Source of the DNA: Mesostigma viride | Lineage: Eukaryota > Streptophyta > Mesostigmatophyceae > Mesostigmatales > Mesostigmataceae | DNA length: 64,000 nt | Assembly: GCA_009746045.1 (NCBI GenBank) | Contig: RPFO01000154.1 | Span: forward strand, 7,310,193-7,374,192 | Direction of reading: 5' to 3' | In this document: in pieces, positions 1 to 64,000 of the stretch | Layout: each line of letters opens with the position of its first letter | Position numbering within the stretch: position 1 is the first letter of the stretch | The notes under the pieces: generated by a model | Seen by the model: the letters and a program-made list of their open reading frames with translations, nothing else | Databases searched by the model: none | What the model was told of the DNA's origin: nothing | Made by a program: the position numbers and the translations under genes

Positions 1-1
1 A

Positions 2-603
2 GTCACGGTGGCAAAGCACCCTGATGGGTCCCCGGCTATCGCTTTCCAGGCAATCAGCGAGGACGGCACTTGTTGGGGCCCTATGGTGTGCCCCAGCGCA
101 AAGTCCGTCACCAAGCTGGATGGCGGAGCCGGGCCGCTCGTGATCACCATGGAGCTGGCCAAGATGTGTGGTGCGACCCGTGAGAACGGCGGGCTCATAG
201 ACAGCACCGTTCTCGTGGAGGGATGGAAAGGGCCAGCGGCGCGACCCGATGCAATGACTTCCATGCTGATCAACGTCATCCTCAACCCCACGGACCCAAA
301 GCGGATGGCCTGCGTGGCTGTGCCGGCCTTGGTGGTCGACAGGTGTGGGTATGCAGCCCTTATCGGGATGGACGTCATGTATCGCCTCGGGCTCATAATT
401 GACCCTTGGCTGGAGGTTGCGACCTACCGCCGTGATTGGCAGGGGGAGGGGAAGCAAAAGGCGCTTCTTCCCATTCAGTGCAGCAGCGACCCGGAGCCTA
501 ACCCGCAGGGGGTGGTGTCGCTAGACGCGTGTGTGGCTGCAGTGGTGTCGCCCGCCAGCATAGAGGTGGAGCCAGGGGATGCGGCTGAGAACTGGGGGGG
601 GGC
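2..603 (+). CDS. Retroviral-type aspartic protease region, 5' partial
   Basis: The frame is open from the window edge. The segment KLDGGAGPLVITMELAK fits the active-site strand of retroelement aspartic proteases, where family members have D-S/T-G-A, and LIGMDVMYRLGLIID fits the C-terminal hydrophobic strand of the same fold about 90 residues later. Here the active-site triplet is Asp-Gly-Gly. The product would release gag and pol proteins from the polyprotein. The frame runs into a nine-G run at 594-602, after which the methyltransferase frame takes over by a -1 step; the reading continuing in the old frame to 778 is a low-complexity tail. The true start lies upstream of the window. The assignment rests on two motifs and on position before the methyltransferase and RT. 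Confidence 0.6.
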
Positions 604-2049
604 GTGTGGCCGGACGCGCAAGCGGTGCACATGGCGCAAGCGGCTAGCGACAAGCGCGCGCGCGATAGGCACCGGTGTGTGCTGCCTGCGGCGTTGCCAG
701 CGCGGGATGCGCAGAGGCAAAGTTGGCTTGCCCAGGTTGCGCCCCTGCCACGCCTGCGCGATGTGCGCGCACGGGTGATGGCGGCATGTCAGGCACTGCC
801 CAAGGGTGCTGGGGGGAAGCGGCGCCAGCCGGGTGCCATCACGCAGTACCCCGGCTTTAGCGCAGAGGTGCTGGAACGCATCCCGGACTTCGGGCGTGCC
901 ACCGTCGTGCTGGAGCTGTTCGCAGGTATGGGTGGCGGCATAGCCGGTTTCCTGAGCAGCGGGGGGGTATGCAGCAAGCTCATTGCGGTGGAGGCATCGC
1001 TCACAGCCAGGGCGGCATATTTGCACCACTGCGCTATCTTGTCGCAAGCATACCCAGCACAATTTCCTCCATCCGCCTGGGCTGATGTCTTCGGCGAGGG
1101 CACTCATGACGTGCGCTTCCTTGGGCAGCAGCAGCTGCGCCGCCTCATCTCACAACATGGCGAGGTAGGGTTGGTCATTGCTGGCTGGGAGTGCCAAGGC
1201 ATGAGCCAGGCTGGGCATGGCCGGGGCCTTGCCGACAGCAGGAGCGGCCTATTTTGGGACATGCTGCGCATTGTGGGCGAGCTCCAGCAGCTGCAGCAGG
1301 TGCCACCCGCCTACTTATTTGAAAACGTAGTGGCGGTGGACAGTCCCAGCCCCACTGTTCGGGAGGATTGGGGCACCATTGTGGGTATTTTGGGGGAACC
1401 CGTGGTGTCGGACAATGCCGGGCTGGGAGGGAATACCCATCGGCTGCGCGCGTTCTGGACCAACATCGCTGGCCAAGGTTCTACGCAGGCGGTGATGCAG
1501 CATGTCGCTAGCCACATTGAGCTGCCACCGGTCGATGTCGTGTTGCCCAGTCAACTCACGGCGCAGTATGTGGAGCACGATGATCAGGCACCCTACGCGC
1601 CCGTCAACAAGGCAGGCGCCCCCATGCGAGCACTGCCCACCCTTGTCAGTTACCAAGGGTCCCAGGCTTATCGTGACCGGGGCAAGGGGCTTGTGTGGGA
1701 GCGTGCCACAGGTCTCTTGGTTCAGCCACCCGCGGGGTTTCGTGAACTAAGCATGGGCTTTGCCGAAGGTGCATCCGCCGCCCCAGGGCTCCTGGAGGTG
1801 GAGCGATGGTCGCTCATTGGCCAGGCCATGTCAGCCTGGCAGGTGGGGTACACCTTGCTAGCAGCGCAAGGTGTGCGGAGGGTGCAGCGGGTTGCACTTC
1901 CCGTCCATGCTGCGACTGCACAGGCGCAGAGTGAACTTCTCCACCCACCGGTGCTGCGCCGGCTGGTGTGCCTAAGGCGGAGCGTGCAGGCGGCAGGGGC
2001 CAAGGGTGGTCCTACACCTGGCGCCAGGTATGGTCAGTCATCCTCATGA
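604..2049 (+). CDS. C5-cytosine DNA methyltransferase domain inside the retrotransposon
   Basis: The product would transfer a methyl group from S-adenosylmethionine to cytosine in DNA. The family motifs appear in canonical order. Counting from the GTG at 604, motif I (ELFAGMGGG) is at about residues 104-112 and the catalytic motif IV (GWECQGMSQAG) has its cysteine near 197. ENV of motif VI is near 240, HRLR of motif VIII near 279, then comes a variable region that would be the target-recognition domain, and LIGQAMS near 405 stands for motif X. Usual enzymes have Pro-Cys in motif IV; here it is Glu-Cys. There is no convincing ATG, so it is probably read as part of the polyprotein from the protease frame through the nine-G run. 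The 3' end overlaps the RT frame by 82 nt. DNMTs captured by retrotransposons are known from dinoflagellates and charophytes; relation to those is not testable here. Confidence 0.9.
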   Translation: MWPDAQAVHMAQAASDKRARDRHRCVLPAALPARDAQRQSWLAQVAPLPRLRDVRARVMAACQALPKGAGGKRRQPGAITQYPGFSAEVLERIPDFGRATVVLELFAGMGGGIAGFLSSGGVCSKLIAVEASLTARAAYLHHCAILSQAYPAQFPPSAWADVFGEGTHDVRFLGQQQLRRLISQHGEVGLVIAGWECQGMSQAGHGRGLADSRSGLFWDMLRIVGELQQLQQVPPAYLFENVVAVDSPSPTVREDWGTIVGILGEPVVSDNAGLGGNTHRLRAFWTNIAGQGSTQAVMQHVASHIELPPVDVVLPSQLTAQYVEHDDQAPYAPVNKAGAPMRALPTLVSYQGSQAYRDRGKGLVWERATGLLVQPPAGFRELSMGFAEGASAAPGLLEVERWSLIGQAMSAWQVGYTLLAAQGVRRVQRVALPVHAATAQAQSELLHPPVLRRLVCLRRSVQAAGAKGGPTPGARYGQSSS

Positions 2050-5000
2050 CTGCGCTCCTCACCAGCTGTGTGTTCTCGGCGGCTCCGGCCTTTCAGTTCC
2101 TCGTGGCGAAGGCACAACGGCAGGTGGGAGAGCGAGGCATTACGCCGGGAGCGGCGGCATACATGCTGTTTCAGTCGGCGGCCGTGCGCGGTCCCACGGT
2201 GGCTGTGCACAATGTCTCGAGCGCAAGCGACCCGGCAGCAAACCATCAATGGAGCGTCTGTGAGCACCTCACAGCTGAGCAACGTGCGAGGCTGCTCAAG
2301 TGGCTGGAAGGTGCGCGCAACGCGTTTGCATTCAGCAGTCAAGAGCTGGGATGCTACAATGGTGGGCAGATGCGGGTCCCGCTGGACACCGATCAGCCAC
2401 TGTTTCGCCGACAACACCGGCTGAGTCAAGCTGAGCTGGAGTTTGTGCAGCAACAATGCGAGGAGCTGGAGGCTGCTGGCATCATTCGGTCATCCACATC
2501 CAACTATGCGGCCGCGACCGTCGTGGCGCCCAAGAAGGATGCGGTGACAGGTGAATGGACTGGGATGCGCATGGCGACGGACCTGCGGCAACTCAACGCA
2601 CACACCCCGATGGACAGGTACCCCATGCCGCGAGTGGACGATGTGCTTGACCGGATATCGCCACGCGTGCAGTTCATCTCATCCCTAGACCTCCGCAGTG
2701 GGTTTCACCAAATCCAAGTGGCGGAGGGTGACCAACGCAAGCTCGCGTTCTGGGGGGCCACCGACTCTATGAGTGGGTCAGGATGCCTTTCGGGCATAGG
2801 AATGCGAGTGCCATCTTTCAGCGTGCCATGGATCAAGTGTTGAATGGCATGCCATTCGCTGCGTGTTACATTGATGATGTGATCATCTTCAGTGAGACAT
2901 TTGAGCAACACCTCCAGCACCTTGAGCAGGTGCGCATGGCACTGGCGCGAGCCAACCTAAAGCTGCATCCCGAGAAGTGTCGGTTTGCGCAGCGGAGCCT
3001 CGACTTCCTCGGACACCAGATCATTCCTGGCGGCAGAACTCCACAAGCGGCCAAGGTGGAAGCGATCGTCAACGCGGCAACGCCCACGGATGTGGCGGGT
3101 GTGCGGGCTTACCTGGGGCTGGCGGGGTATTACCGAGGTTATATCCCCAACTTCAGCACCAAGGTTAAGCCACTGACGGAGCTGTTGAAGAAAGGTGCAG
3201 TCTGGGCATGGGGTCCGGCGCAGCAACGCGCCATTGAGACCATCAAGGCAGAGCTCACCTCAGCGCCGATACTCCGTCAGCCCGACTATGCCCAGCCATT
3301 TGTGCTATACACGGATTGGTCCAGGGTTGGACTTGGTGCTGTGTTGGCACAGAAGGACGTGCATGGCAAGGAACATGTGGTGGCGTATGCCAGCAGGAGC
3401 AACAACACGGCTGAGGCCAAGTACTCATCGTATGAGGGCGAGGCTCTGGCCGTGGTGTGGGCCATCAAACATTTTCGGCCATACTTGTTCGGGCGTCAGT
3501 TCACGCTGGTCACCGACCATCAGCCACTGCAGTGGTTGATGACAAGTGCCAATCTGACTGGCAAGCTGGCGCGCTGGGCCATGATTATTCAAGAATATAA
3601 CATGACCATTGTACACCGCGCTGGGGTGGACCATTCCAATGCCGATGTCTTATCACGCTATGCTTTGGCAACGTCAGAGGACCGGACGGGGGCGCGAGCG
3701 CAGGGCGCGGAGGGACCACAGGGCTCAGTCGTCTTTGTCAACGCAGCCGGGCCATGCGATTCCGAGTCGCGATGGCTTTCCTGCAGTGATGCCGTGGCGG
3801 AGTTTGCGTGCTACGCCAATCCCGTACGGCCAGCGGCTTTCACGCCATCCCAGGGCGTGATATTTCTTCCTTTGGCTGAAGACACGCTTGCGCAGCCGGT
3901 GGATCCGGCGAGCATGGGCTGTGTGGTGCTGCATGCTGCCGCCAGTCACGCCATTGCGGTGGAGTGCTGCGCTGGGGACGTGTGGCTGGATGGGAGGGTT
4001 CTCGAGCGGGTGCAGGGTTTGCCTGCCTCTCCAGCCCCTGCTGACTGGACACCGACGCAGAGGCAAGCCGAGCAAGAGCGCGTGGAGCGCCGGGCTGTGA
4101 ATTATACCTGGGAGGGCAACCAGGTCTACAAGCTTGTGGGGCGCCGCAAGCTGGTCGTGCCGCCCCCTGACAAGCGTGCTGCCCTCGTTGCACATTACCA
4201 TGAGCGGTTCGGGCACATGGGTGCAAACCGCACAGGTGCCATGGTGCGTGGGGTCTATTGGTGGGCGGGCATGAAGCATGCCATCGCACGGCAGGTAGCC
4301 AGTTGTGCTGAGTGTGCTCGCGCGAAAGCGCGTTTCAACCTGGACCATCATGACAAGGAGCTCATGAGCTTGCCCATCCGGGGCTTGTTCTACCGGTGGC
4401 ACGTCGACTTGTGTGGGCCCTTTGAGCTCAGCACTTCCGGCAACCGTTACGTCATGGTGTGTGTGGAATCGTTCAGCAAGTGGCTGGAACTGATTCCCCT
4501 ACCCGACAAGCACGCCGCCACCACAGCCACCTACTTCCTGGATGTTATTGCTCGGTATGGGGCACCGGCGGAGGTGGTTTCAGACCAAGGCGGGGAATTT
4601 CGTGGGGAATTCCAAGAGCTATTGGATTCCTGCTCCATCGATCATCGGCACACGTCGCGGGAGCACCCTCAGGCCAATGGACTGGCTGAGCGTTTGGTTC
4701 AGACAGTCAAACAGGCGCTGCGCAAATGGGCGTTGCAAGCAGCACGTGTGGCCACCTGGGATAGGGAACTACCCTGGATCGCCATGGGCTACCGGATGAG
4801 CCCACAAGAATCCCTCGCCCAGTTCTCCCCCTATTTTCTGCTCTTTGGTCGGGCACCATTGTTGCCCTCTGAGGTGCAGGAAGCTCACCCCCAGCCGATT
4901 CAATGGGATGACGCCAATGAGTGGCTGCGGGAGGTTGTGGCGCGCGCCGCCACATTTAAGAAGGTGATGCCCATCGCGATGAACAATCTGTTGATCGCGC

Positions 5001-5523
5001 AGCACCGCGACACACTGCGGTACGCCCAGCGACGGGGTGGCAAGTATATGGCCAGGCGGCTGCAGTTCCACCCCGGCCAGTATGTGTTTCTGCGGACTCA
5101 ACCCCAACACACGCTGGACGTCACGGCCGGGCCCACCATCCTTCGCATTGTGGAGATTAAGCCTTCGGGGGTGGCCATCCTCGAAGGTGCGGATGGTAGT
5201 AAGACCACTGACAATGTGTCGAACCTGTCTCCTTGCTCCATGCCCCACCTGGCACGGAGCATCCAGCCGCACACCGCTAGGCGCATCCGCGATGCGCAGT
5301 GTCAAATTTGTCACCGGGTCGACCAGCCTGAGGTCATGTTGCTGTGTGATCACTGCAACTGCGGCTGGCATCTTCACTGCCTTCAACCCCCTCTGTCTCA
5401 GGTACCGGAGGGTTCCTGCCTTCCTGGTTTTGCCCTGTGTGCATTGCTGTGGGGTTCACCAACCATGCGATTCAAGCAGCTACTGCCACTTTGTTGCTCG
5501 CTACCCAGCAAAGGACTTGGTAG
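1968..5523 (+). CDS. Pol: reverse transcriptase, RNase H, integrase, PHD finger (two internal frame breaks)
   Basis: RT begins in one frame (1968 to about 2758, with TDLRQLNAHTPMDRYPMPRVD and SSLDLRSGFHQI) and continues in another (MPFGHRNASAIFQ, then CYIDDVIIFS with the YxDD catalytic motif). The break follows the six-G run 2752-2757. RNase H follows (LYTDWSRVGLGAVLAQ, then YEGEALAVVWAIKHF, VTDHQPLQWL and HSNADVLSR, holding the D-E-D-D residues). Integrase has an H-H-C-C zinc site (HERFGH ... CAEC) and a D-D-E core (HVDLCGPF, VSDQGGEF, ANGLAERLV). A beta-rich tail leads to a PHD finger whose last zinc pair is in the next frame, ending with TAG at 5521. The coding content is complete for RT-RH-IN, which supports recent activity. 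One frame start given here is only where the RT frame opens. Confidence 0.9.
5300..5442 (+). other. PHD-type zinc finger at the C-terminus of the integrase
   Basis: Reading on from the integrase tail, CQIC, CDHC, WHLHC and finally WFCPVC give the Cys4-His-Cys3 pattern of a PHD finger, including the tryptophan two residues before the last Cys pair. The first part is in the pol frame; WFCPVC is read from 5425 in the next frame, so one base is missing between. PHD fingers bind histone H3 tails. In chromoviruses a chromodomain occupies this place and guides integration, so a targeting role is an inference from position. Confidence 0.8.
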
Positions 5524-5540
5524 CGAGGGGGGGAGAAAAG
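5524..5540 (+). other. Polypurine tract before the 3' LTR
   Basis: A 16-base purine run (seven G, then AGAAAAG) directly follows the pol stop codon and precedes TGGGCAGCAC, the likely LTR start. This is the expected place and composition for the primer of plus-strand DNA synthesis. Confidence 0.65.
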
Positions 5541-5667
5541 TGGGCAGCACTAGTGGGGTAAGGCTAGCATGTGGCCCATCGATCACCCATGCAGCCATAC
5601 CTCATGAGGGCCAACGAGGTCGTGGGCTACTGTCAGTGCAGGGAGTTTGGCACGAGTACGCGACAGC
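5533..5667 (+). repeat. 135-bp direct repeat, copy 1 (start of the presumed 3' LTR)
   Basis: These 135 bases, starting eight bases inside the purine tract, recur without a visible mismatch at 6656-6790. The copy ends in a perfect 16-bp palindrome (5659-5674, centred on CAGCTG). Confidence 0.9.
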
Positions 5668-6655
5668 TGTCGCGCGCCGTTCCGATTCGCACGAGTATTG
5701 GCTTTACGCGGGGCCGCCACGCGGCCGGCCCGGGGGACGAGGCGAGGCAGCTATAGGCAGTGCGCGTGTGCGAGTTGTTACGCCTTTGGCATTTGGGCCT
5801 TACGGGAGCAACGCATGCGCCGTAGTGCGACGCGCAGCACTGGGAGTTGACAGCGGTACTGACATGCGTCACCAGGAGGTCACTGCCAACGCTGGCAAGC
5901 AGCACGCACTGGCTGTTGGACTACAACACGGACCAAGCTAGGCTGCCAGCCTGGGCAATTATGCTTTATCGTGCAGGCTGAACATGCACGTGCACGCAAG
6001 CTGGCGCGTTATTGATCTCGAGAACTGTCCGCTGCAGGTAGATAATGTCGTGCAATATTGGCATTGATATTCGGCAGGCTGGCAAGCCGCTTTTGTGAAT
6101 GCGACGAGGCAGCTTTTCTCGTCAGGGCCAGCTAGTTGTCGTACATGCTTGGTTGGTGATATAGTTGTTTGGCAAGCTCAGGGGTCGGCAAGTCGACACT
6201 GGAGTGATCTGCGACAAGGACATTTTGTCGTCTGGGATTTCTGGCCTACCCAGGTTGTCTAGTTGATTTTGTCGTCTAAAGAGAAAGTGCTAGATGATAT
6301 GTTTCATATGCGGAACAGGGAGTCGTTGCAGACAACGACTTAGGATTTTGTGTACTTTTAGGTCTTGGTGCTGACCAAAGCCGAGTGCCACGGAGTAGCT
6401 TTGGTGTAATTGAAGCAGTATGGACGACAAAGCGGTTGTCGTCAGGATCAGATACTGAGCGTGGCTACGTGGTAAGGCTGACGCAAGATATTGCGTAAGT
6501 GTGAGGCATTCATTGGGATAAGTGTGTGTTTCCACCAGGGCGTTGGATGTAGCTCTGTGAGGATCCTTGAACTCTGTCTTGGTCATGGTGGTGCGTGGCA
6601 AGTGTGGCCAGCCCTCCTTTCTTTCATTGAGCCCAGTTATTGCTGAAACAGAGCT
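5668..6655. other. Non-coding stretch between the two 135-bp repeats
   Basis: No convincing gene. The pol frame continues open to 5941 but without family motifs. The stretch may be the body of the LTR. It contains several GTCGT and TTGTCG words but no clear tandem array. Confidence 0.5.
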
Positions 6656-6790
6656 GAGAAAAGTGGGCAGCACTAGTGGGGTAAGGCTAGCATGTGGCCC
6701 ATCGATCACCCATGCAGCCATACCTCATGAGGGCCAACGAGGTCGTGGGCTACTGTCAGTGCAGGGAGTTTGGCACGAGTACGCGACAGC
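6656..6790 (+). repeat. 135-bp direct repeat, copy 2
   Basis: Appears identical to 5533-5667 over 135 bases, including the eight purines before the presumed LTR start. Outside it the flanks differ. It could be a second LTR fragment of the same family or a tandem LTR junction. Confidence 0.9.
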
Positions 6791-7116
6791 CCCGCCTCGC
6801 GCGGCCGCCTCCAAAACCTCCTCAGACCCCTGCATGCACGCATTTCTAATGCGTGCAGAGGCAGATTCATCCTACATGGCCACCCGAGCCAACCGTCGGC
6901 CGGCGTCGCCTCGACGCGTTGGCGCAGGAAGTCAATCGAAATGGTGATTGATAGCATAAGTCCTAGTCAACCCTCTGCCCCTACCTCCCCACCCCCACCC
7001 CCATCATGCACCACCCTGTTCCATCTACGTCCCCCCCACCGCCTGCATCCCCCCGCTTTTCGGTCAACTGAACGCGCGCCATAGGTCATCGCAACCTTCA
7101 ACGCCCGCACTGAACA
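6791..7116. other. Non-coding spacer
   Basis: C-rich sequence with poly-C stretches near 6990-7045; no gene or mobile-element end recognised. Confidence 0.5.
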
Positions 7117-7159
7117 TTTAGGGTTTATTAGGGTTTAGGGTTTAGGGTTTAGGGTTTAG
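7117..7159 (+). repeat. Interstitial telomere-type repeat (TTTAGGG)n
   Basis: About six TTTAGGG units, one of them interrupted (TTTATTAGGG), end at 7159. This is the plant/Arabidopsis-type telomere unit, also used by many algae and by dinoflagellates; Chlamydomonas has an extra T. The block lies 31 bp before the 5' end of a LINE. Confidence 0.92.
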
Positions 7160-7190
7160 AAAGCAACGGTAAAACGGCTGATGGCCGTAT

Positions 7191-8065
7191 ATGGCTGACG
7201 GCGGAGCTCAGAACTTTTGCGTCAGAGCCACAAATTTAGTCATATCACTTGCATTCGATGCGCCTTAGTAATACGCACTCGCCAGTATAATCGGTTACGG
7301 CTGAAACGCAGTATCAAAAAAGTTGCGCACGTGACAAGATTCAGGCAATGGCGACTCCGAAAGCCAATCGGGGCCTGGAAAAGGAGCTTTCCGGCTCCCA
7401 GCCCAACCCACTCGCCATTGTCCTCGCCCAGCCCGCAAACCCGTCGCCAAGCGCCGCGCCCGATCCAAAAAAACCCTGCCACGAAATTAACAAATGGCAA
7501 ACTATTCTCCCAGGCTACGAATTCTTGTCTTTCCTTCGTTGGCCCGACCTGACGAAGGAAGACTGCGCCGAAATGGTCCAATTCTTAGCACAGGAACGCA
7601 AGCTCCTTGGGCCCGATGGTCCCATCCCCGACGAGAACCTGGAAAGGTTCCTTGCCCAGCCAGTGAACAACCACCGCCTCGCTATCCTGTGCAGCTTCTT
7701 CCAGCTAACTGAAGCCGACCTCACCGCTAAGCTCCGCAACCCAGCCCGGCCTGCGCAGCCAGCTGCCACATCGGCTCCCTCCCTCTGCAAGGATGCATGA
7801 CATCCGAGCAGTGCTGGAGGAGCATGTGACCTGGCCGGCGCCGTTGGCCGAGAAGCTGACCTCGCTGAACATGACGCTCAACATGACGGTTGAGGCCCGG
7901 GTCTCCAATGTGGAAACCAAGGTCGTCCACAAGCTCCGACCTCAGTTCACGGCGCTGCAGACCGCTGCGCAGGCATCTGAGGCGCATGCTGCACTTGTCT
8001 CTCGCCTAAATGAGGTGGAGGGCAAGTGCGGCCTCCTCGCCAAAAAGCTAGAAGCCATCGCCGCC
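7191..8065 (+). mobile_element. LINE, 5' part (continues at 28311)
   Basis: The first bases (ATGGCTGACGGCGGAGCTC and on, about 45 bp) recur in inverse orientation at 35941 downward, where another LINE ORF1 follows. Both copies therefore start at the same 5' end. The element is cut after 8065 by the chromovirus and resumes at 28311 after the duplicated CCGCC. Confidence 0.75.
7348..8065 (+). pseudogene. LINE ORF1, N-terminal part, frameshifted and interrupted
   Basis: The first frame (7348-7800) starts MATPKANRGLEKELSG and holds a helix-rich segment (LPGYEFLSFLRWPDLTKED). A second frame (from 7793) continues with a heptad-like stretch (SNVETKVVHKLRPQ ... LVSRLNEVEGKCGLLAKKL) that looks like a coiled coil. 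At 8065 the chromovirus enters; removing it and one CCGCC joins EAIAA to PSWPRKSRS at 28316 in frame. ORF1 proteins of LINEs are nucleic-acid-binding chaperones. The gene is broken by one frameshift and the 20 kb insertion. The family link comes from similarity to the minus-strand ORF at 34390-35781. Confidence 0.65.
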
Positions 8066-8632
8066 TGTTACGTCGCGTAACAATTCGTTGTAGTTACGGA
8101 CGTAAATTAGGTCCCATGCCTCGGTTGTCCCTAGGTTTACGTGTAGTTCCTACTGGGGCACTATTGCCCTCGTAACAGTACTATGGTACATTGGGTGCCT
8201 TTGGGCGCCGCGCCGCGTACTTTATTAGTGGTCCTTATCCTTTGGTAGAATGTAGTGGACCAGCGTGCATCTGTGTCTGTGCCGGTGCATCTGTAGGCGA
8301 GGGCCATGTCGGCCCGAGCGTGTTGGACCGTTGGTGACCATTTATGCACGTTCTACCCCTCGTGTGTTCACTCGCCGTGTGTTAAATGAATTAACACATA
8401 TAGGCTTGGGTCACGGCAGTGTAGTGTGTTTCCTTCCTCTATTCCTGGAATGAACGGGTTCGGGTAAATGGTTGTATGGCGTATTATTATAGCAACACAT
8501 ACGTGAATGCATTGAGATCAGCTCCGTCTCGTTCGTCTTTCGCTAGGGGTTTGAGTAGAGGAGGCCTGACCAATTTAGGTAGCATCAGGCCCAGTAGAGG
8601 TAGAGGTGGAGGTAGAAGTTTAGGACGTAACA
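8066..8632 (+). repeat. 5' LTR of the outer chromovirus
   Basis: 567 bp. The ends form a 9-bp inverted repeat. Near 8378-8398 lies a perfect hairpin (arms TGTGTTAA and TTAACACA, five-base loop), kept in all four LTRs of the family. A second hairpin (GTTACG/CGTAAC) sits at the very 5' end. Confidence 0.95.
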
Positions 8633-8633
8633 A

Positions 8634-8645
8634 TGGTATCGGAGG
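8634..8645 (+). other. Primer-binding site, initiator tRNA-Met type
   Basis: TGGTATCGGAGG lies one base after the LTR. Eukaryotic iMet-primed elements have TGGTATCAGAGC; ten of twelve positions agree. Confidence 0.75.
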
Positions 8646-9181
8646 AACTTTCGTAGGTCGAGAACGAGACGACGGTCCTTTGTCACATACGCCTTTGCAA
8701 GAACCCTTCCGCGTCCAGCTAGGGATACGAAGACGACACTTTCTTGACAGGTAATGGGCGGGTCGCCTTCAAGCTGGGAGAGTAGTGCTGCCCGGTTCGG
8801 GACACGATCTGCCTAGATGCTAGACCTGCTCGCAGCGGATAAACCCTTTCGTAGATAGCCTGTCCTTCGCCTTGTTTTCTTGCTTACGGTTGCTTCCTGT
8901 CGTAGATAGGGGATTATTATTGTTTGGATCGGCCAGCGCGAGACGATTAGCGTCGCGGTAGCCTACACCTTTTTCCTTCGTGCTGCTGTTTTATTAGACG
9001 GCCGCACCCGCAGAATTACGGGTCGCTGCTTTAGGACGAGCGCTGGACTATTCGGTCGCTGATTTAGGACGAGCGCTGGACAATTCCGCCCTCATGCTGC
9101 TTTCGGTGATCCAGATCGCCCAGATAAGTCGCCTACCCCTTCTTCTAGCGTGACGTCCCAAGACCCACCAGGTGCGTTACC
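8646..9181. other. 5' leader of the outer chromovirus
   Basis: Untranslated leader with no gene. It holds a direct duplication of about 30 bp (around 9027-9085, word TTTAGGACGAGCGCTGGAC twice). Confidence 0.6.
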
Positions 9182-9574
9182 ATGAGCCAGCGTCGTGTTT
9201 TTACTGCGCCTTCCCATTCGTCCAGTGACAATAGCTTAGCTAAATATTACGTAGTTATTACCCCTCAATGGTCAGCCATTTTCCTCTCTTGGTCAGATGC
9301 TAGGAAGATAGTGCAAAACCGTACATATAATGTAGTTAGGTATAAGAAATTTGTTACCTTCGAGGAAGCCCAACAATTCCTTATAGACCATAGTGTATCA
9401 GATTTAGGCCTACACGTACGTTCTACTCCTCATGGTCGTCCTCCTGTAGAAGCTCTAGATTTCGCTACCCCTCCTTCGTCTCCCCCTAAACGGGCTGCAT
9501 CCTCATCTAACTTGGATACTCCTCTCACCCTAGAATTCGGTTCCCTATCCATTACTGTTGTTAAAAAGGATTGA
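9182..9574 (+). CDS. Small ORF with viroplasmin / RNase H1-type hybrid-binding domain
   Basis: A 130-residue ORF starting at an ATG before gag. Residues about 21-70 (KYYVVITPQWSAIFLSW, then YKKFVTFEEAQQFL) match the caulimovirus viroplasmin domain, which is also the N-terminal RNA:DNA-hybrid-binding domain of eukaryotic RNase H1. The signature is YY-V, then a Trp after a beta strand, then a KKF and an EEA-x-x-FL helix. The C-terminal half is Ser/Pro-rich and disordered. The ORF is intact here and damaged in the nested copy (13339-13683). A 124-nt gap separates it from gag. I infer binding to RNA or RNA:DNA hybrids during replication; such an ORF upstream of gag is not a usual chromovirus feature. 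Confidence 0.75.
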   Translation: MSQRRVFTAPSHSSSDNSLAKYYVVITPQWSAIFLSWSDARKIVQNRTYNVVRYKKFVTFEEAQQFLIDHSVSDLGLHVRSTPHGRPPVEALDFATPPSSPPKRAASSSNLDTPLTLEFGSLSITVVKKD

Positions 9575-9698
9575 TTTAAATTGTTTCCCTTCTTAGTACA
9601 TTAAATATTTTTCCTTTTTCCTTCCTTGCTTTAAATTAGGCCTTGTCCTTTTCCTTTATTTCTTTCATTTAGATTCCTATTCCTTTACTTAATTAAAG

Positions 9699-11428
9699 AT
9701 GGACCCAGTGGGTGGAGATATGTCGCCTATACCTACCAATACTACTACTACTACTACTAATAATAATAATAATAACAATAACAATACTCGTGGTAACCGA
9801 CGGGACTCACTTGAAACGGTGCACCATCTCACCCCTCAAGGTAACCTTCGTACTTCACCTCCTTCTCCTGTCACTGGTGGTCGCCGTCGTCCCTCACTTA
9901 CCCCTCCTACCTATGAACAACGTATGCGTGTCAGATTTAGTGAGGACCCCTCCTTTACCCTGAACCAGGCCCCTGCCCCTCCTGCAACCTTGGCTCAACC
10001 TGCAATTAGGTCCTCACCCCCTGACAATGTTGCTAGACCTCCTACCCACCCTGTGCCCTCCATCCCTTCATTTCACACGGGTCGTACCTCTGCTCCTGTC
10101 GGCCCTTCTGGGCGCCCTAGTGCAGTTCCCTTCTATCCCCCTGCCTCTTGGTCCTACCCTGATACGGCCTATGAGGCTGCCCAGGTCCCTACCCGTGTGG
10201 CTGATTTAGAAGTTAATAGCGATTTCAGCACCATGCCCCTAGATGATAGGAATTATGATCATTTTGCCTACTCCTCCCTCCGTGAACAATATGCTGTTCC
10301 CTTCTCCTACGGACACCACCCTGAAACGGTGGCCCCTTCTAGACCTCTATCCAAAACCTTTCCTCTCCCTTCTTTCTATCCCACGTATGTAGCAGTGGAA
10401 GACAGTGGCCCCATGGGTAAAACTGACTTGTCTAATCCCCCTAAGCCCCCTGCTCTTCCCCTCTTTGCTAACCTACCCAAGTTGGATGTTAAGTCTACCC
10501 CTCAACAGTTTTTCACTTTCATTATGTTGCTTACCCAGAATACCGAGTCGTGGCAAAATCATAATAGATGGCGTCTCTCTGATGCTGTACTAGTTCCTCA
10601 CTATCTTACCACCTGTATTACTCCTGAGCTTGCTAACCTTATCCAGTGTGAGTCTTTGGCCTCTCATGCCTACCCTAACTCAGTAGCAGAATTGTTTAAG
10701 CGTTTAGAGAACCATTTAGTCCCTCCTGATGCACATTGGCAGGATAGATTAGCCTTTGGTACCTTGCAGCAGGGTACTAAATCGTTTTAGGAGTATATGA
10801 AAGAATTTGATGCACAGATGGTACGAATTAGGGATTTGTTGGGCGCAGAAGTACGTGCTCGCTTCCTACAAGGCCTTAGTAGACCCTTATTACGTGAAGT
10901 AAAGCGCCAGTTCTCTGCCTACCGTTTTACTGATCTGCCCGTCAAGCATGTGCGTCAGCATCTCTTACGAGTAGCAGATTTCTTCACCACTCCTTCTCTT
11001 CCTACCCGTTCCCGTATTAATAATATTAGTCTTACCCCTGAGGAGGAGAACTCCTATGTAGAAGAATTAGATATTTGTGTTACTGACCTTTCAGCTCTGG
11101 ATGTCTCTCATATCACATGCTATCATTGTAAGGAAGTAGGTCATCTTAAACGTGAGTGCCCCAAGTTCCTTTCGGGTGCTCCCCTCATCCCGACGCTCGC
11201 CCTCCTCGTACCCCTCAGCGTGCTCCTATTCGTCCCACTTCAGGACGCATTCCCTCAGCTACCCCTAGTAGGCTGAATGCTGTGCAGACAGGACCCCCAG
11301 GTTTCCCCTATGATAATCAGGCTCCCGCACCCTCTTCGATCCCTCGTGACCCTCCAGCAGTGGCTTTTTTGCCAGGGTCTTCTTCGGGGTTAGTTCCTAT
11401 GGATTTGGGGGGGGAGGGGGAACAGTAG
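9699..11428 (+). pseudogene. Gag of the outer chromovirus (one in-frame TAG, one frameshift)
   Basis: It starts MDPVGGDMSPIPTN followed by an Asn/Thr tract coded by ACT and AAT repeats (9735-9790), then a Pro/Ser-rich stretch. A capsid-like helical region (LPKLDVKSTPQQFFTFIM to VADFF) follows, and near 11115-11160 a CCHC zinc knuckle (CYHCKEVGHLKRECP) that binds the RNA genome. Against the nested copy it has an AAG to TAG change at 10788-10790. It also has one C fewer (four against five) after the zinc knuckle, which throws it into another frame, from 11156 to a TAG at 11428. Gag packages the element RNA. The end meets an eight-G tract at the gag-pol junction. Confidence 0.88.
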
Positions 11429-11852
11429 GCCTGTCAGCCGGGGGTAACCTGGACAGGTCCTTAGATAGTACCCCAGATAATAATTTTTGTCTGCCTGTTT
11501 TTATAACCGCTGTAGGAGCTGAATCATCCCTACCACTACGTGTCCGTCCTCTTATGTTTTTGAATGGTGGCTTAACCGTTCCCCATACTGTTATAGACCC
11601 CTTCTTGCATGCTGATGAACTTTTGAATGTCTCTGTGTTGGTAGATAGCGGTGCGGCTAGCTCCTTTGTGAGCGAGGCCCTAGTTAGGCGTTTAGGACTA
11701 GTCCCTATCCCTCACACCAAACCTGTCACTGTTCATTATGCTGACGGTCGCACCAGTAATTTCCCGGGTACGGTGTCCCTTCCCCTGGTCATACAAGGAC
11801 GTACTATCAACCTGACGGCCACTATAGGCCCCATCACTACCGCTGATGTATT
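11425..11852 (+). CDS. Protease region of the outer chromovirus, 5' part of pol
   Basis: From a frame one step back from gag, GLSAGGNLDRS leads to a retroviral aspartic protease with intact active site (VLVDSGAASSFVSEALVRR) and the downstream strand NLTATIGPITTADV. At that point the nested element is inserted; the coding line resumes at 21296 with LLGLDWHQDN, the conserved C-terminal strand of the protease. The intact order is seen in the nested copy at 15780-16020. Confidence 0.88.
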
Positions 11853-12426
11853 TGTTACGTCGCGTAACTTTTGTTGTTGTTACGGACGTAAATTAGGTCC
11901 CTTGTTGCCTCAGCCATTCCGGAGCAGTTCGCTGACTTTCCTAGGCTTACGTGTAGTAAGGACCTTTTGGCCGGTCGGTACCGGGCCTTGTGACGTGGCA
12001 ATTGTACAGTATGGTGGTTCGGTGCAGTCGCGCCGCGCTGCGTACTTTAGTAGTGGTCCTTTTATCCTGCGTGTGAACCTTGTGGACGTGCGTTGGTCCT
12101 GTGGGCGAGGGTCGATGTCGGCCCGAGCATACACGCCTGTCGGCGATCATTTATGCAGCAGTTGTCCTTCGTGAATGGCACTCGGCGTGTGTTAAATGAA
12201 TTAACACATATTAGCTTGGGTCACGGCAGTGTAGTATTGTTTCCTTCGTAGTACCCTGGTTTTATTCGGTATATGGCGTATTATAAGGGAATGCATTGAG
12301 AAGCAGCGTCGTCGCGTCCTAGGTCTTATAGCCAATATAGCTCCTCACTCCTAGGTAGGTGCCTCATCACTAGTTTAGGTAAGATTAGGCGAGATGTTTG
12401 GGATAGAGTCGAGCCAGGACGTAACA
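11853..12426 (+). repeat. 5' LTR of the nested chromovirus
   Basis: 574 bp, TGTTACGTC to GACGTAACA, identical by eye to 20717-21290. It contains the same TGTGTTAA/TTAACACA hairpin as the outer LTRs. Confidence 0.95.
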
Positions 12427-12427
12427 A

Positions 12428-12439
12428 TGGTATCGGAGG
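12428..12439 (+). other. Primer-binding site of the nested element
   Basis: TGGTATCGGAGG, the same iMet-type site as in the outer element, one base after the LTR. Confidence 0.75.
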
Positions 12440-13338
12440 TTTAGGTAGACGCGACGAAGTTCCCTTGCAACCCTATACGCCAGAGGCCTTCCGCGGCCAG
12501 GGCACAGAAGAAGACAACCTCTTGACAGGTAATGGGCGGGTCGCCGTCAAGCTAGGGGGGTAGTGCTGCCCGATTCGGGACACGCCCTGCCTAGAAGTTA
12601 GACCTGCTCAAAGCGGATGAACTCCTCACGTAGCTAGTTCCTTTTCCTTTTCCTTTTCCATCTGTGTGTGCATTTCCTTGCTGGGTGCTGTTTGACGTTA
12701 GATAGTGGGTTTGACGGTTCAATAGGGATGGATAGTGGGACGATTAGCGTCCCTTTAGACTACACCTCTTTTCCGTGCACGCTGCTGCGTTTTCTTATAT
12801 GCTCGTTAGCTCTAGGCGAGCATCATAGATGCTTTGTGGGGGGGGAGGAGAGGTAGGACCTCCTCCACCTCAAGTGCCTCCTATCCGTTCATTAGGAATC
12901 GGCTAGAATAGGAAAGTGCCTAGGAATAGATTCGGCTAGTCGCCGATGCTAGAACGTTGTCCATCGCCTTCCACTCTCTTTTACGCTTGGATGTATATGC
13001 CTACGTTTAGACCCTTGTGGTTGGTGTTGTACCCCACAGCAGGAGTTACGGCGTTGGTCATCGACGACCATTTGGGCGCCATCTTTCAACGACTCCCATA
13101 TCAGTGCCTACTATTGCCTATGAAACCTGATCGGTCTTCCCCTACCCCTGCCTTCAATGTACAAGGTAACCCTACTGGTACCCCTAAGGTTAGGGCTGCC
13201 CAGCAACGGGCCAGTGAGCCAATACGTCCTCCCCCTGTCACTATACTTCTACCCTTCCTGCAGCCCCTACCTCTGGTGCTGTACCCCCAAGACGTTCTTT
13301 TCCTTCTCATTCGACTAGTAATAATAGCTTAGCAAAAT
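12440..13338. other. 5' leader of the nested element
   Basis: No intact gene. A frame in 13130-13330 is rich in Pro and Ser and leads into the damaged hybrid-binding ORF (SNNSLAK), so that ORF may have had a longer N-terminus in this lineage. Confidence 0.5.
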
Positions 13339-13683
13339 AAGTACTACGTAGTTATTACCCCTCAATGGGCATCTATTTTCTTATCGTGGGCCGATGCTAG
13401 GAAGTTCGTTTAGTCGTGTACATATACTGTCCCCAAATATAAGAAGTTTATGTCCTTTGAAGAAACTCAGACCTACCTTTTAACTCATAGTGAATCAGAT
13501 GTAGGCCTCCATTCTCGTCCTGCTCCTCTTTCTCGCCCTTCGGTAGATAGCCTTGTTTTGGTTACACCACCTCCATCTCCTCCTTCGTCTCCCCCTAAAC
13601 GGGCTGCATCCTCATCTAGCTTAGATATGCCTCTCACTTTGGAGTTTGGCTCCCTATCCATTACTGTTGCTAAAAAGGATTGA
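13339..13683 (+). pseudogene. Damaged hybrid-binding ORF of the nested element
   Basis: Reads KYYVVITPQWASIFLSW, then an in-frame TAG at 13411, then YKKFMSFEETQTYLL and the same Ser/Pro-rich tail as 9182-9574, ending TGA. The upstream frame is offset by an indel just before KYY. So the domain is recognisable but cannot be made as one chain without readthrough. Confidence 0.75.
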
Positions 13684-13808
13684 TTTAAATTGTTTTTCCT
13701 TTTGTAAGACATTAAAAGCTTTTCTTTTCTTTCCTTGCCTTGAATTAGGCCTTGTCCATTTTCCTTTGTTGCTTTCATCTAGATTCCTATTCCTTTACTT
13801 AATTAAAG

Positions 13809-15597
13809 ATGGATCCAGTGGGTGGAGATATGTCGCCTATACCTACCAATAATAATAATAATAATACTACTAATAATAATAACACTAACAATACTCGTGG
13901 TAACCGACGGGACTCCTTGGAAACGGTACACCATCTCACTCCTCAAGGTATTCTGCGTACCTCACCTCCTTCTCCTGTTACTGGTGGTCGCCGTCGTCCC
14001 TCAATCACCCCACCTACCTATGAACAACGTATCTCACAAGTCAGATTTAGTGATGAACCCTCTTTTGCTGTGAACCAGGCCCCTGCCCCTTCTGCAACCT
14101 TGGCTCACCCCTCCAGCCGGTCCTCACTCACTAACAATGCTTCTAGGCCTCCTTCCCACCCTGTGCCTTCCATGCCTGCCTTTAACACGGGTCGTACCTC
14201 TGCCCCTGTCGGCCCTTCTGGGCGCCCTAGTGCAGTTCCCTTTTACCCACCTGCCTCCTGGTCCTACCCTGAGACGGCCTATGAGGCTGCCCAGGTCCCT
14301 ACCCGTGTGGCTGATTTAGAAGTTAATAATGATCTCAGTACCATGCCCCTAGATGATAGGAATTATGATCATTTTGCCTACTCCTCTCTTCGTGAGCAAT
14401 ATACTGTTCCCTTCTCCTATGGGCACCATCCTGAAACGGTGGCTCCCTCTAGACCCCTACCCAAAACTTTTCCTATCCCTTCCTTCTATCCCGCTTATGT
14501 AGCAGTGGAAGATAGTGGCCCTATGGGAAAAATTGATTCTTCTAATCCCCCTAAGCCTCCTGCTCTTCCCCTCTTTGCCAACCTTCCTAAGCTGGATGTC
14601 AAGTCTACCCCTCAACAGTTTTTCACGTTTATTATGTTGCTCACCCAGAACACAGAGTCATGGCAGAACCATAATAGATGGCGTCTCCCTGATGCTGTTT
14701 TAGTCCCTCACTATCTTACTACCTGTATTACCCCTGAGCTTGCCAACCTCATCCAGTGTGAATCCTTGGCCTCTCATGCCTACCCTAACTCAGTAGCAGG
14801 ATTGTTTTAGCAGTTAGAGAGCCATTTAGTTCCTCCTGATGCAGATTGGCAGGATAGATTAGCCTTTGGTACTTTGCAGCAAGGTACTAAACCGTTTAAG
14901 GAATATATGAAAGAATTTGATGCACAGGTGGTACGAATTAGGGATTTGTCGGGCGCAGAAGTACGTGCTCGTTTCCTTCAAGGCCTCAGTAGACCCTTAT
15001 TACGGGAGGTAAAACGCCAGTTCTCTGCCTACCGTTTCACTGATCTGCCCCTCAAGCATGTGCGACAGCGTCTATTAAAAGTAGCAGATTTCTTTACCAC
15101 TCCTCTTCCTACCCATCTCCTCCGTGTTGCTGATTGCATGTATGCTCATGCTCCTTTGTGTACTAGGGTTCATAGCCTCGTCCTCACTCCTGAAGAAGAA
15201 TAGGCATATGTAGAAGAATTAGATTTGTGTTACAGATATATCTGCATTGGATGTGTCTCACATCTCGTGTTATCACTGTCATGAGGTGGGCCATCTTAAG
15301 GCGGAGTGCCCCAAGTTCCTTTCTGGTGCTCCCCCTCATCCCGATGCTCGCCCTCCTCGTACCCCTCAGCGTGCTCCTATTCGTCCCACGTCAGGACGCG
15401 TTCCTTCAGCTACCCCTAGTAGGCTGAATGCTGTGCAGACAGGATCCCCAGGGCTCCCCTATGATAATCAGGCTCCCGCACCCTCTTCAATCCCTCGTGA
15501 CCCTCCAGCAGTGGCTTTTCCGCCAGGGTCTTCTTCGGGGTTAGTCCCAATGGATGTGGGGGGGAGGGGGAACAGTTGGCCTGTCAGCCGGGGGTAA
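13809..15597 (+). pseudogene. Gag of the nested element (two in-frame TAGs, one frameshift)
   Basis: Same plan as the outer gag: MDPVGGDMSPIPTN, Asn tract from AAT repeats (13842-13895), Pro-rich part, capsid-like helices, and CCHC knuckle CYHCHEVGHLKAECP near 15272-15316. In-frame TAG codons occur at 14808-14810 (AAG in the outer copy) and 15201-15203. A further indel near 15230 shifts the frame before the knuckle. The final frame stops at TAA 15595-15597 after overlapping pol by 44 nt across a seven-G run. Confidence 0.88.
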
Positions 15598-18423
15598 CCT
15601 GGACAGGTCCTTAGATAGTACCCCAGTTAATAATTTTTGCTTGCCTGTTTTTATAACCTCTGTAGGAGCTGAATCATCCCTACCACTACGTGTGCGTCCT
15701 CTTATGTTCTTGAATGGTGGCTTAACCGTCCCTCATACTGTTGTAGACCCCTTCTTGCATGCTGATGAACTCTTGAATGTCTCTGTGTTAGTGGATAGCG
15801 GTGCGGCTAGCTCCTTTGTGAGCGAAGCCCTAGTTAGGCGTTTAGGACTAGTCCCTACCCCTCACACAAAAACTGTCACTGTCCATTATGCTGACGGTCG
15901 CACCAGTCATTCCCCGGGTACGGTGTCCCTTCCCCTGGTCATACAAGGACGTACGGTCAACCTGACGGCCACTATAGGCCCTATCACTACAGCTGATGTA
16001 TTACTAGGATTAGATTGGCACCAAGATAATAAGATTACTATTAATTATGATACTATGGTCATCTGGTTTCCAGATAGCTCTTACTGGGTACCGGAACGTC
16101 ATTATAGATTAGAAAATTTATCCTTGGTAGATATTACTCCTCCTACACCTGTTGATCCTCCTGTGAGACCTATACCTGAAGTATTAATGTCCAATGACGA
16201 ATTGCGATCTGAACTAAAGGAATATGGGTACCTATTATGTATGTTCCTTCAGTTAGAAGTACAAGAGATACCTATCACTAATAATAGTGTGGATATAGAT
16301 GTAAATACAGTGGATACAATAGGAGTGGGATTTACTGAAAATGAAATAGTAAGATACATGGCTGTGATAGATTCCTCGAAAGTATTTGAGGAAAAGACTC
16401 CTTCTTATCCTCCTCCTCGTTCTGTTTTACACCGTGTAGTTATCAAGGACGGTGCAGTTCCTACGCACTCTCCGATGTATAGAATGGGCCCTACCGAATT
16501 AAAGGAACTAAAACAGATCTTAGTATCACTATTAGAAGCAGGATTGATAGAGCCTAGTAACTCCCCCTACTCCGCTGGTGTCCTTTTAGTTCCTAAGCCA
16601 AATGGCAAGTTTCGCCTAGTTACTGATTATAGGAAGTTAAACGATATTACTGTGAAGTCTAAATACCCTCTACCTCGTATTGATGATATATTTAATAAAG
16701 TTAAAGGTTCTACCTGTTTCACAGTACTAGATTGTGCGGATGGTTTTTGGCAACTACGTATAGCTCCTGAGGATTGCCACAAAACCGCCTTTGCTACCCC
16801 TTTTGGGCATTACCAGTTTAGAGTAGCGGCTATGGGACTCAAGTGTCCTCTGATTTAAAGGATCCTTCCTTCTCCTCTGTTTCTTTATCTGAGCATGACC
16901 GTTCTTGTGCTCAAGCTTACTTAGATGATATCCTTATTTATTCTCCTGATTTTGAAACGCACCTACGTGATTTAAAGAAAGTATTAGAAATCAGGGCTGA
17001 AAATTCTTTATGGGCGCGCCGTGCTAAAGTTCGCTCTGGTAGGAGTGTCCCATTTTTAGGGCACGTCCTGTCAGATGCCGGGGTTGCTACCGACCCGGAC
17101 AAGACTAAGTCAATTCAGGAATGGCCTACCCCTACCGACGTTAAAGGTGTACGTAGTTTTCTAGGAATTGCTTCTTACTATAGGCGTTTTATCCCGCGTT
17201 TCGCAACTATAGCAGCCCCTATTAATCATCTATTAAAGAAGGATATCCCCTTTGTTTGGAGTAGTGAATGTCAGTCGGCTTTTCAGTGTCTAAAATCCCT
17301 ACTCCTCTCCCCTCCCGTACTCATCCTACCGGATACTACCAAACCCTTTGTTGTAGCTACAGATGATAGTAAGGTAGCTATAGGGGGCGTCCTTCTCCAG
17401 GATCAGGGTCAGGGCTTACAGCCAATCGAGTATATCTCTAGGACAATGCTTCCTGCGGAGCGTAACTATCCCGTACACCAGCAAGAACTATTAGCTGTGG
17501 TGTATTGTTGCCACGCGTGGCAGCACTTTCTTAAAGGTGCTCAATTTGATGTTTGTCTGAATGAACCCTGCGAGATTGATCCTTATAGATTAGTTATCCA
17601 GACGGACCACCGTCCCCTTACCCATCTTCTCTCCCAACCCAACCTTACCCCTCGTCAAGCGCGCTGGATGGAGTTTTTAGCACAGTTTTCCCCTTTTAAA
17701 CTTCAGTATGTTAAGGGTGTAGATAACATAGTACCAGATGCACTCTCCCGTCGTGCAGATTACTCCTTTTTCGAGGACCTTGATGTTCTCAATACTACTC
17801 TAGTTCCTACTACTATGGGTGTAACCCCGTATGGTGAACTACCTGATGATGAATCCTATGTCTACCTCTTTCATACAGCTGTTCGCATGCCTGATCTCCT
17901 TTCTCACGTAGGACTCTCTCTCCCGTGTGAGGCCCTTCCTGTGGTCTCGGTGGGGGGGAGGGGAAAAATAAAATTTCTATACCGCTTAGCCATGTAGCGA
18001 CTAGGTCAGGAAAGTCTTATGAAAACATAGTCCCTCTAGGACCTCCCCTTCTCTTTGGCAAGGCGGTAGGAGATCTCTTTAAACCTGTTCTGGATACCTC
18101 TGTAGCGATGCCTACCTTGATCTTGAACACCTTATTAGTAGATTTACGGCCACTGAGCCGGAAGCATTAGCTGCCATTGCTGCCCATCCCAACAATTAGG
18201 CAAGCACCCTTGTAAAATTGTAGGTGGATTTTTCTATGTGCAGATAGCAGATTCTCCCCCTCAATGGCGCCTGTATGTCCCTCCTATTTGTCGCTCCTCC
18301 TTGCTCTTTGAGTTGCATGACTTAGCTGCTCATCAGGGTGGTAAACGGGTACGGGACCTAGTAGCCCGCTCTTACTACTGGAGGTGTTCCCCTGGCTTCC
18401 GGGCGAGGGCGAGGCAGATATAG
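15554..18423 (+). pseudogene. Pol of the nested element: protease, RT, RNase H, truncated integrase
   Basis: The first frame (15554-16858) has protease (DSGAASSFVSEA, LLGLDWHQDN) and RT (LVTDYRKLNDITVKSKYPLP, FTVLDCADGFWQLRI). After AAMGL a 76-bp deletion, with the trinucleotide CTC at both edges, removes the segment present in the outer copy at 22132-22208 and shifts the frame. The second frame (16843-17997) has AYLDDILIYS (YxDD) and RNase H (VVATDDSKVAIGGVLL, HQQELLAVVYCCHAW, IQTDHRPLTHL, DNIVPDALSRR). Integrase keeps only the zinc-site start (LHDLAAHQGGKRVRDL) and ends at the deletion junction near 18379. RT cannot be functional. Confidence 0.92.
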
Positions 18424-20339
18424 ATGACAACCCCTGTGACCTCCTACGGGCGGTCGAGTTCATGGAGATCGCGGACCAGACAGCGGGAGTAGCATTTGGC
18501 GACCCTTCCCCTACGGACGCACCAGTCGAGGCACAGTACACGCCAGAGTATTCGGCCTCCCCTGCAGCGTCCTCCTCCTCAGTGTCGGCTCCTTCCCCTG
18601 TCCCGTCTTCACCACGGTCGACCCGGCGCGCGTCGGTGGAGCCTACCCCTTTGGGCTCGGATCGTGAGCCTGATCCTCTCTCGGCGACTGTTTCTGCGAT
18701 GCAGGCACAGATCCAGTCCCTGACCGCGGCTTTCGGGGCCTTCATGGCGGCCCAGGCGCATGCTCCAGCCACGCCAGGTGGGGTGTCTGTTGTATCTGTG
18801 CCCCCTTCCCCTTCGGTTGCCTCGGCGCCTACGGTTTCACCCGCGCTGTGCGAGCCCTCGGTAGCTGCGGTTTCTTCTGTTGCTGCGGCTCCTACGCCTC
18901 CGGCTGTCTCTGCGCCTGCTACCGACGTACCTGCGCCTCTGCGCCAGTCTTCCGCCCCAGCGGCCGCGCCCGCCGTCGTCGCTTCCGGGCCGCCCACAGC
19001 GCCAGCGCCGCCATCGCGGGGTTTCTTTAGCGACCCGGGCGGTCTTCCCAGGCTTTGGGAGGGTGGTCCTCCGCAGAGGATTCCGGTGCCCGACTAGAGC
19101 TTGGATGGTAACCAGTCGTATGCCGGATTGCCTGTCCCTACGGGCCCTGTTTTCAACATGTGGCCTGGGGGTGCGTCGCCACCGGAGACCGGAGCGCCAG
19201 CTGCGGTGGCGGGTCCGTCGCGACCCCCTCCGGCAGCGGGTCCGACGCGACCTCCTGTTGTACCGGCGCCGTCTGCGTCTGTGCCAGTTCCTACCCCTGC
19301 TTCGGCCCCTGTCCCTTCGGCCCCGCGGTCTTTGGCTGCGGTTGTTCGGGCCAGCGGCCCTGATCCTCGCGCCACCCGCGCTGCTGATTCCCTCCGCGAG
19401 TTGTCCGAGGGCGATCGGGATCGGGTCCCTTCTGTGGTGCATGCGACGCCGGAGTCGCGCGACACGCCTGTCCTTGGGTACGGTATGTCTGCGCTCGCCT
19501 GCCGACAGTGTAACCTGCCGCGCGCCTCCGCCGAGCTTGCCATTTTGCCCATGTCCTACGGGTTCTCCCAGGTGTGTCGGGCGCCGCGGGACCGTGGCCT
19601 ACCCATTGAGACTGATCGGCCTCCTTTCGATATGGTTATTTTAGCTGATCCTGTGTTCCAGGGCGAGATCCTGGTTCGGCGCGTTCTGTATCGCTGGGCT
19701 AGGCGTCACAATGACTTGGACACCTACGGTGGGTTCCAGTGGGCTTACCCTCCGCCTCTGGGCATTATGGCCTCAGATGCCCTTACGGTCGAGTTTCCTG
19801 CGGTGCCGGGTGCTACGTACAGCACGGTTCTCCAGCCCATCCTAGAGTGGGATGCCCGTCGTCCAGCGACCATCCCGGGCCAGGGTCTGGACTCCCGTGG
19901 CCATCCTCCTCCTCGGGCTAGCGACTACCTCGAGACGTTCGGGTCGCGACAGTGTGCCCGTCGGTGGCGCTCCCGTGAGGTTCGGCACATCCGGATGTGG
20001 CCGTCTGACGTGGAGCCCCTGGTAGATCTGTTTTTCCCGACGGGTTTGCGCCCTCGGATCCGGTACCATCGCCTACTCCTGCGGGCTCTCTGCTTGATCG
20101 CGGTAGAGCCTTTCCTACGCCTCTTTGCCTGTGGTTTCATGGACTGGGCCCGTGGCCAGGTCGTTCTTACGCAGCATAGGTATTACTGGGCCTTTCTGGG
20201 CCTTTTTCCTGATGGCGTGTGGGCCGATGTTTTCCTCACTGTAGATACGCATGACAATGCCGATGATGTGCCCCACTACCATGCGTATCTGGATGTTCTG
20301 CTGGCCTCGCGTGGCACTTACCAGACTGATGGCAACTAG
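18384..20339 (+). CDS. Third ORF (ORF3) of the nested chromovirus, unrecognised product, one in-frame TAG
   Basis: I do not recognise this protein. The frame runs from the deletion junction to TAG 20337-20339, with one TAG at 19095-19097 where the outer copy has TGG. The N-terminal two thirds are Pro/Ser/Ala-rich and look disordered, with one helical stretch (SATVSAMQAQIQSLTAAFGAF). The C-terminal 290 residues (from about MSALACRQC) look globular, rich in aromatic residues, with a hydrophobic segment (LLLRALCLIAVEPFLRLFA). It lies where some gypsy elements have env, but I see no clear signal peptide or membrane anchor. Comparing both copies over the C-terminal part I count about nine amino-acid changes and thirteen silent ones, which suggests selection for a protein. 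Confidence 0.7.
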
Positions 20340-20716
20340 ATAGAGGGCCTTAGGCCCGACCTGAGGGTGTTGTCCCTCCGGTATATAGAGTCGCCCTCAT
20401 ATTCTGGCCAGTTGGTTGGTTGTTCTTGGTCCTTAGTACTGATGTGTTTACTCTGTGTGTCCTGCCCAGTGCCGTTCCCCCCGGCAAGGACTCCGTTCCA
20501 GGCAGTAAGGGGAACCTCCCACCAGGCTTGGTGCTGGCTAACCCTACACCACCCGGCGTGGTGGTGGAGACCGTGTGAACTATTGGTGCTTTGTATCTGG
20601 GATGGTCATGCAATCGATTGTGTTGGTGTGTGTTGGGTGCATTAGGTTTTTCCTACCCCTTTTGTTTCCTCCCTGTGCGTAGGGAGAGGGCTCCCTACCT
20701 TTTGTGGGGGGGGAGG
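20340..20716 (+). other. 3' untranslated part and polypurine tract of the nested element
   Basis: No constrained gene. The ORF3 frame stays open to 20645 after its stop, but changes between the two copies are mostly amino-acid-changing. The purine tract (eight G then AGG, 20706-20716) directly precedes the LTR. Confidence 0.7.
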
Positions 20717-21290
20717 TGTTACGTCGCGTAACTTTTGTTGTTGTTACGGACGTAAATTAGGTCCCTTGTTGCCTCAGCCATTCCGGAGCAGTTCGCTGAC
20801 TTTCCTAGGCTTACGTGTAGTAAGGACCTTTTGGCCGGTCGGTACCGGGCCTTGTGACGTGGCAATTGTACAGTATGGTGGTTCGGTGCAGTCGCGCCGC
20901 GCTGCGTACTTTAGTAGTGGTCCTTTTATCCTGCGTGTGAACCTTGTGGACGTGCGTTGGTCCTGTGGGCGAGGGTCGATGTCGGCCCGAGCATACACGC
21001 CTGTCGGCGATCATTTATGCAGCAGTTGTCCTTCGTGAATGGCACTCGGCGTGTGTTAAATGAATTAACACATATTAGCTTGGGTCACGGCAGTGTAGTA
21101 TTGTTTCCTTCGTAGTACCCTGGTTTTATTCGGTATATGGCGTATTATAAGGGAATGCATTGAGAAGCAGCGTCGTCGCGTCCTAGGTCTTATAGCCAAT
21201 ATAGCTCCTCACTCCTAGGTAGGTGCCTCATCACTAGTTTAGGTAAGATTAGGCGAGATGTTTGGGATAGAGTCGAGCCAGGACGTAACA
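20717..21290 (+). repeat. 3' LTR of the nested chromovirus
   Basis: 574 bp; no difference from 11853-12426 seen. Followed by the duplicated GTATT. Confidence 0.95.
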
Positions 21291-24200
21291 GTATTACTAG
21301 GATTAGATTGGCACCAGGATAATAAGATTACTATTAATTATGATACCATGGTCATTTGGTTTCCAGATAGCTCTTACTGGGTACCGGAACGTCATTATAG
21401 ATTAGAAAATTTATCCTTGGTAGATATTACTCCTCCTACACCTGTTGATCCTCCTGTAAGACCTATACCTGAAGTATTAATGTCCAATGATGAATTGCGA
21501 TCTGAACTAAAGGAATATGGATACTTATTATGCATGTTCCTTCAGTTAGAAGTACAGGAGATACATATCACTAATAATAGTGTGGATATAGATGTAAACA
21601 CAGTGGATACAATAGGAGTGGGATTTACTGAAAATGAAATAGTAAGATACATGGCTGTGATAGATTCCTCAAAAGTTTTTGAAGAAAAGACTCCTTCTTA
21701 TCCTCCTCCTCGTTCTGTTTTACACCGTGTAGTTCAAGGACGGTGCAGTTCCTACGCACTCTCCGATGTATAGAATGGGCCCTACCGAATTAAAGGAACT
21801 AAAACAGATTTTAGTGTCACTATTAGAAGCAGGATTGATAGAGCCTAGTAACTCCCCCTACTCAGCTGGTGTCCTGTTAGTTCCTAAGCCAAATGGCAAG
21901 TTTCGCCTAGTTACTGATTATAGGAAGTTAAATGATATTACTGTGAAGTCTAAATACCCTCTACCTCGTATTGATGATATATTTAATAAGGTTAAAGGTT
22001 CCACTTGTTTCACGTACTGGATTGTGCGGATGGTTTTTGGCAACTGCGTATAGCTCCTGAGGATTGCCATAAAACCGCCTTTGCTACCCCTTTTGGTCAT
22101 TACCAGTTTAGAGTAGCGGCTATGGGACTCTGTAACTCTCCTGCCTCTTTTCAAATGTTAATGAATGAAGTGCTTAGACCTGTTATGGGAAATTCTCACC
22201 TTCCTCAAGTGTCATCTGATTTAAAGGATCCTTCCTTCTCCTCTGTTTCTTTATCTGAGCATGACGTTCTTGTGCTCAAGCTTACTTAGATGATATCCTT
22301 ATTTACTCTCCTGATTTTGAAACGCACCTACGTGATTTAAAGAAAGTATTAGAAATAATGGCTGAAAATTCTTTGTGGGCGCGCCGTGCTAAAGTTCGTT
22401 CGGGTAGGAGTGTCCATTTTTAGGGCACGTTCTGTCAGATGCCGGGGTCGCTACCGACCCGGATAAAACTAAGCCAATTCAGGAATGGCCTACCCCTACC
22501 GACGTTAAAGGTGTACGTAGTTTTCTAGGGATTGCTCTTACTATAGGCGTTTTATCCCGCGTTTCGCAACTATAGCAGCCCCTATTAATCATTTATTAAA
22601 GAAGGATATCCCCTTTGTCTGGAGTAGTGAATGTCAGTCGGCTTTTCAGTGTCTAAAATCCCTACTCCTCTCTCCTCCCGTACTCATCCTACCGGATACC
22701 ACTAAACCCTTTGTTGTAGCTACAGATGATAGTAAGGTAGCTATAGGGGGCGTCCTTCTCCAGGATCAGGGTCAGGGCTTACAGCCAATTGAGTACATCT
22801 CTAGGACAATGCTCCCTGCGGAGCGTAACTATCCCGTACACCAGCAGGAACTCTTAGCGGTGGTGTATTGTTGCCATGCGTGGCAGCACTTTCTTAAAGG
22901 GGCTCAATTTGATGTCTGCCTGAATGAACCCTGTGAAATAGATCCTTATAGATTAGTTATCCAAACGGATCACCGTCCCCTTACTCATCTTCTCTCCCAA
23001 CCCAACCTTACCCCTCGTCAAGCGCGCTGGATGGAGTTTTTAGCACAGTTTTCCCCTTTTAAACTTCAGTATGTTAAGGGTGTAGATAATATAGTACCAG
23101 ATGCACTCTCCCGTCGCGCAGATTACTCCTTTTTCGAGGACCTGGATGTTCTCAATACTACTCTAGTTCCTACTACTATGGGTGTAACCCCTTATGGTGA
23201 ACTACCTGATGATGAATCCTATGCCTATCTCTTTCATACAGCTGTTCGCATGCCTGATCTCCTTTCTCACGTAGGACTCTCTCTCCCGTGTGAGGCCCTT
23301 CCTGTGGTCTCGGTGGGGGGGAGGGGAAAAATAAAATTTCTATACCGCTTAGCCATATAGCGACTAGGTCAGGAAAGTCTTATGATAACATAGTCCTCTA
23401 GGACCTCCCCTTCTCTTTGGCAAGGCGGTAGGAGACCTCTTTAAACCTGTTCTGGATACCTCTGTAGCGATGCCTACCTCTGATCTTGAACGCCTTATTA
23501 GTAGATTTACGGCCACTGAGCCGGAAGCTTTAGCTGCCATTGCAGCCCATCCCCAACAATTAGGCAAGCACCCTTGTAAATTTGTAGGTGGGTTTTTATA
23601 TGTGCAAATAGCAGATTCTCCCCCTCAATGGCGCCTGTATGTCCCTCCTATCTGTCGCTCCTCCTTGCTCTTTGAGTTGCATGACTTAGCTGCTCATCAG
23701 GGTGGTAAACGGGTACGGGACCTAGTAGCCCGCTCTTATTACTGGCCTTCCCTTTTAAAGGATGTAGATGAGTATGTTAGAACCTGTCAATCTTGCCAGG
23801 AGATGAAACCCAATAATGTAGGACAGATAGCAGAACCTAGGACCCTGCCTGATCCCATCATGCCGTGGGACTCATCATGATGGATTTTGTAGGACCTTTT
23901 AGGAAGAATGATAGAGGTAACGCCCAGATCCTTGTTTTCGTAGATCGTTTTACTCGTATGTGTCATCTCGTGCCGTGTCCTTTAGAACTCACCGCACGCG
24001 ATTGCGCACGCCTATACCTTAATAACGTTTACAGATATCATGGTTTGAGTAGGCAGTTTATTAGTGATAAAGATAAGCTATTTACCTCTGACTTTTGGCA
24101 GCAGTTTTTCGCTGCTATCGGTACCAAGGTTACGTTCGGTACTGCCTACCACTCCTCCTCCTCTCATCTAGTAGAGCGTCTTAATAGGGTAGTGGAAGAA

Positions 24201-24989
24201 GCGCTTAGGCACTATGTTAATGGCTCGGGAGTGATTGGGAGGATTATTTATGCTTGGTAGAGTTCTCCCTTAACAATTGCCCCCAGGCTGCGCATGGCTA
24301 TACGCCTTTCTTCCTAGATACTGGTAGACAGCCTCTTACTCCTACCTCTCTCTTAGCTAGTCCTCTACGGGACAGGGACGATGTGTCCCGGGATACTGTA
24401 GAAGGTGTACAGGCCTTGCTAGATAAAATGAAAAATGCACATGATCACGCGATTCAGGGTACCAAAAGGCTCAGTCTAAGTACCTTGCTAGGTTGCGTGC
24501 CTCCTTAGATAGAAGAGCGCCTGAAATAGATATAGGAGATCTAGTATTAGTAGAAGGCCCCCGTGTTGGCCGTTTTGCTCACAAGTTCGAAGCAGAACTT
24601 AAGGTGAAACTTAGGCCCGCCTTCTTAGGACCCTTCCGTGTGTTGTCTAGAGTAGGAATTTCTTATATAAAGTCGATATCCCTACCTCTTGGCAGACACA
24701 TTCTAACACCTTCCATAGAAGCCAGCTGAAGCTTTATCACCAAGCACGTTCGCTGGTAGAGAACTAGCTCCTGCCCCTTTAGAGCATAACCCTGACACTG
24801 GGAGGTAGAAGACGAGGTAGAGAGTATCGTGGCCCATAGAGATATCAAAAAGGGCCGCGGTACCCAGCGCCAGTATAAGTGAAATGGATGTATGCTCGTA
24901 GTGAGGTAGATAAAGTATGGTACACGGAGAGTGAGTTAGATGGTTGTAGCCGTTTGTTGCAGGACTACAAAACCCTACACCAGCTCTAG
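21291..24989 (+). pseudogene. Pol of the outer chromovirus, part 2: RT, RNase H, integrase, chromodomain (several frameshifts)
   Basis: Continues the protease with LLGLDWHQDN, then RT with the segment missing in the nested copy (CNSPASFQMLMNEVLRPVMG) and YLDDILIYS. RNase H lies in 22809-23360. Integrase has HDLAAHQGG and CQSCQEMK zinc ligands and core residues in MMDFVGPF, FISDKDKLF and HLVERLNRVVEE (23470-24260). A DLVLVEGP segment and a chromodomain close it at TAG 24987. Relative to the nested copy the frame is broken by small losses near 21735, 22014, 22267, 22417 and 22533. Further breaks in the integrase include the TAG ending the frame at 24260. All domains are present, so an intact relative would be autonomous. 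Confidence 0.9.
24799..24989 (+). other. Chromodomain at the C-terminus of pol
   Basis: WEVEDEVESIVAHRDIKKG, then QYKVKWMYARSE, VWYTESELDG and a final helix (LLQDYKTLHQL) fit the chromodomain, including the aromatic residues of the methyl-lysine cage. One base is missing after QYK. Chromodomains of chromoviruses bind methylated histones and steer integration. The deletion in the nested copy removes this domain. Confidence 0.82.
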
Positions 24990-25035
24990 CTGGCAACCTG
25001 CCCCTCCCTTATCGTATTTCTGCTGTTGGTGGGTG

Positions 25036-25060
25036 GTTGGTTGTCCCCTCCCCTCCGCAG
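25036..25060 (+). promoter_or_regulatory. Candidate 3' splice site upstream of ORF3
   Basis: A pyrimidine-rich run ending CCCCTCCCCTCCGCAG lies five bases before the ORF3 start codon (ATG 25066). It has the form of the host acceptors (GCAG). A spliced subgenomic mRNA would explain how an ORF after pol is translated; this is inference. Confidence 0.4.
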
Positions 25061-25065
25061 CCATC

Positions 25066-27377
25066 ATGGCTGATCCTACCCCTCCGTCGGAGAGCCGGCC
25101 ACCTTCCCCTCCACCACCGGACCCAGAGCTCTACTTCGAGGCCCTTCCGGGCCGCTGGGTGTCACGTTCCAGTTATCCGGGTGGCATCGTTCAGCCTGCC
25201 CTCCAGGCTCAGCATGCGACTTTAGTCAGGGCTGCCCTCTTTGGGGTCGCGTGGTTCGGCCCGGCCCCTGATGATCCGCAACAGCTAGTTGTGCATGGGT
25301 TCGACGATGCCGGGCATTGCCTTTAGGATGTGGCTCCCGCTGCCCAGCCTTGGGCAGATAGCCGCGGTCCTTCAGTGCCCCCGGGTGTTTTCCTACCTGT
25401 CTACCCCTGTGGGCCGCTTGCCTACGGGAGGTGTTCCCCTGGCTTCCGGGCGAGGGCGAGGCAGATATAGATGAAACCCCTGTGACCTCCTACGGGCGGT
25501 TGAGTTCATGGAGATCGCGGACCAGACAGCGGGCGTAGCATTGGCGACCCTACTCCTACGGACGCACCAGTCGAGGCACAGTACACGCCTGAGTATTCGG
25601 CCTCCCCTGTGGCGTCCTCCTCTTCAGTGTCGGCTCCTTCCCCTGTCCCGTCTTCACCACGGTCGGCCCGGCGCGCATCGGTGGAGCCTACCCCTTTGGG
25701 CTCTGATCGTGAGCCTGATCCTCTTTCGGCGACAGTTTCTGCGATGCAGGCACAGATCCAGTCCCTGACCGCGGCCTTCGGGGCCTTCATGGCGGCCCAG
25801 GCGCACGCTCCAGCCACGCCAGGTGGGGTGTCTGTTGTATCTGTGCCCCCTTCCCCTTCGGTCGCCTCGACGTCTACGGGTCCGCCTGCGCTGTGCGAGC
25901 CCTCGGTGGCTGCGGTTTCTTCTGTTGCTGCGGCTCCTACGCCTTCGGCTGCCCTGCGCCTGCTACTGACTTACCTGCGCCTCGGCGCGAGTCCTCCGCC
26001 CCAGCGGCCGCGCCCGCCGCCGTCGCTCCGGGCCGCCACCGCGCCAGCGCCGCCCTCGCGGGGTTTCTTCAGCGACCCGGGCGGTCTTCCCAGGCTTTGG
26101 GAGGGCGGTCCTCCGCAGAGGATTCCGGTGCCCGACTGGAGCTTGATGGTAACCAGTCGTATGCCGGATTGCCTGTCCCTACGGGCCCTGTTTTCAACAT
26201 GTGGCCTGGGGTGCTCCGCCACCGGAGACCGGAGCGCCAGCTGCGGTGGCGGGTCCGTCGCGACCCCCTCCGGCAGCGGGTCCGACGCGACCCCTGTTGT
26301 ACCGGCGCCGTCTGCGTCTGTGCCGGTTCCTACCCCTTCTTCGGCCCCTGTCCCTTCGGCCCGCGGTCTTTGGCTGCGGTTGTTCGGTCCAGCGGCTCTG
26401 ATCCTCGCGCCACCCGCGCTGCTGATTCCCTCCGGGAGTTGTCAGAGGGCGATCGGGATCGGGCCCCTTCTGTGGTGCATGCGACTCCGGAGTCGCGCGA
26501 CACGCCTGTCCTTGGGTACGGTATGTCTGCGCTCGCCTGCCGACAGTGTGACCTGCCGCGCGCCTCCGCCGAGCTTGCCATTTCGCCCATGTCCTACGGG
26601 TTCTCCCAGGTGTGTCGGGCGCCGCGGGACCGTGGCCTACCCGTTGAGACTGATCGGCCTCCTTTCGATATGGTTATTTTAGCTGATCCGGTGTTCCAGG
26701 GTGAGATCCTGGTTCGGCGCGTCCTGTATCGCTGGGCTAGGCGTCACAATGACTTGGACACCTACGGCGGGTTCCAGTGGGCTTACCCTCCGCCTCTGGG
26801 CATTATGGCCTCAGATGCCCTTACGGTAGAGTTTCCTGCGGTGCCGGGTGCTACGTACAGCACGGTCCTCCAGCCCATCCTAGAGTGGGATGCCCGTCGT
26901 CCAGCGCCCATCCCGGGCCAGGGTCTGGACTCCCGTGGCCATCCTCCTCCACGGGCTAGCGACTACCTCGAGACGTTCGGGTCGCGACAGTGTGCCCGTC
27001 GGTGGCGCTCCCGTGAGGTTCGGCACATCCGGATGTGGCCGTCTAACGTGGAGCCCCTGGTAGATCTGTTTTTCCCGACGGGTTTGCGCCCTCGGATCCG
27101 GTACCATCGCCTGCTCCTGCGGGCTCTCTGCTTGATCGCGGTAGAGCCTTTCCTACGCCTCTTTGCCTGTGGTTTCCTGGACTGGGCCCGTGGCCAGGTC
27201 GTTCTTACGCAGCATAGGTATTACTGGGCCTTTCTGGGTCTTTTTCCTGATGGCGTGTGGGCCGATGTTTTCCTCACTGTAGATAGGCATGACAATGCCG
27301 ATGATGTGGCTCACTACCAGGCGTACCTGGATGTCCTGCTGGCCTCCCGTGGCACTTACCAGACGGATGGCAACTAG
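25066..27377 (+). pseudogene. Third ORF (ORF3) of the outer chromovirus, frameshifted
   Basis: Starts MADPTPPSESRPPSPPPPD, passes an in-frame TAG at 25324-25326 and reaches VFPWLPGEGEADID, where the nested copy joins by deletion. The Pro/Ser/Ala-rich middle part is broken by several single-base losses (for example near 25541 and 26142). From about 26523 the frame is open to TAG 27375-27377 and gives the same C-terminal domain as in the nested copy (YGFSQVCRAPRDRGLP, FDMVILADPVFQGEILVRR, YYWAFLGLFPDGVWADVFL). Function unknown. The full-length protein would be roughly 750 residues. Alternatives are an env-like protein, an accessory capsid protein, or a captured host gene. Confidence 0.7.
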
Positions 27378-27747
27378 ATAGAGGGCCTTAGGCCCGACCT
27401 GAGGGTGTTGTCCCTCCGGTATATAGAGTCGCCCTCACGTTCTGGCCAGTTGACTGGTCGTTCTTGGTCCTTGGTACTGATTTGTTTACTCTGTGTGTCC
27501 TGCCCAGTGCCGTTCCCCCCGGCAAGGACTCTGTTCCAGGCAGTTAGGGGAACCTACCACCAGGCTTGGTGCTGGCTAACCCTACACCTCCCGGCGTGGT
27601 GGTGGAGACCGAGTTAATACGTTGGTGCTTTGTATCTTGGATGGCCTGCCGATTGTGTTGGTGTGTGCTGGGTGCATTAGGTTTCCTACCCCTTGGTTTC
27701 CTCCCTGTGCGTAGGGAGAGGGCTCCCTACCTTTGTGGGGGGGGAGG
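27378..27747 (+). other. 3' untranslated part and polypurine tract of the outer element
   Basis: Same layout as in the nested copy; the purine tract (eight G then AGG, 27737-27747) precedes the LTR. Confidence 0.7.
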
Positions 27748-28310
27748 TGTTACGTCGCGTAACAATTCGTTGTAGTTACGGACGTAAATTAGGTCCTTGC
27801 CTCGGTTGTCCCTAGGTTTACGTGTAGTTCCTACTGGGACACTATTGTCCTCGTAACAGTACTATGGTACATTGGGTGCCTTTGGGCGCCGCGCCGCGTA
27901 CTTTATTAGTGGTCCTTATCCTTTGGTAGAATGTAGTGGACCAGCGTGCATCTGTGTCTGTGCCGGTGCATCTGTAGGCGAGGGCCATGTCCGCCCGAGC
28001 GTGTTGGACCGTTGGTGACCATTTATGCACGTTCTACCCCTCGTGTGTTCACTCGGCGTGTGTTAAATGAATTAACACATATAGGCTTGGGTCACGGCAG
28101 TGTAGTGTGTTTCCTTCCTCTATTCCTGGAATAAACGGGTTCGGGTAAATGGTTGTATGGCGTATTATAGCAACACATACGTGAATGCATTGAGATCAGC
28201 TCCGTCTCGTTCGTCTTTCGCTAGGGGTTTGAGTAGAGGAGGCCTGACCAATTTAGGTAGCATCAGGCCCAGTAGAGGTAGAGGTGGAGGTAGAAGTTTA
28301 GGACGTAACA
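27748..28310 (+). repeat. 3' LTR of the outer chromovirus
   Basis: 563 bp, about 99 percent identical by eye to 8066-8632; followed by CCGCC 28311-28315. Confidence 0.95.
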
Positions 28311-28315
28311 CCGCC

Positions 28316-28954
28316 CCGTCCTGGCCGCGCAAGTCCCGGTCGGCGATTGCAGCGCAGACGCGGGCCACCATCGCAGCCCAGCCCGCCAGGCCGGAGCATG
28401 ATAGCCTCTCGCCGCACTCCTGATAGCTTCTCGCCGCACTCCTACGCGGACCTGCTGCGGTCAGCGACCGCCTCAACCACCGACACCATCGCTACAAAAC
28501 TCCAGGAGCTCAGAGTTGATTGAAGACCTTCGCCAGGCAAAACAAAGGGAGGCCACCGACGTACCGCGCTTGCCGCGAGTGCCAAGTGGTGCTGCGTCGT
28601 TTCCCCCAGAATCCAGGTGAGACGTCAACCACCCTTGCTGAGGAGCTCAAGGACCAGCTTCTTACCCCCATGGGCCTGGTAGGTGAGGTAGAACTGCGTG
28701 GGTGCCTGCACCGCCTTCCCCACTCACGGGACAAGGCGGCTAGCTCCTTCCGTATATGGCGCCTGATAACCAGTAAGCTAGGGCATTACTACAAGAACAC
28801 TGGCTTTTACCAGCCCTCGGCGGTTGCTTCCCAACGCCAGCCAGGCTCAGCGCGAGCGACAATTCCTAGCTCCATGCATTATGATCCCAAGCCAATACGC
28901 CTATCTTTTAATCCTACGTCTACTACATTAGGCATGGAATCTTTCGCAGGCTAG
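28316..28954 (+). pseudogene. LINE ORF1, C-terminal part
   Basis: Resumes the ORF1 interrupted at 8065 (PSWPRKSRSAIAAQTRA, stop TGA 28421-28423). The line then continues in other frames: SYADLLRSATASTTDTIA, then LRRFPQNPGETSTTLAEELK and RLPHSRDKAASSFRIW. These segments line up with TWADMLKQHATSTTSAVA, VKHFDPLQDETPETLAMAFE and RLPRSRGKAGPSPLLLTF of the minus-strand ORF1 at 34390-35781. That pins both to the same family. At least two stops or shifts make it a pseudogene. The match fades after about 28800. Confidence 0.65.
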
Positions 28955-29185
28955 TATCGTAAACAAGACCCGTCGGAGACATTAACTGAAAAAGATCCGA
29001 TGATTCAAGACTGAGCGACCCGCCGGTTTGTCATCGACTTGGCCATGTCATGGCCGTGCCTTACTAATTACATCACACAACATCACGAGGATAACAATGA
29101 TAAATAATAAATAATACACCACCATCTCTCCATTCGAAACTTCTAACATCCAGACAAATGACTGGGGCTTAAGTAGGTGATCGTA
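28955..29185. other. Spacer without recognised gene
   Basis: AT-richer sequence with a TAAATAATAAATAATA run; nothing recognised. The last ten bases (29176-29185) are the target duplication of the next LINE fragment. Confidence 0.5.
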
Positions 29186-29630
29186 TCCAATCAGGTAGAC
29201 ACCTCACGTCGGTGGCCCCCCCGCGGGGCTGCGCCCCGCTCAGCCTGGCCGGCACCTCCTTACGTGGGCCGGGCCCCGTCATGCTCGACGCCGCAAGGCC
29301 CGCACCTTCAAAGAACAGCTACTAGTAGAGGATATGGGGGGCCTATGCCTCTCCGTGATTTGGAACAAGATGATGGACAAGGCCAAGTGGGCCCAGGTCA
29401 TAGAGGACGGACAACGAACCCCCCCCCGTGGGGAAGCGCCCGCGTTTGCAAACCCGCGGGAAGCACGCCAGACAGGTTCCATAGGGTAGCCGGCGGAGAG
29501 CTTAGACTAGAGTTGGCTTGATGTTGTAGATAGATTAGACCTGTAGGATTGTGTGCCCCCATCCATCCATCCATCGGGGTTAATGCTCCGTGACTCCCCA
29601 ACGGGAGCACGAGTCTAATTAATTAATTAA
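29186..29630 (+). mobile_element. 5'-truncated LINE with 3' stem-loop and TTAA tail
   Basis: Flanked by GGTGATCGTA at 29176-29185 and 29631-29640. It encodes the end of a LINE reading frame (IWNKMMDKAKWAQVIED), a CCATCCATCCATC run, a hairpin (GTGACTCCCCAACGGGAGCAC region) and an AATTAATTAA tail. It shares these with 45028-45335. The duplication and 5' truncation are the marks of target-primed reverse transcription. Confidence 0.85.
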
Positions 29631-29640
29631 GGTGATCGTA

Positions 29641-31318
29641 GCAATTATCATCATAATTCTGCCACGCGTAACAACCATGGCGCAATGCTGATGGAAGAGC
29701 ACGAGCACGATCACAACTCATCACAGTCTGTCGCCATTGATTGCTGTCAGTTATAATCATGATTCCCACGCACCGCGATCAGGCAGTCGGTCATCACGCA
29801 TCAGCATTGCGGATTAGCGGTCTCAGCAGTCGAATATTATAGTTCGGTTCGCAGTTGCCTCTCTCGGTGGGGTTAAACAGTTTGGTACCATACCGGATCC
29901 GAATTTCGAACAGGACCTCTTGCATGATTTTGCGGCTATTACAGTTGAGTTGAGGTGAGGTGAGTTTATTCCCGCGCCGCTGGTCCGACAGGGTTACTGT
30001 ATTAATAGGTAGTGGATAGGTAGTGGATCCATAGTAGGCTGGCTATTACAGTAGGGGTCTCATGATCCGAAGGCATCCCAAGTGTAGGGGCAGTCAGCCC
30101 AATGTTTAATATGTGGTCGGTGTCAGGGATCATATGCGACACCCCCTGTAATGATGGTCAGTCAGTCAGTCAGTCGACAGTCTGCCTGTATTCTCACTAT
30201 TCTCAGTATTCTGTAATCGGACAGTGCAGATGTATTCTGTAATAACCTACTGTAGGACCTACTGTAGGACCTGTCAAAAGAAATAACTACGGCGGTTTGC
30301 AGTAGTCCTGAGCACAATAATGCCTGCTTGCTGAAATTTCATCACTTCGCAGCATTGGCGGCCATATCGGCATACCTCATATAGTTGATAAATACGTGTG
30401 TCAGAATGTCCAGGAAGCGTCCAGGAGTATGCTGTGAGACATTGACCTACGGGCGCTGGCATGAGCATACATTCTTAGCCGTTCACGGCTTTACCAAATG
30501 ACAGTTGGCCTGGAAGCCAGGAAATCCGATCGAGGCCGAGGATCGGATAGCGCGGTTGGTTTGAGCTTTTACCACAGGGGAGATGGGTCGGAGTACATAA
30601 TGCATGGAATTAGCTTGTATCGCCGTGCGATGCCCGATGCCGTAGCTTCGCTGTCAGGCGTCCGCGGAAGAATACCAGGAAGTAGCCAGGCCTGGCTTAA
30701 GTTTTGTGTAGGTTTGAAGAAGCCACCGGGTCTGGAGACGGCGACTTTTCTACGCGTTATATCAGCAGCTAAATTTATGCAGCGCTTGGCGATAATGCAC
30801 CGGTAGGGTAGCTTTCTAACCTTCTTTTGCAAGAGCGAGGCGAGTTGCGAAACCGTGATTCCGGATTCGTACATCTTATTGTATATCCTGTGGAGAATAA
30901 TCCGCGAAGAACTGCCGCGTCGCAGCACCTGGCAAGGTACGAGTGGAGTTGCTGAGACGTTCGCTTCTAATTTCTAGAGAGAATTTACGCCAGCTCATGG
31001 ATAGCAAGAGAAGGAGAGGGAGCTAGGAAGATGTTTATCGTGCAGTCGTTCTTATCGGGTTATAGGTGAGCCCGGGCAGAATTCTCGGGTCAGGGGAGGT
31101 GCCCTTATATGCTCCCAACCCACCTCCATGTGACTTCGCTACAGGATAAACTATCCTGAATCCTATCTGGAGGCACACCTCGCATTATATGCATCGATGC
31201 ATCTTCTCAGTCTGCTTTTCCTTGTATATTACCTAGTTGAGGCTGGCTGCAAGTGGGACCCACTGTTGAGGTGAAGGACAGGTTATCGCCCACCGCCATG
31301 TTATGTTCTGAAGAGGCC
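29641..31318. other. About 1.7 kb without a supported gene
   Basis: Only simple words: a GTCA run near 30157-30175, GTAGTGGATAGG near 30008-30028 and CTACTGTAGGAC pairs near 30247-30270. Short open frames on both strands near 30498-30928 overlap each other and resemble nothing. Confidence 0.5.
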
Positions 31319-31538
31319 TAAGAGCACTGGATAGTGCTCCATGTTTTCCTATCAATGCACAAATACACAAATCAAATAGCTGCAATCGTAGTAAGGTTCT
31401 AGGCTGAAAGGAATACTGTAATTAGTTTTAAGAGCACTGGATAGTGCTCCATGTTTTCCTATCAATGCACAAATACACAAATCAAATAGCTGCAATCGTA
31501 GTAAGGTTCTAGGCTGAAAGGAATACTGTAATTAGTTT
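31319..31538 (+). repeat. 110-bp unit in two tandem copies, with hairpin
   Basis: Copies 31319-31428 and 31429-31538 appear identical. Each begins with a perfect hairpin (GAGCACT, loop GGAT, AGTGCTC; 31322-31339 and 31432-31449). Confidence 0.92.
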
Positions 31539-32074
31539 GAGTTTCTCGCAAATGGGTAAGATGGTTGATGTATATAATATTCGCAGCACTTGATTTCATC
31601 CAGCTGTAACTTCTGCGGATGCTTGGAGTTTCGCTCATGTCCATGGGATTTGCAAACTGTGTTAAGGCGTCTCTCCTAGCCTTTTGACCCCTGGTGAAAC
31701 TGTCTGGTCCTTGCTTTGGCCCCGCTTCATCCCACGGCAGGACGATTTCGCAAATGCTTGCAACTATAAAGCCACATGCGGTTGCCAGCACCGTGATCGT
31801 GTCAACAATTGCATAACGACGAGCGAATGCCTGGCAGATCAGGCGTAATCTGGCAAAAGTGGTTTCGCGGCAACAGCCTCTGGATCCGCCGAGGGCAGAG
31901 TCCTGGATTCAGCATAGCTTGTGCAGACTTCTCACGGACTTTTTCGCGGAGGAAGCATCTACCCACCCAGGCTGCAGGTCCAGTGCCGGTCCCAGGGGAT
32001 GCAAGGGGTTCTGAGAGGCCTGCTTTCTGGAAATCGATGGAGTGCTGGGAGTGAGGAGGCTTTGTTTGAACAGG

Positions 32075-32918
32075 TGATGGCTGAGAAAGAAGCGCAGCTG
32101 TCGGAGCAGCAAGCCAGGTGCGCGGAGCTGGAGCGCCAGCTGATGGAGGCTCGGGGGTTGCTGCAGCAACAGGAGCAGCGAAACGATGAGGTGAGTAGGC
32201 ATTGAGTACATTGAGACCGATCGGGTGAAGGAGTCGGCTGCATTAAGAAGAAGGAGCGATAAGAAAGAGCCAAGGGACTTGAGATAAACTGGTGAACGGC
32301 ACAAGCGGAAGGGTGAGGTGAGCAGATGGCAGCTGAAGCGTCGCAGTTGAAGCGGCGCAGTTGAAGCGTAGCAGTTGAAGCATCGCAGTTGAAGTGTAGC
32401 AGCTGAAGCGTCGCAGTTGAAGCGTAGCAGTTGAAGCGTAGCCGTTGAAGCGGCGCAGTTGAAGCGTAGCAGTTGAAGCGTAGCAGTTGAAGTGTAGCAG
32501 CTGAAGCGTCGCAGGTGAAGCGTAGCAGGTGAAGCGTCGCAGGTGAATGTGGAATGCTGCGCGGATTCAAACGCAGGATGTCTGGCAGTGTGTGAGCGTG
32601 GTTTTTCGAGCTGGGATGTTTTTTGAAGGGCAAGATGAGAGAAGAGGTGAGTAGTGCAAAAGATCATGGAGCATTGCAACTACCTCTTCGCAAGGCAACC
32701 CTCTTTTTTCCCCCAAATGTAAAGAAACAAACTCAAGGAGTCATGGCTGTACAATGGCCGGCGTGTGGGTATAAGTGTTTGCGGGACATTCTGGGACAGC
32801 AGTGACTTGCTAGTCGCATTGCTGGGTATCGTCCGGTTGTACCTGCATAGCAGGTATTGACAGCATGGCCCGGTGTCGTTTTCTCGTGGTGGTGGTGGTG
32901 GTGGCGGTGGCGGCGGCA

Positions 32919-32954
<36 letters not shown>

Positions 32955-33829
32955 GTGGTGGCGGCGGCGGTGGCGGCGGCGGCGGCGGCGACGGCAGCGG
33001 GTGGGTGGGGTGGGGTGGGGGGTGGGGGGAGGGTGGGTGGGGTGGGGTGGGTGGGTGGGTGGGGGCGGCGGCGGCGGCGAGGGACGATGATAATGTGTGG
33101 CATCTCGCATCGCATTTCATGGGTGGAGCAGCGGAAGTATGAGGAGGAAGAACGTTGATAAATCCTTTCGATCCATGCATGGCTGATGGATGGATGGATG
33201 TATCACAGATCCTCTCCACTGGATGGATCCCCTGCAGATGCCTTGTTGATGAACAGCTCCTTGCGCAGGGTAAATGGGACAAGCGTTGGATGGGCCACCT
33301 GGGCTCTGTGCCTTGGACTAATATGTACTAGTGTGAATGAAATTTTTTTGAATGTGTGTGGGAGTGTTTGAATGCGTGTGAATGATGTTGCCCTCAACTG
33401 GTCCTACCCACCCAGTGGGTCTCCAAGGCACTACATGCAGCTTCGGAGGAGCTCCAGCGCTCCCAAGCCAGTGTGGCTGCGGCCGACCAGATGGTTGCGG
33501 TGAAGGACTCTCAGCCGTCGGCCAGGGTTGCGGAGCCGGAGCGCCAGCTGCAGCAGATGCGGGGCATGCTCAAGGAGCACTCGAAAGCAAGGCACGAGGC
33601 GGAGGCGGAGGCAGCAGCTGCAGAAGAAGCGCTGGCTGCGAAGCAAACTGAGCTGTCGAATCTTCAATGCCGGCTAGCATGGATGGAGGAGCAGCTGGAG
33701 GGGATGCGAGGGATGGTGAGGGAGGCAACGGGAAAAAGAGAGGCGGCCCAAGACAGTAACGCAGACCTGCAGCACCAGCTGGAGGAGACGCGAGGGGCGC
33801 TGAGGGCGCAGGAAGAGAGGAGGGATGCG
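32075..33829 (+). CDS. Coiled-coil protein gene, two exons recognised
   Basis: Exon about 32075-32190 reads VMAEKEAQLSEQQARCAELE and on to QQEQRNDE, then donor GTGAGT. Exon 33416-33829 (acceptor CCACCCAG) reads VSKALHAASEELQRSQASVA through LEEQLEGM-like heptads (WMEEQLEGMRGMVREA, LQHQLEETRGALRAQEERRD), then donor GTGAGT. Both are Glu/Gln/Ala-rich with heptad spacing, a long coiled coil. The two exons repeat one theme (ELERQLMEARGLLQQQEQR; LEETRGALRAQEERRD), suggesting duplicated exons. Start, end and other exons were not found; the frame 31921-32190 may extend the first exon upstream. No enzymatic domain is visible and I assign no function. A LINE on the other strand starts 130 bp downstream. 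Confidence 0.55.
32324..32549 (+). repeat. 14-bp minisatellite in an intron
   Basis: About sixteen units of GCAGTTGAAGCGTA with C/T and G/A variants, inside the intron of the coiled-coil gene. Because 14 is not divisible by three, open frames across it are the same peptide in every frame and are not genes. Confidence 0.9.
32884..33078 (+). repeat. GGT/GGC trinucleotide and GGGT tetranucleotide tract
   Basis: Uninterrupted G-rich simple repeat in the same intron: GGT, then GGC, then GGGT/GGGGT units, then GGC. It is likely to form G-quadruplexes on the plus strand. Open frames in it on both strands are repeat artefacts. Confidence 0.92.
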
Positions 33830-33835
33830 GTGAGT

Positions 33836-33950
33836 GGACGCAGGGCATGGTAGAGCGGGGCATGGTTGGGCAGGACATGGTAGAGCAGGGCACGGGTAGT
33901 GTGAGGGCATGTTAGAGCAGGGCATCGATAGAGCCAGGCATGGTAGACTT
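33836..33950 (+). repeat. Degenerate minisatellite after the coiled-coil exon
   Basis: Irregular copies of a unit near GGTAGAGCAGGGCAT (five or six), starting directly after the splice donor at 33830. Confidence 0.7.
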
Positions 33951-33960
33951 CCCCCATTAA

Positions 33961-35941
33961 TTAATTAATTAAAATCATAGCTCCGTGGGGAGCATATGTA
34001 ACACATAGCCCTGAGAAAGGGGCATCTATGGGTTTGTAATACAATCAGGGCGACAACCTGCAAGTGTAGGATGTACGACTATCACCTGCTCTGGGTGCAC
34101 TAGGTGCACCTGCACCTCCATGATGGTTCATGCCTCCTAAACAAGCACAGGCACCCAGGGGGGGCTTGAGGAGAGGGCCTAGAAGGCCTGCATGACATAT
34201 GGGGTGGAAGGTATGTGGCTAGGCTATAGCTAGGGTACACATGGCCTCTCAGCAGGGAGTAACTCCCTGCATGGGCAAAGCATGACTCGAAATTGCTACG
34301 GCTATTGCAAGGGCGGGTGTGGGCCCATCACGTAGGCATACATGGCCACGTCACTAAGCTTTCTAGTCTACACTACTGCTATATATTCCCTAGGCTGGGG
34401 TGGCTGGGGTGGCTGGGGCGGCAGGGGTCGCCTGCCAGGGCTTGTGGGCGACGTAGATGTCCGCCCCCTTCCAGTAGACCGGCTTCTGCCCCGCCGTCTG
34501 CCGAAGCTGGAGGTAGGTCGGCCATAACTCCCGTCGCCGTTGTTGCTGCGTCAAGGTCAAGTCGTCGTCCAGCGTGTAGGCGGTCCCCCCAAGCCGATTG
34601 CGACACTTGAGGAACTCCATCTTATCCGCCATGGTGTCAAAGGTGAGGAGCAAGGGGGAGGGGCCGGCCTTACCCCGCGAGCGGGGAAGGCGGGTCACCC
34701 CCCGCGGCTTGCCCTTACCAGTGATAGCCATGGGGACAAGGATTTTGTTCTCAAACGCCATGGCAAGGGTCTCGGGGGTCTCGTCCTGCAGCGGGTCGAA
34801 GTGCTTGACTATGACGTTAAGGCTGCGCTTGGCGAGCTCGGCCTCCTCGCGGAGGTCCAGCGTCTGCTGCTTAAGCTGGGCGGCGACGGCGGAGGTGGTG
34901 GAGGTGGCGTGCTGCTTAAGCATGTCTGCCCAGGTCGGGATGGGAGGAGCATCGCCGGCATGGCCAGCAGGGGCTGGCCGAGCGGCGATGTCCTTCACCG
35001 CCTGGGCGGTGATGCCGGCGGTGTTCTGCAAGCATTCGATGGCTATGGCATTGTCCTGCAGGCGCTTGTCGATGGCGAGGAGCTGGGCGGTGAGGGCGTC
35101 GGTTGTGGTGGAGGTGGAGGCGTGGAGCTTGGAGGTGGCGGTGGTGGTGGAGGAGAGGAGGGGAAGCTCGTCAGCCAGCGTGCCCCCCATGGCCGCCACA
35201 TCTGCGGCGAGGGGGGTTACGTGCTGCACGAGGGCCTGGTTGATGATGGAGCGGATTTCGGAGGTGGAATTCATGGAGGTGGGGGCCCAGATCTCGGCGA
35301 CAGAGCGCCCGAGGAGGGAGCAGAGGGCGATGAGCTGAAGGCGGGGGCGGGGGAGGCTGGGCAGATTCGGCATGTAAGTACCGGCCTCGGCACCTCCAGG
35401 CGAAGTGAGGCGACCGAGGTCGCCAAGGTGCCGGCACAGGGCAAGAAGCGAGGTGCGCGACCCGTAAAGCACGGCGCTCATAAAAAGGGTGGGCTTTGCG
35501 TTGCAGTTTGCCCACCATACGGCTGATTTGGCGTCAAAGTCGATTTCTTTCCAGCCCGGCTCGGCAGGGGGCGCCGGATCCTCAGGGCGGCTGCGTTTAG
35601 GCTCAGGCGATGCAGAGGGCGAGGCAAGCCCGTGAGGGGGCTGGGCAACCACCAGTGCACGACTAGTGTCACCGCTACCTTCCGGACCTGTGAGCGGAGC
35701 TGCAGCCGGAGCTGCAGACGTATTTTCATTGCCTAACGCATTCGCCAGGCTGCGTTGCGTTGTTGTGCGTTTGCTCGTCATAATAGCAGTTCGCGTAATA
35801 GCTGCAGGCCGGTCACAATACTGCGTTACAGCTGTAACCGTTTATAGTAGCAGATGCGCCTAGAAAAGATGCATCGGTTGCAAGTGAGCTGACGGAATTT
35901 GGGGCTCAGACGCGAAAGTTCTGAGCTCCGCCGTCAGCCAT
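33961..35941 (-). mobile_element. LINE with ORF1 and 3' tail but no visible reverse transcriptase
   Basis: On the minus strand the 5' end at 35941 matches the LINE start at 7191. ORF1 follows (35781-34390). About 90 bp later comes a 3' region like that of 43981-44286 and 46825-47030, ending with a hairpin (GCTCCCCACGGAGC) and TTAATTAATTAA at 33961. No RT frame lies between. It is either a deletion derivative carrying ORF1 only, comparable to mammalian half-L1 elements, or two adjacent fragments; I found no target duplication. Confidence 0.6.
34390..35781 (-). CDS. LINE ORF1 protein, intact 463 residues
   Basis: Starts MTSKRTTTQRSLANALGNEN, then a Pro-rich part with PEPKRSRPEDPAPP. A helical region follows (IDFDAKSAVWWANCNAKPTL, SAVLYGSRTSLLALCRHLG), then a Thr/Ala-rich linker. 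A coiled-coil-like stretch (VAAQLKQQTLDLREEAELAK) leads to a C-terminal domain (VKHFDPLQDETPETLAMAF to DLTLTQQQRRRELWPTYLQL), the layout of L1-type ORF1 proteins, which bind element RNA. It has no CCHC knuckle. The upstream 160 bp to 35941 is the 5' UTR. No frame break is seen, unlike the plus-strand copy. The end (TPAAPATPATPA) is coded by GGCTGGGGT-type repeats and may be a local expansion. Confidence 0.72.
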   Translation of the reverse strand: MTSKRTTTQRSLANALGNENTSAAPAAAPLTGPEGSGDTSRALVVAQPPHGLASPSASPEPKRSRPEDPAPPAEPGWKEIDFDAKSAVWWANCNAKPTLFMSAVLYGSRTSLLALCRHLGDLGRLTSPGGAEAGTYMPNLPSLPRPRLQLIALCSLLGRSVAEIWAPTSMNSTSEIRSIINQALVQHVTPLAADVAAMGGTLADELPLLSSTTTATSKLHASTSTTTDALTAQLLAIDKRLQDNAIAIECLQNTAGITAQAVKDIAARPAPAGHAGDAPPIPTWADMLKQHATSTTSAVAAQLKQQTLDLREEAELAKRSLNVIVKHFDPLQDETPETLAMAFENKILVPMAITGKGKPRGVTRLPRSRGKAGPSPLLLTFDTMADKMEFLKCRNRLGGTAYTLDDDLTLTQQQRRRELWPTYLQLRQTAGQKPVYWKGADIYVAHKPWQATPAAPATPATPA

Positions 35942-36192
35942 GGCTACCTCGTGGCTCGTGGCTAGGGAAATCTGGGTATAGGTCACTTCCCCCATGGGAT
36001 ATCATTAGTTGGGTGATGAGCTGCACATGAGGAATCTTGTGGGGGTGGCGCTGTAAGCAAGTGACTGACTGAAGGCATAGCTGCGAGGGCAGCTATTGTG
36101 AGGCAATATGTCAATGTAGACTCTCAGCGTCCCAGGCTGCAGCACTTCTGCTGTAAGAAAGCACGTGCCAGCTTGCAAGTTAAGTGGTAGCG
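35942..36192. other. Spacer without recognised gene
   Basis: No repeat or gene recognised between the LINE 5' end and the next short ORF. Confidence 0.4.
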
Positions 36193-36357
36193 ATGCGGAT
36201 GCGTAATGGAAGTCTGGATCTTGGGTTCAGTTACGTGTTCATGCTAATTGTTGGCATGGTGATGGCAGCTGCTTGCGGCGCGGTCGAACCTGTCTCTTCA
36301 GCGCCTCCACGCTGTCCCTGCACACGACAGACGTGGGCAGCTCCCCAAATATTATGA
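36193..36357 (+). CDS. Short ORF with signal-peptide-like start, possible 5' exon
   Basis: From ATG 36193: MRMRNGSLDLGFSYVF, then a hydrophobic run (MLIVGMVMAAACGA) and a Pro/Cys-rich end before TGA. It could be a leader exon for the ankyrin gene downstream, but no matching donor is evident. Weak. Confidence 0.2.
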   Translation: MRMRNGSLDLGFSYVFMLIVGMVMAAACGAVEPVSSAPPRCPCTRQTWAAPQIL

Positions 36358-36661
36358 TAAGAAAATTCTTACCTTAAGAGTTCATTTTGTGCACTAGGGT
36401 GGACTTCTGGCCTCTTTTCTTTCTTTTTTCTTTTTTCCCCTGGCCAAGTCCGACGATTCATACTGCATGAAGTAAGCTGCTCTTAACCATCATGTCCTTC
36501 AAGAAAATTTTAAGGGTGTTTTTACGTGGGTTGGTGCATGGCGCCCTGTCAAGGCTATCTCTAATATCAAAGAGACAATCTACAGCTATGCTATCCTGAC
36601 GTTTATTTTGCCCATAAACAAATGTTATATCCCTGACCCCTGTCTGTGATTTTGTGTGCAG

Positions 36662-36746
36662 TGTTTGATTCTTGCAGCAGGAAAAGGCTGCCTGGAAATC
36701 GTCCAGCGGCTGGTTGAGGACGGCGCTGATGTCAACGCCAGTAATG

Positions 36747-36786
<40 letters not shown>

Positions 36787-39700
36787 TCACTGTAGTATAG
36801 TACAGCTGATGTCAACGCCAGTAATGAGGGGTGTGTGTGTGTGAGTGAGTGTGTGTGCTGATGAGCATGCCAAACGGGCGTGTTGGTGTCCCTTTGTACT
36901 TTGACTTGAGCGAGGGTAACAACACGATGATGCCAAGCAAGGCTGCATTAAAGTGGTTGTGTGCTCAGATGCTCGGCATGTGCAAGCGGAAGCGCTAGTT
37001 GGTTCTTTGGGTAAGGTCACTCACGTAGTAGGCGGCTTGGATTTGGCCCCCCTTGCCTTGGACCAGGTGGCCCCCTCTTTCTGGGGCCAGATGGCCTTGT
37101 GCTTGTGTAGCCTGCCATACTGAACGAGACTGCCAGTAGACTGCAGCGACGGTTGGACAGGGAGAGGCGTTTATGGCAAGTGCGTTGCATATACGGTAAA
37201 ACCAGCAAGCAGGGATGGTTCGTGCCCAAAATTTTGAAGGGTCAGGTTTCGCCTTCCCTTTTTTTAATGATTACTATCATCGTTATTTTTTGTGTGAGCA
37301 TGCCCCGATATCCCTCTTTTCTTCCTAGCGGATGGCCGGCAACAGCATGGCCAGACGTCAACACCTCTCTTCTTCTTCAGATCTTTAGATGCGTGCGTGG
37401 TCTCCTGGTACTGACGTGATGTGGTGCGGTTGCCTGAGTTGCTGCGTGCAGGGTGGGCATACACCGCTGATGGATGCATCAGACACCGGCCACTTGAGCG
37501 TTGTCCAGCTCCTGATCGACAAGGGAGGTCTTGTCAACGCCAGGGATGAAGTAGGTTCCTACAGCTGCAGCACTTGCTTCTGCAGCTGCAGCGCTTGTTT
37601 TAGAGTTGCAGCGTTTCTTTTTATGGGGTTTCGGTAGAAGCGACACGCATGTCTTATGGCGGTGGGTGGACATGGATGCGAGCTCTTGGCACCGCTGGCC
37701 CTTTGTCCCTAGCTTTGCCATCAATCGTGAGCAGCCATCAATCGTTAACAGCCTAGTTGGCATGAGCGTGCGCATTTTATCAAGCATTCCTCAATCCATT
37801 CTTCTGGCAGCGCGCTTGTATATTCCAACGCCCTCGCCATGCAGCAAGATTGATGTCATGAGAAATGCTCCTCAGACACCCTCTGCGTGGTGCTCTTGCT
37901 GACGGAGCGGCAATTCGTGCAGTTTCATAGGCCTCACAATTGCAATTTCATTGGGCTTTGCAAGGGGATATCGGGGCTTAATTATGTCCATTAGCCAGCT
38001 GTCGATGTTAGCTAACCAGCAGGCCTAAGCTGGGTTTGATGTTTTCCTGGCATTGCAAACCATGCTCGTGATGTGATGCATTTGTTTGCAGTATGGGTGG
38101 ACGCCACTGATGCGTGCGGCACGAAAGGGCCACCTCGATGTCGTTCGGCTTCTCATCAAAACAGGCGCGGATGTCAATGCCAGGGATGATGTACGTTTTG
38201 AGGGGCGGTATGGAGCTGATCATGTTGGAAGGCTCTTTTGATATCCCTTGCAATGCCGGCTGCTGGTGTGAATGCCGATTCTTTGCAAGGTATGCGTTTG
38301 TGGTCACTCAATCGCTGGTACAGGCATCAATGGACATGACGCTAAAGACTGTTATGCCCTGCGTGCCCCCATGCGCATGCTAAACAGGATTAGGCCCATG
38401 TACCGCGTGTGTGTGCCACTCGCTTCCGGACAGAGTAGGTTTGCCAGTTCTTGTCTACCCAGCTGGTCTGAAAGCACATTCGATCCTCACTCTCCTTGCC
38501 AGCCCGCAAAGGAATCATGCTAAGCACAAGTATCGCAGCTTGCGTGGTTGTCATTTAACCCGTCATTGTCTAAATAAGTTGATCTGCCAAATGATTCCAG
38601 AGCTTGTGCCCGCTGGCCAGCGGAGACTGGTTATGGTTTTGCTGGCAATTTAGTCTGAATGTGGGTAAAGAAGTGATCGGCCAAGGAAGGCTCAGTGATT
38701 GGCCGAGGAAGGCCCTTGCGTGGGTACGTCCATCGCTCCCTTGTGTGGGTGCTGCAGATAGCCCGCCGAGCTTCTGAGACTGTGGGAGTGATGCCCATTT
38801 TTTAAAGAAAGGGAGGTCCCCCCTTGAGGTTGCCGCACGATGAAGCTCATTCAACGAGGCCCAACATGCAGAAATTTGACAGCCAAATAGTTCATCTGCG
38901 GGCATATTCAGAATTTCTGGCAAGATAATGAGAAGGACGTTGTGCCGTTGCACAATCCCAATCTGCTCCACAGGCCGCTCTTCCCCCGCAATCTTTGCGA
39001 CCTTTTTACTTCCAGAACGAGTAACTGCTGTTGAAAACCTTACCTAGCTAGTACCTTACCTAGCTAGTACTTTACCTAATACTTCAGTCATGAACTATGA
39101 AAGCGTAAACGACAACAGGGTCAGCGTGAATCACAGGTTGTTGATTCTTCTCATATTAGCAATCATTGCTGTGAGGGTCTGAGGCATTCGCGTGTGCGGA
39201 GTTCATGTGAAACATCGCAGTGCTTCGCATAATCATTGAGATGTCAAGCTAATGCTCATGGGCGCACTTCAATGTTTTGAAGGATGCGGGTCATGCCCTC
39301 CAGAGGCTGTGGCCTCACGGCCGCTTGGCCTCATGGCCCAGATTGCTGCGAGTCCACCTGGCCAGCTGCCTGGCAACTGGTTTAGTTCCTAGGCCGGAGA
39401 CGGTTTTTTCTTTGCGTTGGAGGTTTTGTGGTTTGGCAAAGCTACAACAGCTGGATGTGTAGACCTTCAATCATGGCAAGTGATGACAGACCCATGTCTT
39501 CATTCTGTTCATGTTCATCAATTGAAGGAGTATTGCTGCCGCAGCATGTGCACTGGGCGAGACTCTGTGTCGGCTGCACGCATCATTGGTTGTTTTGTGA
39601 ATTGACAAGATTTTTTCACGTTCATGACTGCAGGGTGGTTGGACACCGCTGATGTGGGCGGCGCAACAAGGCCGCCTTGAGATCGTTCGACACCTGATGG

Positions 39701-42700
39701 AGAAGAGAGCGGATATCCATGCGAGGGACGATGTACGCGGTGGAAGCCAAACATCTGCATGTCCAACAGTGTATAATGAAAATGGCTACGATGTTACTAC
39801 GGAACGATGTGTGTTGCGAGGGCCATTGCGCTATGTGACCCCGTCTGTTATAAGTGGGAAGAGGCATGGTGTTGAAGATGGTTTGCATCCTTAACATTGG
39901 GCTGTCCATGGATCCTATGCAGACCAAATGATAGAGAGGGCCTATGATCTGTCCTTGGCTTTGAAGAGGGTCCACATCAGTGCGGGTTTCGGACCGTGAT
40001 GGGAAATGGTGTGCCCCCACAGGAGCGCTGTAGTTAATAGGTTTTATCACTTAGTTCTGCCATGCATCTCGGTTTGGGCCCTTGGAATGGTCTACCAGCA
40101 CGCAAGGAGGAGCATGTTTATCTTTCAAGGGTATTGTTTTGGGATTTTGTTGATTTCGTTACCATGGAAACGCCTGGGTGGATGCGAGCAGAACGCGGAA
40201 ACGCCACTGCATGTCGCGGCGCGGCGAGGTCACCTTGAGACCGTCTGGCACTTGACTGAGAACGGCGCCGATGTCAACGCCGCCACCAAGGTATTGGGGA
40301 GGGCATCTCGTTATTCTGAACTATATCAAATCACCAAGGTATTGGGGAGGGCAGTGATGGGCCATACGCGATACGCGTCGTACGCGGCCCCAGGTGTATA
40401 ATGTATAATACGCGGTGTATAATGTATTATACGCTAATCGTACGCTAACTGTTGAAAACCCCTTTTTTGGCATGGTTTTGAGGGGTTTTCAACATTCTGA
40501 GCAACCAAGCATGGTCTGCTGGTGTTTTTGCCATACCTTTTGGCTATACATGACATATATAGCATGACCTTGGCATTGTCATCACTACCTAGAAATACAA
40601 GCATAGTTTCTAACGGTCTAACTTGATAGTTTCTCTTCAAAATCGAGACAACATGCAACTCAGTATCAATACCAGTACGTATCAATTCACAACTCACTGG
40701 AAAGGATAATAAATTTGTAGAACTCAAGATATGAATGCACTATACATTGCCCCGAGGTGTCGATGACATTGAAGGGCGTCGATGGCATTGAAAGGCGCAA
40801 ATGAATGCCTCGCACAGCTCCTCGTCCAGCTGCTCTTTGCTGAGCCCATAAGGTGCGGGCAAATTACCGTCGGTGGATTGGCCCTTTGATGATCCGCTTG
40901 GCCCAGCCGCCCCAGCAGCGCGCCCCGAGGTGTTGCTGGCATGAGCGGACACCCAGTTAGAGGCGTCGGTTTCTACAACGTCTGCAAGCCTGTCTTTAAG
41001 TGCCGCCCGCACATCAGCCTGCTTCTTGGCGTCACTAGTCGCCTTCCTCTTCCTGGTATTGCTTTCCTTCTCCGCCTGCTCGACCAGCAGCCTGTAACGG
41101 AGTACTCCATCATCCATGTAGTAGTTATTTGTCTGCTGCCCATTCTTGAGGATGCGCTCTTTGCTAATGTATGTCCAGACAGTTTCGGATGTGGCCTCTT
41201 CTTCATCGGGCCGCACATCATCATCGTGTTCCATTGACTCATTCGTGTCAGCCATGCCTGGATGTCGATATGCTACGATATAGGTGCCAGACGACCACGA
41301 CGTTGCTGGCACACCTTATCACCTTCTTGATGATGAATCTTCAGCCTTCCCGCCTTCACATTCCCGCCTTCACAAGTCACAATGAACGCACTTTTCCAGG
41401 TAAATAGGTGTACGTTTATTCCAAATATAGCCAGTAGTTAATCCCTGCTAAGCCTAGGGTATCAAGATGTCAGTGGCTAAAACGGAGCCTTACTAGACCA
41501 CGGAAGCCACTGGACTTCTAATGGGTTGTCATTGGGCATGTGGGTAAAGATCCTATTTTTGCCCATGAGGTCATGAAAGATCTCAAGTGGGCTGGGCTTA
41601 TCCTGGTCCGCGCCAGGGTCCCAGATTTTGTTTTGTTCATTTGCAACCATCCAGAAGCGACACAATGAACGTACAATGAACGCACTTTTAGCTTTAGTGC
41701 ATTATACACTAGCTAGCTCATCACACAATTATTTGTTCCTACTACAGGTCGGCGCGCCGCAGTCTAGGCAAGCAACGCGGGCTGTAAAATGATGCCAAAA
41801 CCCACCACGTAAGCCAAAAACACGCCAAAAATACGCGAAAATACGCAAAAATGCGCAAAAATACGCGTTGCGTATAAAAGTACCCCATTTTCGTACGCGC
41901 CGCTTGCGTATCGCGCATAATACGCTAAATACGGCGTATAATACGGCGTATGGCGCATCACTGGGGGAGGGCATCTCGTTATTCTGAACTAAATCAAATC
42001 ACCAAGGTATTGGGGAAAGCATCTCGTTATTCTGAACTATATCAAATCACCAAGGTATGTGAAAAGGCCACTCACGGTACTCTGAGCTATTGAACTTCCA
42101 AGTATTCTTTACAGGGGTGATATGCTTACGAATGACCATATCCCACGGCCCTCCCTCATCGTGCCTGTTAATGGACATGCAAGTTAGTTGTTGTCGCCAT
42201 TTTCCATCCTTGGCTTTTAGCAGTGAAAGCCAAGGATGGAACAGTAGGCGAGAGTGCTTGAAGGTTACAGCCTAGATGGTACCATATCGATCATGTCGTT
42301 GCATTCGTCAGCGCTGGCCAACCGGCGTGAATACTTCCTGCCCTTTATGACCTTGCCATGCGTGCAGGGCTGTCGTTTGAGGCATAGGCTGTAAATAAGA
42401 GTAGAGCCCTGAGTCCCTGATGCCCTGCGCTCCTCGGCTGGTGTGTCTCCACCTCTTTCAGGTGACATGCAGGTCTCTGTTTGCCCCTCGGGATATTTTT
42501 TCTAGTTGTTGACGTAATGTGCAGCGGATCGTGACGCACATGGTCTATTTTATGTTTTATAGATATCATGTCTTGTGTATCTGTTGTGTGCACATGTGCA
42601 GGAGGGGTGCACCGTTCTAATGTATGCGGCCGCCGGTGGTCTTTTGGATGCCATTCGGCACCTCATTGAGAAAGGCGCGGATGCCAGTGCCAGGAATGAG

Positions 42701-43824
42701 GTGCGATGTGCTCGGATCGTAGCTCTTCTTCCCATGACATTGTGGTATTGTGGAGTCTTTTTTGCTGCCCACTTGTGCATCTGAGCTATCGGGAAGGCCC
42801 GTAGTTCTTTCTTGCTTCGAAAAGGCTATCGAAGTGCCCATAAATTGTGCACTTTCTAAAAGGCTTTTTTCTCGTTGCAAATCTGCCTGCATGCATATTG
42901 GGCAGTCTTTTCTTCATTTCCTCCGTACACAAGGAGCATGTTGATTGGATCGAGGGAAGCTTATTCACCAGATTGCTTGCTACTAAGGCCGCACCCATAC
43001 TATCGACCTGACTTTCAGTTGACCTAATATGTTGCAAGTACTGCTTCAAAGTAAGTTTGATGCCGCGTCCCTGGATTCCCACCGGACCCACCTGACTGAG
43101 CACAAAAAACCGGCACAACCTGAGAGGCATGTCCGGATGTGTTTTTTGCCTACGTGGCGAGATTTATGTGCTGTCTCTGACCTTGACGGCAGTCTCCCAT
43201 GCAGACTTTTCTCTTATGCGAAAATGCAAATGTGTAGTAGTGGGCAATATTGACTTCTGGTCCATCGCTTCGCTCTGCTTGCTTGCCTACGCTCTCCTTG
43301 TCATGCTTTGCGCATGCGGGTCCTATTGCACCCACAGACTTTGCCGGATCGTTGAATCGGGTCCGATTCCTGCTGTGGCATGCGAATGGCATGAAGGGAA
43401 AGGGGGGGTCTCTGCCCCTTTTCCTGCTGTGCATATATACAGGGAGGCACTCCGGTGTGACTCCCCAACGGGAGCACGTGTTTTGATTTAATTCTTACTT
43501 CTGGAGGATACTGTATTCGGGGCATGCACTTACTTAAAGTATGTCAAGTGTCCAATCTTGTGGCTGTGTCCATTTGTGGGGCACTGACTGCCTGATGAGG
43601 AGGTCCATCCGTTTATTGAGCACTGCAATGGTGTGCTGCATTATTTGCTTGCGTGTGTGATGTCACCATTTGGCATGCAGGTTGGCAGAATGGCCATCGA
43701 CTGCGCCAGATTACATGGACACCCGGAGGTGGAGCGATTTCTGGAAGAGCTCACCATGGTCCAGGGCAGGACATGCCGTGCAAGAGTCACGGACAGATGT
43801 CACTGCAGCTGTTGCAGTGAGTAA
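36662..43824 (+). CDS. Ankyrin-repeat protein gene, seven exons recognised
   Basis: Exons: 36662-36748, 37452-37550, 38092-38190, 39634-39732, 40192-40290, 42602-42700 and 43681-43824 (stop TAA). Acceptors are GCAG or TGCAG and donors GTGTG, GTAGG, GTACG or GTATT. The five middle exons are each 99 bp, phase 0, and encode one 33-residue repeat of the form G-x-TPLM-x-AA-x-x-GHL-x-VV-x-LL-x-x-GADVNARD. The first seen exon gives CLILAAGKGCLEIVQRLVED; the last gives a partial repeat (MAIDCARLHGHPEVERFLEE) and a Cys-rich tail. Ankyrin repeats bind other proteins; nothing shows the partner or location. The first coding exon was not identified. Introns of 0.7-2.3 kb hold microsatellites and a hAT element. 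Confidence 0.82.
36749..36850 (+). repeat. GT microsatellite with a copy of the preceding exon end
   Basis: (GT)n from the splice donor of the first ankyrin exon to 36784. Then comes an exact 24-base copy (36805-36828) of the last 24 exon bases (36725-36748), again followed by GT repeats. Confidence 0.93.
40352..41963. mobile_element. hAT-type DNA transposon, probably non-autonomous
   Basis: The ends CAGTGATGGGCCATACGC and its near-complement GCGTATGGCGCATCACTG form an 18-bp inverted repeat with one mismatch. An 8-bp duplication GGGGAGGG lies at 40344-40351 and 41964-41971. The 8-bp duplication and CAGTG ends are diagnostic of hAT elements. The subterminal regions are full of TACGC/GCGTA words and TGTATAATG repeats, the type of site bound by hAT transposase. 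At 1612 bp it lacks a full transposase. It sits in an intron of the ankyrin gene, inside the 48-bp repeat. Confidence 0.92.
40740..41255 (-). CDS. ORF carried by the hAT element, unrecognised
   Basis: From MADTNESMEHDDDVRPDEEE it encodes about 171 residues. These comprise an acidic start, SETVWTYISKERILKNGQQT, a Lys/Arg-rich stretch (ESNTRKRKATSDAKKQADV) that could be a nuclear localisation signal, and a Ser/Gly/Ala linker. I see no BED zinc finger or hAT catalytic motif. It could be the remnant N-terminus of a transposase or a captured host exon. The frame extends upstream to 41312, but the ATG at 41255 is followed by the more protein-like composition. Confidence 0.45.
   Translation of the reverse strand: MADTNESMEHDDDVRPDEEEATSETVWTYISKERILKNGQQTNNYYMDDGVLRYRLLVEQAEKESNTRKRKATSDAKKQADVRAALKDRLADVVETDASNWVSAHASNTSGRAAGAAGPSGSSKGQSTDGNLPAPYGLSKEQLDEELCEAFICAFQCHRRPSMSSTPRGNV
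43445..43492 (+). mobile_element. LINE 3'-end remnant
   Basis: GTGTGACTCCCCAACGGGAGCACG with a TTTAATTC-like tail matches the hairpin and tail of the LINE ends at 29590 and 45290. Only the terminal hairpin is kept. Confidence 0.6.
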
Positions 43825-43980
43825 AGCTTCCGTGCATCTGCCATGCAATGCCCACCTTCGAAAGTGGCTGATCAAGAGGCCTGATTTTTGATGGCTCACG
43901 TTAACCCGTGGACTTTTGGTTTCATCTGGCCGGGATCTAGCTAGAGATCCCTGAAGTTTATTGATGGGCAACAGCCGTAG

Positions 43981-44286
43981 CTTGATGCCTAGCTTTATTT
44001 AGTTATGTTGTGCCCATGCAGGGAGTAACTCTCTGCTGAGAGCCAGGCTTTAGCCTTTGTATAGCTATGCTGATCTTCCCCCCCATGACAGCTGGCTCCC
44101 CCTTCGCTGGGCATAGCTTGAAGATCATGGGGATGCACGTGCCCTGGTGCACCTAGAGCAAGGGTCCTTTACATCCCCACCCTTGCAGGAAGTAGCTTAG
44201 GATGTATGATAGGCCATATGCCCCCTCTCAAGGGCTATGTGCTACAAATACTCCCAACGGAGTTATGTTACAATTCAATTCAATTC
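43981..44286 (+). mobile_element. 5'-truncated LINE (or SINE-like) insertion with AATTC tail
   Basis: Flanked by AACAGCCGTAG (43970-43980 and 44287-44297). It ends with a hairpin (ACTCCCAACGGAGT) and CAATTCAATTCAATTC. The body matches 33961-34300 and 46825-47030 in the opposite orientation. No coding frame. Confidence 0.85.
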
Positions 44287-44297
44287 AACAGCCGTAG

Positions 44298-44858
44298 TAG
44301 TAAAACCCTACCTGTGAGGTTATAGATTTCATTTTTAGTTGCCTGGCAGCCCTCTGCTGGACCATCTATGGTCACAGATGGAGGATTTCGGACGTTGGTT
44401 GGCATCGCAGGGTAGCGCATGCAGCACACCAGTCAACCGTATTGTACATCCAGGGTGCTCCACCAGCCAATTAAAATGCGTGTTGTCTGTCTTTGCTTTA
44501 TCCACTTGATTTTTTCATGCAGGTTCTGCGTAGCGCTGCGCCAGTCCAAGTAATTCCCCAAAATACGTGGTTCAAGCGAGATACCGACACAGACAAGGTT
44601 CATAATGTACAGACCTCATAGCATCAGACTTGTAAACGTCATGGTCCTCAAAGATAATTATACGTCATTGTCTCCTTGATACGTCATGGTCCCCAGAGAC
44701 GACTGAGAGTCATGTTCACTTTGACAACTAGTCATGTGTCATGTGCACTCGACGTGAATAAGAAGTCAGGTTTACTTGTGCATCAATAAGATCAACCTTT
44801 TGAGGATCGTAAAGGCATGTATTGTTTGCAGACTCCTCTCGGTCCTCCTGGCTGCACA
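44298..44858. other. Non-coding stretch with degenerate ACGTCATGGTCC words
   Basis: Between 44630 and 44760 ACGTCATGGTCC-like words recur four or five times with variable spacing. No gene recognised. Confidence 0.45.
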
Positions 44859-45385
44859 TTTTAGTAAGTAAGTAAGTAAGTAAGTACTTGCGTGTCATGC
44901 GCATGCATGGGCATGCCACGGAGTACTATGCTGATGTCATTGTTCATATAACATTGGCAACGTCTTTTCTTCGTGTTTATTCTGTACGTATTTGTTCTGA
45001 AGGGTCATTCTCTGCATAGTACTCCATTTGGAAGAAGATGATGGACAAGGCCAAGTGGGCCCAGGTCATAGAGGACAATGAGCCCCCCCCAGTGGGGAAG
45101 CGCCCGCGTGTGCAATCCCGCGGGAGGCACGCCAGATAGCTCCCCCTCGGGCAGCGTGCGGCTGCCTAGATAGATGTTGTTGTAGTTAGAATGCTGTTAG
45201 ATAGATGTAGTATGTAGCCAATGTAGATAGATTAGACCGGTAGGAATGTTTGCACCCATCCATCCATCCATCGGGGTTAATGCTCCGTGACTCCCCAACG
45301 GGAGCACGAGTCTAATTAATTAATTAATTAATTAATAGTACTCCATGGCATGCCCATGCGCATGACACGCAAGTGCTTACTAAAA
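44859..45385. repeat. Foldback (inverted-repeat) element interrupted by a LINE
   Basis: The left arm (about 44859-44935, with a GTAA run and then CTTGCGTGTCATGCGCATG) is complementary to the right arm (45011-45027 plus 45347-45385). Without the LINE it is a foldback of roughly 210 bp with arms near 55 bp, similar to a MITE; no target duplication was identified. Confidence 0.7.
45028..45335 (+). mobile_element. 5'-truncated LINE inserted in the foldback
   Basis: Flanked by TAGTACTCCAT (45017-45027 and 45336-45346). It carries the end of a LINE frame (KKMMDKAKWAQVIEDNEPPP, then a basic end to a stop), a CCATC run, the hairpin ACTCCCCAACGGGAG and an AATT tail; the same family as 29186-29630. 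Confidence 0.9.
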
Positions 45386-45397
45386 CGGGGGAATTCA

Positions 45398-45460
45398 GTG
45401 CTCCGTGGTCCCCCATGACGGGGACACGAGACTAAATACATTAAATGGGTTAATTAATTC
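45398..45460 (+). mobile_element. Divergent LINE 3'-end remnant
   Basis: AGTGCTCCGTGGTCCCCCAT, then GACGGGGACACGAGACTAAA and a TTAATTAATT tail: the same hairpin position and flanks as the other LINE tails, but with a changed stem (GTCCCC/GGGGAC). Only the end is present. Confidence 0.6.
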
Positions 45461-45688
45461 ATCCACTCAATCCCATTCCCATCCCACTGAGGACTTATGC
45501 TCACGTGGTGCAGTCACGTGTAAATTAATGTCATGGGCACATAGTAATATATATTTAAAAATATAATTACTTACAGCAGAGTGAAATCACTCAAACCAAA
45601 GCAAACGCCCAGCTATAAACCTATGTACAGAGCCATGTCAAAGCTCTATACTACGATAAGACCAATGGAAACGCCTAACGGGAGGAAC

Positions 45689-46504
45689 CTAATAGCCCTG
45701 CTGCACCGCAAAATCGGCCCGCGTACGGCGGAGCATGATGTCAGCCATGGCCCGAGTCAGCGCCACCGACAAGCGCTGACGCCAATATGACGTCCAGGTC
45801 CGCGCCGACCATGGGGCCCGCTGGCCCTCCAGGTCCAGCCGGTCCTCCCGGAGCCGGCAACACTCCTTGAAGAAGGCGGAGGTCAGGGGCCCCATGGCCC
45901 CAAACTCCTCCAGGACAAAGGGCACCACACGATGGTGCCCGACGTCGCCGTAGGCCAGGAGCTTGGCCCGCTCCGCCCGGTCCGCCGTGTAACCTGCCGT
46001 GAGGGAGGCCCCAGCCACGTGGCTAAGAGCCAAGGGCCGCGCCACCGAAACGTCAATAAGCAGATGCCGGCCACCCCCCTCAAAGTCCAGCACCACGATG
46101 TCAGGCCGGTGGTTGGGGGAATAGAAGGCAGCGCCATCCGCATCCTCGGACCGGATGTTCGCGTGGGGGAAAACCGACCGAATCATGGCGAGCACCACCG
46201 TCAGGAGGACAGCTATGTGCAAATACAAATACCAATTCTGATTCTGTTGGCCCCCCATGCAGGCAAGGTAGTGAGTCCCCGTGGGATCCAGCGGCTGCCC
46301 ACAGCTACCACAAGGCCGCCCGGCCGGAACAAGAGGCTGCGGGGCAAATAGCTGGTGCCGGAGCGCCACCGAGTAGTGGCTGGGAGCCAAGGCGAATGGG
46401 GGGGCCATGGGAAGAGCACGAAGGTACGCCGAGCCCACACTCCGCAAGGAAAGCGAGAACAGCCACGCACGTCCCTGGGCGTTGAGGTCCGCGAAAAGAG
46501 CCAT
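45689..46504 (-). CDS. C-terminal part of an R2-like LINE ORF (zinc knuckle and restriction-like endonuclease)
   Basis: Reads upstream of the first ATG as HTADW, then MALFADLNAQGRAWLFSLSL. A CCHC-type site follows (CGSCGQPLDPTGTHYLAC), then a nuclease-like segment with RPDIVVLDFEGGG and LLIDVSVARPL. This order (CCHC, then R/KPD, then D) is that of the restriction-like endonuclease at the end of R2-type and related early-branching LINE proteins, which nicks the target for primed reverse transcription. The RT domain is missing upstream; only about 60 more bases remain open (VIDKHQKTYAGIL). The stop is TAG. A short fragment of the same end lies at 47586-47665 and a thumb-like piece at 47056-47385. 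It is a 5'-truncated copy. Confidence 0.75.
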   Translation of the reverse strand: MALFADLNAQGRAWLFSLSLRSVGSAYLRALPMAPPFALAPSHYSVALRHQLFAPQPLVPAGRPCGSCGQPLDPTGTHYLACMGGQQNQNWYLYLHIAVLLTVVLAMIRSVFPHANIRSEDADGAAFYSPNHRPDIVVLDFEGGGRHLLIDVSVARPLALSHVAGASLTAGYTADRAERAKLLAYGDVGHHRVVPFVLEEFGAMGPLTSAFFKECCRLREDRLDLEGQRAPWSARTWTSYWRQRLSVALTRAMADIMLRRTRADFAVQQGY

Positions 46505-46824
46505 CCAATCAGCCGTGTGCAGAATACCCGCGTAGGTTTTCTGGTGTTTATCGATGACGCGAGCAGGGAATGCGGCGGGAGATTGAACGGAGGCGACCGA
46601 GGGAGTAATATATATTCATTGAGAATGATAGATTACGGAGGTGAAATGGGCATGCAACATAAGGAAAAACCCGATAACTGGGAGAATAACCCTGAAGAAA
46701 TTAATGGTAATCTGATACGGACATCCAAGCATCACGCCAGCTGCACAAGGTGTACAACTAACTTTACATCACAAAACTACATGCAGCAACAGTGCTGCCG
46801 GCCCACCATGCAGGCCTGGAAAGG

Positions 46825-47030
46825 ATCTAGCACATATCCCAGAGAAGGGGCATATGGCTTTTAATACATTCTAAGCGCTACTTCCTGCAAGGGTGGGAAT
46901 GTAAACGACACTTGCTCGAGGTGCACCAGGGCACCTGCACCCCCACGATCTATCAAGCTCAACCCAGCTAAGGGGAGCCTGTCATGGGGAGGGAAGATCA
47001 GCATGGCTATACAAAAGCTAAGTCCTCTTT
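46825..47030 (-). mobile_element. LINE (or SINE-like) 3'-region fragment
   Basis: The complement matches 43981-44286 over most of its length (words CACATAGC-like, TACTTCCTGCAAGGGTG, AGGTGCACCAGGGCAC, GAAGATCAGCATAGCTATAC). Ends are not sharply defined. Confidence 0.75.
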
Positions 47031-47055
47031 ACTAGTGTGCAAACCAAAGGGGATG

Positions 47056-47385
47056 TTAAGAGCCTTGCGCAGCATCTTGGTGACAGTGCCGTCGACGTAC
47101 TCGTTGCTCCAGCTCCTGCGTCAGTGTCCAGGTCTCGGCGCTGTAGGTCAGGATCGTCAGAATGACGACCTTGAAGAGGTCACGCTTGACGAGCCGGGGT
47201 AGGGTGGGGTTGCTCCACCAGCGGCGGTGGTCATGATCGAGTTGCGCCCACGCCATGCCTAGCCGTGTCGTCAGGTCGACCTCGCAGTCGGGAAGCCAAC
47301 TGCCGAGCAGCTTGAAGCGGCCTGAAGTAGGGTAGTTGACCTCGGTGTTGTCTAAGAGGCGGAGTGGGGGCGGGGGCCCTGCCAT
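47056..47385 (-). pseudogene. LINE reverse transcriptase thumb-region fragment
   Basis: FKLLGSWLPDCEVDLTTRLG, then WSNPTLPRLVKRDLFKVV and LTYSAETWTL fit the segment after the RT palm of non-LTR retrotransposons (FKYLGS, R-x-x-A, LYG-x-E-x-W). It begins and ends without neighbours of the same ORF, so it is a fragment. Confidence 0.7.
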
Positions 47386-47585
47386 GCCGAGAGCCCGGGC
47401 CTCCGTAGGGTGCAGAGTTAATGCATCCTAGCTATTAACCATGGTCCAGATTCTCCCGATTTCTGGCCTGCGCTGGTTGTCTCCTTGATAAACAAAGCCA
47501 ACGCTAACAAGAGATACCACGACAAAATAACTACAACTAGCCGGCATGAGACACTCCACACCGCGGAATGAAGTAAAACAGCCTA

Positions 47586-47665
47586 ATAACCATGCTGCGC
47601 CGCAAAGTCAGCCCGCGCGCGGCGGAGCAAGATGTCAGCCACAGCCCGGGTAAGCCCTACCGAAA
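47586..47665 (-). pseudogene. Terminal fragment of the R2-like LINE ORF
   Basis: CATGCTGCGCCGCAAAGTCA and on is a diverged copy of the end of the ORF at 45689-45770 in the same orientation; it breaks off after about 80 bp. Confidence 0.65.
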
Positions 47666-47669
47666 GGGT

Positions 47670-48600
47670 AGTAAAGTATGTAATGCAGATGGCTCCCAAC
47701 TCCCAAGTGGTGTGCAAATGACTTCATCTGTAATCCGTATCATCCACGCCGCATGCTGATGTGCAGCAACCATAGGTCTTAATATGCCCTGACATCGAGC
47801 CTTACATTTATGATCTTGTTCCTCAAGTTGCTCCCCTCCCTTCAATTGATGCATTAGAGTCACACAGAGAGTACGAAGTCGGTAGAGAGTACAGTAAGCT
47901 TTGCAAATCTAAGCCGAAAATGGTCGGATTGCAAACTTCAAGAAACTGCTTTCTTTCCAGATGTGAGACAAACCAACTCGAGGAGTAAAGTGTACGTCTC
48001 GTGAAGGTGCTGCCACATGTCGAAATTTCTAGGGTTACTAGGCTGATACGAGGACAGCAGTTTTCAACAGCAGAGCGCCCCCTCCATTCTTTAGGAGTTT
48101 TGGACGGCTGTGTCATGTCACGCAGTCCATGTCTCAAAGCCAAGTAACGCTGGGGCCATTACGCCATGATTATCTTGGCAGGTCACCTCATATGGGTTGT
48201 TGCATCCCTGCAAGAGGGTAGCAACCAACAAGCCACATTCCTGGTAGAGAGGCAGTCAATAACACACACTTGTCAACAAGCTCAGGCAGTAAAAGAATGA
48301 GGGTGGGCGTGGGGATAAAAATAGAACCAACAAAAATCTTGAACATAAAACAGATGCAAGTAACAGCAGTAGCAGCAACATTGCAAACAAGAACATATCG
48401 CGTGCTAGAAGCGAGCATTTGTGGTAAGTTGCACCTCAGGCAGGTCAGTCACCATCTCAGCACTCCCTCACAGGAACCCCAAAACACATCAGCATGTGCC
48501 TCCCCCAAATGCCTTCCCGGATCAGACAAACCCCCCAACAGCTGCCCATTGTGTGGAACAGCAGAGCGAGGAGCGGGTTGACACCTTGCAAAACCGTAGC
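47670..48600. other. About 0.9 kb without a supported gene
   Basis: Open frames on the minus strand (47823-48143) have no recognisable domain or splice context. Confidence 0.45.
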
Positions 48601-48642
48601 ATGAGGTTTGGCAGTTTTATCTGGGCACCATCACCACCACCA

Positions 48643-49031
48643 CCCCACCCCACCCCACCCCACCCCACCCCACCCCACCCCACCCCACCCCACCCCACCC
48701 CACCCCACCCCACCCCACCCCCCCACCCCCCACCCCCACCCACCCCACCCCCACCCACCCCACCCCACCCCCACCCCCACCCCACCCCCACCCCACCCCC
48801 GTCCCCACCCACACCCCACCCCACCCCACCCCGTCCCCACCCCCGTCCCCACCCGGTCCCCGTCCCCGTCCCCGTCCCCGTCCCCGTCCCCGTCCCCGTC
48901 CCCGTCCCCGTCCCCGTCCCCGTCCCCGTCCCCGTCCCCGTCCCCGTCCCCGTTCCCGTCCCCGCGTCCCCGTCCCCGTCGGCGTGGGCGTGGGCGTGGG
49001 CGTGGGCGTGGGCGTGGGCATCGGCATCGGC

Positions 49032-49081
<50 letters not shown>

Positions 49082-49095
49082 TGGCATCGGCATCC
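48643..49095 (+). repeat. Compound C-rich microsatellite changing unit stepwise
   Basis: CCCCA units (48643-48720), then CCCCCA/CCCCA mixtures, CCCCGT units (48840-48972), GGCGTG units, GGCATC and finally GGCGTC (to about 49082). All frames are open on both strands, which explains long low-complexity ORFs here. The minus strand is strongly G-quadruplex-prone. Confidence 0.95.
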
Positions 49096-49524
49096 CGACA
49101 AAATGTTAATTTTATGTCTCCCAAATTAAGTGAGTAGCCCCTCTGCGAACCCGTGGGTGTTTGTCTAGTCCGCAGGTAGGGAAGCCCCATGCAGCTCCCG
49201 CGAATCGCGCGGGCAAAATGCACATGGGAATCCTTCTCACAATGACCTGCACACACGTGCCTGGTGTGCAGGTGAGGGCAACCCCCCAAGATCCCGCGCG
49301 ACCAACACATGATGACATTTTTTATCACAACCCAGAGGACACAACATTTTCCTAATCCAGCCCCCTAAATCAAGAGGGGCTGCCTTGCGAAGCCGTAGCA
49401 CTTGCCTAGCTTGTGGGTGGAGCTAGGCAGCCCCCCCAGGTCCCGCACCGTGCACACGGAATTCGTAAAAAAACAAAAACTCAATACCCAATGTCGCTTG
49501 TCACAACCACCTGCAGTCACTTGC

Positions 49525-51057
49525 CTATTTTGCGGGTGGGGGCAGCGCCCCCAGCTCCCGCACCGCGCGCGCAATCTCCTCTTGCGACGCGGAGCGCTGG
49601 GACGCGTGCTTGCGGAAGAGCGCGCGCTGGTCGCCCTTCCACAGCACGCGCCCGCTGCCGGCCTCCTTCACGCGCACCTGCGGGTAAGCGCAAAGGGAGC
49701 GAGTGCAGGCAATAGTGGAGGGGAACAGGTGCAGGTAACGGCACAGCTTGGTCATACAGGGTGGCCAGCAACACAGCGTGGTCACTATCTATCGTGGTCA
49801 CTATCTATATGTACGGGACAACATGCGGGGAGGAGGGCTTCCAGCACGGGGGGCAAGGAACCAGCCAAGGCCTGTGCGTTCACGATAAATTCAGACACAA
49901 ATTTGCGGGGATGGCGCCACTGATTATACATGGATGGGGGACTACCTGCAGGAGACTACACGGGGCTCATTCAGCACCGGATACAACCCGATGAAGCACA
50001 CGGGACATTGAAAACTACTGCTCGCGCAAGTGCAGTGGGGCAAGGAAAATGTTAGTGACAGGAGAGCCAAGGGGTGGAGTGCAGGCACAACCGCAAGGGG
50101 TGGAGCGCAAGCACAAGGGGTGGGACGCAAGCACAAGGTGTGGGACGCAAGCACAAGGTGTGGAGCACAAGCTCAAGGGGTGGAACGGCATCACCCGCAG
50201 AGCGAGGCGACGCCAAACACAGGAGCTAGAAGCCAAGGGGTTGAACGCAAATACCCCAACACAGGTGGTGGGATGCCATCATGGGCGGAGCAAGAAGACG
50301 CCAAACACAAGAGGTGAGGCCCGTGGGGTGTTAAAGGCGGACACGAGGAGAGGTGAGGCAACGCCCCTGCGAGGCAGCATCTCAATGGGAGGCACACAAC
50401 ATGAGCTCGGTGCGACACAACGCGGGACTTTGGAGTGCGACGTGACGGTGAAATTGAGGCGAATGTGAACACGAGGCGACGGTGAACATGAGGCGACACG
50501 GAACCAGTGGAATCCGGCCCCTTTCACAGAAGGTTTTGCCTTCACAAAGCCCGGCTCGGCGACATGAACGCAGTGACATGCACACAGCAAGATGCGCACT
50601 AGCGCCACATGAGCAGTAGCGCCACGTCACATTCGCACTAGCGCCATATGTGCGCAGGGTACCACATGGGTCCAGGGCCGCGGCCACCCGTTAGGTCTAT
50701 TATGTACGGTTTGAGCAACCGCCGCGTCCCGACATGATGGTTCCGCCGCCCAGTTGCTAGGTCTCAAGCCCATGAGCAAAAATTTCTCTTGTGGGGCAGT
50801 CTGTTTGAACGAAAACTTCCAGGGGCAAGCGCCGGTGGGCCCTAGCTAGCCGCGCAAGTGGTGAGGGAAACACTTGGGGCAAGACAAGCATAGGGTGAAA
50901 CGGAGCCAGCCGCGCGACTGGATCGATTACCAAAACACTTGGTTTCGCTCTTTGCTTGTCATGCTCCTAGCTAGGCGTACCCACGTACCCGGATGGGGTA
51001 GGAGTCCAAGCAGTCCGGCTTGACGACCGCCTGCGGGTGCACCCGCAGGATCGCCTC
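49525..51057 (-). CDS. Two 3'-terminal exons of a minus-strand gene, product unrecognised
   Basis: Exon 51057-50989 (acceptor CCACAG, donor GTACGT; 69 nt, phase 0) encodes EAILRVHPQAVVKPDCLDSY then PIR. Exon 49677-49525 (acceptor CCCGCAG) encodes VRVKEAGSGRVLWKGDQRAL and on to a TAG stop. Joined they give a compact alpha/beta-looking end, with YPIRVRV and GRVLWKGDQRALFRKH, then a helix (SQEEIARAVREL). I do not recognise the family. An 18-nt stretch (51639-51622, EFNAAK, donor GTATGC) could be a further exon in phase. The intron holds a 20-bp minisatellite. Downstream of the stop the exon end is echoed at least twice (49404-49452, 49265-49303). Confidence 0.5.
50075..50190 (+). repeat. 20-bp minisatellite
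   Basis: About six copies of GCAAGCACAAGGTGTGGGAC with variants, in the intron of the minus-strand gene; looser copies continue to about 50300. Confidence 0.85.
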
Positions 51058-51059
51058 CT

Positions 51060-52767
51060 GTGGATGGTCCATAAATACGGCCAGACCATAAATATGGCCA
51101 GAAACACACAAATGTCAGGCCAGAAGGGAAACATACTAACATAAGGCCACAAGAGCAACATGCAGAACCTTGAATTTGAAAATAGGTAGCTGCGATGAAA
51201 TTGTGGCAAATATAGCAGCCAAGCACAATAGCGATAGCATAGATGCACGGTACCATCACCGCTCGGTTGTTACAATAGCCTAAATCTTACATGATCAAGT
51301 TTATTACTACAAGGACTGTCGAACCCGGAGATTTCCTAATAGTAAACTGCCGATGACAACGACTCATAGGACAACATTCCTTGAAAATACAGGCAAGGCG
51401 CTTGCGATAATCGTGAAAACCCCACAAAATACGTCATTAATCGCACCACGTTCTGTGGATCCCCATAGAGTCCCATAGCCACGTATTTGGTAAGATATCG
51501 GGGCATCCATGCACAAATTAAAGAAAACGATGCCTGCCTGTGAAGGCAGCCTGTGCGGACATAAAAAAATTACACGAAATATTGGCACGCAGGTGGAGTA
51601 TCGGTGCCCAACAGGGCATACCTTAGCTGCATTGAACTCCTGTTGCCCCCCGTCTCAGTTTTGGCTGCTCAGTTTCGGCGACGACAACGTTGACATTTCA
51701 AAGTAGACAAGTTGGCAACAAAATATATGTGTCAAAAAGTCATTTTCTAGGTAGGAGATAGCTCCTCTATCTGCAAACAAGCTGGCGGGCATGCCTTGCA
51801 GTCCAGAAATCACGATCACGTCGACGTCAGTACAGAAATGTCGCGGCCAGTTACCAGAACTCAACGATAAAGTTGGCCCCAGCAGATGATGCCATGGCGG
51901 AGTGTGCAGAGAATGTTCTACGAAGGATGTGTCGTGCTGAAGCGACTAATCGCATCGATCTTCCCCGTGCAACGAGAGTCTATATTTACTGGGTGGGCGA
52001 ACTTCACGAAGGTTTTTCTTGTCCTGTTGCTTCGTTCGCGCATACAAAAAAGGTGTCACATCTTGATACCCTAGGCTTAGCAGGGATTAATTACTGGCTA
52101 TATTTGGAATAAACGTACACCTATTTACCTGGAAAAAGGTGTCACTTCCTCGAGCTTCCTCGCGGGTCAGTCACGTGGCACTTGGCGGGAAGAGGTGCTT
52201 GCGTGCCGCTGACATTGCCGAATATCAGGGTCGGTTTCCTTCGCCTGCCGTACAGTTGGAAGTTGGAACGCACTTGTCAACGGCGCGGCGCTTAGCTTGT
52301 TCGAGTTCTCTCATTTTTTCTAGTTTTTTCTTGGAGGTTCGAAAGAAAGTTTGAAACCTGGTGAGTATTTTTGAAAGTAATTGGCCACTGCCCAGCTGCT
52401 GTCGTCCCTCACGGGGAAACGGTGGCCATAGCTGCAAACTGGAAATTGACGGGCGAATTTCCAAGGCGCAATATTGCCGAGCGTGCATTTAATGTACGGG
52501 CTGCGGAAGAGAACCCTGTTTGGGAGGGAGAGTGCTGCCCGAAACACAAGGCATTTAAATGGTGCACTTTGCGTAGCGGGCTCTTGCGATGGCCCGCGTG
52601 CTTTAGCGTTGTTTTTGAAAGCTAGAGGCAATGGGAATGCATGTAGAAGTACTGGAACGTAACATAATTAGTTTAGCAACCTTGACGTCCATGGATTCCA
52701 TGACGTGCGGGTAAAATCTACCGAGGCACCACATGATGGTATACTGAAATTCATGTAAATTGTTGCA
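51060..52767. other. About 1.7 kb without a supported gene
   Basis: Probably upstream intron of the minus-strand gene and the divergent promoter region of the plus-strand gene starting at 52768. Apart from the 79-bp segment at 52058-52136 nothing is recognised. Confidence 0.4.
52058..52136 (+). repeat. 79-bp segment also found inside the hAT element
   Basis: Inverted match to 41392-41470 with about one mismatch. It contains GGAATAAACG and is embraced by the 13-bp direct repeat AAAAAGGTGTCAC (52047-52059 and 52133-52145), which looks like a target duplication. Confidence 0.85.
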
Positions 52768-55700
52768 ATGGGGACGCCAGGTGTTGTCGCGGGAATTAAC
52801 CCGGTGCCCCTTCACCTGCGCCGGGCTCAACAACGTGCTGGGGCATCGTCGCGGTCAGATGGCAGCTCCAAACTCTCCGCTATATTCCGGAGTCTCGCGA
52901 ACCGTCAGATCATGCTCACATGCGGCGTGCTCTTGCTCATGGTCGCGTACGTGATGTCGCGACAGAAGAGCGACGGGTCTGCTGGCCGGAGCATCGTAGT
53001 TGCACCAGTGCCAACGGCTAGCAACGATATCAGTGAAGGGGACAGTGGTTCGACGTATGACGACGCACCGAGTGAGGATGAAGTGCAGGAAGTAGAAGTA
53101 CCGGTGTACCAGGAGGTTGTACAGGAGGAGCCCGAGGTTGTACAGGAGGAGCCCGCACGACCTCCTCCATTCTCCATCTCCGAGGCCTGCTCATCCGCGG
53201 ACACCGTGGACGCGCCCACCTTTGGCATACTCGTGCTCCGCCCGCTGCATCAACAGGAGACGATCGCTGCCCTCAAGGAGGTCACGAAGGTAAGAGGACA
53301 GTTTGGGCTGTACATGTAGTATGAATAATCAGCGTTTGGCAGCGTCACACGTGAAATATATGCGAAAATCGTGATTTTGACACATGGCCTGTTCATTTGT
53401 ACTAACAAATAAGTAGTCGCTGGGGATGTGGCCAAAGGCATTTCCGCCATTGCATGCCTGGCAGTCGCAGCTTAGTTCCTCAATCACTATCGTCGGATGG
53501 AATGCTTTTGGGCAACATTTGTAGCCTGTGCCACCATGCATTATTGCTTTTGCACAGCCAGGCGTGTATAAGATAGGTAGAAGTAATGACGTCGTTGCTG
53601 ATATGATATTACATCACCAAGTACGGCCGCATGTGTATTCATTGTGTACTGTTTGAGGGTAAGTATGTGTGGCCTGCCGTGCCAGCTGCTGGCTGCTGGC
53701 GCGCGTCCCCTGCTGGTGGCTGGTGGCTGGTTGCGCGCGCGTTCCCTGCTGCTGCTGGTGCTGGTTGCGTGCGCGTCCCCTGCTGCTGCTGGTTGCCGCC
53801 GTGTGTGTGGCCTACCGTATTGGTTGTTACCGCCCACGCTGTCAGGAAAAGAAATAATGTAGCCCGGTGATGACCTGCTGCCACACCACGATAGCACCTG
53901 CCTGCTGCCACAGCACCTACCGGCCACCATGCCGCCTATCGTTTGCCCCATCCCGCCTTTATCCACGGGGCGTGGGGTTCGCTGCCACCGAGATCATCAC
54001 GGTCACCCCCACACCCACACCACGCGCTCAACCACGTTGTCCCCATGGTGTTGCTATCTGCAGGGCGTGGGGTTTGATGCCACCGAGATCATCGTGTTCA
54101 AGGACGGGGCGGGCCAGTTTGAGGACGCGGGCGACCTGCGCGCGGCCTCCTGGTCCGCGGCGCTGGCAGGCCCCAACCACTTTGTGGTCTTTGGCAGCCA
54201 CTTTTTCAGCGAGGCGGACGCGTGGAACCGCATGGTGCTGACCGCGCGCGCCAAGCTGCTGCTGCTGGTGCGGGGGGTGGACGTGCCCTTCCTGCGCGCC
54301 GGGTAGGTGGGGGGGTAACGTGGCCAAGTTTTTCAACAGGGGACGTGATGAGGTGACGTGGCCAATGGCTGCAACAGGGGAGGAATGAGGACGGGGCTTT
54401 CCGTGTCGCTGCTGTCATACGGCGTTGCTGCCAACGTCACAATGTATCCCTCCCTCACCCCCAATAGTTCCCTTTGTTGCCATCTCCCCCCCGCATTGCC
54501 TCACCTCAGCTGGCTGGAAAGGTAGCAACTGTCCTCCCCTCACTTACCCTCAATATTTCCTTTTTTGCCATTTCCCCCACATCGCTCACCGCTTCTGGCT
54601 GGAGAAATGGCCACCATCTTTACCTCCCACAGCCTTTGAACGAATGCCATTTCCCTTGTACGGATTCTCCCCTGGCCTGTTGTTTTTTTTCCCTGTACTG
54701 CCGCAGCTGGCTGGAGAAGGCGGCCACCATCTTCATGGCGGGGCCCCACTTGGGCGTGCTGGGCCTGTTCGGGGGTGAGGTCGACGGCCACATCTACGGA
54801 GCGGGGGGGCTGGCGGTGGAGACGGCCGACCCCGTGTCGCAGCAGCCGCTCATGTGAGTCTGGCATGGGCTATTTTTAAAGGGAAGCTTGTCTAGTCTCA
54901 GGAGAGTAGGTATACAACGGTTGACCTGGACCCGCAGCAGCGGCCCTTGTGAGTGCTGATATGAATGGTTCGAGCAGAAAGAGGTACGCCCCCCCCCACA
55001 TGACTACGTTGATCGCGTCATCGATTGGCTCACTGTGCACCCTCTGGCTCTATATGCTGCTAACACGCACACCCTTGTATCTTTGGCATTTGTAATTATC
55101 CCCCAACCTCGTGCCTATGCTGGTTGGTAATCACCCCCCCCCCCCAGTTACGTCAAGTCGGTCATGTTCGGCCCGCTCATGGTGCGGCGCGCCATCTTCC
55201 AGCGGGTGGGAACTTTTTCCACCGCACCCGAGTGCATCGGCTTCCCGGCATCGGCCGCCGGCAACTCACACCGATGGCCACTGCGCTTCGAGCAGGTTTG
55301 TTGCAGGCGCAGGAGGGGGCGTCATTGGTATAATAAAACTGGCCACCACTTAGTGCTGCCCGTAGCTCTTATGTCCTGTGCGCTGGCCGCAGCGCTTGAC
55401 TCTTTGAGCGAGGTGTGTTTCGGGCATCGGGACAAGGTCGGAAACGAGGAAAGTTGGGTATCACCTTTTTATCGGAATCGCTGGCAAGGTTTCCATCTGG
55501 CCACTGCCGTTTGAGCAGTAAAGCAGGCGTGAGGGCACAGGGGTCAACTAAGGTTTAACGATCAGGGATCCGTGGGGTTTAGCATCGTCCCCCCCTGTGT
55601 TTTCTGCTGGCAGCTCTGCTAGTCTCGCAGTTGGCCTCTGCGCTTTGGGCAGATGCGTGCGGGCATGGGGGGGCACCTAAGTTAATCAGGGGAGGTTTTG

Positions 55701-58700
55701 ATGCTATCTATGGAATGGTTCCATTAATTCCGTTTTATTGTAATACCGTATTCCCCTGCATCTCTATCAGTCGAAACTAATATATAGCGCCACATCTGGC
55801 GGCTGCGCTTCGAGCAGCCACAACTCTGCATCCCTGGCTGGGAAAAATCCGTCCCATTGTCTTCCCCTTCTGTCAGTAACCCTGGTAAGCGTCGCATGTG
55901 GGGCAGCGCATGTTGGCACGGTGGCCCCACCTGGTTGCAACCACGCCCATGCACGTGCAGCAGTCAAGCCTTGTCAAGCAGAGACCGTGCGCGTGATTGT
56001 GGTTGGGCGCGGAATCTGTTTGTAGTTGCAGGTAGAGCGGCCACAGGCTGCGTTTTCCTGAGGACTGTGATCTATGCGATCCCTTCCCCTCCATCAAAGT
56101 ATAAACAAAAGATTAACTATAAGTCCCCTTTACCCAGGAGTCTGTATCCACTGCGTGCGCAAACCTCCTGCTTACTAAGCGTTGACTAAAAGATGTCGCA
56201 CTGCCTGAAATTGAATTGTGCTATATGTGTGCTTCTGCTCCCCGCGTTCTATCTCCCCCCCCCTCCCCAGGAATTCTGCATCCGCTGCTGGCGCAAGGGC
56301 TTCCACGTCGCATTCACGTCGCTAGCATTAGAGGAGACGTGCGCCGTCAGCCAGTGCCCTTCAGCGCTCGCGACGCAGATGCAGACAGGCATACCAAAGG
56401 TGTGGTTTGTCTATTCGATGCGGGCACAACGTGAGTGCGGGCCTAATGACAACAGCTGCGCCGTGAGGTGTGCTCGCGACGCAGATGCAGACGAGCATAC
56501 CAAAGTGTGCACTCCCATGCTTTTCCCCATACGATCCTAGTACTAAGTATTGGGATACACAGTACTATTACAGAATATTGGGATACCCAATACTAAGACA
56601 GAATATTGGGATACGCAATACTATTACAGAATATTGGGATACGCAATACTATTACAGAATATTGGGATACGCAATACTAAGACAGAATATTGGGATACGC
56701 AATACTATTACAGAATATTGGGATACGCAATACTATTACAGAATATTGGGATACGCAATACTATTACAGAATATTGGGATACGCAATACTAAGACAGAAT
56801 ATTGGGATCAGAATGGGTGGTTACATCTACTGAGTTCTTACGACCCGGGTGCTGACGGGCACAACGATATGCCGCCAAGTGCTTATTTAGACTCTACTTT
56901 TCTGCGCTATCCACCCACGCACCCGCGCTGCCTCACACATGCTGGGCCGGCACGTCACACGTCTGGCCTGCACATGACATGCTTGGCCTGCACCAGTCCT
57001 CACTCGCATGTTTGCCTGCACCACTCGCATGTTTGCCTGCACCACTTTCATGTTTGCTCTGCACCATCTCGTCCCATGCGTTTGACCAGATCACTCGCAT
57101 GTCTGGCCGCCACATGGACTTTGCTTCCTTCCTCTCATGGCAGGAACCGCTTGTTGGCCGCGTGCAACTGGGCAGCGACAGCCTGCCGGTGCCCTTCAAC
57201 TCCCACGTGCCGCAGCAGGAGATTGTGCTAAAGCCTGGGAAGGCAAAGGCAGCCGGGGGGAAGGTGGGTAGTAGAGTGTGAAAAAGGAGAATTTTATTAC
57301 TTTGAGTCTTCTCTTCAAGTGTGTTGGGTGATCTGGGGGCGAAATTTAAGAGGGTCAGCGGACAAGGCAGCAGGGGAAAGATGAGTGGTAGAGTTTTGGC
57401 ATCATCGATGGAAAGGGAGCTGAGGGGAAATAGGGTTGATAGGGAGGATAGGGATGACTGGAGGAGGCATCCGCTGACATGGCATGCTCTCAGGGGGACA
57501 ATAGGAGGGTGGTGTGGCGGGTGGATGGGTGCTTAGGACGGGGGGCCAACGTGCTTCACGCGTGCTTGCTTGGGGTCCATGGAAGTGATCAGGAGTTCTG
57601 CTGCTGATTGTTGTTCAAGTTATCCTTTTGGATGAGGGCTTGGTGCCCGGCCTTTTGGAAGAGGATGAATGCCCGTGGCAGAACGAATTGCATCAGGATG
57701 AGTTGGAAGAGGACGAATGCGTTTTGGAAGGGGACGAATGCCTTTAGGAAGGGGACGAATGCCTTTTGGAAGAGGACGGATACCTTTTGGAAGAGGACGA
57801 TTGCCTTTTGGACGAGGACGAATGCCTGTTGGAAGAGGACGAATGCTTTTTGGAAGAGGTCGCATGCCTTTTGGAAGAGGACGAATGCGTTTTGGAAGGG
57901 GACGGATGCCTTTAGGAAGGGGACGAATGCGTTTTGGAAGGGGACGAATGCCTTTAGGAAGGGGACGAATGCGTTTTGGAAGGGGACGAATGCCTTTAGG
58001 AAGAGGACGAATGCGTTTTGGAAGGGGACGAATGCCTTTAGGAAGGGGACGAATGCGTTTTGGAAGGGGACGAATGCAGTACCTGCGTCACCGCGTGCCC
58101 CCGGTATAGGCTCAAGTGTTGCTCCATGGGACGAATGCAGTACCTGCGTCACCGCGTGCCCAGTATAGGCTCAAGTGTTGCTCCATGGGACGAATGCAGT
58201 ACCTGCGTCACCGCGTGCCCAGTATAGGCTCAAGTGTTGCTCCATGGGACGAATGCAGTACCTGCGTCACCGCGTGCCCCCGGTATAGGCTCAAGTGTTG
58301 CTCCATGGGACGAATGCAGTACCTGCGTCACCGCGTGCCCCCGGTATAGGCTCAAGTGTTGCTCCATGGGACGAATGCAGTACCTGCGTCACCGCGTGCC
58401 CCCGGTATAGGCTCAAGTGTTGCTCAAGGTGACGTGTACCCTAAGCAAGCGAGATGGTGGCCATGCCACGCGCATACATTAGAACACCTTGAACACAATA
58501 GAGCACGGTATGTTGCATGACAGACCACAATAGAGCATGGTATAAAATGGTATTACATGACAGACACGGTAGATCATGCGATTGCATGGTCGAGCACGAT
58601 AGAGCACGGTATTGCATGATGGAGCACGGAATCCTAGTCTAGAGAAACGGATCCCGTGCACCATAGGATTACGCAGTGCATGACTTTCGTAGACTAAGTG

Positions 58701-60181
58701 TGGAAGGGTAAGGGCCTAGTTACACATCCTTGGGGGACCACTTTTGGGAGTTGAGAATCCATGTTCACGTTGGTGGTCAACTATATGGCGGACTAACCCC
58801 CCTCAATATGCGTTCATTGTGGGAAATGGGTGAGATCTTGGGAGGCAGCACTGGGACACACCGCATGCCTGGTCACACCCCAGAAATCTTTTGAACATTA
58901 AAAAAAAATTCTTTCAAACCCGTGCCAACACGTGTGCTGGCATATGCGCAGGGCAAACATGGTGCTCAGCCCGCCAAGGGCAAGTCCTCCGCCCAGCAGC
59001 CTGCGACCAAGGGGCGGAAGTCCGCTAGTGATAACGACCGGATTCTCCCCGTGCCGCTGTCATTGTCCAAGAGTGCCCGCGCGGCAGACGATGATGATGA
59101 CGATGATGATGATGACGAGTATGAGTATGATGAGGTGGCGGACATGGAGGAGGGCCGGCGCAAGGCTACCGAGGCGGCCATGGCGAGGGCGGCGTCGGCC
59201 GCAGCGCAGGGACCCAAGCGTGTGTTCGCCCCCACGACCACGCCATCCAAGAGCGCTCCTGCGAGAGGTGGGGGTAAGGCGGGGGGCAAGCAGGCCGGGG
59301 GTGGCAGGCGCGGCGGCGATGGGGGTGATGGGGGGCCAGATAAAGGGGAGGATGGGGAGCCAGATAAGGGGGATGATGATGATGGCGGTGATGATGATGG
59401 TGATGCTGGTAATGATGATAAGGATGACGAGGAAGAGTGGGAGAAGGACCACTCGTGGATGGACGCGGATGAGCAACGCATGTCGCACCGCCGGCTCCTC
59501 CAGATGCGGCCTGGTCCAGGTGTCGGTGGCCCGATGACCACCGGCCAAATGAGGATGGGGCCGGGAAATGGCGGCCAAATGAGGAGTGGGTTGGGGAATG
59601 GCGGCCAAAGGCTCGGCGGTGGCATCGTCAGCAGCTCGATGTCGATTCGGCCCTCCCAAGGTGCCGGCCCTGCCACCGGGCCGGCCACGATCGGGCCTAC
59701 CCACCGCTTTATCGATGGGGTGGCTGTCCCGGTGGACCGCGGGGCGAGCCGGAAAACCCCTGCCGGGGGATGGCAGGGTGGGGCGGACAGGGGGGCTGGT
59801 ACAGTGGGTGTCGTGGGGAGTAGGGTGAATCCTGGGGGCATGGGGACGGGGGAACCTAATGTGGGCCGGTACGCCAACCCGCTGGCCAAGCCCGGCGAGC
59901 TGGCGCGAGTGCCGATGCAGGTGCGGCGTGCGGGGCCGCAAGGAGAGTCGAGCGGCCTGGGCTTTGCGGACGCCAGCGTGGTCTCTCACGTAGAGAGTGC
60001 GACGGCGGCGGCGGCTCGCGCTCTGGTGCGGCAGCAGGCGGCGGACGAGGAGGCTACGCGGCACATCCAGGTGGAGGAGGACGACGCGGTGGTGGGCGAT
60101 GGCACGTGGGATGAGGAGGAGGAGGCAAGGGTGGAGGAGGCGAGGCGCCAGCGCGCGGTGGGTGGCTGGTTACTATCATAA
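52768..60181 (+). CDS. Membrane-anchored glycosyltransferase-like protein with acidic C-terminal tail, seven exons
   Basis: Exons: 52768-53289, 54064-54302, 54707-54853, 55148-55295, 56271-56399, 57144-57263 and 58952-60181 (TAA). All are GT-AG with phases 0, 2, 2, 0, 0, 0, giving about 843 residues. Residues about 48-63 (IMLTCGVLLLMVAYVM) form a signal anchor, followed by an acidic stalk. A GT-A-like domain follows: TFGILVLRPLHQQETIAALK, ATEIIVFKDG, LLLLVRGVDVPFLRAGWLEK, HLGVLGLFGG, MFGPLMVRRAIFQRVGTF and EFCIRCWRKGFHVAF. This resembles family-2 glycosyltransferases, where the last motifs are GA-x-RR-x-x-F-x-x-VGGF and the E-D-x-DLC-x-R-x-x-x-x-G helix. The usual D-x-D is not obvious. Exon 7 encodes a 409-residue disordered tail with ten Asp in a row, Gly/Met repeats and Glu-rich end. 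It is probably a Golgi enzyme. The start ATG and the joining of exon 7 are the least certain parts. Confidence 0.65.
53640..53830 (+). repeat. CTGCTGGTTGCG-type imperfect repeats in intron 1
   Basis: Irregular CTGCTGGCTG, CGCGCGTCCCCTGCTG and CTGGTTGCG words, two or three rounds. Frames open on both strands are artefacts. Confidence 0.7.
56540..56808 (+). repeat. 28-bp minisatellite in intron 5
   Basis: About nine and a half units of GAATATTGGGATACGCAATA then CTATTACA; some units have CTAAGACA instead. It starts just after an echo of exon 5. Confidence 0.93.
57700..58071 (+). repeat. 21-bp minisatellite in intron 6
   Basis: About eighteen units of GACGAATGCGTTTTGGAAGG plus one G, with alternating GCG/CTTTAGG variants. 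With period 21, frames stay open on both strands (FGRGRMP, WKGTNAF or PFQNAFV heptads), so the long ORFs here are not evidence of genes. Confidence 0.93.
58072..58425 (+). repeat. 59-61-bp tandem repeat, six copies
   Basis: The unit starts GAATGCAGTACCTGCGTCAC and ends TTGCTCCATGGGAC. It continues directly from the 21-bp array with the shared word GACGAATGC; two copies are 2 bp shorter (CCCAG for CCCCCGG). Confidence 0.93.
58480..58640 (+). repeat. Degenerate GAGCACGGTATTGCATGA repeats
   Basis: Five or six imperfect units of about 20-35 bp with words TAGAGCACGGTAT and GCATGACAGACC, in intron 6. Confidence 0.7.
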
Positions 60182-60256
60182 ATCATGCATCTCCTCACAC
60201 ACCATCCAGAGAAATAATTTACAATATTAATAATGAGTGATCGTAATTGTTTCATA

Positions 60257-60595
60257 CTAGTATGTGGCTTTGTTTAGCAATAAAGCTTTATGTAGTATGT
60301 GGCTTTGTTTAGCAATAAAGTTTTACTTAGTATGTGGCTTTGTTTAGCAATAAAGCTTTATGTAGTATGTGGCTTTGTTTAGCAATAAAGCTTTATTTAG
60401 TATGTGGCTTTGTTTAGCAATAAAGCTTTATTTAGTGTGTGGCTTTGTTTAGCAATAAAGCTTTATTTAGTATGTGGCTTTGTTTAGCAATAAAGCTTTA
60501 TTTAGAATGTGGCTTTTTTTAGCAATGAAGCTTTATTTAGAATGTGGCTTTGTTTAGCAATAAAGCTTTATTTAGTACGTGGCTTTGTTTAGCAA
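60257..60595 (+). repeat. 35-bp tandem repeat carrying AATAAA, behind the glycosyltransferase-like gene
   Basis: About ten units of TATGTGGCTTTGTTTAGC then AATAAAGCTTTATTTAG start 76 bp after the stop codon. Each unit holds AATAAA (one has AATGAA) with a short palindrome around AAGCTT. Confidence 0.93.
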
Positions 60596-60884
60596 AGCAA
60601 TAATTTTGGCTGGGGTTGTAATGTACTTTTCCTTCTGCCTGCGACGCGAGTTGTAGATGTCCTTGTCAGTTGTTCGTGAGGGCTTGCGCAGGAGCCAGCC
60701 ATGTGGTGGGTCGCCTAGGACAATACGGCTTTTTGTCGGCTTGCCTATGTGTGGGTGCCTGTCCCCCAACGTGGGCACGTGCTGCAGTTGCTGCTGGCTT
60801 CCATCAGGACATGTTTTCCACTGCGGTGGCATGTGATCTTCCATCTTAGCGCATCGTTTGCTATCATCTCATGTCGTCGTTTAC
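60596..60884. other. Spacer between the two 35-bp arrays
   Basis: A 90-codon open frame on the minus strand (60844-60572, MEDHMPPQWKTCPDGSQQQL) crosses into the first array; I recognise nothing in it. Confidence 0.4.
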
Positions 60885-63800
60885 GGGAATCACTTTGTAC
60901 CGTTGGCTATGATGGCGTGGGGAATGTCTTTGTACCGTTGGCTGCGATGGCGTGGGGAACCACTTTGTACCGTTGGCTGTGATGGCGTGGGGAATGTCTT
61001 TGTACCGTTGGCTGTTATGGCGTGGGGAATGTCTTTGTACCGTTGGCTGTGATGGCGTGGGGAACCACTTTGTACCGTTGGCTGTGATGGCGTGGGGATC
61101 ACTTTGTATCGTTGGCTGTGATGGCGTGGGGAACCACTTTGTACCGTTGGCTATGATGGCGTGGGGAATGTCTTTGTACCGTTGGCTGTGATGGCGTGGG
61201 GAATGTCTTTGTACCGTTGGCTGTGATGGCGTGGGGAACCACTTTGTACCGTTGGCTGTTATGGCGTGGGGAATGTCTTTGTACCGTTGGCTGTGATGGC
61301 ATGGGGAACCACTTTGTACCGATGGCTGTGATGGCGTGGGGAATGTCTTTGTACCGTTGGCTGTGATGGCGTGGGGAATGTCTTTGTACCGTTGGCTGTG
61401 ATGGCGTGGGGAACCACTTTGTACCGTTGGCTGTGATGGCGTGGGGAATGTCTTTGTATCGTTGGCTGTGATGGCGTGGGGAACCACTTTGTGCCGTTGG
61501 CTGTGATGGCGTGGGGAATGTCTTTGTACCGTTGGCTGTGATGGCGTGGGGAATCACTTTGTACCGTTGGCTGTGATGGCGTGGGGAATGTCTTTGTACC
61601 GTTGGCTATGATGGCGTGGGGAATGTCTTTGTGTCGTTGGCTGTGATGGCGTGGGGAATCACTTTGTACCGTTGGCTATGATGGCGTGGGGAACCACTTT
61701 GTACCGTTGGCTGTGATGGCATGGGGAATCACTTTGTACCGTTGGCTGTGATGGCGTGGGGAACCACTTTGTACCGTTGGCTGTGATGGCATGGGGAACC
61801 ACTTTGTACCGTTGGCTGTGATGGCGTGGGGAACCACTTTGTACCGTTGGCTGTGATGGCGTGGGGAACCACTTTGTACCGTTGGCTGTGATGGCGTGGG
61901 GAACCACTTTGTACCGTTGGCTGTGATGGCGTGGGGAACCACTTTGTACCGTTGGCTGTGATGGCGTGGGGAACCACTTTGTACCGTTGGCTGTGATGGC
62001 GTGGGGAACCACTTTGTACCGTTGGCTGTGATGGCGTGGGGAACCACTTTGTATCGTTGGCTGTGATGGCGTGGGGAACCACTTTGTACCGTTGGCTATG
62101 ATGGCATGGGGAACCACTTTGTACCGTTGGCTATGATGGCGTGGGGAATGTCTTTGTACCGTTGGCTATGATGGCGTGGGGAACCACTTTGTGCCGTTGG
62201 CTGTGATGGCGTGGGGAACCACTTTGTACCGTTGGCTGTGATGGCGTGGGGAACCACTTTGTACCGTTGGCTGTGATGGCGTGGGGAACCACTTTGTACC
62301 GTTGGCTGTGATGGCGTGGGGAATGTCTTTGTACCGTTGGCTGTGATGGCGTGGGGAACCACTTTGTACCGTTGGCTGTGATGGCGTGGGGAACCACTTT
62401 GTGCCGTTGGCTGTGATGGCGTGGGGAACCACTTTGTATCGTTGGCTGTGATGGCGTGGGGAATGTCTTTGTACCGTTGGCTGTGATGGCGTGGGGAATG
62501 TCTTTGTATCGTTGGCTGTGATGGCGTGGGGAACCACTTTGTACCGTTGGCTATGATGGCGTGGGGAACCACTTTGTACCGTTGGCTATGATGGCATGGG
62601 GAACCACTTTGTACCGTTGGCTATGATGGCGTGGGGAATGTCTTTGTACCGTTGGCTATGATGGCGTGGGGAACCACTTTGTGCCGTTGGCTGTGATGGC
62701 GTGGGGAACCACTTTGTATCGTTGGCTGTGATGGCGTGGGGAATGTCTTTGTACCGTTGGCTGTGATGGCGTGGGGAACCACTTTGTATCGTTGGCTGTG
62801 ATGGCGTGGGGAACCACTTTGTACCGTTGGCTATGATGGCGTGGGGAACCACTTTGTATCGTTGGCTGTGATGGCGTGGGGAACCACTTTGTACCGTTGG
62901 CTGTGATGGCGTGGGGAACCACTTTGTACCGTTGGCTGTGATGGCGTGGGGAACCACTTTGTGTCGTTGGCTGTGATGGCGTGGGGAACCACTTTGTACC
63001 GTTGGCTGTGATGGCGTGGGGAACCACTTTGTGTCGTTGGCTGTGATGGCGTGGGGAACCACTTTGTACCGTTGGCTGTGATGGCGTGGGGAACCACTTT
63101 GTACCGTTGGCTGTGATGGCATGGGGAATGTCTTTGTACCGTTGGCTGTGATGGCGTGGGGAACCACTTTGTACCGTTGGCTGTGATGGCGTGGGGAACC
63201 ACTTTGTACCGTTGGCTGTGATGGCGTGGGGAACCACTTTGTACCGTTGGCTGTGATGGCGTGGGGAACCACTTTGTGTCGTTGGCTATGATGGCGTGGG
63301 GAATCACTTTGTGTCGTTGGCTATGATGGCATGGGGAATGTCTTTGTACCGTTGGCTGTGATGGCGTGGGGAATGTCTTTGTACCGTTGGCTGTGATGGC
63401 GTGGGGAACCACTTTGTACCGTTGGCTATGATGGCATGGGGAACCACTTTGTACCGTTGGCTGTGATGGCGTGGGGAACCACTTTGTACCGTTGGCTGTG
63501 ATGGCGTGGGGAACCACTTTGTACCGTTGGCTGTGATGGCGTGGGGAATCACTTTGTACCGTTGGCTGTGATGGCGTGGGGAATGTCTTTGTATCGTTGG
63601 CTGTGATGGCGTGGGGAACCACTTTGTACCGTTGGCTGTGATGGCGTGGGGAACCACTTTGTACCGTTGGCTGTGATGGCGTGGGGAACCACTTTGTACC
63701 GTTGGCTATGATGGCGTGGGGAACCACTTTGTACCGTTGGCTATGATGGCGTGGGGAGCCACTTTGTATCGTTGGCTGTGATGGCGTGGGGAACCACTTT

Positions 63801-64000
63801 GTACCGTTGGCTGTGATGGCGTGGGGAACCACTTTGTATCGTTGGCTGTGATGGCGTGGGGAACCACTTTGTACCGTTGGCTATGATGGCATGGGGAACC
63901 ACTTTGTACCGTTGGCTATGATGGCGTGGGGAATGTCTTTGTACCGTTGGCTATGATGGCGTGGGGAACCACTTTGTGCCGTTGGCTGTGATGGCGTGGG
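60885..64000 (+). repeat. 35-bp satellite, about 89 copies, running off the window
   Basis: Unit TTGGCTGTGATGGCGTGGGG then AACCACTTTGTACCG. Main variants are AATGTCTTTGTACCG in the second part, CTATG for CTGTG, GGCATGG for GGCGTGG, and GTACC/GTATC/GTGCC/GTGTC. A three-unit variant pattern recurs at 62096, 62591 (14 units apart) and 63886 (37 units later). Because 35 is not a multiple of three, the minus strand is open in all frames with one 35-residue peptide repeat; this is not a gene. Confidence 0.96.

What the first reader, a model, noticed from the sequence alone, without database searches (positions are those of the whole stretch)
604..2049. DNA methyltransferase captured by a Ty3/gypsy-type retrotransposon
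Seen: all main C5-methyltransferase motifs lie in order between a protease-like segment and RT, in the same orientation and with overlapping frames. Known: retrotransposons with DNMTs have been reported in dinoflagellates and a charophyte, with de novo CG activity. If this host is another lineage, it is a further capture. Inference: the element could methylate its own cDNA or new copies, hiding from or using host silencing.
Basis: partly seen in the sequence, partly recalled or inferred. Interest (0 to 1): 0.9.

Follow-up and report, generated by a model that had tools for sequence, protein, structure and literature searches.

The report
DNA methyltransferase inside algal Gypsy retrotransposons
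A green alga's genome carries many recently copied jumping genes that bring along their own DNA-methylating enzyme; such elements were known from one related alga, and the evidence here points to one old, widespread family with an odd way of arranging its ends rather than to a fresh capture.

Summary
Confirmed: a C5-cytosine methyltransferase (MT) domain lies between a retropepsin-like segment and RT, in overlapping frames, within a multi-copy Ty3/Gypsy-type element of the streptophyte alga Mesostigma viride. It is not a chance neighbour: 90 MT matches (88 of 558 candidates scored), three subfamilies, 20 matches inside a 2074-aa open frame (Pro-MT-RT-RH-IN-PHD in the one dissected), near-identical copies, 4-bp target duplications in 7 of 8. 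The MT is DNMT3-like. Probably not a further capture: MTs of Klebsormidium (KnitGypsy-Dnmt3 host) and Closterium elements group with it (moderate support); a second set, with the MT between RNase H and integrase, occurs in named chlorophytes and unnamed sequences. Copies carry the split repeats A-int-B-A-B reported for KnitGypsy. Described here: termini TGTCRCG...CGCGACA, an internal CGCGACA-GC-TGTCRCG joint, and a variable A2|B2 joint suggesting that a DDE integrase opens an end-joined circular cDNA (inference). Motif IV is Glu-Cys, not Pro-Cys, in the four Mesostigma copies read and in 36 of 59 family rows with the Cys. Activity is untested; self-methylation is inference. The window's copy is 5'-truncated and frameshifted.

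The parts
2..778 (+). C-terminal part of ORF1 (frame 2): retropepsin-like segment; active-site motif reads LDGGA (LDSGA in one subfamily-B and one subfamily-C copy read)
   Evidence: No Pfam hit alone; homologous to protease region of P0123, P0045, P0130, P0131 and others; LDSGA in L028 and L058
594..602 (+). run of nine G in the Gag-Pro / MT overlap; GGGGGGG lies in the phase of a -1 slippery heptamer
   Evidence: Phase checked in L037; G9 present in 8 of 8 subfamily-A copies looked at, though in two of them (L038, L041) the upstream frame ends just before it; no such heptamer found in the subfamily-B overlap; frameshifting itself not shown
589..2049 (+). frame-1 ORF with the DNMT3-like C5-methyltransferase domain (domain about 889-1890)
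   Evidence: PF00145 E 2.5e-11; family profile nearest DNMT3A/B; AF2 model with most of the domain at pLDDT over 90, the 50 listed PDB fold hits all from DNMT3 entries
1189..1194 (+). motif IV Glu-Cys (GAG TGC): catalytic Cys preceded by Glu instead of Pro
1935..2843 (+). frame-3 ORF: linker and N-terminal half of reverse transcriptase (RT from about 2385)
   Evidence: PF00078 partial, E 8.6e-5, 22.8 bits, below the curated cut-off
2732..5941 (+). frame-2 ORF: rest of RT, RNase H (about 3212-3634), H2C2 (4160-4333), rve integrase core (4391-4669), PHD finger (5300-5407, seems cut by a further frameshift)
   Evidence: PF00078, PF17917, PF17919, PF17921, PF00665, PF00628; the frameshift in PHD is read by eye
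5523..5533 (+). polypurine tract GCGAGGGGGGG just before B1
   Evidence: sequence; the same letters before B1 in subfamily A and B copies
5533..5667 (+). repeat B1, ending CGCGACA then spacer GC
   Evidence: perfect 135-bp direct repeat with 6656-6790
5659..5674 (.). B1.GC.A2 joint, here the 16-bp palindrome CGCGACAGCTGTCGCG (in subfamily B CGCGACAGCTGTCACG, one pair off)
   Evidence: pattern CGCGACANNTGTCRCG 417 forward + 412 reverse in the genome (perfect palindromes count on both strands) against 4+2 control; spacer GC in all 100 listed rows
5668..6655 (+). repeat A2, about 140 bp short at its 3' end; matches A1 at the left end of other copies
6656..6790 (+). repeat B2; element's right end CGCGACA at 6788

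Best explanation
The region is part of a Mesostigma viride copy of a Ty3/Gypsy-type retrotransposon whose Pol polyprotein normally contains a DNMT3-like cytosine-C5 methyltransferase between protease and RT (Gag-Pro-MT-RT-RNase H-integrase-PHD; Gag named from its place and a zinc knuckle seen by eye). It belongs to the same element family as KnitGypsy-Dnmt3 of Klebsormidium. Shown: the domain order in many copies, DNMT3-class sequence and fold, constraint on the MT, recent copying, split repeats A-int-B-A-B with TGTC...GACA ends and 4-bp target duplications. Inferred: the MT travels with RT and integrase in the particle and methylates cytosines (CG most likely) in the element's own cDNA or new insertions, which arrive pre-marked in a host that uses CG methylation; the PHD finger steers integration by reading chromatin; and the split repeats arise because linear cDNA [B.GC.A]-int-[B.GC.A] is end-joined into a circle (A2|B2 joint) that integrase opens at the CA.GC.TG joint of the repeat upstream of the coding region. 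The window's own copy is 5'-truncated and frameshifted, so probably not autonomous.
For: MT domain and Pol domains; 90 MT matches in 440 Mb, 88 of 558 candidates scored: 31 window-like rows (83-100%), 4 fragment rows, 55 rows at 59% identity, 20 of these in a 2074-aa open frame; in the one such frame dissected (L028) Pro LDSGA, MT, RT, RH, H2C2, IN and PHD stand in order; RT-first test: of 33 RT rows at 96% or more, 25 have an MT match within 5 kb upstream (which took 32 of the 33), 3 of 4 others fetched also carry MT sequence, as do 3 of 3 subfamily-C copies, one of them partly; DNMT3 class; MT dN 0.28-0.30 against dS 2.1-2.8, subfamily A vs B; repeats, TSDs and joints; near-identical copies; Pol and MT trees.
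Against: No activity data. Motif IV is Glu-Cys, against the Pro-Cys usual in C5-MTases (recalled); 6 of 42 T2 relatives have lost the catalytic Cys while keeping the domain, so catalysis may not always be what is selected. The published activity test of KnitGypsy-Dnmt3 was negative, called inconclusive. dS is saturated (one of three methods failed), so the ratio is a rough bound, and it covers divergence between subfamilies, not the window copy. No mirror-image copy (A|B.A-int-B) was seen: in all 8 copies where A1 was followed into the coding region it ran straight on; random circle opening would predict mirrors. One copy (C998) lacks a TSD. Four of six subfamily-B A2|B2 joints are identical. 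No tRNA primer site was recognised next to A1. T1 is not one clade in the Pol tree.
Confidence: 0.8

Rival explanations
1. A separate, further capture of a host DNMT by a Mesostigma Gypsy element, independent of Klebsormidium.
For: The Mesostigma MTs sit on a long branch; nearest non-Mesostigma rows are over 2 changes per column away. DNMT3A is not resolved outside the retroelement MTs in that tree. No host DNMT3 of Mesostigma was compared.
Against: T1 MTs incl. Mesostigma, Klebsormidium and Closterium group together (18 of 23 T1 rows, SH-aLRT 87); same place in Pol; same split repeats as reported for KnitGypsy-Dnmt3.
Confidence: 0.12
2. Two captures: T1 (MT before RT) and T2 (MT between RNase H and integrase) took related MTs separately instead of one MT moving.
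For: The MT sits at two different places; T1 and T2 MTs form two groups (87 and 91); some T1 MTs (P0095, P0103, P0110, P0066) fall outside the main group.
Against: Related MTs in related Pol lineages (31 T2 rows plus MT-less P0025 form one Pol clade at 100), the unusual Glu-Cys motif in both sets (8 of 23 T1, 28 of 42 T2 rows).
Confidence: 0.25
3. The MT of this element is not catalytic: a DNA-binding, packaging or regulatory domain kept for its fold.
For: Glu-Cys in motif IV in the four Mesostigma copies read (window, L037, L028, L058); six relatives without the catalytic Cys keep the domain.
Against: Cys, ENV Glu and motif I are kept in the Mesostigma MTs; Pro-Cys and Glu-Cys forms occur in both sets; strong constraint.
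Confidence: 0.25
4. Chance neighbour or assembly artefact joining an MT to an RT.
For: The window's frames are broken and some breaks lie at G runs.
Against: Same order in three subfamilies and many loci with different flanks and 4-bp TSDs; uninterrupted 2074-aa frames.
Confidence: 0.01

Closest known systems
KnitGypsy-Dnmt3, Klebsormidium nitens (de Mendoza et al. 2018, PMC5890265)
   Same: DNMT3-class MT in the Pol of a Gypsy element; repeats arranged like DIRS, A-coding-B-A-B; MT under purifying selection (abstract and sections 6, 9, 10, 11 read). A K. nitens protein found here (P0045, KFL_009030040, partial) has MT before RT like the window.
   Different: Other host class; motif IV Glu-Cys instead of the Pro-Cys seen in P0045; many near-identical copies. 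Termini, 4-bp TSDs, GC-spaced joint and variable A2|B2 joint are described here; the sections I read do not mention them, and supplements could not be looked at.
SymbioDIRS-Dnmt3, Symbiodinium (same paper)
   Same: DNMT3-like MT in Pol, split repeats, two alternative domain orders within the group.
   Different: Tyrosine recombinase instead of a DDE (rve) integrase; active on CG in yeast (section 10).
DNMT3A/DNMT3B catalytic domain
   Same: Motif order, HRxRxFW-type motif VIII, fold, best profile match.
   Different: 17-20% identity in the 50 listed structural alignments; no ADD or PWWP hit in the MT frame; Glu-Cys motif IV; domain longer (about 334 aa against roughly 263-295 for isolated catalytic-domain chains).
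DIRS/PAT-type split direct repeats (recalled)
   Same: A1-coding-B1-A2-B2 layout.
   Different: rve integrase, TG...CA ends and 4-bp TSDs here.

Membership tests
KnitGypsy-Dnmt3-type element | DNMT3-class MT within Pol | tested here: met
KnitGypsy-Dnmt3-type element | Gypsy Pol with RT-RNase H-rve integrase | tested here: met
KnitGypsy-Dnmt3-type element | repeats A-coding-B-A-B | tested here: met
   in other copies; the window copy shows B-A-B and lacks A1 by truncation
KnitGypsy-Dnmt3-type element | conserved key catalytic residues | tested here: inconclusive
   Cys, ENV Glu and motif I present; Pro of motif IV replaced by Glu; the paper's supplementary figure was not available
KnitGypsy-Dnmt3-type element | purifying selection on the MT (Ka/Ks under 0.2) | tested here: met
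   dN/dS about 0.10-0.14 between one subfamily-A and one subfamily-B copy, dS saturated
KnitGypsy-Dnmt3-type element | MT groups with the K. nitens element's MT | tested here: met
   SH-aLRT 87, quick tree, P0045 incomplete at the N-terminus; Pol placement among T1 rows unresolved
KnitGypsy-Dnmt3-type element | DNA methylation activity | not testable with these tools
   none; inconclusive for KnitGypsy in print
DIRS (tyrosine-recombinase) retrotransposon | tyrosine recombinase, no rve integrase | tested here: not met
   rve and H2C2 found, no PF00589 in the four window frames scanned; TSDs present
Canonical LTR retrotransposon | same LTR at both ends | tested here: not met
   left end A, right end B.GC.A|B
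Canonical LTR retrotransposon | TG...CA ends and short target duplication | tested here: met
   TGTC...GACA; 4-bp TSD in 7 of 8
Canonical LTR retrotransposon | tRNA primer site (TGG...) next to the left repeat | tested here: inconclusive
   none seen by eye in one copy each of subfamilies A and B; no systematic tRNA comparison
DNMT3 methyltransferase | DNMT3-type catalytic domain as best match among solved MTs | tested here: met
   E 2.4e-22 for DNMT3A against 5e-13 for the best non-DNMT3 chain (4onj), 2e-11 for DRM2 and 6e-10 for HhaI; the 50 listed fold hits all come from DNMT3A/B/C entries

The most novel reading that the evidence does not exclude
These elements are retrotransposons with a DDE integrase whose integration substrate is not linear cDNA but an end-joined two-repeat circle, opened at a (near-)palindromic joint that carries both terminal sequences (CGCGACA.GC.TGTCRCG). 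The MT may act on that circle, for example to mark it as self or to keep it from being expressed before it integrates.
Probability: 0.3. Interest if true: 0.85.

Novelty: new member of a known kind. Interest (0 to 1): 0.6.

Why it matters
It turns a case reported from Klebsormidium into what looks like a widespread family of green-algal elements (with many unnamed relatives in public sequence) in which a DNMT3-like enzyme has been kept inside Pol long enough to stand at two places, to change its catalytic motif, and in some lineages to lose its catalytic cysteine. Mesostigma, with CG methylation reported in print (PMC6947507) and many near-identical copies, is a system in which the open question 'why would a retrotransposon methylate DNA' can be tested. 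The split repeats with 4-bp TSDs and a variable joint also make a specific, testable prediction about circular integration intermediates.

Tried and rejected
Rejected: chance neighbour or artefact. Rejected: phage MTs as nearest relatives. They match only weakly (35 phage records, none covering 80% of the query; 15 IMG/VR loci from 32 pattern matches) and lack the HRxRxFW motif VIII (5 rows). Rejected: an 'MT-less' third subfamily. Subfamily C was missing from the MT list, but 3 of 3 fetched copies carry the MT, one partly. Rejected: CpG decay as a methylation clue; CpG o/e 0.78-0.85 against 0.77 for window 9-64 kb, and too few substitutions. Led nowhere: IMG/VR scans with the window MT, the window RT-IN and P0005; first MT protein search (only 2 hits). 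Not resolved: the host DNMT3 of Mesostigma; four of 33 subfamily-A RT places whose nearest listed MT match is 5.4 kb (C513), about 7 kb (C1508) or 8-9 kb (C998, C1520) upstream, not fetched. One (C800) is truncated after the MT.

Rows dropped before counts: Pol tree 83 rows (82 of 120 proteins plus window); 16 proteins failed the RT-RH filter, one (P0115) had no RT-RH match and 21 failed the IN filter. MT tree 71 rows (65 family rows, 5 phage, DNMT3A); P0123, P0011, P0038 too short, P0001 and P0002 left out. T1 includes window and L037, identical in the tree columns, and P0134, labelled T1 by default although it falls among T2. One search took 32 RT rows at 96% or more and by oversight left out C513, counted above. 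Copies fetched were picked from MT matches, so they do not by themselves test absence.

Full report
Host. The only named close match of the MT is eukprot jgi/Mesvir1/17751, 98% over 51% of the query, so the host is taken to be Mesostigma viride (Streptophyta). The window lies in a 439.9-Mb, 2243-contig genome, close to the published NIES-296 assembly (441.8 Mb, 2363 scaffolds; PMC6947507, passages read).

Observation. ORF 589-2049 carries PF00145 (E 2.5e-11); downstream frames carry RT, RNase H, H2C2, rve and a PHD finger. The upstream frame has no Pfam hit of its own but is homologous to the protease region of relatives. Steps from Pro to MT and from MT to RT are both -1 shifts.

Copies. An own-genome search gave 90 MT matches with 88 of 558 candidates scored. 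By my count of its rows, 31 are window-like (83-100%), 4 are fragments, and 55 are at 59% identity (subfamily B), of which 20 lie in a 2074-aa open frame. In the one frame dissected (L028) the order is Pro (LDSGA)-MT-RT-RH-H2C2-IN-PHD. In subfamily-A copies L035-L037 a 1081-aa frame (Gag-Pro by position) overlaps a 1642-aa frame (MT to PHD, dissected in L037); a lineage of four copies including the window has the MT in its own 486-aa frame. An RT search (150 of 2303 candidates scored) revealed subfamily C (RT 84% identical); 3 of 3 fetched copies carry the MT, one of them partly. For subfamily A (33 RT rows at 96% or more), 25 have an MT match within 5 kb upstream; of four others fetched, three carry MT sequence and one is truncated after it; four were not resolved. 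Copies are nearly identical: against L037, subfamily A 99.6-99.99% (7 copies); against L028, subfamily B 99.9-100% (8 copies), over the longest aligned stretch.

Anatomy. Full copies run A1 (about 1.13 kb)-coding-B1.GC.A2|B2. A1 and A2 of one copy are 98.2-100% identical over the parts compared (8 copies). The left end is TGTCRCG and the right end CGCGACA. Flanks repeat 4 bp in 7 of 8 copies where both ends were read (CTTG, GGCC, CCCA, TTCT, CCCC, TAGT, ACTC; not at C998). The joint pattern CGCGACANNTGTCRCG occurs 417 times forward and 412 in reverse against 4 and 2 for the control; perfect palindromes count on both strands; all 100 listed rows have GC as spacer. The A2|B2 joint varies: 6 forms among 7 subfamily-A copies (L037 and L068 alike, L035, L038, L039, L040, window) and 3 among 6 subfamily-B copies (L054, L056, L063, L067 alike; L057; L061), including one with extra polypurine-tract Gs (L040) and one with four more bases of the sequence after A1 (L038). 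I read this as end-joining of a linear [B.GC.A]-int-[B.GC.A] cDNA into a circle that integrase opens at the B.GC.A joint. Against simple random opening: in 8 of 8 copies followed from A1 into the coding region there is no mirror form. Several end stretches fetched by reckoned coordinates (L046, L049, L051, L065, L070, L071, L072, L074, L075) did not show the expected end. The window copy starts 2298 bases upstream of the window, without A1 (L024 position 4703), and its A2 is about 140 bp short.

MT class. A seven-sequence MT profile matches DNMT3A best (2.4e-22), then plant DNA methyltransferase and DRM2 chains (5e-13 to 2e-11), HhaI (6e-10) and DNMT2. The AF2 model (mean pLDDT 77, most of the MT domain above 90) has as its 50 listed PDB hits chains of DNMT3A/B/C entries (TM 0.39-0.80 by target length, 17-20% identity). 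Between one subfamily-A and one subfamily-B copy the MT has dN 0.28-0.30 and dS 2.1-2.8; integrase 0.21 and 2.2 by the one method that gave a dS.

Family. Of the 120 listed relatives of the window's RT-IN (895 passed the E-value limit), 53 carry the MT: 12 before RT (T1) and 41 between RNase H and integrase (T2); 67 show none in the same frame, many because the protein starts just before RT. A further MT search found long proteins with MT but without RT (P0124-P0127, P0129-P0131, 1252-1451 aa), one (P0125) from a contig of the same length, 8955 bp, as that of the RT-IN protein P0003. Named hosts include Klebsormidium nitens and Closterium (T1) and Astrephomene, Tetrabaena and, by its label Chrzof1, Chromochloris zofingiensis (T2). 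In the Pol tree the 31 T2 rows form one clade (support 100) that also holds MT-less P0025; T1 rows are scattered outside it. In the MT tree 18 T1 rows and 43 rows of T2 (incl. P0134) form two groups with supports 87 and 91; four T1 rows and DNMT3A are unresolved beside them. So the MT has probably been inherited with Pol and moved once, or was taken twice.

Motif IV. Of 65 family MT rows, 59 keep the catalytic Cys (T1 23 of 23, T2 36 of 42). It is preceded by Glu in 36, Pro in 20, Ser in 2 and Gly in 1 (counted). Six T2 rows (P0037, P0043, P0044, P0048, P0062, P0087) have lost the Cys. That Pro-Cys is nearly invariant in other C5-MTases is recalled, not tested here beyond DNMT3A and five phage rows.

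What it does. Mesostigma has genomic 5mC, mostly CG (PMC6947507, section 2.4.5 read). The proposals in de Mendoza et al. (Discussion read), methylated cDNA as a self signal, protection, or altered chromatin at the insertion, fit this element, but none is tested here. I put catalytic self-methylation at about 0.5.

Literature. Read from PMC5890265: abstract and sections 6, 9, 10, 11; its main text does not mention Mesostigma. PMC12344493 (passages) mentions DNMT3 members embedded in retrotransposons of streptophytes and dinoflagellates, citing that paper, and not Mesostigma. PMC6338049 (passages) says, citing others, that methylase-encoding retrotransposons of the Ty3/Gypsy and DIRS clades, adenine and cytosine types taken together, occur in green algae and charophytes among others; so presence in green algae is not itself new. 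PMC12477816: passages only. Searches for Mesostigma with methyltransferase and retrotransposon, split direct repeats with Gypsy, DNA methyltransferase domain with Chlamydomonas and Gypsy, DNMT3 with Klebsormidium, Volvox with cytosine methylase, PHD finger with integrase and 2-LTR circle with Ty3 showed, in the titles and abstract starts listed, no report of this Mesostigma element, of the T2 arrangement or of the circle model. The Mesostigma genome paper was looked at in passages and one section only. Most subscription papers are not in that library.

Noticed in passing
G000 contigs C35, C47, C64, C79, C340, C389, C815, C1517, C1809, C1935 and others: Dozens of strong, bacterial-like C5-MTase frames (e.g. 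364 aa in 10 places with the same score, 313 aa in many) on many, mostly small, contigs: perhaps another MT-carrying multi-copy element, an endogenous virus, or contamination.
   Followed up: no
P0062 (Astrephomene), P0043 (Tetrabaena), P0044, P0048, P0037, P0087: Retroelement MT domains between RNase H and integrase that have lost the catalytic Cys but are still recognisable as the domain.
   Followed up: partly
window about 116-130, frame 2: Protease motif reads LDGGA in the window, against LDSGA in the one subfamily-B and one subfamily-C copy read and LDTGA in P0123.
   Followed up: partly
window 5300-5407 and relatives: A PHD finger follows the integrase core in the window and in many relatives, a place where other Gypsy elements carry a chromodomain (recalled).
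   Followed up: no
window about 7119-7160: Short run of TTTAGGG-type telomere-like repeats about 330 bp after the element's right end, seen by eye.
   Followed up: no
window 16460-17757 and 21769-24218: Two other regions with RT similarity to this element (27-45% identity; the second also matches H2C2 and integrase), without an MT match.
   Followed up: no
G000:C58:50463-52025: A subfamily-B MT and RT lie in a 3371-aa open frame, longer than the usual 2074 aa.
   Followed up: no
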